From Paramacrobiotus metropolitanus (taxonomy: Eukaryota > Tardigrada > Eutardigrada > Parachela > Macrobiotidae): a DNA stretch of 64,000 bases. A program made the translations under genes and the position numbers. The notes under the pieces are model-generated. The model had not been told where the DNA came from. It searched no databases and was given only the letters and a program-made list of their open reading frames with translations. Shown in pieces: positions 1 to 64,000 of this stretch (position 1 is its first letter; each line of letters begins with the position of its first letter). Where the stretch lies: NCBI RefSeq assembly GCF_019649055.1, contig NW_026570285.1, positions 744,001-808,000 of the forward strand. The letters are read 5' to 3'.

Positions 1-3000
1 TAGATATGGATGGGGAGGAAGAAAAACTCCCGGAGGATGGAGAAACGGTTCCGGATGCGCCGGAAGCCGCGCCGGATGAAGAATTGCCCGGTGTCGCGGA
101 AATTGAGGAGAAAATCGCGGAAATGGAGGAAGAGCGGAATATGCAGCCGCCCGCGAGCGCCGCCGACAATAATGAAGCGCAGAGCACTGAGACCGGCACT
201 GAGGGACACGGCCAGTCGCTCCTCGATTTTCCCAAGGAGAATCTCAACGAAGCCGAGCTGGATAACGACGCCGTATGTGATTAATTATTATTTCGAAATT
301 TCATATTGAATTATTACCCATTTTATTATTGTGATTCCTATTTATTTCTAATTATTTTACTGTTTATAAAATAGTTTGGAAATTATGAAATAATTAGATT
401 GTTAATAGTTTTGACTTCTTAAATGGAATTCAATTAAAATGACAGGATTACTTGTTATTTTCGTTTTTAGAATAAACCAGGAAATCATGTGTTAATTAAA
501 TATTGAATTATCATTAATTAAACGGGAATTAAATTATTTTAAAATAACTGATTATTTGGCGGCGAATTGTTAAGAAAATGAGTGTGAATATTCAGGAGAA
601 TGAAGCCGGGACGCAGGGCGCGGCGCTGGACGCGTCGGGACGCGAAAAGGGTCCGCGTGGCGCCCAATCGACACCGGCGGGTGTCAAAAAGAAGAAAAAT
701 CAGCCGAAGAAAAAATCCGCGGAGCCGGAAAAACGGACGCTGGGCGATCCCAGCCAAGCGGCGCGCAAACGCCGGCGCATCGTGGAGAACAGCGGCACCG
801 CCGTCGACGAGGTGCGACGGTTGTCGAATTTTTTCAATTAAATTTTAATTTAATTAAAAAATATAAATTTTGCAATTTATTTTTTTTGAATAATTACCTG
901 ATTATTTTAAATATTAATTCAGATCCTTGCAGTAATTTATTAAAGTATTAAATTACTAAATTAACTATAGTAATGACTCGAATAAAATTAAAAAAATAAA
1001 TATTGGAATTAAATTATCATTTTATAATCAGTTCATTATGAGGTGCTGATGAAATTGTCCAGATACTAATGTAATAATAATGTAATAAATGAGCAGTTAA
1101 ATCGGCAGTTAATTTAATTGTTGATGGTGATGTTTCAGCTGAAAGAGCAAGCGGAGGCCGATGCGTACGAACACGTCGCCTCCGAAAGCGAGCAATTCGA
1201 CGCGCAGGCCGTCGATGTCGGCAGTCGCGACGAGGCGCTGCAGCAGAAACTGGACGGGATGCAGCTGGACGGGGACGACGAGGAGGACGTCCCGGAGGAA
1301 ACTATGGAAGATGAGGACGAAGAAACGTCGACGGTATGCCTGCTTATATTTATTATTTTATTTCGATTTATTTTACATATTTTACTTGCTTTTTTATTTT
1401 GGGTTTTATTTGTTATTAATTTTTATTTAATTTTTGAATGTAGAATGAGGCGCCGCTGAAGGAGGCGGAGAAGCTGAAATCCGCCGGGAAAAAGGAGAAA
1501 AATTCCCGGGAAAAAGCCGCGGAATTAATGGGTGAGGGGGAGCGCGTGGAGACGGACGGGGAGTTTGTGCGGACCACCGGCGCCGAGCAGCCGGCCGAGT
1601 CCTTCTTCCACACGCAGCGCGAGTACCTTCAACGCCACATCCTCACCGAGGTCCGCAATAAAATAAAATAATTGCGCAGTTATTTTAAAAACTGAAATAT
1701 TTTAACTTTTAAATAAAAATTAAAATTTGAAACAGGTATTTCATAAATTATTTAACAAAAAATATTTCAATAAATAAACGAATAAAATAAATCAAAAATA
1801 TAACTGAAGCAGAAAAATCAGCAAAAAAATAATTAAGCCATTAGTCCAAAATAAAGAAATTTAAAAAAATTATAAATACAATCAAAAATTCAAAATACTA
1901 TTTATGTAAATAAAAAGGTATTATTTTAGGAGGAAGCGGAGAAATTGCGAAAAGAATTAGCCGAGCAGACCAGCGCCTTAATAAATTCACCGCAAGCAAT
2001 TTTAAGCGCCGAACAGCGTCAAACCGGCATGGAATTGTGGCGGAAATACGAAGCGTTGACGGCCGGTCTGGCGTACGAATTATGCGAGCAGCTGCGACTG
2101 GTGCTGGAGCCGACGAAAAAAGCCAAAATGCGGTGGGTGAAAAATATTTTTAAATGCCGAAAATATTATTAAATATTAATTTTTTGACTGGTAAAAATGT
2201 TTTTAATAATAGTTTTGACTGTTGAAAATATTTTTAAAATTATTCGTGACTGTTGAAAATATTTTTAAAAATATTTTTGACTGTTTTTTGAAAGAAGAAT
2301 TATTTGTTTTTGTCTTGCAGCGGCGATTATCGAAGTGGAAAACGACTGAATATGCGGCGCGTGATCGCCTACGTCGCCAGTGAATTTCGCAAGGACAAGA
2401 TCTGGCTGCGGCGCAGTCTACCCAGTCAGCGCCAGTACCAGGTGCTGCTGGCCGTCGATGATTCGGCCAGCATGGCCGACAACCGCACCAAAGAGGTCAG
2501 CAGGGATATTTTTTCAACTTTGGATTTTTTACAATTTTTTAACAATTAATTTGCAATTTTCTGAATGGATTTCTTTTAGGTCTCTGAATTTTGGAAAAAT
2601 GGTTGGAAATTTTCTGAATTAACTGCATTTTTTGCCGCTCTGTCAATTTTTTTTTATTTTTTTAAAATTGGTTTTTAGTTTCCAGATATCGTGTGTATTA
2701 AATTTAAAAAGAGTTCTATATTTTTTTAAAAGTTGTTTTTTAAATGGAAATTTTGCAATGAATAATTGTATTTATTGTGATTTATCTGTGAATTTATTGG
2801 GAATTTTTCGTGTATCTTTTTTGAATTTATTGTGCGTGTTGCAGTTGGCGTTCGAGTCGGTGGCGGTGATCCGGCAGGCGCTGTCCCTCCTGCAGGTGGG
2901 CGAGGTGGGCGTGTGCCGTTTCGGACAGGGCGTGGAGATGCTGCAGCCCCTGGGCGGGGGCGCCGGCGGCAGCAGCGAGGACGCCGCGGCCATGCTCTGC

Positions 3001-4485
3001 CGCTTCACCTTCGCGCAGAAACGCACCAATGTCCCGCTGGTAAGCACTGCATTCTGTGATTTCTTGTGTTAATTTAATCCAGTCATTTTTCTTTAATCCG
3101 GTAAAATTATTTTATTATTTTTGATTTAATTTTGAATTAATTTAATATTTTCTAATTTATTTGTGGTATTATTCCGCGTATTTTTGATTTTTTTATCTAT
3201 TTGCAAATTAATATTTGTTTATTATATTCTGTGATTTGTTTTATAAAATCGAACCAACTATTGTTGTTTAACTCGGTAAAATTAATTTAATTATTTTGGA
3301 TTTATTTTGGAGTTGATTTGTGTAAGTATTTTCTAATTTATTTTTGGTATTTTTCCGCCGATTTTTTTGTTCATTTTACAGTTATTATTTGTTTATTATT
3401 TCATGGTTTCTTTTATAAAATTAACCCAGTTATTTTTTTTAATTCGGTTACATTATTTTAATTATTTTGGATTTATTTTGGAATTGATTTATGTATTTTC
3501 TGGTTTATTTGTGGTATTTTTCCGCGTATTTTCCTATTTATTTGTGAATTAATATTTTTTTATTGCGTGCAGATGTTGGAGTCGGTGGCGGGGGTGTTCC
3601 AGGAGGCGCGGACGCGACTGCTGACGGTGTCGAGTGTGGCGCAGCTGCTGCTGATCGTGTCGGACGGCCGCGGCGTCTTCCAGGACGGCGACGAGCGGAT
3701 TGAGCGCGCCGTGCGCAGCGTCGTCAGCGCCGGCGTCTTCGTCGTCTTCCTCATCCTCGACAATCCCGCGCCCGACGACACCCAACCGGTCAGCCAACGC
3801 ATCTTCATTTGTTCTTATTTATTCAACATTATTTCTTCACTTTATAATATTTAGTAAAATTACCAGTATATTTTTCATCATTATTTTTTACTATTATTAT
3901 TAGTATTCAGGAAATTGTGTTATTAATATTTAATAATAATTGCTGTTATTATTGATTATATATTACCTTATGTTTGATATTAATTACTGTTATTATTTAT
4001 TTAAATTTTATTATTATTTTTTACTGTTATTAATTTAATACTATTATTATCACTATATTTAAGAATAAAATGATTATTTAGGATTTATTAACTGCAGTTA
4101 TTTTTTATTTAGTTTCTGTTATTATTTTTTTCTATTAATAATTTATTATTATTATCACTATAATATTTAGGATTAAAATTATTGTTATTCATTCCTGTGG
4201 CGTTATTTCTGGTGATTGTACTGAAATTAAATTTTTTAAAATTTATTCTGAGCATTTTTGTTATGATGATTGGTGTTTTGGGTGTAGAATGGTGGTTCGA
4301 TCGTGGATCATAAGCAGGTCATCCTGCACGACAAGGGACTGCCGACGCAGCGCGTGGAGTTGCGCAACTACATGCAGTGCTTCCCGTTCCCTTTTTATCT
4401 GGTTTTACGCAGCGTCCGCCAACTGCCCAACACGCTGTGCGACGCGCTGCGCCAGTGGTTCGAGCTTATCGCCGCGCAGGATTAA
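1..4485 (+). CDS. MDN1: Midasin C-terminal part (9 exons, 5'-truncated by window)
   Basis: This is the 3' end of midasin, the giant AAA+ ATPase that strips assembly factors from pre-60S ribosomal particles in the nucleus. Exons read 1-272, 575 or 596-811, 1139-1333, 1444-1650, 1930-2132, 2321-2495, 2845-3039, 3573-3788 and 4288-4485, with phases that join cleanly. The first four exons encode the acidic D/E-rich linker, and exon 2 includes a basic KRTLGDP stretch typical of the region before the VWA domain. The C-terminal VWA/MIDAS domain is clear: GDYRSGKRLNM leads into the metal-binding DDSASM motif (about 2449-2466), LLLIVSDGRG (about 3646-3675) and the terminal DALRQWFEL. The gene stops at TAA 4483-4485, with AATAAA signals shortly after. 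The N-terminal AAA ring lies outside the window. The acceptor of exon 2 is ambiguous (both choices are in frame). Family assignment is firm. Confidence 0.95.
3069..3535. repeat. Degenerate direct repeats in an MDN1 intron
   Basis: The intron between the exons ending at 3039 and starting at 3573 is built from about three AT-rich copies of one module of roughly 170 bp, beginning near 3069, 3247 and 3415. Each has a 'cag/cca.ttatttt..tttaa.ccggta' start, a long T-rich stretch and a 'tttccgcg' end. Local tandem expansion is the simple explanation. No coding content is seen. Confidence 0.6.
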
Positions 4486-4539
4486 TTCAGCAAAAAATGC
4501 CGGCAATAAATGATTTTTTTTTAATAAACGACACTTGTT

Positions 4540-5310
4540 TTTCCGGTCTTTCGTTTGTTTGTTGAATTTGTTATTGATTTTACCGCTGGAGCCTTCTTAA
4601 ATGTTTGTGATGATTTTAGACGGATAATTAATTTTCTGGGAATAACATAACAAACATACAGAAGCATCGCCGACAACTGCAAAAAAAACAACACAAAATT
4701 GATAAATAATTAATAGCCCCTGCCATTACGGCGCCCGCCTGCGGGCGTTGTATATAAAATAAAAAAAAAAGAAATTTATCTGCAAATATTCAGTAATAAA
4801 TGTTCAAGGCAGCCTTTGGTGTAAATTTATTATTTATTTAAACTCTGGAGTTTTCTAACTATTTGTGAAGGATTTTAGACGGCAAATAATTTTGCGAAAT
4901 TCTTTAAATGCGGAAGAATTTATCGGTATTTTATTTTCCCTTTAATCGCCGAAAATATCCAGAAAAAATCACACAAAAATCGCAATTAGTTAACTGGCGT
5001 CTGCCGCAAAGCCGCCCGCCTGCGGGTGATGTATACATAAAAATAAATTGGATTTATTTAAAATTATTCAATAAAAAAATGTTCCAGGCGTTCGTTTGGT
5101 GGTGAATTTGTTGTTTATTTAAACACTGGAGTCTTTTAATTATTTGTGAAGGATTTTGAACGGTAAATAATTGTGCGAATAATTCTTTAAACACGCGGAG
5201 GAATTTACTGGTATTTTATTTTCCATTTAATCGCCAAAAAAAATCACACAAAAATTCGCAATTAATTAAACAGCGTCTGTCGCCACACCGCCCGCCTCGG
5301 GAGCGGCTTC
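4540..5310. repeat. Tandem triplication of the RPUSD2 3' end
   Basis: The stretch between the convergent MDN1 and RPUSD2 genes holds about three imperfect direct copies of one unit of roughly 270 bp, starting near 4545, 4813 and 5089. Shared landmarks are 'ctggag..ttttaattatttgtgaaggatttt', 'ggtattttattttcc.tttaatcgcc' and a GC-rich tail 'ccgcccgcctgcggg'. In the third copy this tail is the end of the RPUSD2 coding sequence, so the duplicated unit includes 3' UTR plus the last codons. The two outer copies at about 4720-4747 and 4996-5027 look like non-coding fossils of that end. Confidence 0.7.
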
Positions 5311-7770
5311 CGCGGTTAATAAGGACGCGGCCCACTCGGGCAGCTCCGTCTGGTACTCGAACCCCGGCCCGGCGTACTTCCAGGCGTGCAAATCAATCCG
5401 GAGGTCCGCCGGCGGGTCGACGAACTCAATCCAGCACTCGGGACACTCCGCGTCCGCCCACTCCGTCTCCGGCAACCGCTCCCTCCTCGCGTACTTGACC
5501 CCCTTGAGCCCCTCATCCCGCTCGAGGTCCTCCGCGTCCTCCTCCCCCGGCACCTCCCCGTGTTCCCCAAAAAGCGGGGCGTCGGGTCCGTACATGGGAT
5601 CATTGGGGATGGGGTGTCCCAGATGCTGCAGGTGCACCCGGATCTGGTGCGTCCGCCCCGTTAAGGGTTCGCACTGCACCAGGGAGGTGTCGCTGACCGG
5701 GTCGTGGGATAGCCGCCGGAAGTGGGTGCTGCAGAAGCGCGGGGAGCCGGCGACGACGCGGTTGAGGGCCGCGCGGGGGTTGACGGTCTCGATGGGGGCC
5801 TGGCAGGTCAGGGGGGTCGAAGGGAAGGCGCCGCGGACGCGGGCGAGGTACGTTTTGCGGATGGAGTGGTCGCGCAGGAGCAGGGAGAGCCGCAGGGACG
5901 CCGCGGGGGTCTTGGCTAGGATCATCAGGCCGGAGGTCAGCCGGTCCAGCCGGTTGATCTGAAACACGCGGCGGATGTAAATTTTGTGGAGAATTATTCA
6001 GAAAAATTTTTTATTACTAATAACTATTTTTTAATATTTTTCAGGAATTTATCCACGTTTGTTAGGAATTTATCCATATTTTCAGGAATTTATTCACATT
6101 TATTAGGAATTTATCCACATTTAATAAGAATTACCCAATAAATTTCTAACAAATAATAATTATTTCATTGGAATTTGTTAGGAATTTATCCACATTTATC
6201 AGGAATTACCCGATAAATTTCTAACAAATAATAATTATTTCACTGGAATTTGTTAGGAATTTATCCGCATTTATCAGGCTGCGTTAACCATAATTACCCG
6301 GATAATTTATATGTGTTGAATTAAAAATATTATACAAAGTAATAACTGTTTGGAAATAAAGTAATTATCTAAATGAATTATTTGCAGTTGACTGATATTA
6401 ATAATTAATAATATTACCAGCAATTTAGCCAGAATTATTTTGAAAATTATTTAACATTCGTAAGGCTTTAAAAATCATGTAAAAGGGAAAGAAATTAGGG
6501 ACGAAGGAAGAACGTTAGGAAATCATGGAAAAGAACTAAGGAAGAAACGGGTAACAAATCAGAAAAAAAGAAATTAGGGAAAATAAATAAATAAAAAAAA
6601 TTGGAAAAAATCAGAGAAAGAGGGAAAAAAATTAGAAATCGATTGTGCTGGATGGGAAATGCATCTCACCAGTCGGAGGTTGTTGAGGCCCTTCTCCTTG
6701 GCCAGGATGTACATGAGGGTGTTGAGGCGGAAGCGGCCGCAGGGGTGCGCCGGGATGGACGCCGGCTTGTCCACCACCAGCAGCTCCGCCGTTTCGGCGA
6801 TAATGCGGATAGGCTGCGCCGACACCGGCATCTCGTGCCGGTGCATGTAGTGCGCGATGAAATCACCGTCTGCAACAATCCAGGATTTATTCCATTCACT
6901 TTTCTATCGTTTCATTAATTTATTCATGAATTTGTGATTTATTTCGAAAATTAGAAATCAGTATGCTGCGTAAATGCCGATTTATTAACTGAATACAATC
7001 CAGCTGACTGTTAGTAGGAAATTCGGCTAATGTATGCTCATACAAGCAAAAATTAAAATATTATTTTACTAAAAAATTCCGATTTTAATTTAATTAATTA
7101 CATAAGAATGATAACCAATTTAAATTTGCAAAATTATATCAAATTTTAATTTAATTCAGAAAATAAAATCGCAACTTTAATTTGAAAAATTCAATTGAAT
7201 TCATTTTAAAAATCGCAAAAATTCGGAAAAATTAGGATAAAACCGATAAAAATTAGGACACGCATTACGCAATAAAAACCAACTTTTAATCCGATGTTCC
7301 TTGGTGACTTTGACGCCGTTGGCGAAGAGCGTCGGCGACTCCAGCCGTGCGTGCACCACTTCCTCATTCACAGCGAAGAACTCAGTAGCGAAGACGTCGC
7401 CCAACGTCCGGCCGAACCAGCGCTCTTTGGCGTGCGCCGTGAAGGTGAAGTAGTACGGGGCCACCTTGCGCAGTCCATTCTCGAAATAGTAGTTGATATG
7501 GCGGATGTTCTCCAGGTCCACCACGTCCGCCGTGGCCTTCCCGCGGCGTTTGCGCGGCGGCGGATGCGGAGCGGGACTGGGGTGGCGTTTGCGTGTGACG
7601 ATAACTGAGGGGGTGCCTGTACTACTGTCAAGTACGTTGATTTCTTGGGGCTCTTCTTCCTGGAGCGTGGAGGCAGGGAGAGCGAGTGTCTGCGACATAT
7701 TCCGACGGGAAAATGATCCTGATAGATAATTCCACGCGGTAAACAACCGCCCGCGTCCCGACAGCATCAA
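5266..7770 (-). CDS. RPUSD2: RNA pseudouridine synthase, RPUSD2 type (RluA family)
   Basis: Three exons on the minus strand (7284-7770, 6670-6869, 5266-5958) encode a RluA-family pseudouridine synthase that isomerises uridine in RNA. The first exon has INYYFENGLRKVAPYYF and a HAKERWFGR segment typical of RPUSD2. The second has an S4-like region, then VVDKPASIPAHPCGRFR. The third opens with INRLDRLTSG, which holds the catalytic aspartate of the family (H is replaced by N in the usual HRLDR), then GRTHQIRVHLQHLGHPI and a C-terminal PGFEYQTELPEWA. I chose the start at 7770 because it adds an Arg/Ser-rich, acid-free leader (MMLSGRGRLFTAWNY) resembling a mitochondrial presequence. A start at 7698 (MSQT) would give a cytosolic or nuclear form. 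The last exon overlaps the repeat unit triplicated downstream. Confidence 0.92.
6106..6275. repeat. 75-bp tandem repeat in an RPUSD2 intron
   Basis: A 75-bp unit beginning 'ggaatttatccacattta' starts at 6106 and 6181 and again, partly, at 6256, with degenerate half-units upstream near 6052 and 6073. It sits in the intron 5959-6669 and looks like simple local expansion. Confidence 0.75.
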
Positions 7771-8409
7771 GCGTCAACGGGAGAACCGAGAGAACCGAAA
7801 CCCCAAACACGGCGGACCGCTCAATTACCCTGTACCACGCGCTGCCTGTGTATAAAATTCAGCGTTCCTGCTGAAACGTGATTGCTGGTTAAGAATTAGA
7901 CACGCAGGATTCTCGCTGTTATGTTCTACTTGGGGACTGTGAAACGTCAGAAAAAAAGGAAGAGAAAAAGGGAAGAGACAAAGACAGACAAGAAAACTGA
8001 AAACCGCAGAAAAACTCCCGAAGAAAATTTCCGAAAAAATTCGTGTTTCGATTTGACTGATTTAATTCTGGACAGTGCCATGTAACTGCCGCTCCGTGGT
8101 GGCTGGCAAATATTTTACAAGTGGCCGCACGCCTGGGGCGGACGGCCATTGGACACTATTTCACCACGCTGTTATTAGTGTTTTAATACGGATTTTTATG
8201 CGTTTTATTTTACGTAGGCCGTTTAATTTCTCAGCTACAGAAAAAAACATAGGAACTTGAAGAGGCGAGATTAATACGAATATTTGTGAATTTCTGATAA
8301 GGACGTTGCACACACAGTATTTGCAGGATAGAGGAACAAAAAAATAAGTTGATTAAATCAACAGCTGCCGGTTAATGACGTGGCTCCATCACACATTTTG
8401 ATCGATTTT
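7771..8409. other. Spacer between the F-box and RPUSD2 genes
   Basis: This 640-bp stretch lies between the start of RPUSD2 and the stop of the F-box gene, both on the minus strand. It should therefore hold the RPUSD2 promoter and the F-box 3' UTR. No further coding exon, repeat or RNA gene is recognisable. Confidence 0.5.
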
Positions 8410-10673
8410 TCAAACGGAGTCGGCGACGTCAAAGTGGACGTCGCTGCAGTCGAGCAGCATGCGGCATAATTCGTGCTGCGTGCTGGGCCGCAGTGTCGCC
8501 ACGTTGACCGCCGGCAGGTGGATGTCCTCGGCGAAGTCGCGGTACAGCGGCTCCTTCCTGCAACCGCCACTTAAATCGTTAAATTACATTTCAAAAATGT
8601 ATTCTGAATTCAATAAAAAAATTAAATATGAATTAACTGCATTCAGTTCGAATTAAATCAATATTAAATTACGCCAGTTAAATAAAACCTAAATTTAATA
8701 AATAAAATAAATTCAGACAGCGGATAAATAACACTGGATTAAAATATAAAAAAAGGAAATTCAATTAAACGAAACCTGAATCACATTAAATTAAAAATCG
8801 GAATAAAACCAAATATCAATCGGGATCAAATTAAATTTCTGTTGCATTAAATACAGCTTCCACTAAGCTAAATTGGGATTAAACTGTGGATTTCCTCTAA
8901 ATTAAATTTAAAATAAATACCAACTATTCTGAATGAAATTTCAATCAAATCAGGTTACTAAAAGGAAATTAAATCTCAGTTAAATTCAGATCAAATTAAA
9001 AATGGATAAAATATATTCAAGCCAATTTTAATTTCAAAAAAAAATTAAAAAATAAATAAAATTGTACTTAATTGTTTTTTCAAGACAGAAGAGTTGTACA
9101 CGCCACTCACGCTCGCAGAACGAAGATGGCGGCCAGCGCCTCCTTCCGCGGCAGCCGCTGCAGATTGGCCTTCAACCGCTCCGTCTCCTCCTCGTCCAAC
9201 GGCACGACACGCTCGTCCAGCAACTCCCACAGCCGCCGCCACCGCCCGATGCCCTTGACCCCCTCCAACTGCACCTCGCCGCGCTGCACCACCACGGAGC
9301 ACGGCGTGGCCAGTCCGTAGCGGATCCCCGGGGTGGCTGGCTGCATGACGGCGCATTTAATCAGTCTGAGCGTCTCCAGCGACGCCGGCAGGCGGTTGAC
9401 CAGCCAGCTCAGCCGCAGGAAGCAGTGCGACAGCGTCAGGTGGCGCAGCGTGGTGAAGGTGGCCGAGCGCGATTTGATCAAGTGCTCCAGGATCTGGCTG
9501 CTCCACAGTAGCTGGAATTCGCGGGGCTCGGCGATGTGCATGTCCAGGAGGCGTTTGGGGATGCCGCGGATGTGGAGGCGCGGCCCGGGCGGGAGCAGCA
9601 GCGACAGCATCTGCAGCTGCGGGCGGCTGGCCAGCGGCGGGATTTGGATCAAGTCGACGGTGATGGATTTGCTCAGGGCTTTCGTCTGCAGTAGATCGTT
9701 CCACCGCCGGCTCACCCTACAAATTTAACATTAAAATTAATTCAAGAAATAATAAAAAAAAACTCAACGAAATTTGTAAAAATTCAAAACGATTAGAAAT
9801 GCTTGAATAAATAACTCAAAAATTATTTTTCCAAATTACAAAAATAAATCGAAAACAAAATTCGAAAAACTGTCAATATTTCCATAATTAAACTGAAAAC
9901 ATAAGACAATAACATATGTTAGAGAAAAATACCCACTATTCTGATAACTAACCATATGTCAATAAATAAACCAAAAATATAATTTTGCGTCATAAGGACG
10001 ACATATAAATATCGCACACCAAAAGATTCATTATTAGTAATATATTAGTAATACATTATTTCAGCAAATAAACTCAGAAAATACAATAAAAAATAAAAAC
10101 ACAATATAATAAAAAATAAAAGCATTCTGTAAAAAATCCCAGAATGAAGGATGCTTCAATAACTAAATCGAAAAAATCAAATGCTAAATTTTCAAATGAA
10201 TCGGATACCGAACACAAAAAGGTTAAAAAAATTCCGCAGAATTTCAATAAACAACCGGGGAAATGTTTTCGCACTACGTGGATATAAACGATCATAAATT
10301 CTCCAAATATTACAAAAAAATTGTTTTAAAAAAATTAAATCAGTTTAACAAACTGCACGTACTGGCGCAGTCGCAGCTGGGTGATAGCGTCCAAATAGGA
10401 GAAGATGCGCAGCAGCATCTCATCGGGCAGATCCGCGATGCCGGTGGTAAACACGCCGCAGGTACAGCGTTTGCACTGCGTGCGCCAATTCAGCTCCACC
10501 TCCTCGTCCAGTCCGCGCAGCCGCTCTAACAGCTGCGCGGAGAACTCGCGCTCCTGCCGCAGCATCCGCTCCAGCGTGGCTACGCGCTGGTCACCGCTCT
10601 CCCCACCGGAAGTGGCCGTTACACCACATCCACCCGTAGAAACACGCTGCATATTGATCGCCTCACTCTCCAT
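8410..10673 (-). CDS. F-box protein with LRR-like body
   Basis: Three minus-strand exons (10363-10673, 9111-9716, 8410-8557) join in phase. Exon 1 has a predicted coiled coil (QRVATLERMLRQEREF...), a CKRCTC pair and the start of an F-box, IADLPDEMLLRIFSYLDA. The F-box finishes across the splice site in VSRRWNDLL, which supports the junction. Exon 2 carries leucine-rich strands (LRHLTLSHCFLRLSWL, LETLRLIKCAVM) like the degenerate LRRs of FBXL proteins. The last exon ends LLDCSDVHFDVADSV. An F-box subunit binds SKP1 in an SCF ubiquitin ligase and the LRR part would pick the substrate, which cannot be told from sequence. The ATG at 10673 is the first in-frame start with the exon open, but an upstream exon is possible. 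Confidence 0.8.
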
Positions 10674-11733
10674 CACCAAAAATAAATTCAAAATTTCCGT
10701 AATTATTATCCCGTCGCAATTTATTGCACAAGTTGTAGCCGAATTCCTGGGTTTCCAGGATGAGTAAAACTGGTATATATATATGTCGGGATCAACGAGA
10801 ATCCCGTCTATATTCGAATCGGATTGATCGAATTCTGACGCATGGAGAAGTTGATCAAAGTCTGGATAATTCGCATCACATGCGCAGATGAAATCATCGG
10901 CTAATGGATTCTACATAAGTAATAAGCAGCCGGTCGCCACGGCCTCTCCTCTCTCTCCAACCTCACGCACAACCGACGCATGCACGCGCTGTCAAAGTGG
11001 TGTCTCTCTCCGGAGAGAGGACGCTAGCCACCATCGTGCCATCCCAAATAGACCGTCACAGTATCAGCCGGCAACAGCGCGCATTCCATATGCATACTGC
11101 TATGCTGATATACATACATACGTGTACACTATACAGTGTACATTACGCAACGGCCGCGGCAGTGTATATGACTGTACTGAACAAGACCTTGAACAGGCGC
11201 ACCAACATACACCAGCGCCAGTCCAAACAATCGCATTTTTCCGGCAATTGTCAGTGAGTGTACAGTGCAGTATCGGTGGCAATGATTGTCATCGCGCTGT
11301 TTGTCTGCTGTTGATGAGTGCCGGCTAGCGAGTGTATCGCGTATCGACAATCAATACAGTGCCGACGTTGCCGAGATAACAGCAGCAGCGATACCCGGGC
11401 CGGGTTGTCGCTCTTGACTCATCCGGCCGGAAATGACGCCGACGGTCACCGTGCACCCGCCTTGTTTCGCGCTATATATCGACACAGCGCTGAGTCACAG
11501 CGGGATCGATTCCCTGCTCACAATTGTTCAGAAACGTTTCTCCTTAACCTCGGTTGTGCAGTTTAATAGTCAATGCGTTTCTGGTCAGTACAAAGGGCGA
11601 ATTACACAAGAAATTAACTGGATGAAAATACAAAAATGACCTGGAGGCACACAAGTTGACAAACACACACAGTGGATACGACGAAAGACGGGATGCCGGG
11701 AAGACGGACGGGAGGAGGACGCTTCCGGGCTGG
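10674..11733. other. Intergenic stretch between F-box gene and DRG2
   Basis: This stretch lies upstream of the F-box gene and downstream of DRG2. It is more GC-balanced than the introns and has a 16-bp perfect palindrome (ctctctccggagagag, 11005-11020). An open frame at 10888-11328 has no recognisable domain and unusual composition, so I do not call it a gene. Promoter and 3' UTR content is likely. Confidence 0.4.
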
Positions 11734-14700
11734 CTACTTCTTGATGACCTGGATGACGTCCTCGTCGTCCATGCGGTGCTGCAGACCGACGCGCTGCGGC
11801 GAGTATTTCGTGCTCGTTCCCTAAATTACAACCGGCTCATAATGTGCCACGATACAATATGGCAATTCTTTCACTCACCCACACCAAGGCGTACTTGACC
11901 TGCTCGGCCAGCGTCCGGTGCACCGCGTGACACTGCAAACAACACAATTTTGCAAAAAACTGAAGAAATTCACTGGGTAAAAACACAGCCAAAAGTAAAT
12001 GCATAAAAATTAAGAGAAGAATTGTGAAGGAAAATAACAACCCTCAACACAACGTACCACGTGCTCCACCGTGGCGCCGCGGCGCAGGATAATGGCATCC
12101 GAGAAATCCGGGTGCTCTGTTTAACCAACAACAAATCAGCCATGGATTTGATTTCGGCAAAAAAAGAAAAACATTTAACGACATTACTCGTACTCAAATG
12201 ATTTGAAATTCAGTAAATTTCATATATTTTGAAATTAACTCCAACGACAGCCGGGTGAACAACGCCTCGGCGCACTTACTTCCGGGCTTCTTGGTGTAGA
12301 TGCGCATCATACTCAAATACAGCCACATCATCTCCAGCAGATAGTCCAGATTCAGCTGCATCTGCACACTACACACAGCCAATTGAATATCATAACCGAA
12401 AATGCTAAAATTCCACTATTTATTTACCTGATGACGACGGAGTTCGGCAGATGCGCCAAACGGTCTACTTCCTCCAGGGAAATATTATCGATTTTATTAT
12501 ACACCTACAAGATCAGTAATTCATTTTTTTCTGCAATTTAATTGCTAATTAAACTTAACTAAAATCATTAAACTAAATTTTCATTAAATTTAAATTCTAA
12601 TTTAAATCAGAATAAATTCCAGAGGTGAGAAAATAGAAATTAATGCATACGTATAGGCAGGGCAGGTACTTCCGGTTGCCGTCAATCACATCGATAAACT
12701 CATCGGCCGAGCAGTCCTCGCGGAAGACCACCTCGGCGTTGAAGATCTTGTACTCGTGCAGAATCAGTTGCACCATCTTCTCGTCGATGCGCGTCAGCGT
12801 ACACGTGGCGTTGAACTTGATGCCGCCGCTCTTCTGGATCTTGAAGTAGATCTTGGGTTTCTTCTTGTTCAACCGCAGTCCCACCGACTCCAACTCTGCC
12901 TCCAGCAGTCGCCTAATCACAAGAAAAATGATATAAAAAAATACAACTTCAAGAAGAAATCATAAACAAGCTGAAAAGAAACCTAAGAAAGCAAAAGAAA
13001 AAAAGCAGGAAAAAATAACGGATTGCTCACTTTTGCACCTCGCCCTTCAAGGCGTCCAGCATCATGACCACCATGTCGGCGGTGCGCGCCACGGCGATCA
13101 CCTGCCGCCCGCGACCCTTGCCGTGCGCGGCGCCCTCGATGATCCCCGGCAGATCTAGCAGCTGGATGTTGGCGCCCTTGTACTACAACATCCACTCAAT
13201 AAACTGAATAAAAATTCAATTTTTATTTGAAAACGAAATTATTTATGGGTGAGACTACAGGCACCCCTTTCACCCCCGTTTGCTATAGGCACCTCCTTTT
13301 GCACCCTGTTGTACTATAGGCACCCCTTTTCTATTACATAAATCTAGCACCCCGTTTTTCTCGCGGACTATACGCACTTGTTTCCTGTTTTCACTTTTTT
13401 CCCACAAGCCTGACAAAGATTTTCTAGCAGGTTTCATGGTTTACAAAGATTTTTTTGAAGATTTTTTTGACGATCTTTTTTAGGTCATTCACATAAAATT
13501 TGTACAGATACTAAGCACTCCAGCCGACAATGTGCCGGTTTGGCTGATTTGATAAATATTCTTGCATTTCTGAGGGTTATGATGGTAGTTTTTGTGACCT
13601 TTTGGGGCATCGGACACCACGATTTTAATATTCGCCCGGCATCTTTCTTAGGATTTTGGCTAGTACATGATTGACCATCCCTCTTCTTTTCTTTTGTCTA
13701 GTTCCACTTTATCGTCCTTGGTCATGTGTTGTTTTCGTGTGCAACGGGGTGCAGGAATTAGTTAATCGAAAAGGGGTGCCTATAGTCTAAGTGGGTGCGA
13801 AAGGGGGTGCCTATAGATAACGGGGGTGAAAGGGGGTGCCTATAGCCATTTCCATTATTTATTCGCCGGTAGCGGTTAAAATCCTAATTATCAAGCCAAT
13901 ATGGACAGCGTAGAGCACAACCGCCCGTAGCGCGCAGTTACGAACGCTGGGTCGTGATAAATAGAAATTTTTAAATTCTAACTGTGATGTAGTGTGTCAG
14001 CGCCTGCAATTGTTAATATTCGATTAAAATTAATTTTCATTTCTAAACTAAAATCGTTGCTAAAATTCGAACAAAATCACGGCGCACAGCTCAACCGCCC
14101 GTGGTGCGCAGTCACGAATCTGGTGTGATAATACAGAGTACAGGGCAACCGCCCACACTGCGCAGCTACAAGCACTAAGTCGCTCCCCGTAAATCAAAAT
14201 CCGTATCGAAATCAGTCAGCGCACAGTCCAACCGCCCATCACGCACAGCTACATAACCTGAATTTTGAATTTTTTGCTTGCGACTTACGTCGATGACGCC
14301 AGGAATGCAGGTAAGCGTGGTGAACTCGTAGGAAGCGCACTCCGACGCCGTCTTCGTAACGGTGGAGAGGAGGGAAGATTTGCCCACCGACTGCAACACA
14401 CCAGCATGAAGAAAACATGAACGAACAGGAAGAAACAGGCACGTACCGGGAATCCGATGAGCGCCACACGCGCATCCCCGCTCTTCATCACATCGAAGCC
14501 CTCACCCTGCGCAGCCATTTCCCCGTGGTTTGCAATGGATGGAAAAATGAAGGACAAAGTCCCCTACCTTCTCCTTCTTGCCGCCGCCGCCCTCCAGCAG
14601 CTGCTGACGATATTTGGCTAGTTTGGCTTTGAGCAGACCCAGGTGGTACTCCGTCGCTGTCAAAAATCGTAGTCAGTCGTTTGCACTCAATATCACTGTG

Positions 14701-14829
14701 CAGTTAGTAGATAGCGTAGTGCGTAATTTCGTGTTTAGTGGCAGCAGATCGACAGCCATCTCTACCTTTATTCTTCTGCGTGCGACTGATCTCCGCTTCG
14801 ATATCGCTGATCTTCTCCAGAATCCCCAT
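11734..14829 (-). CDS. DRG2: Developmentally regulated GTP-binding protein 2 (complete)
   Basis: Eleven minus-strand exons give 364 codons, the usual DRG2 length: 14766-14829, 14568-14656, 14447-14506, 14289-14390, 13031-13182, 12651-12912, 12428-12504, 12280-12368, 12058-12116, 11879-11932 and 11734-11820. All phases agree. The protein starts [20 protein letters not shown]. The G1 P-loop is [11 protein letters not shown], split by an intron. G3 is [16 protein letters not shown], the S5D2L insert starts near [11 protein letters not shown]4 is YNKIDNIS and the end is the TGS domain ([24 protein letters not shown]). DRG2 is a TRAFAC-class GTPase that works with DFRP2/RWDD1 on ribosomes. Most introns are under 300 bp. 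The 13183-14288 intron is enlarged by a transposon and a short repeat family. No broken residue is seen. Confidence 0.97.
13247..13853. mobile_element. MITE with long inverted repeats and 9-bp target duplication
   Basis: A 607-bp non-coding element lies in a DRG2 intron. Its two ends are about 105 bp long, inverted to each other at roughly 80% identity, and each is built from three tandem motifs of the type 'ctataggcaccccctttcac'. The direct repeat attatttat flanks it on both sides (13238-13246 and 13854-13862). Long terminal inverted repeats plus a 9-bp duplication are the pattern of Mutator-like (MULE) elements, so I infer a non-autonomous MULE. No transposase frame is seen inside. Confidence 0.75.
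13912..14256. repeat. Four copies of a ~30-bp motif in a DRG2 intron
   Basis: A motif of the form 'gcacag.caaccgcccgt.gcgcagctac' occurs near 13915, 14085, 14135 and 14220 with irregular spacing, just beside the MITE and outside its target duplication. It is more GC-rich than the surrounding intron. Function unknown. Confidence 0.55.
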
Positions 14830-15370
14830 TTTCACTCAAGAGATCGGTTTGCCAAATGCAAACTGCAAACACAGCGCAGATCGCACGCTAGAACAAGCAG
14901 TCCGTGGATACAAATAATCCAGCAAATTATTTCTCACACAGTAGGGATGTTTATCCAAATTCGGAGATCCAAATCAGCCCGGTGAGTTCGAGAAATTCGA
15001 TTCAAAAAATTAGAAACCGAATAAAAAAGGCAAACAACGCAAATGGTGCAGGTTCTGACATGAAATTCAGCTGCACAAGCGGAAGTGGTGGTGTCGCCGT
15101 GATAACCACCATAGGTCAAGATGGTTACGTTAGTGTAAAATTAATTCTGACAACGAAATTCACTGTTCGTTCGTTGCATTTTTCATCATTCTTGATTCTT
15201 ATTATCTTTAATATCTTATAACATATTTCGTTATTTTCTGGATTATAAATGATGGGTTTTCAGTTTTCTACAGTTCCCGTGGATAATAAATAAATAAGCA
15301 GTGTAAAACATTGATCGGCGATCCTGTTATTCCGTCCCTCTGTACCTGCACTGGTGTTTCTTTCTCCGCG
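14830..15370. promoter_or_regulatory. Divergent promoter region between DRG2 and NGRN
   Basis: DRG2 starts at 14829 on the minus strand and NGRN at 15371 on the plus strand, so this 541-bp spacer must hold both 5' UTRs and promoters. No TATA box stands out. The call rests on gene arrangement. Confidence 0.5.
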
Positions 15371-18325
15371 ATGGAGTCTGCGCTGATGAGCGTGGCTCGT
15401 TGTTTTCCGCGAGCCAGGCCTCCGCTTTCCTTTCCTCCGCTGCAGCGCCTTCTCGTCCGTCACTATCCCCGCGCCGCGTCCGGCTCGCGTGCCCACCGCG
15501 AGGGCTGGTACGATGTCAGCCGGATGAGCCATCGCATCCACGATCCACGCTGTACGGCCGTGCTCGCTTCTCTTGAACATCTTGTGATTTTGGTTTGACA
15601 GTGTAGTATTGAGATGGTTGATCTCGGTTTGTCTGCTTGGCAGTGCAACCGTCACCGGCGGAATTCGGGGAGTATCTGCAGGAGGGCCTGATGGAGCAGA
15701 TCCATCCGGAGGGATACCCGGGCCAGCTGATCGATGAACGATCCACCCGGTACATCCCTTATGAATTACGATTAATCCACTCATCGGCATTGATTTCTTC
15801 AAGCGATTCGGGTTGATTTTAATACTGTTGTTACAACAGTACTAAAATCAACCCGAATCGCTTGAAGAAATCAATGCCGATGGAGCTGCAGAAATCAATG
15901 CCGATGGGTTGCAAATATAACACTGGAGTGTTGTATTTGCAGTTGTTTATTTGACTGGTGTAGTACTTTACTGTTAAAAATCAAAAAGTTAGTGTTTTTG
16001 ATTTTTCTTTCGAGAAAAGGCTGTTAGTTTGTCACACTGATTATTTTAGTTTTAATTATCCATCTTTTTTGTCCTGAATAAAAAAGAATTACTGTTATTA
16101 GTGGAAGCGAGTCTTGTGATTTTAATTACACAATTTATTGTCAAACTATTTTTAAAGTGATTATTGTGGTTTTAATTTTGGAATTGTTTTATTCTCCCTG
16201 CGGATTAAAAAGCAGTGTATTTTGTGAGCAGTGTGAATTTTGTTATTTCTAAGTATAATAAATATTTTTTTAAGTTTTTATCCGGGATAAGGAGCAGTAA
16301 AAAAATAACATCAATTTTTTATGATGATTATTTTGATTTTACTTATAATCAGGTTTTCTTATTTTCCCGGGAAAAGAAGGCAGTTAACTTATTGAAAGCG
16401 GTTATTTTAATTTTTAAATAAAAAATTTTCCAATTTTCCGGGATAAAAAGCGGTAAATTGCTGGGATTAACGTGGTGTTGTTGAAATTGTTCAGAGACCC
16501 GGCGGACGTGTTCCGCAGCCGGCAGCGCTACAAATACCTCATGTCCCTCCGCCCGCGCCACCCCTGCCTGTTAACCATCGCCGCCCGCGAACAAATCCGT
16601 TTTCTCCACAAACAGGACCCGCAGGAGTTCTCCGTGGAGCGTCTATCCGACTCCTTCCCCATCTCCCCCACGGATCTGCAGCGCCTCCTCTCCCTCCCGC
16701 CGCGCCGCTTCTCCCGCCCCGAATCCGACGCCGCGGAGGACGCCCGTGTCGCGCAGCGCTGGAAGGCGTTAAAAACCGGGAAGAAGTGGCGGGAGTGGGT
16801 GTCGGCGGAGCAGATGGAGCAGTTCCGGGCCGGGACGCTGCGGAAGGCGCATTTCAGCGGCAACGCGGCGCTCCCGCTGCCCCCGGTGGTGGAGCGGTAC
16901 GTGCCCCCGCCCCCGGTGGACGGGCCGGTGAGTAGGCTGCTGAAGACGGTGATGGAGGAGAGGAAGCGGAAGGAGGTGGTTAGACCGGATGTGGAGGTGC
17001 TCGTCGGGAAGGAGCTGCTCGCGAAGAGCGGTAGTGTGACGGTTCGGGAGGATCCGCGCGCGTTACAGTCCATTTCGGTACGTTAATGAGAACATTCAGT
17101 TGATTCTGTAAGACTTTATGCTTGTTTATCGTTCGACGATTTTTCGACACTTTTATTCGTTATCACTACGTTTTATTGTAATTGTTTGCTTACTTTGTTT
17201 TCTGTATCGTTTCGTCTATTGTATTGATATGTGGTTAAATTGTATTTGTTTGACTCATTTCTCTGCGATTCCCTAAATTCATGTTGCGACAATTTTTAGC
17301 CACACAAAACACTTCCTTGAATTTGTATCTACATTTTATTTAATAATATTATGTCCTGTCAGTTATCAGTATACAGTTGTTTGCAGTTTTATGTAATTTT
17401 AATATGGCATTTTTATTTGTATTTATCTCGTATTTTAATTCCAGTTTTATATGATTTTTTTTTCTGTGTTTGATTGTTCGTATTTTTTGTTCGCACTGGA
17501 ACTGCTTTTATTGAACTGCTTACCATTGTACGTTAAAAATTCTATTTCCAACAGCATTTTTCTTTGTAATTTATTTCTTCAATTTTGTATGGTTAATGAT
17601 TTATGGGTTTTTCAATTCCTGGATTTTTCAGGCATGGGTGATTTTTATTTTATAATGATTTATAGTTTTTTCTGCGGTTTGGAATTGGAATTTATTTTAC
17701 TCTTTTAACATGGTTTTTGTACTTAACAATAATTTTTTAACGTTTTAAAAATAATAATTCAGTGATTTTTCAACAGATAATAATTTAATATGTTTTTGGT
17801 GTGCAGGCGCAGCTGCGCTCCGAGACGCAGCGCGCCCCGGAGTACCAGCCAGTAGACGCCGGCTACATCCGGCCGCACCGCTTCCAGGGCGTCACCCTGA
17901 CCCACGACCCGGCCCTGGGCGACGCGCTGATGGACCCCTCCGTCCCGGACATCCGCGTGCGTCGCGCCGCCGCCTCCCGCCACCAGCGCGCCACCTCCCA
18001 CGCGGACTTCACCGGGAAGATGCTGCGGAAGCTGGAGACCCGCAGCCCGGAGGTGGGCGCCGCGTACCGCGCGTGGTTCCAGCAGCGCGAGCCCCACCCG
18101 GAGGTGGACGCCGCGCGGGAGGAGCGCCGGAAGGACGTCGAGGTCGAAACGCCCCACCGCCGCATCCAGAAATTCCGGAAAAATCCCGAAAAATCCGGGA
18201 AGGAGGAAACTGGGAGGATTGTCATCCCGGAGGGGAGAAAGGCCCCGGGGGCGACGTACCGTCGGGGCGACAGTTTCTATGATGAAGACGGGACGTTCTT
18301 ATACCGCGTCCCGGGATTGGTCTGA
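15371..18325 (+). CDS. NGRN: Neugrin, mitochondrial ribosome-assembly factor
   Basis: Four plus-strand exons (15371-15551, 15644-15749, 16495-17077, 17807-18325) give 462 aa. The N-terminus is Arg/Ser/Leu-rich without acidic residues after the first few positions (RCFPRARPPLSFPPLQRLL), as expected for a mitochondrial presequence. The neugrin core is clear in exon 3: REQIRFLHKQDPQEFSVERL followed by SDSFPISPTDLQRLL, a helix-turn-helix-like block. The C-terminus has the hallmark GDSFYDEDGTFLYRV. Neugrin acts with RPUSD4 and others on 16S mitochondrial rRNA in mammals. The middle is Pro/Arg-rich and poorly conserved. The donor of exon 1 (after 15551) is my best in-phase choice. Intron 2 contains the 101-bp palindrome. 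Confidence 0.88.
15782..15907. repeat. 101-bp near-perfect palindrome plus 24-bp direct repeat
   Basis: Positions 15782-15831 and 15833-15882 are inverted copies of each other with one mismatch and a single-base centre. Directly after, gaaatcaatgccgatgg (15867-15883) recurs at 15891-15907. The structure begins 33 nt after the donor of NGRN intron 2. Confidence 0.9.
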
Positions 18326-18957
18326 TTTTTTCGATTTATTTTCGGATTTTTTGCTGAATTTGTGATGTGTGTCAGCGCGATTGATGTGCCGGTTTGACCG
18401 GCGTTTGATTGCGGATGATTTTCGCTAAATGGGTAAACGACCCACCCAGTGATTACGGCGATTAATCGTCGCGATGTGCTCGCTTTCACCGCGTCGCCGG
18501 CAGGCATTTATGCTGTCAGCGCTTGTATCCGATTCATCAGGAAATCGGCTTTCGCTTTTCGCCTCACATTCATCAATTAAAGATTTTCGACGATATTCGC
18601 GTTGTGCATTACATCCGTACCGGCATTTTTTACAGTTCATTTATTACCGCAAAAAAATTATTTTATTATGCATTTGTTTTGCTGATCGATATAACGGATT
18701 ATTCCTCAATATTTTAAAACAATTCACTTTAATCCAATTTTCAATGATTCGTACACGGAATATTTATCCAGAATTTATACACGGGATTTATTCATTTTCC
18801 AGGATGATTACTTAATTAAATCGGCCGCTTGTATTTTTTGCCGGTTTAAATTCATTAATAATCAGCCATTTATTTTGCAGCTTATTTTAATATTATTAAT
18901 CGGCCGCTTATGTTTTTTTGCGGCTTATATTAATTATTATTCGGCCGCTTGTATTAA
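18326..18957. other. Spacer downstream of NGRN
   Basis: Mixed-composition sequence between the NGRN stop and the next gene. The last 200 bp become AT-rich, with 'tcggccgctt' recurring near 18822, 18900 and 18943. This may be the promoter or 5' intron of the next gene. No gene is recognised. Confidence 0.4.
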
Positions 18958-18978
18958 TTGATATTTATTGATTTTATT

Positions 18979-20582
18979 ATGGCGCTAATCAGCGCCGTCG
19001 ACGCCCGTTACCTCCTAATGTTCCTGTTAAATATACCAAAATCCCGCTGCACATACCCGGCACCCAGCTACCCCTCCCAGTATTCCCAGTACGGCGGCGC
19101 CCCGCCCCCTTCCAACAGCGGCTTCCCGAGTTACTACTACAGCTTCAACGCTCCGCAGTGGGAATACCGCTCCCTGCCCGACCCGGCGCTGAGCTACGCC
19201 AACCAGAACTACCCGCCGCCCTTGGCGCTGTACACCGGGGCGTCTAATCAAGCCTACTCCGCCGCCTCCACGGCGCTGAACGCCCAGCGTCCGGGATACA
19301 CCGTCCCGGCGTCCACGGCGGTGCTGCCACCGCCCCCGGGCCCCTATTACCCGCTGTCCCCGGCCGCGGCTAGTCGGTACCTCCTCCCGGGACCACCGCT
19401 GCCCGAACCGCCGGCGTACCCCGCGGGACCCCCGCCGTATCCCGTTCCCGAGGCGGACTACGCGTATCCCCGGGCGTCCCCCGGAAGTGGCGATATGGTG
19501 CGACTTTGCTGTTTTTTTTTTAACGAAGCGGTTTATAAATGCAGTTTATGCAGGTGGGAGCCGCTTCCGGGACTTCCGGTTGGGCGTCGACCCCCTCCAA
19601 CGCCGGCTCGACCGATATCCTCTTCGACACGATGGCCGCCGAGCCCAACCCGGAGCAGGCGTCGATGGGGGAGCTGTTTTCGCGGCTGCACTGGAAAGCC
19701 CCGACGGCCAGCGTCCCCAGTCGCCCGGGGCGCAAGCGACCCTCCGCCTGGCTCTCCGACGCCCTGACCACGACGGAGGAGCCGATCGCGGCGTCCCCCG
19801 ACCCGGAGACAACGACCACCGAAGCCTCTGTGGACGCGGTGACCACCGAGGAGACCTCCAACACCTCCGTCCCGACCTCCGGGATCCCCATCATCGAGCT
19901 CCCCACTCTGGCGACCCAGCTGACCAAATTTGAGACCGCCCTGCGCAACAGCAGCGTCCCGCGCAGCCTGGTCCAGAAACTGCACACCTTCCGCGTGGCC
20001 TTCACCGCGCGTCCGCAACTCTCCCCGACCAACGTCCGGAACCTCTCCGGAATCCTGGACGCCATCCTGTTAGTCGGGGGTCTCCCGCCGTCGCTTTCCC
20101 AAGCCACGAATAACCTCAAAAGCGGGCTGGACGCCTATTCGAGCTTCTCCAAGACCTCCGCCGTCGATCCCCTGTGGCAGAGCCTCCTGCAGTCGGCGTT
20201 GAATATGAACCTGGCGGAGATGCCGCCGGCCAGTATGAGCTTCGCCATGGCGCTGGTCCAGAGCATCCTGGCACGGATTGTCGACTGCCGGAGCAATCCG
20301 GGACAGTGCGACTTCGTCGGGAGCGGGGCGACGGCGGCGGCGGTGGTCGCCGGCCGCCGGAGGGCGGGATCGGGGGTGGCACCGGGGAAAATCAAGGTGT
20401 GGGGACTGCGAAAGAGCGCCGAGGCGCTGGATAGCGCGGTGACGCCGGAAGAGGGCGTGACGGCCGCGGAACAGCCGCAGCCGGTGGTGGTGCGGAAAAA
20501 CGACGCCGTGGTCAGTACCGCCGGGGCGGCTGGCACGGCGACAGGCGGGCAAAACGGGCGGAATGTGGTTATTGTCATGTAG
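18979..20582 (+). CDS. Unrecognised Pro/Tyr-rich protein
   Basis: Two exons (18979-19497 and 19554-20582, joined by a 56-bp intron) would encode about 515 aa. An in-frame start at 18958 or an upstream exon is also possible. The first half is rich in Pro, Tyr, Ser and Ala with repeated YP/PPY motifs (YPSQYSQYGGAPPP, PPPPGPYYPL). A Thr/Ser/Glu-rich linker follows, then a globular helical stretch of about 130 residues (LATQLTKFETALRNSSVPR...SALNMNLAEMPPASMSFAM) containing two cysteines (DCRSNPGQCDF). The acceptor could also be 19545, keeping frame. I do not recognise the family. The composition suggests a structural, secreted or nuclear low-complexity protein, but no convincing signal peptide is visible. 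GC-rich codon use matches the neighbouring housekeeping genes. Confidence 0.6.
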
Positions 20583-20974
20583 TTGGCGGTTACCTTAAAT
20601 TCTTAATACACAGCGCACAGTCTGGTTTTAAAAACTGTTGTAGAATTTTAGCCCATTTAATTCCGAGAATAGATGATAACCAATGATGCCCGATTATTGA
20701 AGTGACGGGATTCAAGTTGATTACTGAATAAATATGGCGAACAAGCCACTTTACTATTTGTGTTTTACATACCATCACTATTTGCGCACATATGCTGCAC
20801 AAGGTAAAACGAGTATGATTATAATATTTCTTGTAAAGAAAATAAACCAACAAATACGGCTGAATATTCGCTCGCATAAATGACCTTTGTGAACGATTAA
20901 TGTTTTGCGGGCGCCAGTCGGACCGCGAACTGCAATAAAAGGTTGTTGATGTTTTATCATTCCATTATGGTACA

Positions 20975-21160
20975 ACAAAATTAACAACTAATTCCCAGAA
21001 AAAATACAACGGATCGATGGCGCGCTCTAGGAGGTGTGATTACATGGTAAAGGTCACGGATGCCGGCTGCTAATCAACAACCGTCTCTCCAGACAGATCC
21101 CAAAACTGCTCGCGTGATGGTAGCTGAGATGATGGCTGACTCTCTTGACTAACCTACTGT
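20975..21160 (-). pseudogene. Lectin 3'-end remnant
   Basis: The segment around 'atggtaaaggtcacggatgccggctgct' matches the sequence just downstream of, and into, the last exon of the lectin family (compare 27055, 34893, 49724 and 54062). The coding part is too decayed to translate. Together with the promoter-like copy at 21.9-22.26 kb it may mark one dead minus-strand lectin gene. Confidence 0.45.
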
Positions 21161-21339
21161 TATGTGACGTACAGTCACCTATGTATACCGTTGCGTTGAC
21201 CGGTTTACAAGTGTTCATGCAATTGTTGTGAACTATCTTGACGTACCCTGGTTGTTCGTGTCCCAAGACGTCGGTTTTCTATGCTTATTTCTCAGCGCTA
21301 TGCTGAAGTGATGATTGAACGAATAAGTATCTATCGTGA

Positions 21340-21660
21340 TGGTATACAGAAACGACCATTAAGGGAAATGTCCCGCTACAAAAAGATACGCTCTTTTACA
21401 GCAAACTTTCAGGAAGATCGGATAATAACCAGATTTTTGGTACACAACAATGCATTTAAACTTTTCACCCATTTCAGTACACGATATCTCGACAACCGGA
21501 TGTTGCGCACGGAAACGGTTTTCAGCCAATGTATACAAATCATATAGCTTTAGAATGATATAAGTTATTACAAAAATTAATAGTGATTTGAAGTGCGCGC
21601 AAGCGAAAGTTTTAGTGTATGTATCCCATTTTTAGCGTTTCGTTAAACGCGGTTGTATGA
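21340..21660. mobile_element. Half copy of the foldback element family
   Basis: It contains the family landmarks 'gcatttaaactttt', 'caaccggatgttgcgc' and 'gtatacaaatcat', followed by 'gaagtgcgcgcaagcgaaagt'. It aligns with one arm of the element at 26040-26726 and with copies at 27.7 and 31.0 kb. Non-coding. Confidence 0.55.
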
Positions 21661-21899
21661 TGTATCTGTACATCTGATCTGCAATGCAGTGCATATTTCT
21701 TGCAACTGCTCCTTTTGAAGAGCTTTCAGTCCAGCGATAATATCGTCTACATTTGCACCCTTTTGTAGGTGTATGGGCTAATGCCAGCCGTTAAAGAATG
21801 CGCAATGTTCACGAGAATAAATAAGTTTGACGCTGATTTTACAATGTGATAATGCTTAGCTCAGTTGTACACTAGCACGCGAATAGCGGCAGTAAATGT

Positions 21900-22262
21900 A
21901 TGAATGACCTTTGAACTGTATGGTCTTTTTATATGAGAAACTTGCACCGGCAAAATGCACAAATCGGATTTCAGCGGCGGTTTCTTGTATGTACACGATG
22001 GCTTAATAAACGCGATAAACTGATGTACTAAGCGTTTTCCGCGGCGATAGCAATCGCCGATATACACAGTCATAAGAAACAACCGCTGAAGTGTGACTCG
22101 CACCGCTCGCGGGTGCATTTGTTGGGCTTGTGCTGGCGCTAGCTTTCGTCTAAGACGCGCCACTGCACGCGGCGGTACCAGCAAAATCTGCTTACTAATG
22201 TACTCGTCTATGCACCAGCTTGTCGAGAAATCATAGGCGCATGAATACAGCGTAGAATGCAG
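21900..22262 (-). repeat. Copy of the lectin upstream module
   Basis: It shares 'ccggcaaaatgcacaaat', 'gataaactgatgtac' and 'aatctg.ttactaatgtactcg' with the sequence upstream of lectin exon 1 at 46190-46440 and related copies at 51.2 and 56.3 kb. A 144-aa frame across it is not conserved as protein, so I treat it as a promoter-region fossil. Confidence 0.5.
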
Positions 22263-22360
22263 ATTTATGGGTTGCGCCAAGCCGCCAAGCTCCATACCAG
22301 AAGGCTGAAGCAGGCGGTGGTCAGAAGGAAGCCGCTCAAAAACCCGGCGTTAGCTTATCG

Positions 22361-22760
22361 ATGTAACGTCTGTGACGACATCGTCACTAGTCGCACCGCA
22401 CGACCATTAGTCACCGGAAGTCTACGTGCAGGTATGCCCTGCACATTCCTGCGCGGTCATATGGCATCACGCTGACCGCATATTAAATCGTCATGCCGTC
22501 ATGCACTCTGTCATTGGCTTGTCGCCACACCAGCCCCACCCATGGCAGCCGAGCCCATCCGGACCAGGACCATATATAAAGCACCCCTCCACACCGTACC
22601 AGACAGTAGTCTGACAGCAGTCTACCAGCAGACTCTCAGTCGACTCCCAGGCTACACCTGGATTACCTAGCATTAGCAATGTTATTGTGGGCATTGGGTT
22701 ATATTGAATAAAGATCACTGTATTACGGGTGCGTTGCCTAATCGTTATAGGGACACATAG
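22361..22760 (+). mobile_element. Possible solo LTR
   Basis: The segment starts TGTAACG, contains a TATA box in 'ccatatataaagc' and an AATAAA signal in 'gaataaagatcac', and the order and spacing resemble a Ty3-type LTR. No target duplication, primer site or matching second LTR was found, so the limits are approximate. Confidence 0.35.
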
Positions 22761-23420
22761 GTAACACGTAAAGGTCATCGTCGACCTGCACAGGTGTAGC
22801 ACAGATGCGCTTACAGGAGAACTCTATACTGCGACACGTCTCAGGAAACAGGTCGGGTAAATGTTTTTTAGATCAGAACAGAGCGGTCAGCCAGACCGTG
22901 GGCAGCAAATCGTGAAGCACGTTTTACGGACTTCGCGATCAGGAATTTATTGGTCAGCAGGATTGCCTCCTTAGAGAACCTGGATCAGCGACCACTGATT
23001 TTTTGTCGGAGGAAAACTGCGGCCAGAGAATTAACGTGCTGCAGCTGACCGTGTCGTTAAAATCTTTCAGACGCTGACCACGGACCACTACTTCGAGAGC
23101 AGTGCAGAACAGTGTAGTAGAGACGGGATCGGTATCCGTCGATCGGAGGAATTAGTACTCTCCCAGCCTGTCTGATTTCGATGCGGCCAGTTAGTAACGG
23201 GTTAAGTGTATTTTGATCTCTCACAAAACAATCAATAAAATGTTGCTTCGCCTTTTAATTTACATTTGTACAGAAAGGTTAAGACAAGCAGCAACAGAAC
23301 GGATCACATGCGATGATGCGAACATGAAAGCAGAAGCAGTGTGCATCAGATTATAACAAAAGCAGTTCACCACAAATTCAATGGAAATAGTACAAAACAC
23401 CTGGCGGAATAGCAATGCAC

Positions 23421-25410
23421 TTATATTGTATGGCAATGTATGCTATCGTTTCGTGCTTGGTTTCGAACAGCTTCGTCTAGCAGCACAAAGAGCGGAGAGA
23501 ATGCTTTTTCATAGGCAATATGCGAGAAATGCAAATAGTCCGGCAAATCAGTCCGGCTGATCTGGCCGTTCCCATCCACAAATCCGGGATCCAAGTTGAT
23601 CACACGGATGTTGGTCTCTTCCTTCAGTCGTTCCCGTAGGAGCTCATTCACTGCTTTATTCTTCTCCCTGTATACGGACGGTCCCGGGCCTTTCGGAAAT
23701 AATTCCTAAACCAAGCACATATTACTGATAACGAAAATTAACAAGACCTTTCAAATTAATTTTTTATCAGATACGTGATAACCAGGTCTTTAAAGCAGAG
23801 ATTAAAATAGTAGGGTAGAAATTTAAAAATACACACTCCCCCATACCCCCAGGGGGACTGCCCCTGGGAACTCGGGGTGGGGTAAGTTGAATTTCTTATT
23901 AAGCAGCTATGGATAAAGAATCTTTTCGCGCGAAGCCGACGAGCTATTTTCATGAAAGACGCATGGAATACTATTTTGCTGGAGTTTTAATTTGTGCCAA
24001 GTTTCACTTTACTAACGGCAATAAAACAACGAGGAGATATCTTGAGCAACGTGTAATACACGTACGTAAATTTGCAGGTCAACACCGATTCTCGTTAAAT
24101 GAACCGGTTATTGCTGTTCATAGAGGTTGTTTTCAATTGATTTATTCCCAAGGTACTCGTACAGAAAACAGAAAACCTGACCCATGTTCTAAATTTCAAT
24201 TAGGACCGTCGCGAATTATTACTGGTGAGAGGGATTTTTATGGAATATTTAGTGCGCGATTACCACTGTATCCAAGTGGGACGTTTAATGATACTAGTTT
24301 CGCGCGAAGCGCGAAGCCGACGGCAGATGTTGCCCTAAAAATTAAGAAATTCCATTTGAAATACACATTTTAATTCAAATTTTATATTTGACAGACCCCT
24401 CTAACGTTTTCTCAACGGATTTCTACTTTTTTAATCTTGCACATTCGAGAAGTTAATAATACACAGAACACATTTAATAATACACAAACTGTGTAATAAT
24501 ACACACTATTTTAACCTATGCTTTAAAGTTTAAAGTAGGAATTTAGCTTACAACACTGGTTAAAATGTAGCGCGTTGTAGAGCGGAAAAAGCAGCTTACA
24601 ATCACAAATATTTGCGTGGACGGCTGACGATCGCGAAGCGCTTGGATGATCTTCTCGATCATACCGGCAATGTGATCCGGAGTGTTCTGGATATTATTCG
24701 TTCCGATCAGAAGAACGATCGCCTAAAGAATTTCGTAGTGTCCATCAGGTGAACATACAGTCATATTTTGCCGTCATTCTCATCAGAAAAACCTAAGAAA
24801 CCTAAAGATAACCTAAGAAAGCCTAAGAATAACCTAAGAAAACCTAAGAAAACCTAAGAAACCTAAAAAACCAAAGAATAACCTAAGAATAACCAAGTAC
24901 GAATTAGACCCGTATAAGTGTACGTTCCACCAATTTGAGTTCGTCGTTCACCGGCTGATAGCATAAATACCGCACTGGAGCCAAAATAACACAAACACGA
25001 TTCTGTACATGTTTGCGCTTCGCTCGAATTAAAAATGTGTACCTTGGCATGGAAATTATCTATGGCCGCAATTCTCCACTGACAACTCCCTGCAGTAGTT
25101 CCTCCACAGTCAGTCCATCCATCCCCAAATTTAAACAGCGAAAGGACGATACGAACTTGGACCATATCTGTAACATTTCACTTCTTACATTCACCACCCA
25201 ACACAAAACTGGAAAGTGTTTTGATTAGCTCGCTAATACCAATTATCACCACTTCCGTGAGAAAGAATTATGTGCGCCACAGGTGCGTCTCAGGCTTACC
25301 GGAGCATACTGTAGGCGGTTAATCAAGCTATCTCCCAAGAAAATGACTTCAGGATTGTCATCCATTGAATAAGCTCTGCTGTTAGATATCCGGCACAAAA
25401 CCTTCTTACC
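23421..25410 (-). CDS. PAF-acetylhydrolase-IB-like SGNH hydrolase (frameshifted)
   Basis: Four minus-strand exons (about 25310-25410, 25045-25162, 24600-24722, 23421-23705) follow the PAFAH1B2/3 fold. They carry block I NPEVIFLGDSLIN with the GDS nucleophile, an IWSKF..LNLGMDG block, block III IVLLIGTNN, and block V with DYLHFS carrying the catalytic Asp/His region near the C-terminus. Such enzymes remove the sn-2 acetyl group of platelet-activating factor or related esters. In the second exon the family reading shifts by -1 after SGEL: a TAG follows in the first frame, and the frame ending DNFHAK joins the next exon. This is either a disabling mutation or an assembly error. The N-terminal exon was not found. 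An unrelated plus-strand ORF sits in the 23706-24599 intron. Confidence 0.75.
23909..24373 (+). CDS. Orphan ORF inside an intron of the hydrolase gene
   Basis: A single open frame of 154 aa starts MDKESFRAKPTSYFHERRM and ends KKFHLKYTF, opposite in strand to the host gene. It is basic, with no signal peptide or membrane segment. The coding frame is flanked by the near-identical direct repeats 'cgcgcgaagccgacg' at about 23928 and 'cgcgaagccgacg' at about 24311, the second inside the ORF's end. 'aatacacac' occurs on both outer sides (near 23829 and 24505). Just upstream lies a GC-rich hairpin-like stretch (cccccagggggactgcccctggg). I recognise no family. The layout suggests an insertion. Confidence 0.4.
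   Translation: MDKESFRAKPTSYFHERRMEYYFAGVLICAKFHFTNGNKTTRRYLEQRVIHVRKFAGQHRFSLNEPVIAVHRGCFQLIYSQGTRTENRKPDPCSKFQLGPSRIITGERDFYGIFSARLPLYPSGTFNDTSFARSAKPTADVALKIKKFHLKYTF
24780..24895. repeat. 'aacctaagaa' tandem decamer array
   Basis: About ten imperfect copies of aacctaagaa lie in a hydrolase intron. The same motif recurs near 52000 (inverted), 56025 and 60255 beside retrotransposon fragments. Confidence 0.7.
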
Positions 25411-25933
25411 CTAATTCAATACAATTCAGCTTAAAAACCAGAATAAACTGCTTGAACGTTATGAAACTGGCTATTTTCAACTACTATTTTAATCTTTCCA
25501 GCATTAACGGTGTTATCGAAAAAGCGCAGACTATGTATCGGTAAGTTTACAGTCCATATATATGATACCGCATAAACAAGTTTGTGAACGTATTTGTGCA
25601 TTTCACGGTCATACGATGTCATAATGATAAGCTATCATAAGTACGTACTTCTACGAACAATTTTTGTTTCTTATCCGAAAGAGTGTTCGGGCCGTAGAAC
25701 AGGACATATAACTGCGACAACACTTGCAGTCTGTTTTATTTGAATAAAAGTAGTTCCAGTAGGGGCAATGATTCATCCCACGGGAAAGATAAGCAACGCT
25801 GCCGCTCCCACCACGTACAACAGAGTTCGATAAACGGTAAAACCGTTAGGCAATTGCGCGCGACGGTGCATATGCTGTAGTTAAAAAACCGCGAACGACG
25901 CGATTATGGGAATGGGACCAAGCATTATACGTA

Positions 25934-26040
25934 CGGGAAGTGACCCGGTACATGGCGCGGACCTAAATATCCTGATTCGTGTACATTCTCGAAAACTGTA
26001 CCCTTTGCGCCATCCCAGATACTTTTTTCCGCCGTTTTAT
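25934..26040. mobile_element. Diverged fragment of the foldback family
   Basis: The 'gggaagtgacccggtacatgg' end and 'gattcgtgtacat' repeat the outer end of the adjacent 26040-26726 element in the same order, so this is an older nested copy. Confidence 0.5.
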
Positions 26041-26726
26041 TAAGGGAAGTGGCCCGGTACATGGTACCAAATTCGTGTACATGCACGGAAACTTTCACTT
26101 TCGCGCACTCCCATACACATTTTTGTTTCGATTCACAGCATTCTGTAGCCAGATGATTTGTATACGCTGGCGAGAAAACCGTATGTGCGCGCAACATCCG
26201 GTTCAAGAGTTATTGCTGTTACAAAATTCCAAAAAGTTTAAATGCATTCAGGTGTACCAAAAGTCTCATTATGGACCGATCTCCCTCAAATTTTGCACGT
26301 AAATGCGCATAACCACGAAGAACGTTTTTACACCGATCCACTGTTCTAACATTTTTCTCAAATTTTAAAATGAATTTCAAAAATTTCAAAATTCATTTTA
26401 AAATTGAAAAAAAATCATGGAAGACTGGATCGGTGTAAGAACGATCTTCAGGGTCATGTCCATTTACGTGCAAAATTTGAAGGAAATCGGTCCATAATGA
26501 GACTTTTGGTACACCTGAATGCATTTAAACTTTTTGGAATTTTCTTACAGCCATAACTCTTGAACCGGATGTTGCGCGCACAAACGGTTTTCACGCCAGT
26601 GTATACAATTCATCTGGCCACAGAATACCATAAACCGAAACAAAAATATGTTTGGGAGTGCGCTAAAGTGAAAGTTTCCGTGCATGTACACGAATTTGGT
26701 ACCATGTACCGGGCCACTTCCCTTAA
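26040..26726. mobile_element. Foldback element with ~330-bp inverted arms
   Basis: The two halves (about 26040-26365 and 26400-26726) are inverted copies. The ends read 'ttaagggaagtggcccggta' and its complement, and the arms meet at an A/T-rich centre 'ttttaaaatgaatttcaaaa'. No protein is encoded. 'ttccgccg' occurs outside both ends (near 26027 and 26732) but not immediately adjacent, so the target duplication is uncertain. Related partial copies lie at 21.3, 26.8, 27.5-28.0 and 30.95-31.2 kb. Confidence 0.8.
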
Positions 26727-26984
26727 GCATTCCGCCGACGAATAATTTGCAGACATTGGTGTGAAACCCGTTTGCGCGCGCAACACTCGGTTCGCGAGTT
26801 ATGGATGAAATGAAATTCCAAAAGTTTCAACGCACAAGGTGTACCGGAAGTCTCATTGTCGAGCGATCTTATACTCGTACAGTATTAACTTGTGAAATGC
26901 ACGTGTACTACGTCTCAATTGATAATATAATTACTTCGTGGAGTATCTCTAGTAAAGAAAAGAAATTAAACAAAATTAATAATG

Positions 26985-27230
26985 GTACAAGCAAAATTAA
27001 CTATGATATCCAAAACAATACAACGGTCGATGGCGTTCTGGAGTAGAAAGCGTGATTATATGGTAAAGGTCACGGATGCCGGTGGCTAATGAGTGATCAC
27101 TCTAGGCAGATCTCGCAGATCCCTAAAGTGCTCGAGTAAAGGCAGCTGAGATAATGACTAATTCTCCGGACCAATCTACAGGGTTGCTCTGCTATCAGAT
27201 CTCCCGCAGTCCCCTAAGGCAGTGTTCGTT
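26985..27230 (-). pseudogene. Lectin 3'-end remnant
   Basis: 'ttatatggtaaaggtcacggatgcc' and the following 'ggcagatctcgcaga' match the last-exon region of the lectin family (compare 34893-34960). The reading frame is destroyed. Confidence 0.45.
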
Positions 27231-27536
27231 CGTGCAAACTCTGGTTTATGCTCGTGACTGTGCCAGCCGACTGGGCGCTTTGATTAAAATGTAGCATGCG
27301 CAGTCTGGGTCTGTTCTCACGTATTCCGCCCCACGAACCGTCTTCTTTTCGAAGGTGTTCACGAAGCAAACTAAAGCAGGCCTGAGGCCACTCGCTTTGA
27401 GGTGACGTCGCGTCACCGCGTCACAATCGAGGTCGAAATGCTGCGTTAACTGGATTGCCTAACTTGTTGTAACTGTAACCGGATGTGACGGTACAGGAAT
27501 AATTTAAATATAGAATCGTGGCAGCAACAGGTTTGG

Positions 27537-27995
27537 GCCGCTGTTAAGGAAAACGGCCCGGAAACACATGGCAATAAAATCGAGAGTGAACCAATATCAA
27601 CATTCATAGCATTTTTTTCCAATTTTAAAATGAATTTCATAAGTTTTAAAATTTATTTCAAAATTATGGCAAAGTGCCAAGAAGCTGAAATTGGTTCACT
27701 TTCGACTTCATGGCCATGTGTTTTTTAGAGCAAGGTTTCAAGAAGATCGGGTAATAACGAGACTTTTGCTACATACACAACAATGCATTTAAACTTTTCC
27801 CCAATTTATTCTGCTACATCTCGGCAACTGGATGTTACGCGCGTTTAAACGGTTTTCAGAATAATGTATACAAACCATTTATCTTTAGAATGACATAAAG
27901 TACTAGAAAAAAGGGATTCGAAGTGCGCGAAAGCGAAAGTCTTAGTGTATCCATCCATTTTTGAGACTATGTACCGGGCCATTTTCCTTAAGCGT
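27537..27995. mobile_element. Foldback family copy, internally rearranged
   Basis: It contains 'ttaaggaaaacggcccgga' at the left and 'gtaccgggccattttcctta' at the right as inverted ends. The A/T-rich centre sits off-centre near 27620-27660, so one arm is shortened. Confidence 0.6.
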
Positions 27996-28384
27996 GAGGA
28001 TTACCTACTAGCCTCACAGGACAAGTCCAAGTAGAATAGACGGTGACGTGGGGCCGAGTGATACTGTAAAGATCATTCATTATTTTCCGTTAACGGAAGC
28101 TGGTGGCTGCTGTTGGGCCAGCTGTGCATGTGGATCTGTAATTCCCAGGCGCCACATCGGCGAGCTTGAACATCAGCGCCATGTCCAGCAACATGTGGGA
28201 CTTGTTGCGGCTTGTATACCAGCCGCCGCAGTTTACTGGCACTGATGGAGCCCCTCTTGCTTATAGCTGTATGTGCTAGCTATGCACATTTCGTTGCTAT
28301 TTTTACTGCATCTCATTATGCCGATACTTATAAACAACACCAGGAACGTATAATTTCGCGAAGGACATACTTTCCGGGAAGAGG

Positions 28385-28535
28385 GGATCGGTGGTGGCGT
28401 GTATGCTGGCCGGGACGCCGGCAGAATATACTTTTTGGAGAGGTGGGGCGCGCGCAGCAGGCTCAACCAGACGCGGACCGTGCCGAAGCTTCAGCCTTGC
28501 TGACCACTCAACACTACAAAATTTGTACAGATTAA
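28385..28535 (-). pseudogene. Lectin exon-6 fragment
   Basis: Minus-strand translation gives VRVWLSLLRAPHLSKKYILP, close to the exon-6 peptide of the intact lectin (VWLSLLRTPRFSKKPILP). The frame is broken on both sides and no neighbouring lectin exon is present. Confidence 0.65.
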
Positions 28536-28549
28536 ACTTGGAATGAGAT

Positions 28550-30540
28550 AGCTTATGTCGCAATTATCGTAGGATGAAAAATAATTGGAAAATATGTAAA
28601 ATATTTATATGGAAACCAATTTTGATCGAGGACAATAATATCCTTTGTTCAGTAATCAGTAGGCTTGGTCGGTAGATACAGTACTCGTACTCTAGTAGTG
28701 TGAATTTTTCGATTTTTTGATAATTTTTTGATTTTTGATTCAGTCGGCAGCAAGAAGTATGTAGTGATAACGAGCAACAGAGATTACGTTGTCCTACTCA
28801 CTGAACATTAGTAACAGCAATAGAGGGTCCTGTAATTTCCGTTTACACAGCAGCCCTAATTAGTGATACCTAAGCACTGATATGGCCTTTGGGTTGGCTC
28901 TTTCTGAATATCGATTGTTTCCGGATAACTGTTCCCAAAAAAATTTTTTGCCAGAGATATTAAGCATCTAATTTACCCGGGATGTCGTTCTACCCGGTAC
29001 TAGGTAGTTAACATTTTTTGTGTATTGGCAATAGCCACCAACAAAATAAAAACCAGCCCTCGCGGTCACACTGTTTGTGGTAAGGGGAGGTAAGGCCGGT
29101 GGTAAATTGAGGATCTCGGACAATGGCGACCGTTCCCTTTATCTAGACATGGCAGCTTCTGCACAGTTCTGTTAGTTTACAGCTGGTGCATTAGCGTTGT
29201 GTAGGACACTGATAACGGTTCTGCTCTTATCTGGTCCACGCCACTAACACTAAGATAATATCCCTTCCCTAAAACTTTAGCTTCCGTTCACTCTACAGGC
29301 CTGATCGACGGTCAGTATATTTCCTGTAACACAGTAGGTCTGGTTAGTGGATAGTGTAACCCTTGTGCGGTTCTGTTCATTCGAAAGCTCAAGAACTTTG
29401 TTCTCATAATTATGCCGGTCCGGTCAGTGAGTTTTTCATTGCATAGGAAAACTCACGGTCAGTAAACTTTCGCTTTCTAACTTTAAAAAGCGAAAGTTTT
29501 CGCAAACTTTAGTCTAAAACTTTAGTCGCAAAGTTTAGTTTTCGCAAACTATGGTTAGACATTGCCTGTTTTCTACCACCGAGTGGACGAAGTGCGATTT
29601 CGCTTTCTACCTAATATGTAAAGGAACTATGCAGGTAAATAGGAATACGCTCGTACCGGCATCCGAGCGACGGTCCAGAGCAGATATTTTTGAAAACAAA
29701 ATGCATGTGGGACCCTTTTGGGACATGCTGAGTTTAATGGTGAAATCGGTTTTTTAATTTGGTTGGCGGTTTTTTCTAGCCAAGTTCCACGGGGCGGCCG
29801 ATCATAATATAGATCTATTTCCTTGATATATGTATATATATATATATATATAAGCCACAGAATAACTAGAAATATGATAACAGCTAGCGATCCGACAACG
29901 AAAGGTTCTCTTTGTTTCGATAGATTCGGTACGTCTACTGTTAATTTGTAGGGAAATTAGAAAAAGCTACAATAGTACTAGTATTATACACACAGTGCAA
30001 CGAAATACAAACTACTAACGGTATCCGTACGCACTTAGTACGAGTACCACACTGGCAGCACTTTACAAAACGTGCAAAAATTAATACATTTTCCGTAAGC
30101 CGGTGCGACAATTTGAAGAGCCTAAAGAAATAATGGGGCCCTTATGTACAGTACATGTACTCGTAATTTTTCTGCGTACGGAGTACGGTGACGAACGCAA
30201 TGCCTGATCGGAGCATGATCGTGGCGTGCTAAAAAAATCATGCACCGATCGCCTTGTACGATGTATTGAACGTAGTGGTTTTACGATTAATTATTCTACA
30301 ACGTACTGTACATTAGCTGGCATTTCTACCGCAGCAAGACTTAAGCGTTCACTAAGGTTCCAGCAGCAGCAGTAGCAGCAAGTCGTACTGAGCATACTTC
30401 TTTACATTGGTTTAATATTGAATAATTTGAATTCTACGGAGACTACGGATCATTGAGTATTAAATAAGTGTTCTGTATTAACAAACGGGATGAAATCGGA
30501 TTATGTTGTAACTTTTAAGACGGATTTGTTTACTAATAAT
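28550..30540. other. Repeat-poor unassigned stretch
   Basis: No conserved exon is seen. There is a 13-bp hairpin (29464-29476 with 29487-29499), a short TA microsatellite (about 29829-29851) and a short (cag)n run near 30360. Confidence 0.4.
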
Positions 30541-30949
30541 TTTCAGTGATTATTTTACTCTGCAGTTTGCAACTGCATCCTTTTCGGTTGGTCATACTAT
30601 CCAGCAACGTTTGTGGAACATGGAGACCAAGGAATTTTTGCTTTATCATCACAACATCGCGATCGCTTTATCCGGCAAATATACTTCGCTGCCTTCCGGA
30701 TGCTTGCATTATCAATCTGGAAAATCGGACGTGCCGGAATCGCCTGTCAAATCCAGCAGCATCGTTCACGCTAAAACTTTAACGTAAGGATTGGTTGCAA
30801 TATTTTTTAATGCGCTATCCGAGGCAGTTTATTATGCTTGCTCATCTTTTAGTATCTCCGGACGTTATCCGGACTCCTGAAAATTACGGAAATGGTACGC
30901 TACTGTACTGTGTACAGATACGCACAATATTGTACATGATCTAATTTAG

Positions 30950-31215
30950 GGGAAATGGCTCGGTACTTTGTGTCGAAAATGGGATACATACACTAAAACT
31001 TTCGCTTTCGCGCACTCCGAACCACGTTTTTGTAATACTTTATGTCATTCTAAAGCTAAATGATTTGTATACATTATCCTGAAAACCGTTTGCGCGTGCA
31101 ACATCCGGTTGCCGAGATATGGCGTACTAAAATGGGCGAAAAGTTTAAATGCATTGTTGTGTACCAAAAGTCTGGTTATTACCCGATCTTCTTGAAACTT
31201 TCTGCAAAAGACATA
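30950..31215. mobile_element. Half copy of the foldback family
   Basis: It starts 'taggggaaatggctcggtac' and contains 'gcgcgtgcaacatccggttg' and 'gcattgttgtgtaccaaaag'. It corresponds to the left arm of the 26040-26726 element and lies upstream of the MARVEL-like exons. Confidence 0.55.
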
Positions 31216-31295
31216 TCCATAAAGCTAATCAATCCGGTATACAGTTCGTGTCGATCAGTTTTTGTATAAATTCTTGCGTGTGTTTATGTGCAGCG

Positions 31296-32016
31296 AAACG
31301 TGAATTTTTTGTGGATGCAGGTGTGCACGTTCAGTGCATTTGTTGCGTCCCTCTGCGGCTCACCACAAAACCCTTGGTTTATGGCGGATGTTTACTCGGC
31401 ATTGTGGACCAGTATTGCCACTGCCATCGCATTCGTTGCTACCCTGGCACTGCTCATTGCACATCTTTTTCATCTTGTTGATACATTCCATGCCGTTCCT
31501 TGGAATACCATCGTAAGGCTATTCCAATCGCGCGCTGTAACGCCGTCACGCGATTTACAGATTTCTACTTATATTCAGAACTTCCAGTATAATAAAGTAC
31601 AGTATATAAGTTCATTGAATCTGCTGATACATGTACAATGTACGGACTGCGTACGTACACTGTATTCATATATATTAATTCTAATTCTATTATTACTGCA
31701 AAACTGTGCCAATTCCAAGTCGTAAAAATTTCGTTTCTCCCTGTACCAAATACAAGTGTACTACTGTAAGTTAACCTGTAACCGCCCGCACTCATGCGTT
31801 GTAAATACAGTTCCGCTCAAATAATTTTGTTAGTGCACGTTAAGCGCAAAATATACAATTGCAAGTATGTATATGTTGATCTTTTTATAAATATATATTA
31901 ATTGCTTATTTTTCCAGGAAATAATGTGCTCCCTATTCGAAGTGCACTGCATGTTGTTCTCTGGAGCTATTATGATGGCTTTTGCCGATGCGTTGACCAA
32001 CAGAAGGATATGTGCG
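31296..32016 (+). CDS. MARVEL-like membrane protein (two exons, partial)
   Basis: Two in-phase exons, 31296-31512 and 31918-32016, encode hydrophobic segments typical of a CMTM/MARVEL four-helix protein: FLWMQVCTFSAFVASLC, then ALWTSIATAIAFVATLALL with AHLFHLVDTF, then MCSLFEVHCMLFSGAIMMAF. MARVEL proteins sit in plasma and vesicle membranes and help in membrane apposition and traffic. A possible upstream exon at 30620-30783 (METKEFLLYHHNIAIAL...) has a good donor but its phase does not match, so a linking exon is missing or it belongs elsewhere. The last helix and C-terminus were not found. Confidence 0.55.
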
Positions 32017-33820
32017 GTTAGTTTAATATTCCGTATTCTGCTGTAAAGCAATCATTGTAAAATCCATATTAATTTATGACGTTGTAGCGGCTTATGTCGC
32101 TGTAGTCAACCTAAGAACCAAAACCTTCTTTGACCTTGAAGCCCTGGTCCCACTCCCAGTGAAGCATAATAACTTAAGGGGGACTAATTTATAATAATTA
32201 CCTAAAAGTCCTTCACTTTCAGTTAAACCACTAACTCTATGACAACAGTTGTGCCATAAGTGAAGGTGCTATCAAGTAGCATGATTTTTACTTTATCGCA
32301 TCCACTAAAACAAAATTTAAAATGATGTATTTTAAACTTTAAAATTTATAAAGTAGAAAAACACACATTTTAATATACTTGTTTTACAAACATTACCTAA
32401 TCATGCCAAAAATTGCCTCAGCTGGTGTAGCATACTGTCCTCCACAAACGTAAGAAAGCGGATTTCGGCGACCACAAGCAGATTGAATTTTAAAGTGGTG
32501 GAAGATACCATTTTCATCACTTCACCGACTTAACAGCACACTTTTACAAAATCCAGAAACAGGTCGCCAAAAACCAATCTCTTACGTTTTTAGAGGAGAG
32601 AATTGGCTACACAGTGGTGTACGACGTTTATTGATTGTTTACGTAGTGTGAGAGGAGTACAAACGAGAAAGGCAAAAAACTGTACTTTTCAGAAGAAGCA
32701 TGTAAAGTGCTTGCCTGTCTATCGATACTGGAACGCGCTGGTCAAGCTAAATAGCAGCGCATTCAGCCATTTGCTCTTTGTTTTGCTGCTTGCGCAGTCT
32801 GCTTGTGTCCAGTGTCTGCGCCTTCCAGCCCGGTGTGTCCAGACCGGACCAGACCGATGGCTGACAAAGGAAAGCTGACCAGTGACCACTGTAATGCATT
32901 TATAAGCCTGATAACCCAGAATTAGCCGTTTCGTCACTTTCGTTGAAAAGATAAACAATAACGCAAACGACTGCTTGGCAAGTTGGTATTCCTCGAAAGT
33001 CGAAACTGAATCTAAAGTACTAGTATCTTTTACATCATTAAGTAGTCTTTAATTATCAAGCTTTGTATTCAGGTACAATATTAGGACTGCGCTGTATTTA
33101 TGGACTTCCTTAATTTTAATTTTATATCTCCAAAGGTATCTTGAACCACGGTACAAAGTAATATTTTGTATTATGTTGTATTCAATTTTGATTGCATTTC
33201 TTAAAGTTTATTTAAAACACTTTCCTGGTATAACTGTTAGTGCTATCTGGCGTAATCTGGGACAAAATTATCAACAAAAATTTGTCTTATATCTTAAGCG
33301 CAGAAAAACAAACTTTTTGGCAAACTTATGTGTCTTATATAATTTCAAACATCATTTCCAAAAGCTTTGTGTACATCATATTGTTCGTGCAATCGTGGTT
33401 TAGATCACTGTGCCGTCAGGCTGGTCGGCAGAACAAAAGGCTGATGAGCAGGTGTGCCTGACTGTGTAGTGCGTGCTCTTTTGATCAACTCACTCAGTCT
33501 CACTGGACTTCGCTAAAGGTGCTGCGGTCAGTTTGGCTTGACCGCCAGCCGCCCAATAATACCACCGCTCGTCTGACTGCCCGACAGGAAACAGACAGAC
33601 AATCAGTCGCGCGCTGTTGATTTATCAGCTGCGCCAGTTCCAAATTTTTATGACAGCCTTCGCATTAAAATGCATAAGAATTAAACGACTTATCCGATCT
33701 CCGATATCTAACTTGTTTCAGATGGAGAAATGTTTGTTGTATAAGGACACACTAAGTTTAGAAAATGGGTGATTCATAAAATCGAGGACCTGCTATAAAT
33801 TAGTCCCCCTTAAGAGCCAT
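32017..33820. other. Unassigned stretch
   Basis: It probably includes intron or 3' sequence of the MARVEL-like gene. Several short frames exist (for example 32603-32878), but none has a recognisable domain, good splice context or a paralogue in the window. Confidence 0.35.
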
Positions 33821-34165
33821 CACAGAAATTTGCCGGCAGAATGAAAACTTGTACTAAAATCAACTGTATCGTCGCGTACTACAGGCTGCTTTTCATGTTT
33901 ACAGCTATTCTGCTGGGCAGCAGCGATCGCGTATGGACGAGACGCCTTCCTTTTCCTTAGAGATACGCGGCATACGCCTGATAGGTTCATGGAATCCAGC
34001 ATTCATCCCAAGGTATTGGTGTCAGAATTCTTCCAGAAACAGATAAATAAAAGTCTTCCAGCACATACGTGCATCTGTACTCCTAAACGTAATGCATTTT
34101 TCATCGTAAAATGGTGCATCTGTATGTACATGTAACAACCGGAATTTACTGAATAATTTATAAAC

Positions 34166-34282
34166 CTGCAACACCGTTTCGCAGGACATGGGAGAGACCA
34201 CAGGGGAAAATGCCCGTGTTATCTCGTCAAAATGCGAACCGACTGGAAGTTGACAACTGGGCGTAGATGCCCCTGCTCCCAA
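34166..34282 (-). CDS. Possible small gene with N-myristoylation-like start
   Basis: A 39-codon minus-strand exon begins MGAGASTPS, matching the MGxxxS/T myristoylation consensus, and ends at a potential donor (cag|gtttat, 34165). A second exon could lie in 33823-34080, but no unique joining is evident. Low confidence. Confidence 0.22.
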
Positions 34283-34931
34283 AATTTAGTTCCTTAATTA
34301 TGTTACAGAAGTTATTTGCATTTATCAACGATATTATTTATGCATGGTACCGCTTGTCGTTAGAGAACGATCCCGATTGAGAATTTTTAAAAAATTGTTA
34401 CTAAAGCATACTTGGTGGACATTGTGTGGAAGATTTCCTAACTTCTCAACTCATCATCAGTTCCCGCGAATAATCCCAAATTCCCAAACACAAAACGATG
34501 AGTTTCAACATTTACAGTTAGTATGTTCACGCCAATACTCCATTTCATCCCAATTTAACGTAAACGGGATATAGAAATTATTAATGAAACCGAAAAAACA
34601 ACAGTTCAATAACAGCAGTAACAAAACGGATGACCACAACCAGCATTGTTTGCACATAAGATTTACATGTCAGCAGAATAATAATACGTCTTCAGAAAAA
34701 CAAAATTCCAACAAAATATCGCTGACTGTGCGATGCATTAAAGCACGCTGAAAAACTGACGTTAATTAAAATCCAGGCAGCTCTTAAATGGCGAATGATT
34801 TTTATCTTTCTACAATTTATGTAAAGAAACCCAGAAAAAAAGACAGAACGGATAAACACCTAAATGATGATGCGAATATACGTATTGTTATATGGTAAAG
34901 GTCACGAGTGCCGGCTCCAGAATGGAAGCGG

Positions 34932-37900
34932 TTACTCCAGGCCGATCTCGCAGAGCGGCAGCGCCACGCTGTCCTTGCAATCACCAAAGGTCACCAGGAA
35001 CGCACCGTACGCGTCGCCGTACTCCCGCGCCAACTGGCCGCACCGGGCCCCGTCCAACGCCCACTCCCCGGCCTCACGCACACCTGCAATGCGGGGAATG
35101 GAGAATCAATGTTAACGTCTGCAGATAATTTTTTTAAAAGCAAAGATAACAGCAGTATTCTTAATTGTTGGGGAAGAGCGTACTTTGTTGGAAGAGGGGA
35201 TCGGCGGTGGCGTCGAGGCTGCGGAGGGATGCCGGCAGGATGGGCTTCTTGGAGAAGCGGGGCGTGCGCAGCAGGCTCAGCCAGACCCGGTCCGTGGTGG
35301 AACTGGCGCTCAGCACTGCAAAATTCATAGCTAATTACATATAAAAATAATTGTAAATATAAGTACAGAGTACGATATAAATATAATTAGATAATTATAT
35401 ATCATGACAGATAAAAGAATATAAAGAAACTACATATATAAGTATAATTCATTACAAATTTTCTGTGGGCATGTGGAAATATGATCGTACAATTCTGCGA
35501 GTAGATTAAAATGTCGAGGGACAACGTTTAATTTTACAGTTAATGCTGCGCTGGTAATAATGTACAAGTGGGCCTGAAATGAAGTGGGCCGAGAATGCTA
35601 GAATGCAAGCATGCCGGGATACGAGGCTCCATACTGCGGGCCTGCTTGTATGCTGGGCTGCGGTATGCGGCGCTGTGGAAATGCCGAGCTGCGTATATGC
35701 TGGGCTGCATACTGCGGGCCTGCTTGTATGCTGGACTGCGGTGTGCGGCGCTGCGGGAATGCCGGGCTGCGTATATGCAGGGCTGCGGTCTGCGGCGTTG
35801 CAGAACTTGCGGTTGCGGGACTGCGGTTTGCGGGACTGCGGCGCTGCGGGACTGCGGCGCTGCGGGACGGTGGTACTGCGGCGATGCAAAATGTATTTAT
35901 ATGGTGTTGCTAGGTCTTGATATTGAAATTGATATGATGCCACTGGCTTTGAACTTTCGCGTATGCATTTTTTTCGTATGGTACTTTTTAAAGCAAAATG
36001 GCGTTAAAATTGAAAGAATTTTTGAATTTAATCGATGATTGCGATCAAAAAGCCTTCGAGTTTTGCATCGAGCACGGTCTTTTGAGATCGGAAATTGTAT
36101 GTCCTGCTCATAGTGAAGAAATACTACGCATTACACGTAGAAGTGATCGTTCACTCTTCCCATGGACATTTCGGTGTAGTCAGCCACCTTACAGCAAGTA
36201 TTCTGCGAAGACTGGCACTTTTTTTGAAGAATCACATCTTCCACTTCATAAAGCAGTTCAGTTGATGTACTTTTGGGCTCATGAAATTTTAACCAACGAA
36301 AATTGTGTTTCCATTTTAATTTTAGCGAACACACTGTCGTCCAGGTGTCATTCATGCTGCGAAATGTATGTGAAGCAAAAATAATTAAGGATTTGTCGGT
36401 TGCGAAAATTGGTGGCATTGGAATGACAGTCGAGATTGACGAATCGTTAATTTTTAAAAGAAAAATACAATCGTGGAAGACTCTTGTCAAACGAAAGAAA
36501 ACAGCAATGGGCGTTCGGGGTATTTGCAGAGAAACAAAAGATGCTTTTATTGTTTTGTCAATGACAGGGCTGCTGAAACATTACTGCCAATTCTACAAGC
36601 ACATGTTTTGGAAGGCACACTAATTATGAGTGATAAGTGGCGGGCATATTGCCGCATTGAAGAAATGGGGTATGATCACCTAACAGTGAATCATTCTGAG
36701 AATTTCGTGGACCCGACTACCGGCGCATGTACAAATCGCGTAGAGAACATGTGGCGATGGCTGAAAGATTCTTTGCCATCAAATGGAACTACGGATAAGA
36801 TGGCCGATTCGTATATTTGTGAATTTTTATGGAGAAAGAAGTATGACGCAAATCATGATGGTTTCGATAATATTATGAAGCATATTGTGGAATACTGTAA
36901 TCATGAACTGGACGTTTCGAATGATGAGTAAATAAATAAAAGAAAGATCGTAAATAAAAGAAATATCTTTGTACTAGCGAATCCGATGGAGTGAGGAATA
37001 AGGTTAATAATAAATATAATCAGTAAAGTAGGAATACGATTTTGTACGATAACGATGCTGGCCTAACTTTTTGTACGATAAATTTTATACGTACAGTTAT
37101 TTTCTTTTGTGTTTTTGCGCTATAGTACAGTACGATTACGAAGTATCTGTATTGTGCATACTGTACACACTGCACACAACACGCATGCGTTAATAGTGAA
37201 TACGTGAATATTTTATACGTACAGTTATTTTCTTATTTTCTTGTTTTCTTGTTTTCTAGTTTTCTTATTTTCTTATTTGCTTATTTGCTTATTTTCTTAT
37301 TTTCTTATGTGTCTGTACATACTGTACTGTCTGTTGCCTGCATACTGTACAGACAACACGCATGCGTGGATAGTGAATACGTGAAGCATTATGTACACAT
37401 AGCACGTACGTATGTCAATAAATATGCACAAGTAAATATGTACAAGTTGCATACTAGCAAAACTTTAATCGTTTAACTGAGTTTTGTACAATTGTTGTAC
37501 GACGTATATGTAGCTCAAAATTAGTTTCATAATCCGATGTAGCAAAATCGAGATTTTTTTCCAAAATCCGAGGATTGATAATCCGTAGCTTATTGCCTTC
37601 TTTGAAAATTGCGAATAGTCTGCGATTGTGTCCTGGAACATAACACCGCGAATTTTAGCACTTTGGTCTGCTATATCGAAGGAGAGGAACTCTCCAGCCT
37701 TTCCGTCTTTGAACCATTTCGTGGGTCCTTTTACATTTGAGATGACCCCATCGATCGTACAGCTAGCAATAAAAATATTTAGTCAGTTATCTCCAATCTA
37801 TATTGTGGATCGTGCTATGTTCTAAACAAAAAACAATAATTCTTAATTTTATTAATAATTTCAAAGTAATTTCTGCATTGATAATAATAGTGATACTAAT

Positions 37901-40900
37901 TAATGTTATGTTTTAACAGCAGTCGGTTAAGTGTATTGTCATGGTGCAGACCGACAGCATTACTTGGCTGATTCCAGATTCAGTTCGATAATCAACATTT
38001 CTTTCGACGTGCGAAAGTTTTCTCGTTTAATGCCAATCGGTTCCCATTCATCTACCATTTTTTTGAATTCTGTCTGCGGCGGTATCGAGTAGTTGGAAAC
38101 TTTGAATGAACAGAAATTTTCTAGAAAATTATAGCGGCCGTTATTATAGTTTCTGAACAGAACAGTTATTAAAGGATTGTAAATTTGTTATAGAAGTTTA
38201 TTGTTATCTTACTCCGGTGAAGTGTGAATCACGCTGACGTTTATCAGTTTTGCGACTTTGGGAAGAACTGCTGCTTCGATTAAAGTATTTAGACTTCTGT
38301 CGATCTGGACATCTGCAGAAAACATGTCTGTGTAAATATTATCAAAAATACGAAAATCAGTAAATAAATATTATCAATATTGCTTCCGCACTCGATGTTA
38401 AATTAAATGCGTCCTGTATTGTTAACAGCCATGTTCCGTTAATGTGCCGTTTATGGCGTACGATGACCAGATCGCTTTGTAATACGTCCCCGTTTATGAT
38501 TTGCTGCAAATACACATAATTTTAGTATGAAGGTGTTTTTCTTACGAGTATTCTAATGAATATATTTATTACGAGAATAAACCTGTATGACAGGCGTCTG
38601 GTTAGAAGGCAAAGCCGTGCACGATATGTCTTCTTCATCTGGTAGATTGATATCCTCGAGAGAAATATTCATTTTGGCAGCTTCATTCTATAAGTATATT
38701 TTTCCAACCAAAGATATGGTGCTTGAAACACTTCATAACACTTCACTTGAAACACACTTGAAACACTTCATGAAACACTTCCACTAGCATAAATTTCATG
38801 TAGATCATCAAGAATTCTATAATTTGTTGAGTGACCTTTAAGAACTAATTGTCAAGGTTACAAGGGAAGATATTTGAGTGCAGCGATAAGTACTTATATG
38901 AATACAGTAGTACTACAAGCATTACTAAATGTACAAAATGCACGTATTGCAATGTTTAAAGCTTACGTTAGGCAAAGCAGTTGATACTTGAAACGAAGAA
39001 TGTATCAATTCCATGACTTGACGTTCCAACATTGTGATTGTGTATGTTGCAAATTTTCCACAGGAAGCAGATTTGCAAACAGAGTCAGTACAACGAAATT
39101 GCAGGGATGTGCTTCCATCCACGTGCACAAAATAAACATTGTTGTGTTTATGCCTCTTTTTGGCAATAAGGCAATGCTGTTGTCCGCGAGTAATACAAAG
39201 CAACACATCATGTTTTTTTGAAAACTGCATCGAACCGAGCAGTAGATTACGATAGTTTTCTGACCATTTGATTAATATCTGAATAAAAGCCTTACAAATA
39301 TCAGATGAAAAATTCGCTTGTCCAAGCGCACTGACTGCATCAAAATGTAAGTCGTGTGTGTTTTGATTGCCCTGATATCTACTGCCACAAATCAAAGACT
39401 GCATAAAAATCAAATAATTACATTTGATTTGTCCACATTCTGTCGTAAGGTTATGGAGTACAAAATTATTGGTCGCGCCTTTCTTGTTGCACATGAACAT
39501 GCGGAAATTTTGATTTCGACTGTAAACAGATAAATCCACGCAGTCGATGTATGTGATATTTAAAAGATCAGCTTTAAGTTCGTTCGCTAAACTTTTGTGT
39601 TCTTGATTTCCAGCTGCTAAAATGGCAGGCCAAATTAAATGATAGCTTTCTTTGCGATCAGTAGTAGCGTCAAGCACAATAACTTTGTGCGACTTCTTTT
39701 CAATCCGATGTATTCGATGATTTGTTTCAGTAAAGTAAGCAGTAATCTGCATTTAATTGTCTGCGGGTAAACAAGCTCGATATCCATATAAAACTTGCAG
39801 TAATAGCCAGGTAAAAGAATTTCATAAAAGATCGTTCGGACGGATTTCGTGATAAAAGTAATGAATACATCTCAGCTTGCGTACAAACAAGAAACTTTCT
39901 GCATCCGCTGGTCAGAATTTGTTCGGCAAATACGTGTTCGCCATCTTTAAGATGATGAATCGCATGTTGCAACTTAGAGTACCACAACATGGTTATTTGT
40001 CTTTGCGGAAAGATAAGCAGACAAATGTAGTGTAGTACTCGAATTTATTAAGTATTTTATAACATCATTGAATTGTCACAGCGCAACAGCTTAATCAGCT
40101 TCTGCTGTATGTACAATATGCAGCTGATCTGTGTATCGTACGAAGAAAAACTACGTATTTGCAGTGGCTATGATAATGTAGTTACTGTACGTGTAGCGTA
40201 GTCTAGCGGTTACGTTAATGTAGGATAGAGATAATGTACGTACTTATTAAATGAGGCGGAAAATCTGCTCCTTGATATCAGCATATAATTGTGCTTGTGG
40301 AATTTCGGCATTCATAGTCTATAATTCCAAAGTATAGGTTTTAGTCCGATTTGTTATTGACGTGCAGTGCGCACCACCGCAGGTCTGCATAATTATGATA
40401 ATAATTATGATTTTCGTATTCTCTATGACGATATTAACTATGATTTCGTATTTGGACTATAGCATTTCGATTAATATTGTTATTGAATTACCATAATAAT
40501 ACTGGGAACCGGAAAGCACTTTCCACTGAGCCATGTATCGTAAAGTTCATTACTATAGCATAGCATTTCGATTAATATTGTTATTGAATTACCATAATAA
40601 TACTGGGAACCGGAAAGCACTTTCCACTGAGCCATGTATCGTAAAGTTCATTAAGCTTTGTAAGATACGCCTAAAATGGACATTCATATAATATGACCTT
40701 TTATAAACTTCCAATTAAATTGCTGTGCAGTTCGATGAAGCTACTAAAATTTGAGTGACCTTTGTGATGCAACTTTCTTCTTCTCGTCCGCGGCAAAGAA
40801 TTCGTTGTTGCAAAGTTTCAACCGAAGCTTTGAGATAAATAATCATTGTCACTGGCAGGTGTTTAGCCGAGTAATTTTGAAATAGTTCGTCAAGCTTTTC

Positions 40901-43900
40901 GTACTCCACATTCTCCAGCAGTTCGCTTAAAAACGTAAAGTAGGTGTTTAAAATAAGTATGCTTACTACAATACTTTCAAATGTGTTGTACCTCGAGCGC
41001 AGACTTTCAGTAAAAACGTAACGCGCACTGAAAATTGATCTTTCAAATACAGTAATTGTTTCGGTGGCAAGATTTTTTTGGCGGTCCATCATGCTTTGCA
41101 TAACCAGCTTTTGAAAGTCAAAGCCGTATTTGCGTGGATCTTTGTACATTAGATCCTGAAAATATATGTGAGCGAACTGAATTACATATTTATCTACTAA
41201 TTATTTGTCTGCAGGTTAACCAGCAAATTTCGGTTGTCTTTCGTTTTCCAAATTTCAACTGGTTCTTCAAAAGCCTTAAAAGTAATGAACAATATTAGAT
41301 TTACAGATAAAAAATTACAGACAAATTAAATTACTTGAATACGGCAGTCTGCTCCCAGATATTTTATGAGATCTGTTTTCCCGCATCCAATATTTCCCTC
41401 GATAATAATCTGCATGGATGAGTTATATGAAGAATGGTGAAGTGCTTCTTTATGTTGATAACTTTACTTTAGTTACTTTTAGGCTAGTAAAACATAATAC
41501 CTGTGAACTCTCCTATGTAGTACTCGTTTCTATGTATTGTAAATTTTTTTTTGTTAGATCGTTGTATCAAGGCAACTAGATTTCGTAAAGTATAAAAAAT
41601 AATATAATAGAGTCAAAACACAGTAAGGGCTGTTTACAAAACGCAAATACTCCGTAATAATCTGTAGTAAAGTAGTTCTCTGTAGTACAGTATTAACGAT
41701 AATTTGTAGTACGTGTAGTAAAGTATTTCTCTGTACCACCACTCTCCGCTACCACGACTACTGTCGTAGACACTACTGCCGTATCTCGTAACAGTCCATA
41801 AATTCAGGCCTGACCTTTCCAATACACATTTACACGCTTACCCTGTGTATAGTAAAGAAAGCAACTTCAAACAATATAAATACTGTATATAAATGGTAAG
41901 ATAATAACTGGAAACGCATGGTTTTGTTGCTATGCAGTCAGTTATGTAAAGAACACACTAATGCTATGTAGTACTGATAACACTTTGTGGTACATATCAT
42001 AAATTTGTGGTACTGATACAGTGTTGTCGAGTCAACTTGCCACCTTTTTTTTCAGTGAGTCGTATCCGATTAGCATACAGCTTACTGTAATACGTAGTAC
42101 TGGTGGTACATAATACTGATAGTACCGATGTACTTAGTACTACTAATAGTACTTGTTGTTGTTGTTGTTGTTAGGATTTTACAAAGTATTCTGTATTTAT
42201 TAATAGCCAAATTACTATATCCAAGGCGAAAGCCGCTGCGGCAGCTGCGACCTATTGTACCAATGCACACCAACGTGCATTTGTTAAAAGTAGGTTATAA
42301 TTAATACAGCACTGGAAAAGGTTAATTAGTTTTCTTAACTACACCAGCAACTACTCGTTAACTGAAAATGAACTCTTCATTGAAAGGAAAGTTGTCCGCC
42401 GTATCGAAACATGAGGCTAAGTTCGTGCAGGAAGTCTGCATTAAGAATTTTAGCCACCAGGTTGAAGACTACGTGTCTGGTGATTTATTGAACTGCATAA
42501 TCTACCATGCTCAGACCAACAGAACAAAAGAGATGGCTGTTTATGGTTCGTTGTTGGCTACAACAGCAACAATTTCCGCAGAGAAAGTTCTGTTGCAAAT
42601 CACAGAGAACTACAAGAAACAATGCCCAGCCATTAACTTGCTTATTGTTTGCAATCCGGGGAGGAAAAAGCACAGCTTTGCAGGACTACTGTACAGACTT
42701 TCTGGATGCAATTTCACAAAAAAAGAACAAGAAGTTCTATGATAATCCGCATACATTTGGAGGTAACAGATTTGTGTTTATAAATGGACATATACAATAA
42801 TTATCCATATACAATAATTATTATTCATCACAATATTTCTTTTAATTTTGTACACCATTAATTTTAATTTTGTACAGTTTAAACACGCCACTGTTTACAC
42901 ACACACTTCTACACTAACGAACGCACTTTCACAAACTATAACTTTGTTTTAGCTTATCGTACATTTCTTGCCGACACCAAAGGATTTGGTTCTGTCATAG
43001 CTGACGAAATAGCGGGAACACTCGGTACACTAACATTGGCAGAGGAAAACGCAGCAAGCCTGATGAACAAAGTTTGGGAGGACAAAGCTTAAACGTGTCG
43101 TATAAAACAGCAGGATCGTTGAAGCTGCCTCGCAGTTCGTCTGCGTTTTTCGGTAGTTTGCATCCGCAGCCATTCTGTAATATTCTTAAATCTTGGACAG
43201 CCGGAAACGGCTTGGAAGACCGGTTGCTGGTCACTGCAGTCGATAACATCGTTACTGATATTCCGGAAAGCAGAGAAGCAAAACAGCGTCTGCCAAAGCC
43301 GGTGGTTGACTTGAAAGAAATGTTTATTAAATTGTATGAATATTTGGACAAACATCCTGGCTTATTACTCACTTATTCGGAAGAAGCTTTCGAATTTATT
43401 GCGAAAATATCTTCGGATGTAAAACGGATGCGCATTCTACACAACCAGAAAATTGCCAACGGTGAGTCATCTATGGATAGATCGGATTTTGTTTCGAAGT
43501 TGGAGGACAACATTCAAAAAGTTTCAATGCTGTCCCACATATTGAGCTCGTCCTATCAGAGTATGCTTACTATCAAGGCAATCATTATTCCCGATAAAGT
43601 ACCATTGGAAACAGTGCAAAAGTCATACAATTTTGCTGATATCAGCGGAGGTGCCTTCAATGAATACGAAAACATCAGGCCGGCAACATGTGCTAAACCC
43701 ACAAATTTCTCTCTTGTTCTTACACCGGGCGAATTTACAACATGTCGTATACATAATGACACATACGGATCCAGAAAAGCATTTGTGAGGCTGACAGAAA
43801 CCGAGTTTTCTAATGCGGCGCTACAAATGCAAGAGGACGGTCTGGGCATTATAAAAAGTTTTGTCATGTCCAACGGCAAAGAAGGAAACGTTCTGTATAA

Positions 43901-46175
43901 ATGCCCCCCTGCTGAAATTGACAAGCAGATTTTGATCGCTGCCGGGCTGATTTTCACGGTTTACGAAAGTGCCTACAACGCGGACTTTGCATTACCACCA
44001 TCCAAGAAACGTGAACTCTCGGAAATAATTGAGCAACTAAAAAATCAAAATCCTTACAACCGCAAAGCTTCAACTGAACGCGGCACCAAACGAGTTGCGC
44101 CCGACGATGAATATCCGATGGGAGTAAACATCTATTGACCATCGATTCCTAATACTGTGCACTCGCATTAAGTTTAATAACTACACATTTACGCTTATGT
44201 TACTAGTCGTAACGAAAACGAGTCGTACCGTTAAAATTGCTTCATGCTGTTACCAGAATTCAAAACATGGATATTATTTAAAGGTTAAAACATAAAGATT
44301 AACAATAGTAAGCTCGCTAGCGAAAACCTACATATAACTGGAACGGGTGTTATTATATGTAGAAAATGTTTTCCGCTGGCAAATTTGTCAGCACATCACA
44401 CATTCGCAACCTGTATCAGTTTCACAGGATGCCGCAGTTTCGTAGGCTACTGCAGTTTTGCGGCCTATCGCAGTCTCGCAGGATGCCGCAGTTTCGCAAG
44501 ATGCCGCAGTTTCGCAGGATGACACAATTTTCAGATTGTAATGACTTGATATTCCAGGGTCCCACCCCCCCACACCATAGACATTAACAAGTATCCATGC
44601 AACACTGTCCCACTAGTGCACTGATGCCGCTGCGCTGAACAATCAGCTTACTGTTATCGACGATGGCGTCTCGTTCGTTGGCGCTCTTCACCTCCGCCAG
44701 ATGCGCGTTACGACCGAAGCCCTGGCAGAAGGCGGTCGCTTGGAAATAGTTGACACTAAAAAATTAACAATCATAATTATCGTTTTTAATTATTATTTTT
44801 AATTAATAATATAAATAATATTTTCATACGTATTTATAAATATTTTATTAGCGCGTCTTCTGTGCATATATAAGCAGGCGATGGATGACCTTTAACTATT
44901 AAGGCGCAGTTAATACCGAATTATGTACCTCATGAAGTCGTTGGCTAGGAAGTAGCAGTTCTTGCCGAGCCGCGTCCATCCCGGCAGTTGCGGACAACCC
45001 TCGCGCAGCGCCGCCGTCTGTTTGGCCATCGTATAAACGGAACTGGCCACCGTGGCGGCCGGCGTGCGGACGGTGCCGTTGAGCGGCGGCGGGACGCTGG
45101 CCAGCTTCATCTCGCAGAGCGGCGTGCCGGCCAGCGAGCAGTTCCAGTAGCCGAAGCCGTTGCCGTGCCGGTCGAAGCCCACACAGTTGTCGCCCATCCG
45201 GATGTTGCCCAGGCCCAGCAGCTCCATATCTGGAAGTCCCATTTCAAAATCTGATTAATGCACTGTACCGTTTATTTTTGTATTTCTAAACTTTCTATGC
45301 ATTTTTATACTGATAATTCATACGTATTGTATATGCAAACTCTACCGTATACTATGCGGAACAGCGTTCTAATTATTATTTATTAACGTTACGCTGCTCG
45401 TACGTACATTCGTCGAACATCGCGTCGCCGGTTTCCGTCAGCGTTGTGGGCAGCATGAACTTGTCACTGCTGTGATTCGACCGGATCAGCCCAATCCAGG
45501 GGCCCGTGTTATACGATGTGTTCTTCACTGTGCAATACACGCCACCACACACCTTCATATTGTTAAGCACGAGTATTTCATGAATACAAATTATTTCATA
45601 ATTGGTAAGGCCATCCAGTTACTTTATTCATCAATAAATGTCACTATTACAAAAAGTAGACTAGTGGTTTTAGGTGCATACAGATACGAGTATGGATCGT
45701 ACCGGCAGCTTCAAGGAATTCGAACTCGTCCATGCTGTTGATCTCCGCCAGATACGCCGCCTCCCGTCCGTCGACCGTTTGGCCTAGACCGCGGCAGAAG
45801 GCCGCCGTCTCGTAGTAGCTTCCTCTGCATCATTAGATAAGGGATGCTCACAAAAACAGTACACAATAATATATAAAATCTAATTATTCACATACGCATA
45901 TAAAAAACCTTGAAAGGTCACCGGGTATACGGACGCGGCTTACAATATGTATATGAAAACAATGAAATGGTATAACAATAAGAATGTATAAAGAATTATA
46001 CAAAAATCCTCAAAGATCACGGGTATATACGGCCTGTACAGTGTACCCACCCGGGATAGTCTTCGCCCATGAAGTAGCAGCTGTCGCGGAAGCGGCGCCA
46101 CGCTTCCGGACAGTCCTGGCAGTGTACGCCGGACGTCCATGCCAGCACCAACAATAACGCAGCGCGCTGCAGCAT
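34932..46175 (-). CDS. Secreted two-domain C-type lectin, intact, with 9.3-kb intron 5
   Basis: Seven minus-strand exons join with consistent phases to 351 aa: 46051-46175, 45703-45824, 45408-45527, 44929-45229, 44652-44755, 35184-35315 and 34932-35083. Residues 1-19 (MLQRAALLLVLAWTSGVHC) are a signal peptide. The first C-type lectin domain starts DCPEAWRRFRDSCYF and continues to NCSLAGTPLCEM. A short Pro/Thr linker follows, then the second domain from GCPQLPGWTRLGKNCYF to CKDSVALPLCEI. The canonical calcium/sugar EPN or QPD triplet is not evident, so carbohydrate binding is unproven; the protein may act in immunity or adhesion. Intron 5 (35316-44651) contains the whole PrimPol-transposase element, yet exons 5 and 6 still match in phase (1 nt + 2 nt). 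The family is repeated, mostly decayed, across 21-63 kb. Confidence 0.85.
35580..35890. repeat. Left-end GC-rich array of the large element
   Basis: Two copies of a 78-bp unit (about 35630-35707 and 35708-35785) are followed by 15-16-bp repeats of the form 'tgcgggactgcggcgc'. The motif tgcgrractgcggy recurs inverted at the other end of the element (44400-44525). All three plus-strand frames are open only because the composition excludes stops. Confidence 0.75.
35998..36931 (+). pseudogene. IS1595/ISXO2-like DDE transposase, two frameshifts
   Basis: About 310 codons in three consecutive frames. The first (from ATG 35998) has a zinc-ribbon-like N-terminus (CPAHSEE...FRCSQPPY) and LPLHKAVQLMYFWAHEI. 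The second contains VEIDES with the first catalytic Asp. The third contains MSDKWRAY (second Asp), GYDHLTVNHSENFVDP and TNRVENMWRWLK (Glu). These are the signatures of the IS1595/ISXO2-like domain used by Merlin-type elements in animals. The frame changes by -1 near 36315-36325 and again near 36555, both at TTTT runs. A processed mRNA would not be open as read. The gene lies next to the left array, as expected for a mobilising enzyme. Confidence 0.85.
36932..37453. other. Spacer with pyrimidine-rich microsatellite
   Basis: This spacer lies between the transposase and the RPA-like gene, which converge. It contains a TTTTCTTA/TTTGCTTA-type run at about 37220-37310 and two near-copies of 'acaacacgcatgcgt' at 37174 and 37352. 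No gene is seen. Confidence 0.5.
37454..38672 (-). pseudogene. RPA1-like ssDNA-binding protein (short, one frameshift)
   Basis: Five minus-strand exons start at 38672 (MNISLEDINLPDEEDISC) and end at 37454. The first three and part of the fourth resemble the RPA70 N-terminal OB fold (TPVIQQIINGD...LINVSVIHTSPE). The last exon resembles DNA-binding domain A: CTIDGVISNVKG, FLSFDIADQSAKIRGVMF, then RIINPRILEKNL and SDYETNFELHI. Between DYSQF and the last block the family reading shifts by -1 at a TTTT run (about 37585). The protein would be about 290 aa, so domains B and C and the zinc ribbon of RPA1 are absent. It would coat single-stranded DNA. Introns of 60-250 bp show it uses host splicing. 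Confidence 0.6.
38925..39990 (-). pseudogene. PrimPol-type archaeo-eukaryotic primase (two frameshifts)
   Basis: The minus-strand reading begins MLWYSKLQHAIHHLKDGEHV at 39990. Motif I of the primase fold, with the D-x-E metal pair, reads CKFYMDIEL. The KVIVLDATTDRKESYHLIWP block matches the next PrimPol motif, and IDCVDLSVYSRNQNFRMF is the signature of PrimPol motif III. A C-terminal UL52-like zinc motif follows, with C and H ligands in CITRGQQHC, the HNN turn and CTDSVCK. PrimPol makes DNA or RNA primers and extends them. The frame shifts -1 after PSERSF (TTTT, about 39827) and -1 again near KKS (AAAA, about 39695). As written it would not produce a full protein. An alternative 26-nt GT-AG intron near 39750-39775 would also restore frame at the second break. 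Confidence 0.8.
40460..40653. repeat. Tandem duplication of the kinase's last exon
   Basis: A block of about 93 bp at 40561-40653 recurs unchanged at 40460-40552 (offset 101 bp). It spans the terminal codons of the deoxyribonucleoside kinase (ELYDTWLSGKCFPVP...) through its stop codon. Identity is complete by eye, so the event is recent or an assembly duplication. Confidence 0.9.
40581..41415 (-). CDS. Deoxyribonucleoside kinase
   Basis: Five minus-strand exons (41335-41415, 41221-41274, 40992-41155, 40760-40925, 40581-40670) join in phase to 184 aa with no frameshift. The P-loop reads MQIIIEGNIGCGKT, followed by EPVEIW, NLLDLMYKDP across a splice junction, the family signature ERSIFSARYVF, the lid-like RGREEESC and a C-terminal YDTWLSGKCFP. 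This is the dNK/TK2/dCK family, which phosphorylates deoxynucleosides to the monophosphates that feed dNTP synthesis. It is shorter than animal dNK (about 230-250 aa), with loss mainly in the middle. Such a gene inside a transposon is unusual and suggests that the element raises nucleotide supply for its own copying. Confidence 0.82.
41416..42367. promoter_or_regulatory. Divergent spacer with clustered GTAGTAC-type motifs
   Basis: This 950-bp region lies between the divergent kinase and ATPase genes and should hold both promoters. The core gtagtac/gtggtac/tagtact occurs about ten times (for example near 41516, 41681, 41706, 41967, 42009, 42095, 42104, 42132 and 42144), and a (ttg)6 run lies near 42155. 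No coding exon is seen. It could be a protein-binding array or a replication origin of the element; that is conjecture. Confidence 0.4.
42368..44138 (+). pseudogene. DUF3987-like P-loop ATPase (two frameshifts)
   Basis: Exons 42368-42762 and 42953-44138. The N-terminal part runs MNSSLKGKLSAVSKHEAKFV to LLIVCNPG, the first half of a Walker A loop. Its GGKSTALQDY half is in another frame, short by 2 nt (or long by 1) at a GGGG run near 42658. Exon 2 carries FGSVIADEIAGTL (Walker B-like DE) and SAFFGSLHPQPF, then a long helical tail ending near RVAPDDEYPMG. These are features of DUF3987 proteins, thought to be primase-linked helicase-type ATPases. A second break, -1, lies at 43085-43090 where GCTTAAA gives a stop. 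The total would be about 530 aa. Exact family membership is tentative. Confidence 0.6.
44400..44525. repeat. Right-end 18-bp array of the large element
   Basis: About six tandem copies of an 18-bp unit of the form 'gccgcagtttcgcaggat'. On the opposite strand this reads tgcgaaactgcggca, matching the left-end motif tgcgggactgcggcg, so the two arrays are inverted relative to each other. Confidence 0.8.
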
Positions 46176-46540
46176 TTTTTACCAGACAATGCAGTACAGC
46201 GTTGGATAGAAACGTTGTACCGGCAAAATGCACAAATTTGTTTTTCCGCGGCGATCTCTTATATGTCGGCGATAGTTTATTCAACGCTGCGTACATCAGT
46301 TTGTTATAACGGGATGTGTATTGATCACAGCGCTCGCAGGTGTTTTTGTTGCATGAGCTTTCGCCAAAAACGCGCCACGTGCACCCGGCGGTACCGACGA
46401 AATCTGATGACTAATGTACTCGTGTATATATATAGCTACGCCGAAATTCCGTGCAGGTTTGTATGCAAAGTGCTGCGAGGGTTACACAGAGACGGGAAGC
46501 CAAGGCGCAGCCGGATGCGAATGAAATTATGGTGAAGCCA
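46176..46540 (-). promoter_or_regulatory. Upstream module of the intact lectin gene
   Basis: The sequence directly 5' of lectin exon 1 is shared with the regions upstream of other lectin copies (51146-51380, 56165-56520 inverted, 21900-22262). Conserved blocks include 'gccggcgg/ccggcggtaccgacgaaat' and, about 330 bp upstream, 'ggcgcagccggatgcgaatg'. Conservation across otherwise decayed loci fits a duplicated promoter. Part of it repeats again at 46800-46915. Confidence 0.45.
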
Positions 46541-47330
46541 TTTGACTAATTTCTACCTTAAATTTGGCATACGTTGGCATAGTCCACACGATACTGCGAA
46601 GCTGTCAATCTTCCGGCTTCCGACCAGCAGTACTATATACTCGAGTTCTCAATTTCGAACATAGAAAATTCAGAAAAAGTTGAAAACATGACAAGATCGA
46701 AAAACAACTACGAGAAAGACTAGCCAGTAGGAAAATTACTAAGATCAAGACAACATAACGCAGCCTATTGTGGAGCCATTTGACTAATTTCTACCGTAAA
46801 TTTGGCATACGTTGGGAGGTTACACACGGCCTGGAAGCCAAGGCGCAGCCGGATGCGAATGAAATTATGGTGGAGCAAATTAGCTAATTTTTACTGCACA
46901 CTGCCACACGTTGGGTTTCCCCTATGAATAACGGAACGGCCAAAGAAGCATGTATCCAGATTCAGATCTATATTGCCACGAATGGGATACACCAGGGCCG
47001 GCAAACCAGAAATGACTGATCAAAACCAACTTTATATTCTGAAAGCCCGTAGTCAAAAACCCGGCCAGATAGTATTCATTTCTTTCGAAACCTCTCCCGC
47101 TTCAAACGCCAAAGTGGGAGAGTTTCGACTACCTTCACCAAATGCAGCTAAATTAATAATAATTAATATCGTGACATTTGTACCAGGCTATGTTGCCACG
47201 CAAACCAACTAAAATAAAATTAAAATTTAAGGTCATTTCTACTTAATAAATTATTAGAATGGATTTATTTAGTAGACCATTGTAAGGACAAGAATGACTA
47301 AAAGACTATAGCGTTGTCATCGAGGAGAAT
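46541..47330. other. Stretch with repeated lectin-upstream pieces
   Basis: The phrase 'ccatttgactaatttctacc' occurs at about 46538 and 46777, and 'gaagccaaggcgcagccgga' at about 46495 and 46836. The rest, including a 79-aa frame at 46973-47212, is unassigned. Confidence 0.4.
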
Positions 47331-47339
47331 TTCTGGACG

Positions 47340-48620
47340 AGTGCTGGCCGAGCGGTTATCACTACACCACCACTGCACCCACTACTCGCCAAGTGTGCGA
47401 GTAACCGAGCTAAACAACTGTCGAGCAGAAATGATTTTCTGTTCAATCCGTCATAGACCGAACCACCACCACTGTCCAGTGAACAGATCCCGTTCGGTAC
47501 GTGAGTGACCAAACTGCCACCACTGTCCAGTGCACAAGCCCGTAAAGTTAGTGATTGACTGAACTAAAACCGTTGTTCAGCGCACCGAATTGACTACCAC
47601 TGTTGTTCAGTCAACATAACCCCGCTAGGTTAGTTGAGTAACCGAAGCATCCCGGCTCTCCAGTAAACGCAGCCCGTTAGGTGAGTGAGCAACTGTCACG
47701 CGACTGTCAGGTTAACAGAGCACGTTAGGTTAGAGAGTAACAGAGCTACCACTACAGCTCAGTGCACAGAGTCCGTGTGAACGATGTGACCGAACCACCG
47801 CTAATGTCCTTTCAACACAGCCCGGTAGGTTAGTGATCATGAGTCCGTCCAGTTGACATCGAGCCCGCTAAGTTATGGAGTAACCGAATAATCACAACTC
47901 TCCAGTGAGTAACAGTAAGGTCAACTGAGTGACAGTGAGGTTCGAAAAGAGCGGGTAACCGAGCGACCGATACTGTCCAATGACATAGCCCGTTAGGTGA
48001 ACAAGTGACCGAGCTATGGGCACGGTTCAGTGTACCAAGCCCGTTAGGTGAGCAGGTAAGCGAGCCCGTTAGGTGAACAAGTGACCGAGATACGGGCATG
48101 GTTCAGTGTACCGAACCCGTTAGGTTATCGAGTGACCGAGCTGCCTCTACTGTCCAGTACGCAGTGCCATTTAGGTTAGCGACAACCGAACTACCGGCAC
48201 TGTAAAGTATGCCGAGCCCGTTAGGTGAGCGGGTAACCGGGCCCGTTAGGTGACGCATGACCGAGCTGGACAGTAGGGGCATACTGTCCAGTGCGCAGAG
48301 CCCGTTAGGTGAGCAGTAACCGAGCTACGGGCACTGTCTAGTATACCGAGCCCGTTAGGTTACCGGGTAACCGAGCCCGTTAGGTGAACGAGTGACCGCT
48401 GCATCTACTGTCCAGTACGCAGTCCCATTTAGGTGAGCGGCAACCGAGCTACCGACACTGTCTAGTGTACCAAGCCCATTAGGTGAACGAGTGACCGAGC
48501 TGCCGGCTCTGCCCAGTACACAGAACCCGTTAGGCGAATGAATGACCGAGCTGCCACTACTATCCATTGCATCGAGCCCGTTAAGTGACCGAGCTGCCAC
48601 CACTATCGAGAATCATCAGG
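47340..48620. repeat. ~51-bp minisatellite
   Basis: About 1.25 kb is made of diverged copies of a unit near 51 bp, of the form 'actgtccagtgcacagagcc' followed by 'cgttaggtgagcgagtgacc' and 'gagctgcc'. Because the unit is close to a multiple of three, the minus strand shows repetitive open frames (SSVTRSPNGLGTLDS), which I regard as incidental. Copies are cleaner in the right half (48000-48620). Confidence 0.85.
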
Positions 48621-48959
48621 TTGAGGTTTAGAGAATCCTGAATTCATTTGAGAGAATTAAAAGTGGTATGAGAAAATCACAAATTGATTTTTGTATAAAA
48701 TGCATGCATGCTATTGCGCTATTGCGTTGTACAGATGCTGTTTCGGCGAAATATAGATGTAATACTAAAATAATTATTGAAAATCGAATAAAGTCGGCGT
48801 GAACCACAAGATGCGCGAAGGCGAAGCCTAGACTGGTTCCTGTGCAATGTTTTCCAGTCCATTTACCTCGGAAAAGTATATAGTGTACCTACCTAGGAAC
48901 GCAAACAATTTGAAAGAAACAGTGTCGCTACTCGCCAGTCGCCACTCAAGAGCTGTTTT

Positions 48960-49125
48960 GCAGTTTTTATACTGGTCAAGTATACTCAAGTTTTTATACT
49001 GGTATACTCAAGAGCAGTTTTTATACTGGTCAACTCCCACAACACTGGCCTACGGCCAGTGCTGCGGCAGTTGACCAGTATAAAAACTGCCACGTTTCGT
49101 CAACTCCGTAGTTGACGTGGTTGGG
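48960..49125. repeat. Nested hairpin with repeated arm
   Basis: Perfect 22-bp arms at 49014-49035 and 49069-49090 enclose an inner stem cactggcc-tac-ggccagtg (49043-49061). The arm core gtttttatactggt is also present as direct copies at about 48962 and 48990. A second small hairpin, cgtcaact-ccgt-agttgacg, follows at about 49098-49117. Confidence 0.85.
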
Positions 49126-49764
49126 ACAATATACTTTGTCACAATTCGACACAAGCCAGCTAATCGCGGATAATTCGTCGCAAACAAATTTTTCGCGCTT
49201 AGCTTCCACAGATATTTTAGGATCTATGATTTCTTTATGATTTATGATTTTAGGTTTTCTTGGGTTTTGTTGACTATTTTTAATAGTTCCAATAAGGCAA
49301 AAAATATAGTTATACAGATATGTAGTTATACAGATATACAGGAGCTTTTACACTTGAATAAAATCCGAATAAAATGAAATGTGTGAATATTGTCAATGAT
49401 TGCAATATGGTAGGTTAATCATTACAATAATCTGCTGAATATGCAAACTTTATTTTGTTCACCAGCCAGCATTATTTGCACATAAGATGTACATGTTATC
49501 GTCTTAAGAAGTTCCATCAAATCAAAATCAATTCCATCAATTATACAGATGACGGTGCGATGGAACAAAACACGTTGAACAACTGGGGTTAAAAACCAGA
49601 CTGGTTTTCGATCGAACAGCAAGGCGAATAGTTTTTAATACTCCACAGTTTATGTAAAGAAACCCAGAAAAAACGAAAGTACGGATGAATAATGACGGTG
49701 CTCTCTAGAATGCATGGTTATATGGTAAAGGTCACGAGTGCCGGCTGCTGATTAGAAGCACTTC

Positions 49765-51145
49765 ACTCCCGGCCGATCTCGCAGAGCGGCAGCAACGCGC
49801 TACCCTTGCAGTCGGCAAAATTTCCCAAGAACGCTCCGTAAGCGTCACCGTACTCCCTTGTTAATTGGCCGCACTTGCCACACCGAACGCCGACTCCACG
49901 GCCTCAAGCACACCTGCAACGGCGAATGGAGGATTAATGTTAATTTCTGTCGATTAATTTTTAACAACTGTCAAAAATTAAAAGTAATGGCAGTATTCCT
50001 AATTGTTGGGGAAATAGTTGACACTAAGGAATGTACAATGGCAGTCTATTGCTGTAATAATAAATATTAATATAAAAATATTAATATTTATCCATTTGTT
50101 TTTATTTATTAATACAAATGGAGAAAAATGGAAGGCGTGCGGACGGTGCCGTTGAGCGGCGACGGGACGCTGGCCAGCTTCATCTCGCTAGAGCGGCGTG
50201 ACGGCCAGCGAGCAGTTCCAGTATCCGAAACCGTTCCCGTGCCGGTCGAAGCCCACGCAGTTGTCGCCCATCCTTATGTTGTCAAGGCCCAGGAGGTCCA
50301 TATCTGTCCCATTTTCTAATCCGATTTACATACGGGTTTAATTTATTTGCAGTTACTTGCTCTTCATTTTTATTTATAATTCTTAGATGGAAACTAGCGT
50401 ATAATCTGTGGATCATTGTGTTAATCAAGCAACGGCACGCTGCTGTTGCTTACAATCGTCGAACATGGCGTCGCCGGTTTACGTCAGCGTGGTGGGCAGC
50501 ATAAACTTGTCGCTGCTATGATTCGACCGGATCAGCCCAATCCAGGGACCCAGTGTTCTTCACTGTATACACAATACAAATTTTATCATAATTTTATCAT
50601 TAAAGTTTCCAAATAAGAGCGTTCAATCCCAGTATTTAGTAATGGATAATCGTTTCCGGTGCTTATGCATTTTATCGAGTCTACCGGCAGCTTTAAGGAA
50701 TTCAGACTCGTCCATGCTGTTGATCTCCGCCAGATAACGTCGCGTCCCCGCCCGTCGCCCGTTTGCCCAGACCGCGGCAGAAGGCGGCCGTCTCGTAGTA
50801 ACTCCCTCTGCAATATAATAAAGATATTAATTAATGATAAAAACAAAATTTTTAGGACAATCACGTACAAAAAAGCTATTACGGAAAAGATCCGCAAAGG
50901 TCACCGGCATATATAGCACCCAAAAAACTGCAGTTATATCACATATATAAAGAGTTAGAAAACAATCCTCAAAAGTCACGGGCATATACGGCCTGTACGG
51001 TATACCTATACAATACATACTCGGGATAGTTTCGCCCATGAAATAGCAGCTGTCACGAAAGCGCCGCCACAATTCCGGGCACTCCTGGCTGTGTACACTG
51101 GAAGTCCACGCCACAACCAACAATAACGCGGCGCGCGTCAGTGAG
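49765..51145 (-). pseudogene. C-type lectin pseudogene
   Basis: It is collinear with the intact lectin: exon 1 (about 51030-51145, CPELWRRFRDSCYFMGE), exon 2 (about 50695-50812), exon 3 (50450-50565), exon 4 (50125-50305), a scrap of exon 5 near 50010 and the last exon (about 49765-49915). The start codon is lost, exon 3 carries a TAA within the TLT.TGD segment and exon 4 has a TAG after an inserted base (CSLAVTPL). The 3' flank matches that of the intact gene (49640-49730 versus 34825-34895), which indicates segmental duplication. Confidence 0.8.
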
Positions 51146-51479
51146 CCAGACAATGACGTTATGGCTCACAGCGCTCGCAGGTGTTCTTGTTGCACGTGTG
51201 CCGGCGCTAGTTTCGTCGGTACCGCCGCGTGCAGCGGCGGTACCGACGAAATCTGATGGCTATTGTATGCGTCTATTTACAGCTACGCCGAAATTCCGTG
51301 TGGATTGTATGCCAAGTGCTGCGAGGTTACATGGGAACTGCAAGCCCAGGCGCAGCCGGATATGAATGAAATCATGGTGAAACAGAATATAATATCTTTT
51401 TAACTATTTTATTTCACCTGTGGTAGTTGGTACAACGTAATTTTATAATAACTGAAAACATCGACATTTCCTTATAACA

Positions 51480-51965
51480 TCAAAATTTCATTAAACTGTT
51501 ATGCTCCTTCCATCGTTCCCATAACCGATGCCGCGTAAAAATTCGGCGTAAAAATTCATGAGAACGGGCTTCGCCTGTCTGTTGCGCGAGTCGTTTGCCC
51601 AGTGCTTTGATAATGGCGATAGCGGACGGTCCCCAAGGGCCCATGGTTTCGAAAGCTATCGGTGCGAAGATGTATCTGCCACTTAGATACAAATAAAGCC
51701 GGGACTTTTTCTCTTCCGCTTCCAATGCCGCTGCACCTGCGTTTGCTGCCGTAGACCTGACATGGGACGGCGCAACCGTGTCCACACAAGTGACGTCCCA
51801 TGCCAAGCACATCCCTCTCTGCCAGGCGAATGTTGTGCAGCCATCAGGACGTCGTTCGGACGTATGCGACGTGCCACGTGGCTCCAATGGCTCCACGTGG
51901 TTTTTAACTACGTTGCCTCTTAATCCACGTTTCTCAGTATTTTGTCGTCGGTTGATCACGGACAA
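51480..51965 (-). pseudogene. Retrotransposon RT-protein C-terminal fragment, open
   Basis: The 161-aa open frame reads RRPDGCTTFAWQRGMCLAWD, VTCVDTVAPSH, AALEAEEKKSRLYLYL and FAPIAFETMGPWGPSA. This is the conserved C-terminal domain downstream of the reverse transcriptase in a widespread group of animal retroelement proteins. It looks like a PD-(D/E)xK-type nuclease core, a role I infer from the PD...D...ExK layout. The RT itself is absent, so it is a 5'-truncated copy. Four further fragments lie between 57 and 62 kb. Confidence 0.7.
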
Positions 51966-52290
51966 TCACAGCGCGTTTTGTTCCTTGGGGTTCTTAGGTA
52001 CTTTCTTGGTTTTCTTAGGTTTATTAAGGAAGTTGTTTTGTCGGAATGTATTGGTCAGCTAGGATTGTGTCCACGGCAAACGTGGATCAGCGACTTATCG
52101 AGTGTCGACCACCGATGTTTTTGTCGAGCCACAAGCGCTGTCGGTCAACGAAATACCTTGGGCAAGGTGACGCGCAACGAATTTGCAGAAAGCCAAACTG
52201 CCGATTATCCCTTTGCCGGTCAACGGGTGGTGTTAGTCAGCAACATATCGGTCATTCATTTGTCGGACAGCAAAACAAAGGCCAGAAAAT
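51925..52290. repeat. Retroelement-linked repeat, copy 1
   Basis: It aligns with 55755-56140 in opposite orientation. Shared blocks are 'tgtcggaatgtattggtcag', 'atcagcgacttatcgagtgt', 'gtcaacgaaa.accttgggcaaggtgacgcgcaac' and the ttctta/cctaagaa stretch. It is directly upstream of the RT C-terminal fragment in that element's orientation. A short related piece lies near 22950. Confidence 0.75.
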
Positions 52291-52334
52291 AGGCCTACTA
52301 CGGCAATGGCCTAGCGTGACTGTGCCGTTATAAA

Positions 52335-53222
52335 ATGTTTATACTTTGGTATGTCGCCCATCCGAAATATCTGGATGCGAAAGCCAGCATACTGAAGTTT
52401 AATCAATATGATGACGAGGACATATCGGACCACCGTCTAATTTGCCAAAACCCTGTACTGGAGCCATATACCGTTTGCCCATACTGCAGCCAAGACAAGG
52501 ATTCTGCAACGGGGCGTGTTTATACAAGAGACGGGCTGGATCGGCACAACCGAGAGTGTCATAACAGCCAACTGCACAACAACGAAGAGCCGCTGCGTCC
52601 AGCAGGAGGAAAAACACTTCACCCCAACAATGTGCACTCACCACTGCCATTGAACATGTTCAGTAATTTCTGGCGGATTGATCCTTGTATTAAAGATCAA
52701 CAGCGGATTGCACTTAATCCGGAATTTGCCATACGATGCCGATATCTCAATGAAGCTGGTACAGCGTGTGGCGATCAACTCATTTTACCGGCCGCTTTCC
52801 AGGAGCACCGCCGGCCAGTACATCAGGGGAAGAAATCGTGGACGGCGTACGTGTGCACGGATCCATTGTGTATGGTTAGAGACCCATCACGCAAGGCATT
52901 CAACAACCGCGAAGACTACGATCAAGACACTCAGTATCATATGCCAAAGAACTCTAACTATTTCCCTTGTCCTAAATGCCTGTTATTCGGCAAGCGGAAT
53001 AAATGTATTGGCGAAATCAATGGCAACCATAACTGTTCCTACAAGGAAAAGGCCGGCGTTGATTACATGTGGTCCGATAAGGAAGTCGAAGAATATTGGG
53101 CGAAACAACCACCACGAGAAACCCGATCCAAGACCGGCAAAAAAACAGGAAAACGTACGGCGCAGCCCGCTGGCCAGAAAGCACCGAACGTATCCGCATC
53201 CGGAATCCGCATCGCCGCCTAA
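52335..53222 (+). CDS. Orphan multi-zinc-finger-like protein, single exon
   Basis: A 295-codon open frame has four Cys/His clusters: CPYC...HNRECH, CRYLNEAGTACGD...HRRPVH, CTDPLC with a distant H, and CPKC...C...HNC. The tail is Lys/Arg-rich (RSKTGKKTGKRT), fitting a nucleic-acid-binding or nuclear protein. No standard C2H2 linker is present and I do not recognise the family. It sits between retroelement repeats, so it may belong to a mobile element, but it lacks frameshifts, unlike its neighbours. Confidence 0.5.
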   Translation: MFILWYVAHPKYLDAKASILKFNQYDDEDISDHRLICQNPVLEPYTVCPYCSQDKDSATGRVYTRDGLDRHNRECHNSQLHNNEEPLRPAGGKTLHPNNVHSPLPLNMFSNFWRIDPCIKDQQRIALNPEFAIRCRYLNEAGTACGDQLILPAAFQEHRRPVHQGKKSWTAYVCTDPLCMVRDPSRKAFNNREDYDQDTQYHMPKNSNYFPCPKCLLFGKRNKCIGEINGNHNCSYKEKAGVDYMWSDKEVEEYWAKQPPRETRSKTGKKTGKRTAQPAGQKAPNVSASGIRIAA

Positions 53223-53827
53223 TTTATGGGACGTATAATGTGGTAAGCATTTTTGCATTGTGTGCACTGCCACTTAAACGAGTTCTGTATAAAATAATAA
53301 GATATGAAAATTTTTTCAAACAAGGGTTTTTCAAATTTTTAAAAAAACTCTCAAGAAACAAAAAAAAATTCTTCGGTTTTCAAATTTTTCAAAAAATTTT
53401 GTTTGCTCTTGCATACAAAATACAGCCTGTCTTATTTGTAGGTTTAGCCCGACAGCAGACTTCCGGAATGATCTTCCTGTTTCGCCCTGGAGTACCGGCA
53501 GCCCGTATTCAGCAGTCACAAGTGAAACGGTGTGATTCAGTTTTTTCTTTACCTGTTGATCGGCTGGTTTAAATGTTGTTGATGCATGCAACAATAAATT
53601 TTTCATCCGTGGCCAATACCGATAAATGCGATAAACGATATCCATGTCGCCCGTTCAGCTTTCCCTAAATCTTTTTTATGTAGTACTAATTAAGTACAAG
53701 TTTTGGATGTTGACTATTAATTATCGGCTTCAGTAGTTTGGCAATCAAAATTTCTATTAAAGACGACTGACGATATTACTCGTACACGGGCTTCACTGTA
53801 AAAATTAATGAAAATGTATGTATTATA

Positions 53828-53940
53828 TGTCCGGAATCATGGCGCCGCTTCCGCGACAGCTGCTTCTTTACGGGCTAAGACTATCCCGAGCGTGTGCACT
53901 GTATAGGCCGTATATGGCGATGACCTTTGAGGATTTTGAA
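53828..53940 (+). pseudogene. Inverted lectin exon-1 fragment
   Basis: Plus-strand reading gives SWRRFRDSCFF, the exon-1 peptide of the lectins, but with TAA where the family has an open codon. The following intron also matches (gtatatggcgatgacctttgaggattttg-like). It is opposite in orientation to the main gene. Confidence 0.75.
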
Positions 53941-54100
53941 AAGGCGCGACCGCGCGATGCTGTTAATGAAATGCGACTACAATGTGTAGTGCTAATCAGT
54001 GGAGAATGGGAAAAGCAAAATTAACAAATCTTCAAAAAATACGATAGATCGTATGAGTAGATGGCAAAGGTCACGGATGCCCGATGCTGATTGACTGCGG

Positions 54101-55665
54101 TCACTCTGGTCCAAACTCGCAGAGCGGCAGTACCACGCTGTCCTTACAGCCGGCAAAGGTCACAAAGGACGCTCCGTTTGCATCACCGTACTCGCGCGTC
54201 AGCTGGCTGCATTTGGCTCCGTCCAACGCCGAATCCACGGCCTCACGCACACCTGCAACAGGGAAGGGAGCGACGTTAGTTTCTAGAAACTAGCTATCTT
54301 TTGAAAACTGCAAAAGTTGAACGATAATTTAACCAATTAAAAAAGATAGTAAACTAATAATAAAATAGTAAAACAAATTATTCTTCTAAATATATATACT
54401 GATTTTTTTACTCAAAATTAATGATAATAAAAATTTATAAATCAATTATTATTGTTATTCACAATTTATTTTAATAAAGTAAAAAAGGGTAGTTTTATTT
54501 TTTTTTAGTTACACATAATAATTATGTCGATGTCAGTAAACTGTAGGACGGACGTACTTTGTTGGAAGAGAGGATCAGCGGTAGCGAGACTGCGAGACTG
54601 CGAGAGAGAGTGACAGAGACGCCGGCAGAATGTACTTCTCGGAGAGACGAGGCTCGCGCAGTACAGATAGGCTCAACCAGACGCGGCCTGTGCCGAAGCT
54701 GGCCGCCTTGCTGACCACTCAGCACTGTAAAAGTCATATAAGTACTTTCTGGAATTGTACTTGTAATAAAATAATTATAGTAGTTAATCGTACATAAAAA
54801 AATGAATTTAAATCGCTCGTTAAGTTAAGAGATAGTCCCAAGTACTGTATAGCTGTACATGTTTGGATTTTTCTGTATTTTGTAATATCGAGAGACACCC
54901 GTTACTTACAGTACAATGTCATTTATTATTGAAATATTAATAATATTTTTCTTATTGATTTTATTGAAATAAATATTGATTTTTATTATCATTGTAGTTA
55001 ATTTATTAACGCGTCGGCAGCGTCCACAGCCGACGTCGATGAACCTTTAATTATATATTCAGGCGGAATTATTCATGTACCTCATGAAGTCGTTGGCGAG
55101 GAAGTAGCAGTTCTGGCCCAACCGCGTCCATCCCGGCAGCTGCGGACAACCGTCGCGCAGCGCCGCCGTCTCGTTGGCCATCGTATTAACGGGACTGACC
55201 ACCGTGGCAGTGGGCGTGCGGACGGTGCCGTTGCGCGGCAGCGGGACGCTGGCCAGCTGCATCTCGCAGAGCGGCGTGCCGGCCAGCGAGCAGTCCCAGC
55301 AGCCGAAGCCGTTCCCGTTCCGGCCGAAGCCCACGCAGTTGTCGCCCACTTTGAAATCGCTTACGCCCAGCAGCTGCAAGCCGAATTTTATATTACGATT
55401 AGTTATGCCGTTTCATTTATATCTAATTATTTATTTATTTTTATATTATTATTTTCTATATAATCTTTATATACAAATAGTACTGTAAAATCAGTGTGTT
55501 ATTTAAGCAACGACACGCTGCTGGCACGTACGGTCGTCGAACATTGCGTCGCCGGTTTCCGTCAGCGTGGTGGGCAGCATGAACTTGTCGCTGCTGTGGT
55601 TCGACCGGATCGGAGTCATCAGACCGATCCATGTACCCGTGTTGTACGATGTGTTCTTACCGGGT
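54101..55665 (-). pseudogene. Partial C-type lectin copy lacking exons 1, 2 and 5
   Basis: The last exon (54101-54252) is open and ends CKDSVVLPLCEFGPE. Exon 6 (about 54556-54726) is recognisable (VWLSLSVLREPRLSEKYILP) but has an in-frame stop. Exon 4 (55076-55378) is open (VGDNCVGFGRNGNGFGCWDC to LGQNCYFLANDFM). Exon 3 is at about 55534-55653. Exons 1, 2 and 5 are absent. Exons 4 and 6 lie only about 350 bp apart, showing what the lectin locus looks like without the 9-kb element. Confidence 0.75.
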
Positions 55666-55754
55666 AACTGTGTGTACATAAAAATGTTAAAATTATAACT
55701 ATATTATAAGAATATCATTTTCAGTATGTACATATATATATGTATATCTGTAAT

Positions 55755-56140
55755 AGCATACCGTAGCCTCCGTTTTGCTGTCCGACAAATTGCTGACCGA
55801 TGTGTTGCTGATTATCAGTACCCGGTGACCGACAAAGGAATAACGGAGGATAATTCGGCTTTCTGCAAGTTTGTTGCGCGTCACCTTGCCCAAGGTGTTT
55901 CGTTGACCGACAGCACTTGGTCTCGACAAAATACCGGTGGTCGACACTCGATAAGTCGCTGGTCCAGGTTTGTCGAGGATACAATCCTGCTGACCAATAC
56001 ATTCCGACAAAACAATTTCCTTAAGAAACCTAAGAAAACCGAGAAAGTGCCTAAGAATCCCAAAGGAACAAAACGCACTGTGAAGTGTGAATGTGAGTGT
56101 CTGAGATCAACCCGACGACTGAGAAACGTGGATTAAAAGC
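55755..56140. repeat. Retroelement-linked repeat, copy 2
   Basis: Opposite-orientation copy of 51925-52290. It includes the 'cctaagaaaaccgagaaagtgcctaag' decamer-like run at about 56025-56060 and ends 'gagaaacgtggattaaaagc', as in copy 1. Confidence 0.75.
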
Positions 56141-56164
56141 TACCGGGGCTAAAAAGAAATTATG

Positions 56165-56660
56165 TATAACCTGTTTCACCGTGATGTCATTCGTATCCGG
56201 CTGCGCCTTGGCTTCCAGTTCCCATGTAACCTTGCAGCACTTCGCACACAACCTACACGGAATTTCGGGGTAGCTACGTACACACGAGTATGCACATCAG
56301 TAGTCAGATTTCCCCGGTACCGCCGCGTGCAGTGGCGCGTCTTGGACGAAAGCTAGCGCCGGCACACGTGCAACAAAAACAGCTGCGAGTGCAGCTGTGA
56401 GCCATACTTCACCGGTGGTCTCTTATACGAGTATTTTCGCGATATTTATGTCTCTTAGACTGTATATACAGGCTTAATGAACGCCGCGTACATCAGTTTA
56501 TTACGTTCATTATGCCATCGCGTACACAAGAACTTCCGGTGCGCAGAGCCAGGAATGTCCGGAATCGTGGTGCCGCTTCCTCGACAACTGTTACTCTACA
56601 GGCGAAGACTATCCCGGGTATGCATTGTACAGATACCATATGGGCGGTAATCTTTGAGGA
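56165..56660 (+). pseudogene. Lectin promoter module plus exon 1, inverted
   Basis: The upstream module ('cattcgtatccggctgcgcc', 'ccgccgcgtgcagtggcgcg') precedes an exon-1 remnant at about 56540-56618 reading CPESWCRFLDNCYSTGEDYPG with a proper donor. The signal peptide is eroded and no later exon follows, so the copy is dead. Confidence 0.7.
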
Positions 56661-56699
56661 TTTTCTTATATAGATATGTACATATCAATGATATGCAGT

Positions 56700-57450
56700 C
56701 TACTAGGATGAGGAAGGTGCAGTTGCATTCGGCATCCGGTCCAACACCGCCAAGAGTACGGCTAGCAGGTTGTCGCTGTCCTTCCTGGGATCAAGCTGCG
56801 CTGCTCCTATCCATGTTTCATTCGCGGGTAAATTTATATGTATCACAAAACTTTATTAACTGTCATCGATTTTCCTGTCTAGTATATAAGTAAAACGTTT
56901 ATGAAGCGTATTGGAATATTAGGATTTCGTGATGGTATTGCATGTAATCATTACAGAGACCTTTTGGGAAGGATGCGTGCGCTCTGTCATGGGCTGGGGA
57001 TAAGGCTTTTCACAAACTAGAGTATTTGAAAGGTCAAAGGCCAAATTCATAGTTTTACTCGCAAAAGTCAAAGTGCTAAAGGTATCCTCTACTGAGTAAA
57101 GGTTATGATTATTCTTATAGCGCGATGCAGGCGATACATTTTTTTATGTTTTAAATTTGTTAATACACAAGTACATGTATTTCGTACATATACTTGTATG
57201 TTAGAAAAGAAAGTTAAAAAAACGTCTTCTAATCACACTGGGATCAGCTGATAAAACAGCTTGATTCTTCCATTGTGTCTGTAACTGCTGCCTCGTTTGC
57301 CCGTTGTTTCTCCAGTGGCGTTGACACGTTGTCGTGTCGCTAACAGGTATGTGAACGGAGCTCTCCTGAACGATTCCGCAGACGGTTTTCTAGTCCCAAA
57401 ACAACGAAACCGGCGGCCGTTTACTATGACAACGGATCCATAGTTTCGAT
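56700..57450. other. Unassigned stretch
   Basis: Short frames only. It ends where the retroelement fragment begins. Nothing supportable was seen. Confidence 0.35.
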
Positions 57451-57479
57451 GGCTGATGACGCAAAAACGTACAGGCTGT

Positions 57480-58130
57480 ATACGCTATTGCAGCAACAGC
57501 CTATCGGCCTTTTCGGTCGACCTCAGACTCGGTGCAGTTATCTGCGAGCCACACGACTGCACGAAGTGTTATAAGCCTGTCGACCGTTATGCCTGCCACG
57601 GTTTATCTTGCAATTTCTCTGCTGGTAGGCACCCTCGCCACGGCGGTCTCATTAACATCGTATGCCGCGCTCTCGTTTCAGCTGGCTTTCCCGCTAAACT
57701 GGAACCACGAGGAACCTCGCACACGAGTGAACGTCACCCAGATGGTTGCACAACGTTCGCATGGCAAAGGGGAATGTGCCTGGCATGGCATAGGATGTCA
57801 CCTGTGTCGACACGGTTGCCCCCTCCCATTATAAGCCCATCTCGAAAATCGCTGGTTCGGCCGCGGCACAGGCCGAAAAAAGGAAGTCTAATTTGTATTC
57901 GTATCTGGGTGGTCGATATATTTTGGCACCCATAGCCTTTGAAGCAATGGGCCCGTGGGGACCATCAGCGGCTGCCATTATCAAGGAAACCGGGAAACGC
58001 GTACGACTACGCAATCAGACTGGAGAAGCCCGGTGCCTTCAGACTTGAATTTTTCCGGCAGCGGTTACCATTGGAGATACAGCGGGGAAACGCGGCTTCC
58101 GTTATAGGAACGAAGAGCGTCATTTAGAAC
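57480..58130 (+). pseudogene. Retrotransposon RT-protein C-terminal fragment with CCHC knuckle
   Basis: It begins with a zinc-knuckle region (LRLGAVICEPHDCTKCYKPV, HGLSC..SAGRHPRHGGL) and continues RALVSAGFPAKLEPRGTSHT, PDGCTTFAWQRGMCLAW, then in other frames FEAMGPWGPSAAAI and QRGNAASVIG. Several frameshifts and a missing central block show decay. It covers more of the domain than the copy at 51.5 kb. Confidence 0.7.
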
Positions 58131-58654
58131 GGTCAAGTGCGGAAAATTGCTAGGGAGAAGGTAACGAGATATCAACACTGTTCAGTGCACCATACGCATG
58201 CGTGCTGTCAGCTTGTAATTTTACGTAGGACTGAGTAGGAGACCTGGGACGTCAACAGTCCAATTTCGAGTGAGTGCTTAAAAAATTTTACAGCAGACGC
58301 ATTTACCAGTAAATTAAACGAAACGGTTAACTGTTCATCAGCCAATCCGGACTATTAGCCGGCATTCCGACTGTGGATCACATGAAATGCGGAGGCCTTC
58401 TGCCGCAGCTGTTTCGTTTTAGTATTACGTGTACGGTGTACCTTCACTTTGTATTATTATGAAGTACCAGAAGAGATCTTAACCTGATCGCCTACTCTAA
58501 GCAGTATGGCAGTGGCTCGTGACGGCGACCCGTTCTGCGATATTTCGGGTCCAGCGCTACCAGCCTACCGTACTGTACATATTGTGTAATGTTGAAATTG
58601 TTTTAGCAGGACGATCTTTTAATCACAGAAGTATGAATTATTCGATATTATTGT

Positions 58655-58850
58655 CCAGCCCTTTGCTTTTGAAACTATGGGAAATTGTGGCCCGAGTACG
58701 CAAGACTTTATCTCGGACCTGGCCAAACGCATTCGGGAGCAGACTGGAAAAATCCGTGCCAAACAGTTTTTGCTGCAGCGTTGCAGTTTAGAAATTCAGC
58801 GTGGCAGTGCTCGTTGCGTTCTTGGTACAGTAGAGTGCAGTCGCAACCTC
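58655..58850 (+). pseudogene. Retrotransposon C-terminal scrap
   Basis: Reads QPFAFETMGNCGPSTQDF, REQTGKIRAKQFLLQR and SLEIQRGSARCVLGT, the extreme C-terminus of the same retroelement protein family, more diverged than the other copies. Confidence 0.65.
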
Positions 58851-59089
58851 GATGAACTGTTTTTGGTTTTGTAGTATTTCAGTTTGAAGCATTTGTTTTC
58901 ACATTCAGATTATAGTACTTCTGAAATATTCCATCCTTTAAGTAGAAACTTAGCAAGCTCCTACAATTTTGATTGTTCGTGCCGTTGCTTGCCGCTGGTA
59001 TAAAAATTTGGGGCTTGCGGCAGCAAATTCTGCTGCTGAAATTTGGCTTTGTCGGATCTGACTCCGTGTGTTAGCTCTCTCATTTCAAC

Positions 59090-61171
59090 ATGTCAGAAAC
59101 TTCATCTCCATGGCGAACACCGCTTCCAGAACTGGCTGACCAGTTGAAGCTGCTCCTGGTCAGTGGTGACATGAGCGATGTGCAGTTTGCTGTGGGACGT
59201 CATTATGGCGCAGTGAAGGCCTTCTCCGCGCACAAGTCAGTCCTTCTGCCAATCCGCTTGGGCTGGGTATCCTGAAATGGCTGATGGTTGTTACGTTACA
59301 GGTTTGTGTTAAGTCTGGGCAGCGATGTTCTGCACATCATGTTCCACGGAAGTTTGCCGGAAAGTGGCGCCACTCCGATCGATATCCCAGATCCTGCCTG
59401 ATGCGTTCGCCAACTTGCTGCAGTGAGTGCAGAGAAACATTTCGGCCACGCAGCTTTTTTAGACGCTATACGGCTATACAGGGCATTTTTTCAGGTATCT
59501 GTATACTCGCTCGATGGATGAGAGCTTGACACCCGACAATGTCTTCGAGACCATGTACTGCGCTGACAAGTACAATCTGCCGCACCTGATAGAATTCTGC
59601 CTGCAGTTCGCCAACAGCCAACTCAACGCTGGCAACTGTCTCCTGTTTTTAGAAAAGGTCTGCTCTGGCTTTCTCTGGCAACAGCAGCAATCGACGTCAG
59701 TCACAGTGCCATGTGCGTTTGATCTTCTTTACCAGGCCATGTCTTCAGCCCAGGAATGCAGCGCTGCTTTCGTGGAGAAGTGCTTGACCGTGGTGGACAC
59801 CCACTGCAACGGCGTACTGCGCTCAGACCAGTTCACACGTATCGGGCGCGGTACACTGGAAATGATTTTGCAGCGCAGTTCTTTAACCGCTACGGAATGT
59901 GCCATCTACACGGCAGTCGAGAGGTACTGTAACTGATTTAGGTTTTTGACTTTATTTACCTGAGGTACAACGTATTATGCAATAACGGAAAACATCACAA
60001 TTTTTACAACATCAAAATTAATTTTCATTAAACTTTTCTGCTCCTTCCATTGTTTCCAAAACCGATGCCGCGTTGCCTCGCTGAATCTCAAGTGGCAATC
60101 GTTGACGTATAAATTCATGGGAACGTCTGTCGCTTGTGTGTTATTCCAGTCGTTTGCCGAGTTCTGTAATAATGGCGATAGCCAAGGGCCCATTGTTTCA
60201 AATTAAAAGCTAAAGGAGCAAAGATGTATCGGCTACACGACATTTTGCTGACTTTAAAAACCCAAGAAACCTAAAAACCCAAGAAACCGAGAAAACCTAA
60301 GGACAAACAATAAAAAGTTAAGAAAATTCAGAACACAACGTATCGAACCGAAAAGCAAGGGCTCGGTCAGCAAAAGTGTTTCGGCAAAACTTCGGTCAAC
60401 AATTTAGCAGAAAATTAAATTGTCGGTCAGCAAATTTTCGGTCAGCATAATTGACGTGCTATCCACAGGTGGGCTGCGGCGAACTGTCTTCGAGGAAATC
60501 TTGACCCTTCTCAGGCCAACCGCCGAGAGGTACTGGGAAACGCGTTGTTTCTCGTCCGTTTTCCGCTGCTGACCGACTCGGAACTGGCCAACGGTCCTTT
60601 AAAAGTAAGCCTGTTGTCTCGAGGTCACGTAATCAGGCGAAGTTGGAAAAATGATTGCGTTTTTAAGAGCCGTCTGTTGCTGGATTGCGAGCTGCTGGAC
60701 ATTTACCAGTTCCGACACTCGGCCGACAATTCACCTCAGCTTCCCTTTCCGAGCGAACCCCGGCGGGGCTCGCTGCTGCGCATTCCCAAAGGCTATATTA
60801 CCTTCACGTGCAGTGAGAAAGTGTTCGTTGACCTCAATTTGTTCAGCGAGTATTGGTTGCCGGCAAAGATTGCCGGTGTACGTGGAGAAGATTTTCTCGT
60901 GACCCGAAATGAGGGGGAAACGGTGGTGCGGTGTGCGCCGCACAAGATTGTTCGGGCCTCGGAAATCCTGAAGAAAGATCAAAAGGTCACGGCTTCCTTT
61001 GGGTTGCGTAATGGCGAATTCACATATGTGGAGTGCCGCACCGTCAATATGCACGTCCTCGTTCTTGGGAAGCGTCACTGCACCGAGATGTCATATCCGT
61101 TTGAGGAGCTTAAGATCAGTCACGCCCAGATGGCGGCTTGGAAATCATCTGCCGCGCAATCCAATGGGTGA
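59090..61171 (+). CDS. BTB-BACK protein with Tudor-like tail (one 2-nt break)
   Basis: Six plus-strand exons: 59090-59235, 59302-59422, 59495-59657, 59736-59923, 60469-60604 and 60668-61171. The BTB/POZ domain reads LLVSGDMSDVQFAVG, FSAHKFVLSLGSDVLHIMFH, PIDIPD and AFANLLQYLYTRS. The BACK domain follows (CLTVVDTHCNGVLRSDQF, TLEMILQRSSL, ERWAAANCLRGNLDP, ALFLVRFPLLT), as in the BTBD1/2/3/6 group that bridges substrates to cullin-3. In place of a C-terminal PHR domain there is a segment of about 130 residues with VFVDLNLFSEYWLPAKIAGV, which looks Tudor- or Agenet-like. In exon 2, after IDIPD, the family reading needs two more bases (about 59392). Intron 59924-60468 carries a retroelement scrap. 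Confidence 0.75.
59985..60235 (-). pseudogene. Retrotransposon C-terminal scrap in a BTB gene intron
   Basis: Minus-strand frames give YIFAPLAF, GPWLSPLLQNSAND and HRFWKQWKEQKSLMK, matching the end of the 51480-51965 copy (HRLWERWKEHNSLMK). Followed by the cctaagaa and cggtcagcaa repeats at 60240-60450. Confidence 0.7.
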
Positions 61172-61199
61172 ATCCAGACAGCTGATGGTTCGGCGGTTA

Positions 61200-61740
61200 T
61201 AATGGGATTCGCGTACGGTCCGACGCGCCATTAAGTATCTGTTTCTGACGTACGATAATTGGGCCTTGATGTTGGTATGAGAGCGATCTTCTGTTTTGAC
61301 TAGTTTACAGATACATATTTGTTGCTATAACCTAGAAGTGCAAGTTTCTACTAATATTTAAATACACGATACAGAATATTTTTTGTACTTCAGTTCACTC
61401 TCAGTTTACCATTTGATTTGATTCTTTCGTTATTTTTTGGTTTGGTTCTGTTCGATCTGGATTGTACCCGTCTGATTGTACACCGAATGTGTTTCGCATG
61501 ATGCAGCAGACAAAGTGAAATTATCAACGAGTTTGATGATTGTTATGATTCTACAATCAATATTCAATACCAACAAGTACTTAGTAAATAGCGACCCAGT
61601 TACGCTATACATGCTTCTTGTAGCCGTTCCGTTATTCGTAGGGGAAACCCAATTGTAAATCTCCTTATTTACTGTACTATCGGTTTTCTTATTAGCACAA
61701 CCCCCGTCACATTATTTTGAAACAAAAACCGAATTAATTA
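61200..61740. other. 3' flank of the BTB gene
   Basis: Low-complexity, AT-rich sequence with no recognised exon. Probably 3' UTR and spacer. Confidence 0.35.
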
Positions 61741-61741
61741 C

Positions 61742-61880
61742 AGCAGTACAATTTCTCTTAAATTATCCGCGCCGTCCATGGTTCCGAGAGATTCACCGGG
61801 TTGCCCCGCTGAATCTCGATCGATAGACGCTGGCGTAAGAATTCGTGGCAGTCGCTGGGTGAATTGTGTTTTGTTCTCAC
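61742..61880 (-). pseudogene. Retrotransposon C-terminal scrap
   Basis: Minus strand reads CHEFLRQRLSIEIQRGNPV before a stop, the last conserved motif (QRLS..IQRGN) of the same protein family. Confidence 0.6.
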
Positions 61881-62439
61881 CACGCAGATACTGCTCATAC
61901 TCACCGCTGAACGCCCGACCGATTTTGTTAACCGCTACTGACCGAACCGATGCCTAGATTTCAAAAATTGTTTCTGCACGCTATATCGCTCCTTCCTTTC
62001 GACCGTGTCATGCACCAGCGCTGACAGCTGTTAAATGCTGTTATACCCTGTGAATTCCATAAGCGGTGGATTTAACCTTCACTGAACAGTGAACTTCCGT
62101 GTAAGCTTCTGCCAACATCGAAGTCCCGTAAGTTCGGGTTGCTCTTGCTGTAATAAGAATAATGATAATAACGCGGGCACCTTAATTAACCCTTAATGGT
62201 CTGACATCGTCCAACTGATACACAATTTAACAACACACAAGCTAAAACTTTGCCTTGTTCTTCAGTGCTGTTCAGTGCTTTTGTATAGTGATACTTATTG
62301 ATGAATAAAGTAATTGGATGCTCTTACCAATTCTGAAATAATTTGTATTTATGAAATAATCGTGTTTAACATTATAAAAGCGTGTGGTGTGTATTGCACA
62401 GTGCAGAAAACATCGTACATATAACTCGGGTCCAAGTAT

Positions 62440-62993
62440 TGGATGATCCGGTCGAATCATAGCAGCGACAAGTTTATGCTACCGACCACCCTGGCGGAAA
62501 CCGGCGACGCGACGTTCGACGACTGTAAGAGCGATCATGAGTCATGACTTAAATAACACACCAACATTCTACATTGATCCACAGATTAAACATAAAAATT
62601 ATAATATAGAAAATATGAACATACAAAAACAATAATTACATATACAAACGGCATAACTAATCGTAATACGACATTCCGCTTGCAGATATGGAGCTGCTGG
62701 GCTTGGGCAACATCAGGATGGGCGACAACTGCGTGGGCTTCGACCGGCACGGCAACGGCTTCGGCTACTGGAACTGCTCGCTGGCCGGCACGCCGCTCTG
62801 CGAGATGAAGCTGACCAGCGTCCCGCCGCCGCTCAACGGCACCGTCCCGCACGTCCACCGCCACGGTGTCCAGTGCCGTTAATACGATGGCTAACGAGAC
62901 GGCGGCGCTTCGCGAGGGTTGCCCGCAGCTGCCGGGATGGACGCGGCTGGGCAGGAGGTGCTACTTCCTCGCCGACGACTTCGCGAGGTTTGA
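62440..62993 (+). pseudogene. Inverted lectin fragment, exons 3 and 4
   Basis: Plus-strand exon 3 (about 62440-62524, SNHSSDKFMLPTTLAETGDA) and exon 4 (62687-62993, MELLGLGNIRMGDNCVGF) are very similar to the intact gene. A one-base insertion at about 62850 shifts the frame after NGTV, and the exon-4 donor is changed to gtttga. Exons 1, 2 and 5-7 are absent. High similarity suggests a recent copy. Confidence 0.8.
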
Positions 62994-62999
62994 ATAATC

Positions 63000-64000
63000 T
63001 CAAATTTAACGTAACAGCGAACTGCGCACACCGTGACCATTTCCATCAGAGCAAATATTGCGTTTGGATTGATTTAGGTGCTAGATTGTTCGGCTTGCCT
63101 CATAGTTCATGGCTGAGACAAATTTTCGGCGTTCAGTTCATGAGAATGATCGTGGTAATGCTTCGGGTCTCCTGGGAACTGTTGCATCTTGTGTTAACTG
63201 AAATGGACTATTTTTGTCTACTGTTGACTGATTGAGTTTTTGTCGATTTTTGTTGACTGCTTTCCTCGTATCACGTATGTACGGTAATATGTGCTGATTA
63301 CAAATCCTGGGACTACATCCGGTTTATTTAGTTCTAGCAGCTTTGCGGCTTCCAAAAAGCTGGCACTTGCAAGCTTGATTGCAGCATCCCTGAGATGTGT
63401 GGCATTTATTTGATACGTAGATACCCATTTCTTCAAGTCCGGCGCTGGTACTCAAAAAACTGCTACGCTTCATATTTGACAAATTGCCGGCAGTGACCAT
63501 CAATCTGCTGAACTTATATCCAAACTTTCCGTTACGTTTTCGGACGCCCAAAATGTGTGACAGAGTTTCGGATAACGGCAGCCATAAGTCAGTTCATATG
63601 CAGAGACGGATCGCCAAGCAACTCGTAGTTTAATTTTATCCTCTCTTACCTCACGAATGTTAGTTCTGCCAACCATTTTATCGGTTTGTTTGCCACATTC
63701 TTCCCCATCTCTCAACACCGTTCTTAAACAAGTAGTGTCGAATATCGAAGACGGCGGTAAAGAATATTGTGGTTGATAACCTTTTTTTAGAACCCATTGT
63801 CTCGTAACTTCTTAAATGCACCTACCTTACAGTGAACTAAATTCGCATGTACCTGCAGAATGCAGAGACGTGGCTCACAGAACGGTTGGGTCTGATTTGA
63901 ATGGCACACATAGAAATGCTAATTTTATTGCTCAGATGTTGTCAGTTGTCATCTGTCATTGGTGTGAGCTGGATATACTCGTATGAACAGAGGAATTTGC
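63000..64000 (-). other. Possible degenerate coding remnant
   Basis: Minus-strand frames at 63500-63718, 63324-63551 and 63218-63436 could be pieces of one protein interrupted by frame changes (AWRSVSAYELTYGCRYPKLC, FSRLMVTAGNLSNMKRSSF, THLRDAAIKLASASFLEAAK). I recognise no family. The remaining sequence shows nothing supportable. Confidence 0.25.

Follow-up and report, generated by a model that had tools for sequence, protein, structure and literature searches.

The 64,000-bp stretch of Paramacrobiotus metropolitanus DNA analysed here (C65:744001-808000, the window) carries a DNA transposon of the Merlin superfamily which moves as a 9-kb unit and holds four conserved genes besides its transposase gene. 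The reading that we prefer, with a probability of roughly 55%, is that of a recently mobile, self-contained Merlin transposon with an acquired replication module, whose cargo would serve to copy it after excision or to fill gaps. The features of the element, with their positions in the window, are as follows.

35545-35552, no strand: left target-site duplication gctgcgct, repeated directly after the right end.
35553-35576, plus strand: left terminal inverted repeat, beginning with GG; identical start in four copies.
35625-35881, plus strand: left subterminal array of CTGCGG-type repeats (TRF and orientation count).
35998-36931, plus strand: Merlin/IS1595 DDE transposase, frame broken in the assembled copy (Pfam PF12762, relatives and tree).
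37454-38687, minus strand: RPA-like OB-fold protein, five exons, first ATG at 38672 (OB-fold and rpa1 matches; exons in the related elements on C32, C74 and C81).
38988-39990, minus strand: PrimPol-type archaeo-eukaryotic primase with a putative zinc-knuckle region (PDB profile matches and relatives).
40459-40653, no strand: 101-bp perfect tandem duplication in the 3' region of the deoxynucleoside kinase (dNK) gene, in the window copy alone of the four (TRF and break in the copy alignment).
40581-41415, minus strand: deoxynucleoside kinase, five exons (Pfam dNK and PDB match).
42368-44138, plus strand: DUF3987 P-loop ATPase, two exons (42368-42762 and 42953-44138), putative replicative helicase (homology to C32).
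44417-44521, minus strand: right subterminal array, made up of 18-bp repeats of CGCAG type in the opposite orientation to those on the left (TRF and orientation count).
44605-44628, minus strand: right terminal inverted repeat, ending with CC; matches the left end at 16/24 bases.
44629-44636, no strand: right target-site duplication gctgcgct, matching the left copy.

Outside the element, the window contains tandem arrays of a AGCCCGTTAGGTGAACAAGTGACCG-type unit at 47987-48593. Its G + C content reaches 0.67 at 19001-20000; every other 1-kb step lies within 0.33-0.58.

The P. metropolitanus assembly (533 contigs, 169.8 Mb) was searched for further copies. Positions 38000-40000 of the window gave four matches of 99-100% identity and one of 65%. 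The four near-identical copies lie at unrelated loci with different flanks and have the same start and end bases (the alignment of one copy runs one base past the shared end, by chance). Their common break-points place the transposon in the window at 35553-44628, 9,076 bp; a ~9-kb DNA transposon had been predicted at 35600-44540, and its exact ends lie slightly outside that span. The other copies measure 8,983, 8,958 and 10,891 bp; in the longest, on C94, the right part is duplicated in tandem. At C94:548245-553399 the end of the ATPase gene is present twice in tandem, with 99.8% (first unit) and 99.0% (second unit) identity to the window.

Each of the four copies has its own 8-bp target duplication (gctgcgct in the window, ctgtaatc, tcaaattc and ggcgggta), and distinct 8-bp duplications were present at 6/6 insertions with both ends identified (the four copies, an element on C32 and one derivative, both described below). 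Five of the six possible copy pairs were compared: three copies differ among themselves by 3, 4 and 5 substitutions per ~9 kb, and two comparisons with the fourth gave 10 and 14. Only four full young copies were found in this genome. The many single-base indels could point to an assembly artefact, and the block might also be ordinary host genes in conserved synteny, but the chance of either is negligible in view of the four loci with different flanks and the diverged relatives on other contigs; the separate target duplications at the four loci led us to reject both. Single-copy host sequence in conserved synteny, which the original prediction had named as a counter-explanation, is ruled out within this genome by the same four loci.

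A second family is represented by an 8,373-bp element at C32:806444-814816, with cacttttg on both flanks. It carries the same genes, with 65-77% DNA identity to the window in the stretches that align, and its dNK gene lies between the transposase and the primase, whereas that of the window lies between the primase and the ATPase. Within this genome, the proposed search for other loci with the gene set and a target duplication yielded the four near-identical copies and the C32 family, all with 8-bp duplications. Matches to the ends are more numerous; counting the full copies, the genome contains at least 14 matches to the right end and at least 13 to the left end. A derivative of 807 bp at C94:466994-467800 retains 281 bp of left-end and 64 bp of right-end sequence, each with 100% identity, and is flanked by its own duplication, ctttgtga. 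Because this derivative, with the ends alone, has a target duplication, the ends appear to be sufficient in cis. The ~460 bp between them show no relation to the element. On C126, C173 and C6, left and right end pieces lie at least 1.3-1.9 kb apart; the C173 derivative showed no target duplication in the stretch examined.

The inverted ends are imperfect, with a chance probability of 3e-5 for the 16/24 matching bases of the window and 0 of 100,000 random draws equalling the 20/24 of C32. The motif CTGCG occurs 15 times in the left 400 bp of the window element and 0 times in the right 260 bp; its complement occurs 0 times on the left (400 bp) and 6 times on the right (260 bp). C32 has 14 CTGCG motifs left and 1 right, and 0 complements left and 5 right, and the interior of the element has no more than ~1 CTGCG-type motif per kb. 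TRF and these orientation counts bear out the claim that related, inverted GC-rich arrays bound the block of five genes.

The transposase matched Pfam DDE_Tnp_IS1595 in the window's own frame (3.4e-19) and in the C59 copy (1.3e-19), and the C74 relative matched NCBIfam transpos_IS1595, an equivalog domain, above the cut-off (2.6e-25). The frame is open over 314 codons in C32, 320 in C74 and 215 in the C59 copy, and the candidate DDE residues are invariant across the three families aligned. A protein search returned 2,043 proteins at E ≤1e-10, of which the best 120 were combined with the three tardigrade families and three bacterial outgroup rows in a tree of 126 rows. The window family, C32, C74 and five further rows branch beside a 115-row group (93/99), apart from bacterial IS1595. 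This group holds all seven rows with animal species names, including a nematode, a scorpion and a leafhopper, as well as an EukProt row which we take to be the sponge Ephydatia. The fork joining these groups does not show the tardigrade rows as one clade, and the bootstrap of the tree is not fully settled; ENA protein P0005 is the sister of the C74 transposase (100/98). Placed in a tree with known elements, as had been suggested, the transposase groups with eukaryotic Merlins and not with bacterial IS1595. Two old transposase remnants, C31:1217292-1218061 and C31:1224982-1225377, lie ~7.5 kb apart, one of them with a left array, and are possibly one old element.

Among the papers listed by full-text searches of a library with few subscription journals, none describes a Merlin element with a primase or DUF3987 protein. 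The word 'primase' occurs 0 times in the main text of a Merlin survey (PMC8101967), and the available passages of a review of giant transposons (PMC6431247) do not mention Merlin. The original prediction knew of no described class with this gene combination, and none was found in the literature searched; transposase, ends and duplications are nonetheless all of Merlin type, and the element belongs to the Merlin superfamily and not to a separate one.

The primase frame of the window alone gave a sub-cut-off Pfam match to AEP (0.0055). Against PDB primase/polymerase (PrimPol) structures, the C32 relative scored 6e-9 and a four-sequence profile including the window 6e-22. The C74 relative scored 24 with the AEP_C962R model (cut-off 23), and the primase on C68 scored 22.5 with Herpes_UL52 (cut-off 21). 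C962R is a gene of African swine fever virus. Conserved blocks of the primase include KESYHLIWP-like and VYSxNQNFR-like stretches, and the zinc knuckle is a putative one. A candidate for a host PrimPol lies at C29:915061 (38% over 104 residues).

The RPA-like gene lies downstream of the primase gene on the same strand. Its product matched an OB-fold (1.4e-4) and NCBIfam rpa1 (5.7e-4), both below the curated cut-offs, and a yeast-type RPA1 chain (0.044); the RPA1 matches are weak but consistent, and RPA is the weakest of the five identities. The exon phase would be compatible with a PrimPol-RPA fusion in the window and C32, but an AAAATG start common to the window, C32 and C74 favours two separate genes. 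A predicted structure of the OB exon (pLDDT 40) was too poor for use. A search of the genome for RPA gave no recognisable host RPA gene among the 39 matches listed.

The spliced dNK model of the window matched Pfam dNK at 9.8e-48, with deoxynucleoside kinase entry 1j90 as its best PDB match (9.4e-35). As dNK was looked for and not found in C74 and C68, we place it outside the core set. The window ATPase received the name DUF3987 because of its 81% identity over 354 codons to the C32 protein, the spliced form of which matched Pfam DUF3987 at 3.9e-13; the second ATPase exon of the window alone had no Pfam match. With PHROG, the C74 ATPase matched a DNA helicase (2e-8) and also primase families, and the C32 ATPase matched no helicase, only a family of unknown function (0.0084). 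The ATPase profile found no relative among solved structures, and the predicted structure (pLDDT 38) was too poor for use. NCBI lists the ATPases of the C32 and C7 elements as uncharacterised proteins LOC129588939 and LOC129582396.

Exon positions come from a translated comparison with C32 together with splice sites; the RPA, dNK and ATPase genes contain introns. Pfam covered 11 of the 18 ORFs of at least 80 codons that overlap the element; the other seven comprise four that span the left array, two that are alternative transposase and ATPase frames, and one antisense frame. All five gene types predicted for the block were confirmed, partly via relatives. No capsid, packaging or protease match was obtained in the 11/18 ORFs searched with Pfam, where fast-evolving capsids can escape detection. 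Pfam searches of these ORFs and of the gene models matched neither PolB nor a retroviral-type integrase, only the IS1595 transposase, and gave no Rep (HUH) domain. The predicted absence of capsid, polB and integrase from the block is in line with these searches (11/18 ORFs).

Comparison of the window family with C32 shows long-term purifying selection on all five genes, as judged from pN/pS ratios of 0.13 for the transposase (154 codons), 0.34 for PrimPol (243), 0.23 for RPA (121), 0.39 for dNK (107) and 0.14 for the ATPase (354). Synonymous sites are near saturation in this comparison (pS 0.69-0.95), and the segments chosen were alignable ones with an open frame in at least one copy; leaving unaligned stretches out of the count lowers the ratios somewhat. 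With ratios of 0.13-0.39 on all five, the genes are therefore unlike passive cargo. That a Merlin element passively picked up purposeless host genes is very improbable: capture as such happens, as the unrelated internal DNA of the 807-bp derivative illustrates, but it would not account for purifying selection on all five genes or for a core set found in four diverged lineages with changed order, and no recognised host RPA gene was among the 39 matches listed.

In the window copy, four frames are interrupted (transposase, primase, RPA and ATPase), and no assembled copy of the window family is open for every gene. The five copy pairs show 3-14 substitutions against 13-33 indel events, and 11/13, 24/31, 17/24, 28/33 and 21/27 were single-base indels next to the same base. 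Because such homopolymer indels dominate the copy differences, the frame breaks are probably assembly errors. A reading of the broken frames as pseudogenes or decay was doubted, since the copies differ mostly by single-base indels and by few substitutions.

The core set of transposase, DUF3987, PrimPol and RPA is common to four lineages (the window family, C32, C74 and C81), in varying order. C74, with the order RPA-primase-ATPase-transposase, has a transposase (52% identity), an ATPase (40%), a primase (~30%) and two RPA exons; its ends were sought and not found. C81 has, all on the minus strand, a decayed transposase (122545-121784), the ATPase (~121360-119262), the primase (118932-117178) and RPA (115977-114995). 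Occurrence of the genes only singly and scattered, a further counter-explanation named beforehand, is not what this genome presents, though C7 is a single-gene remnant, with only the ATPase end (88%) within the 12.5 kb read. At C446:15861-16334, RPA-like and transposase fragments directly adjoin. With 43% identity to the C74 ATPase, two DUF3987 proteins from ENA also end in a similar tail, VNFY or VDIY; one ENA source may hold both these ATPase relatives and the transposase relative P0005. The ATPase protein searches scored ~8,000 candidates each, and the profile search missed the two proteins returned by the first; because sensitivity was limited, their silence on other animals is no evidence.

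Primase and ATPase genes were also found as pairs. At C68:172598-182425, ~5 kb separates a stop-free primase from an ATPase of 24% identity; at C139:65928-76575, ~8.5 kb separates a primase frame containing one stop from an ATPase, likewise of 24%. Only a primase, with one stop and 92% identical to that of C68, was found at C91:240560-241585. No Merlin match at C68, C139 or C91 was among the matches listed for two transposase queries (17 and 26 rows), and the primase-DUF3987 pair seems to exist also without Merlin. Given the 92% identity between the C68 and C91 primases, this Merlin-free lineage may be mobile as well. An OB protein may lie between the C68 primase and ATPase (Pfam 0.02). Between the primase and this possible OB gene, C68:174837-175730 (minus strand) is an open frame of 298 codons with no Pfam match, whose QNQGNGIDC tail looks to us like that of a Ulp1-type protease.

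Such pairs raise the possibility that a small virus- or plasmid-like replicon gained a Merlin transposase, the transposon form being merely its integrated state. We regard this as improbable. PrimPol and DUF3987 near each other at C68 and C139, with no Merlin among the matches listed, would suit it, as would primase relatives just above the cut-off with the herpesvirus UL52 (C68) and C962R (C74) models; against this, introns interrupt the RPA, dNK and ATPase genes, the ORFs searched gave no match to a capsid, packaging or protease gene, the C74 ATPase query found no relative among 50,697 phage records, and pattern-limited scans of IMG/VR were negative for ATPase, primase and transposase queries alike.

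If the element is a Merlin transposon with an acquired replication module, the transposase would recognise the inverted ends and inverted subterminal arrays, excise the element and paste it elsewhere, producing the 8-bp duplications. PrimPol would prime and extend DNA, the DUF3987 protein would unwind it, the OB protein would coat single strands and the kinase would raise dNTPs in cells outside S phase. Jointly, these enzymes could copy the excised element or fill single-stranded gaps arising from transposition, with a gain in copies; the likeliest reason why just these enzymes are retained would be that they copy the element. Adult tardigrade cells are mostly non-dividing, and for that reason a nucleoside kinase would make sense. 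The ORFs searched gave no polymerase other than PrimPol; long synthesis would require those of the host. A self-synthesising or replication-assisted transposon had been predicted: a Merlin-driven mobile unit with a conserved, PrimPol-based replication and nucleotide-supply gene set is supported, and self-copying by this cargo is inferred.

The cargo might instead serve excision-gap repair, fork restart or the countering of host responses, the element itself moving by plain cut-and-paste. We consider this rather unlikely. In its favour, copy number is low, no polymerase B was found in the ORFs searched, and eukaryotic PrimPol has been described as a re-priming enzyme recruited by RPA (PMC5295015, PMC5457501). 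However, a predicted helicase of the mobile-element type and a dNTP-making kinase would fit replication better than gap repair, and the core set has been kept in four lineages.

Cut-and-paste DNA transposons usually depend on host replication for copy gain. If the preferred reading of an element-copying cargo is true, animals would have a second, PolB-independent route to a self-copying transposon. P. metropolitanus can be cultured, and young copies in a culturable tardigrade make the replication idea testable. DUF3987, with a helicase role suggested by prokaryotic mobile elements (PMC5862659), would moreover be joined to eukaryotic mobile DNA. We tentatively extend this, as a possible though somewhat doubtful view, to a class of animal transposons in which a replisome led by a primase (PrimPol, with a DUF3987 helicase, an RPA-like protein and sometimes a dNTP-making kinase) replaces PolB and which, between insertions, would replicate as capsid-less episomes; PrimPol-DUF3987, present at C68 and C139 apparently without Merlin, would be an old plasmid-like module of animals and Merlin its integration machine.

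Merlin elements have a DDE_Tnp_IS1595 transposase, target duplications of 8-9 bp, tandem repeats in their interior and imperfect ends (PMC8101967). The tardigrade element resembles them in all four respects, its duplications being 8 bp long and its imperfect ends inverted. It differs in its 9-kb size and its four further conserved genes. Mavericks/Polintons encode a retroviral-type integrase, PolB, a protease and a capsid. They too are large eukaryotic DNA transposons with replication genes, but the tardigrade element has instead a Merlin DDE transposase and 8-bp duplications, and no PolB, protease or capsid match. Casposons are prokaryotic and have a Cas1 integrase and PolB, in which they differ from the present element. 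The likeness lies in an integration enzyme carried together with a DNA synthesis enzyme, which is the self-copying logic described for casposons (PMC4046053). Helitrons are eukaryotic transposons that likewise carry an RPA protein (PMC6431247), but they use a rolling-circle Rep-helicase and make no target duplication, where the tardigrade element has a DDE transposase, inverted ends and duplications. Teratorn, described in the same review, unites a DDE transposon with a set of viral replication genes, among them one for a primase, and is in this respect similar, but it measures 180 kb and combines piggyBac with herpesvirus genes. According to that review, a nucleic-acid-primed polymerase and primase could yield novel very large elements after acquiring an integrase or recombinase (PMC6431247). 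The pairing of a primase with DUF3987 is shared with prokaryotic mobile elements, in which an AEP primase is fused to DUF3987, a predicted helicase (PMC5862659); in the tardigrade element the two are separate genes, with introns, and stand beside RPA and a transposase.
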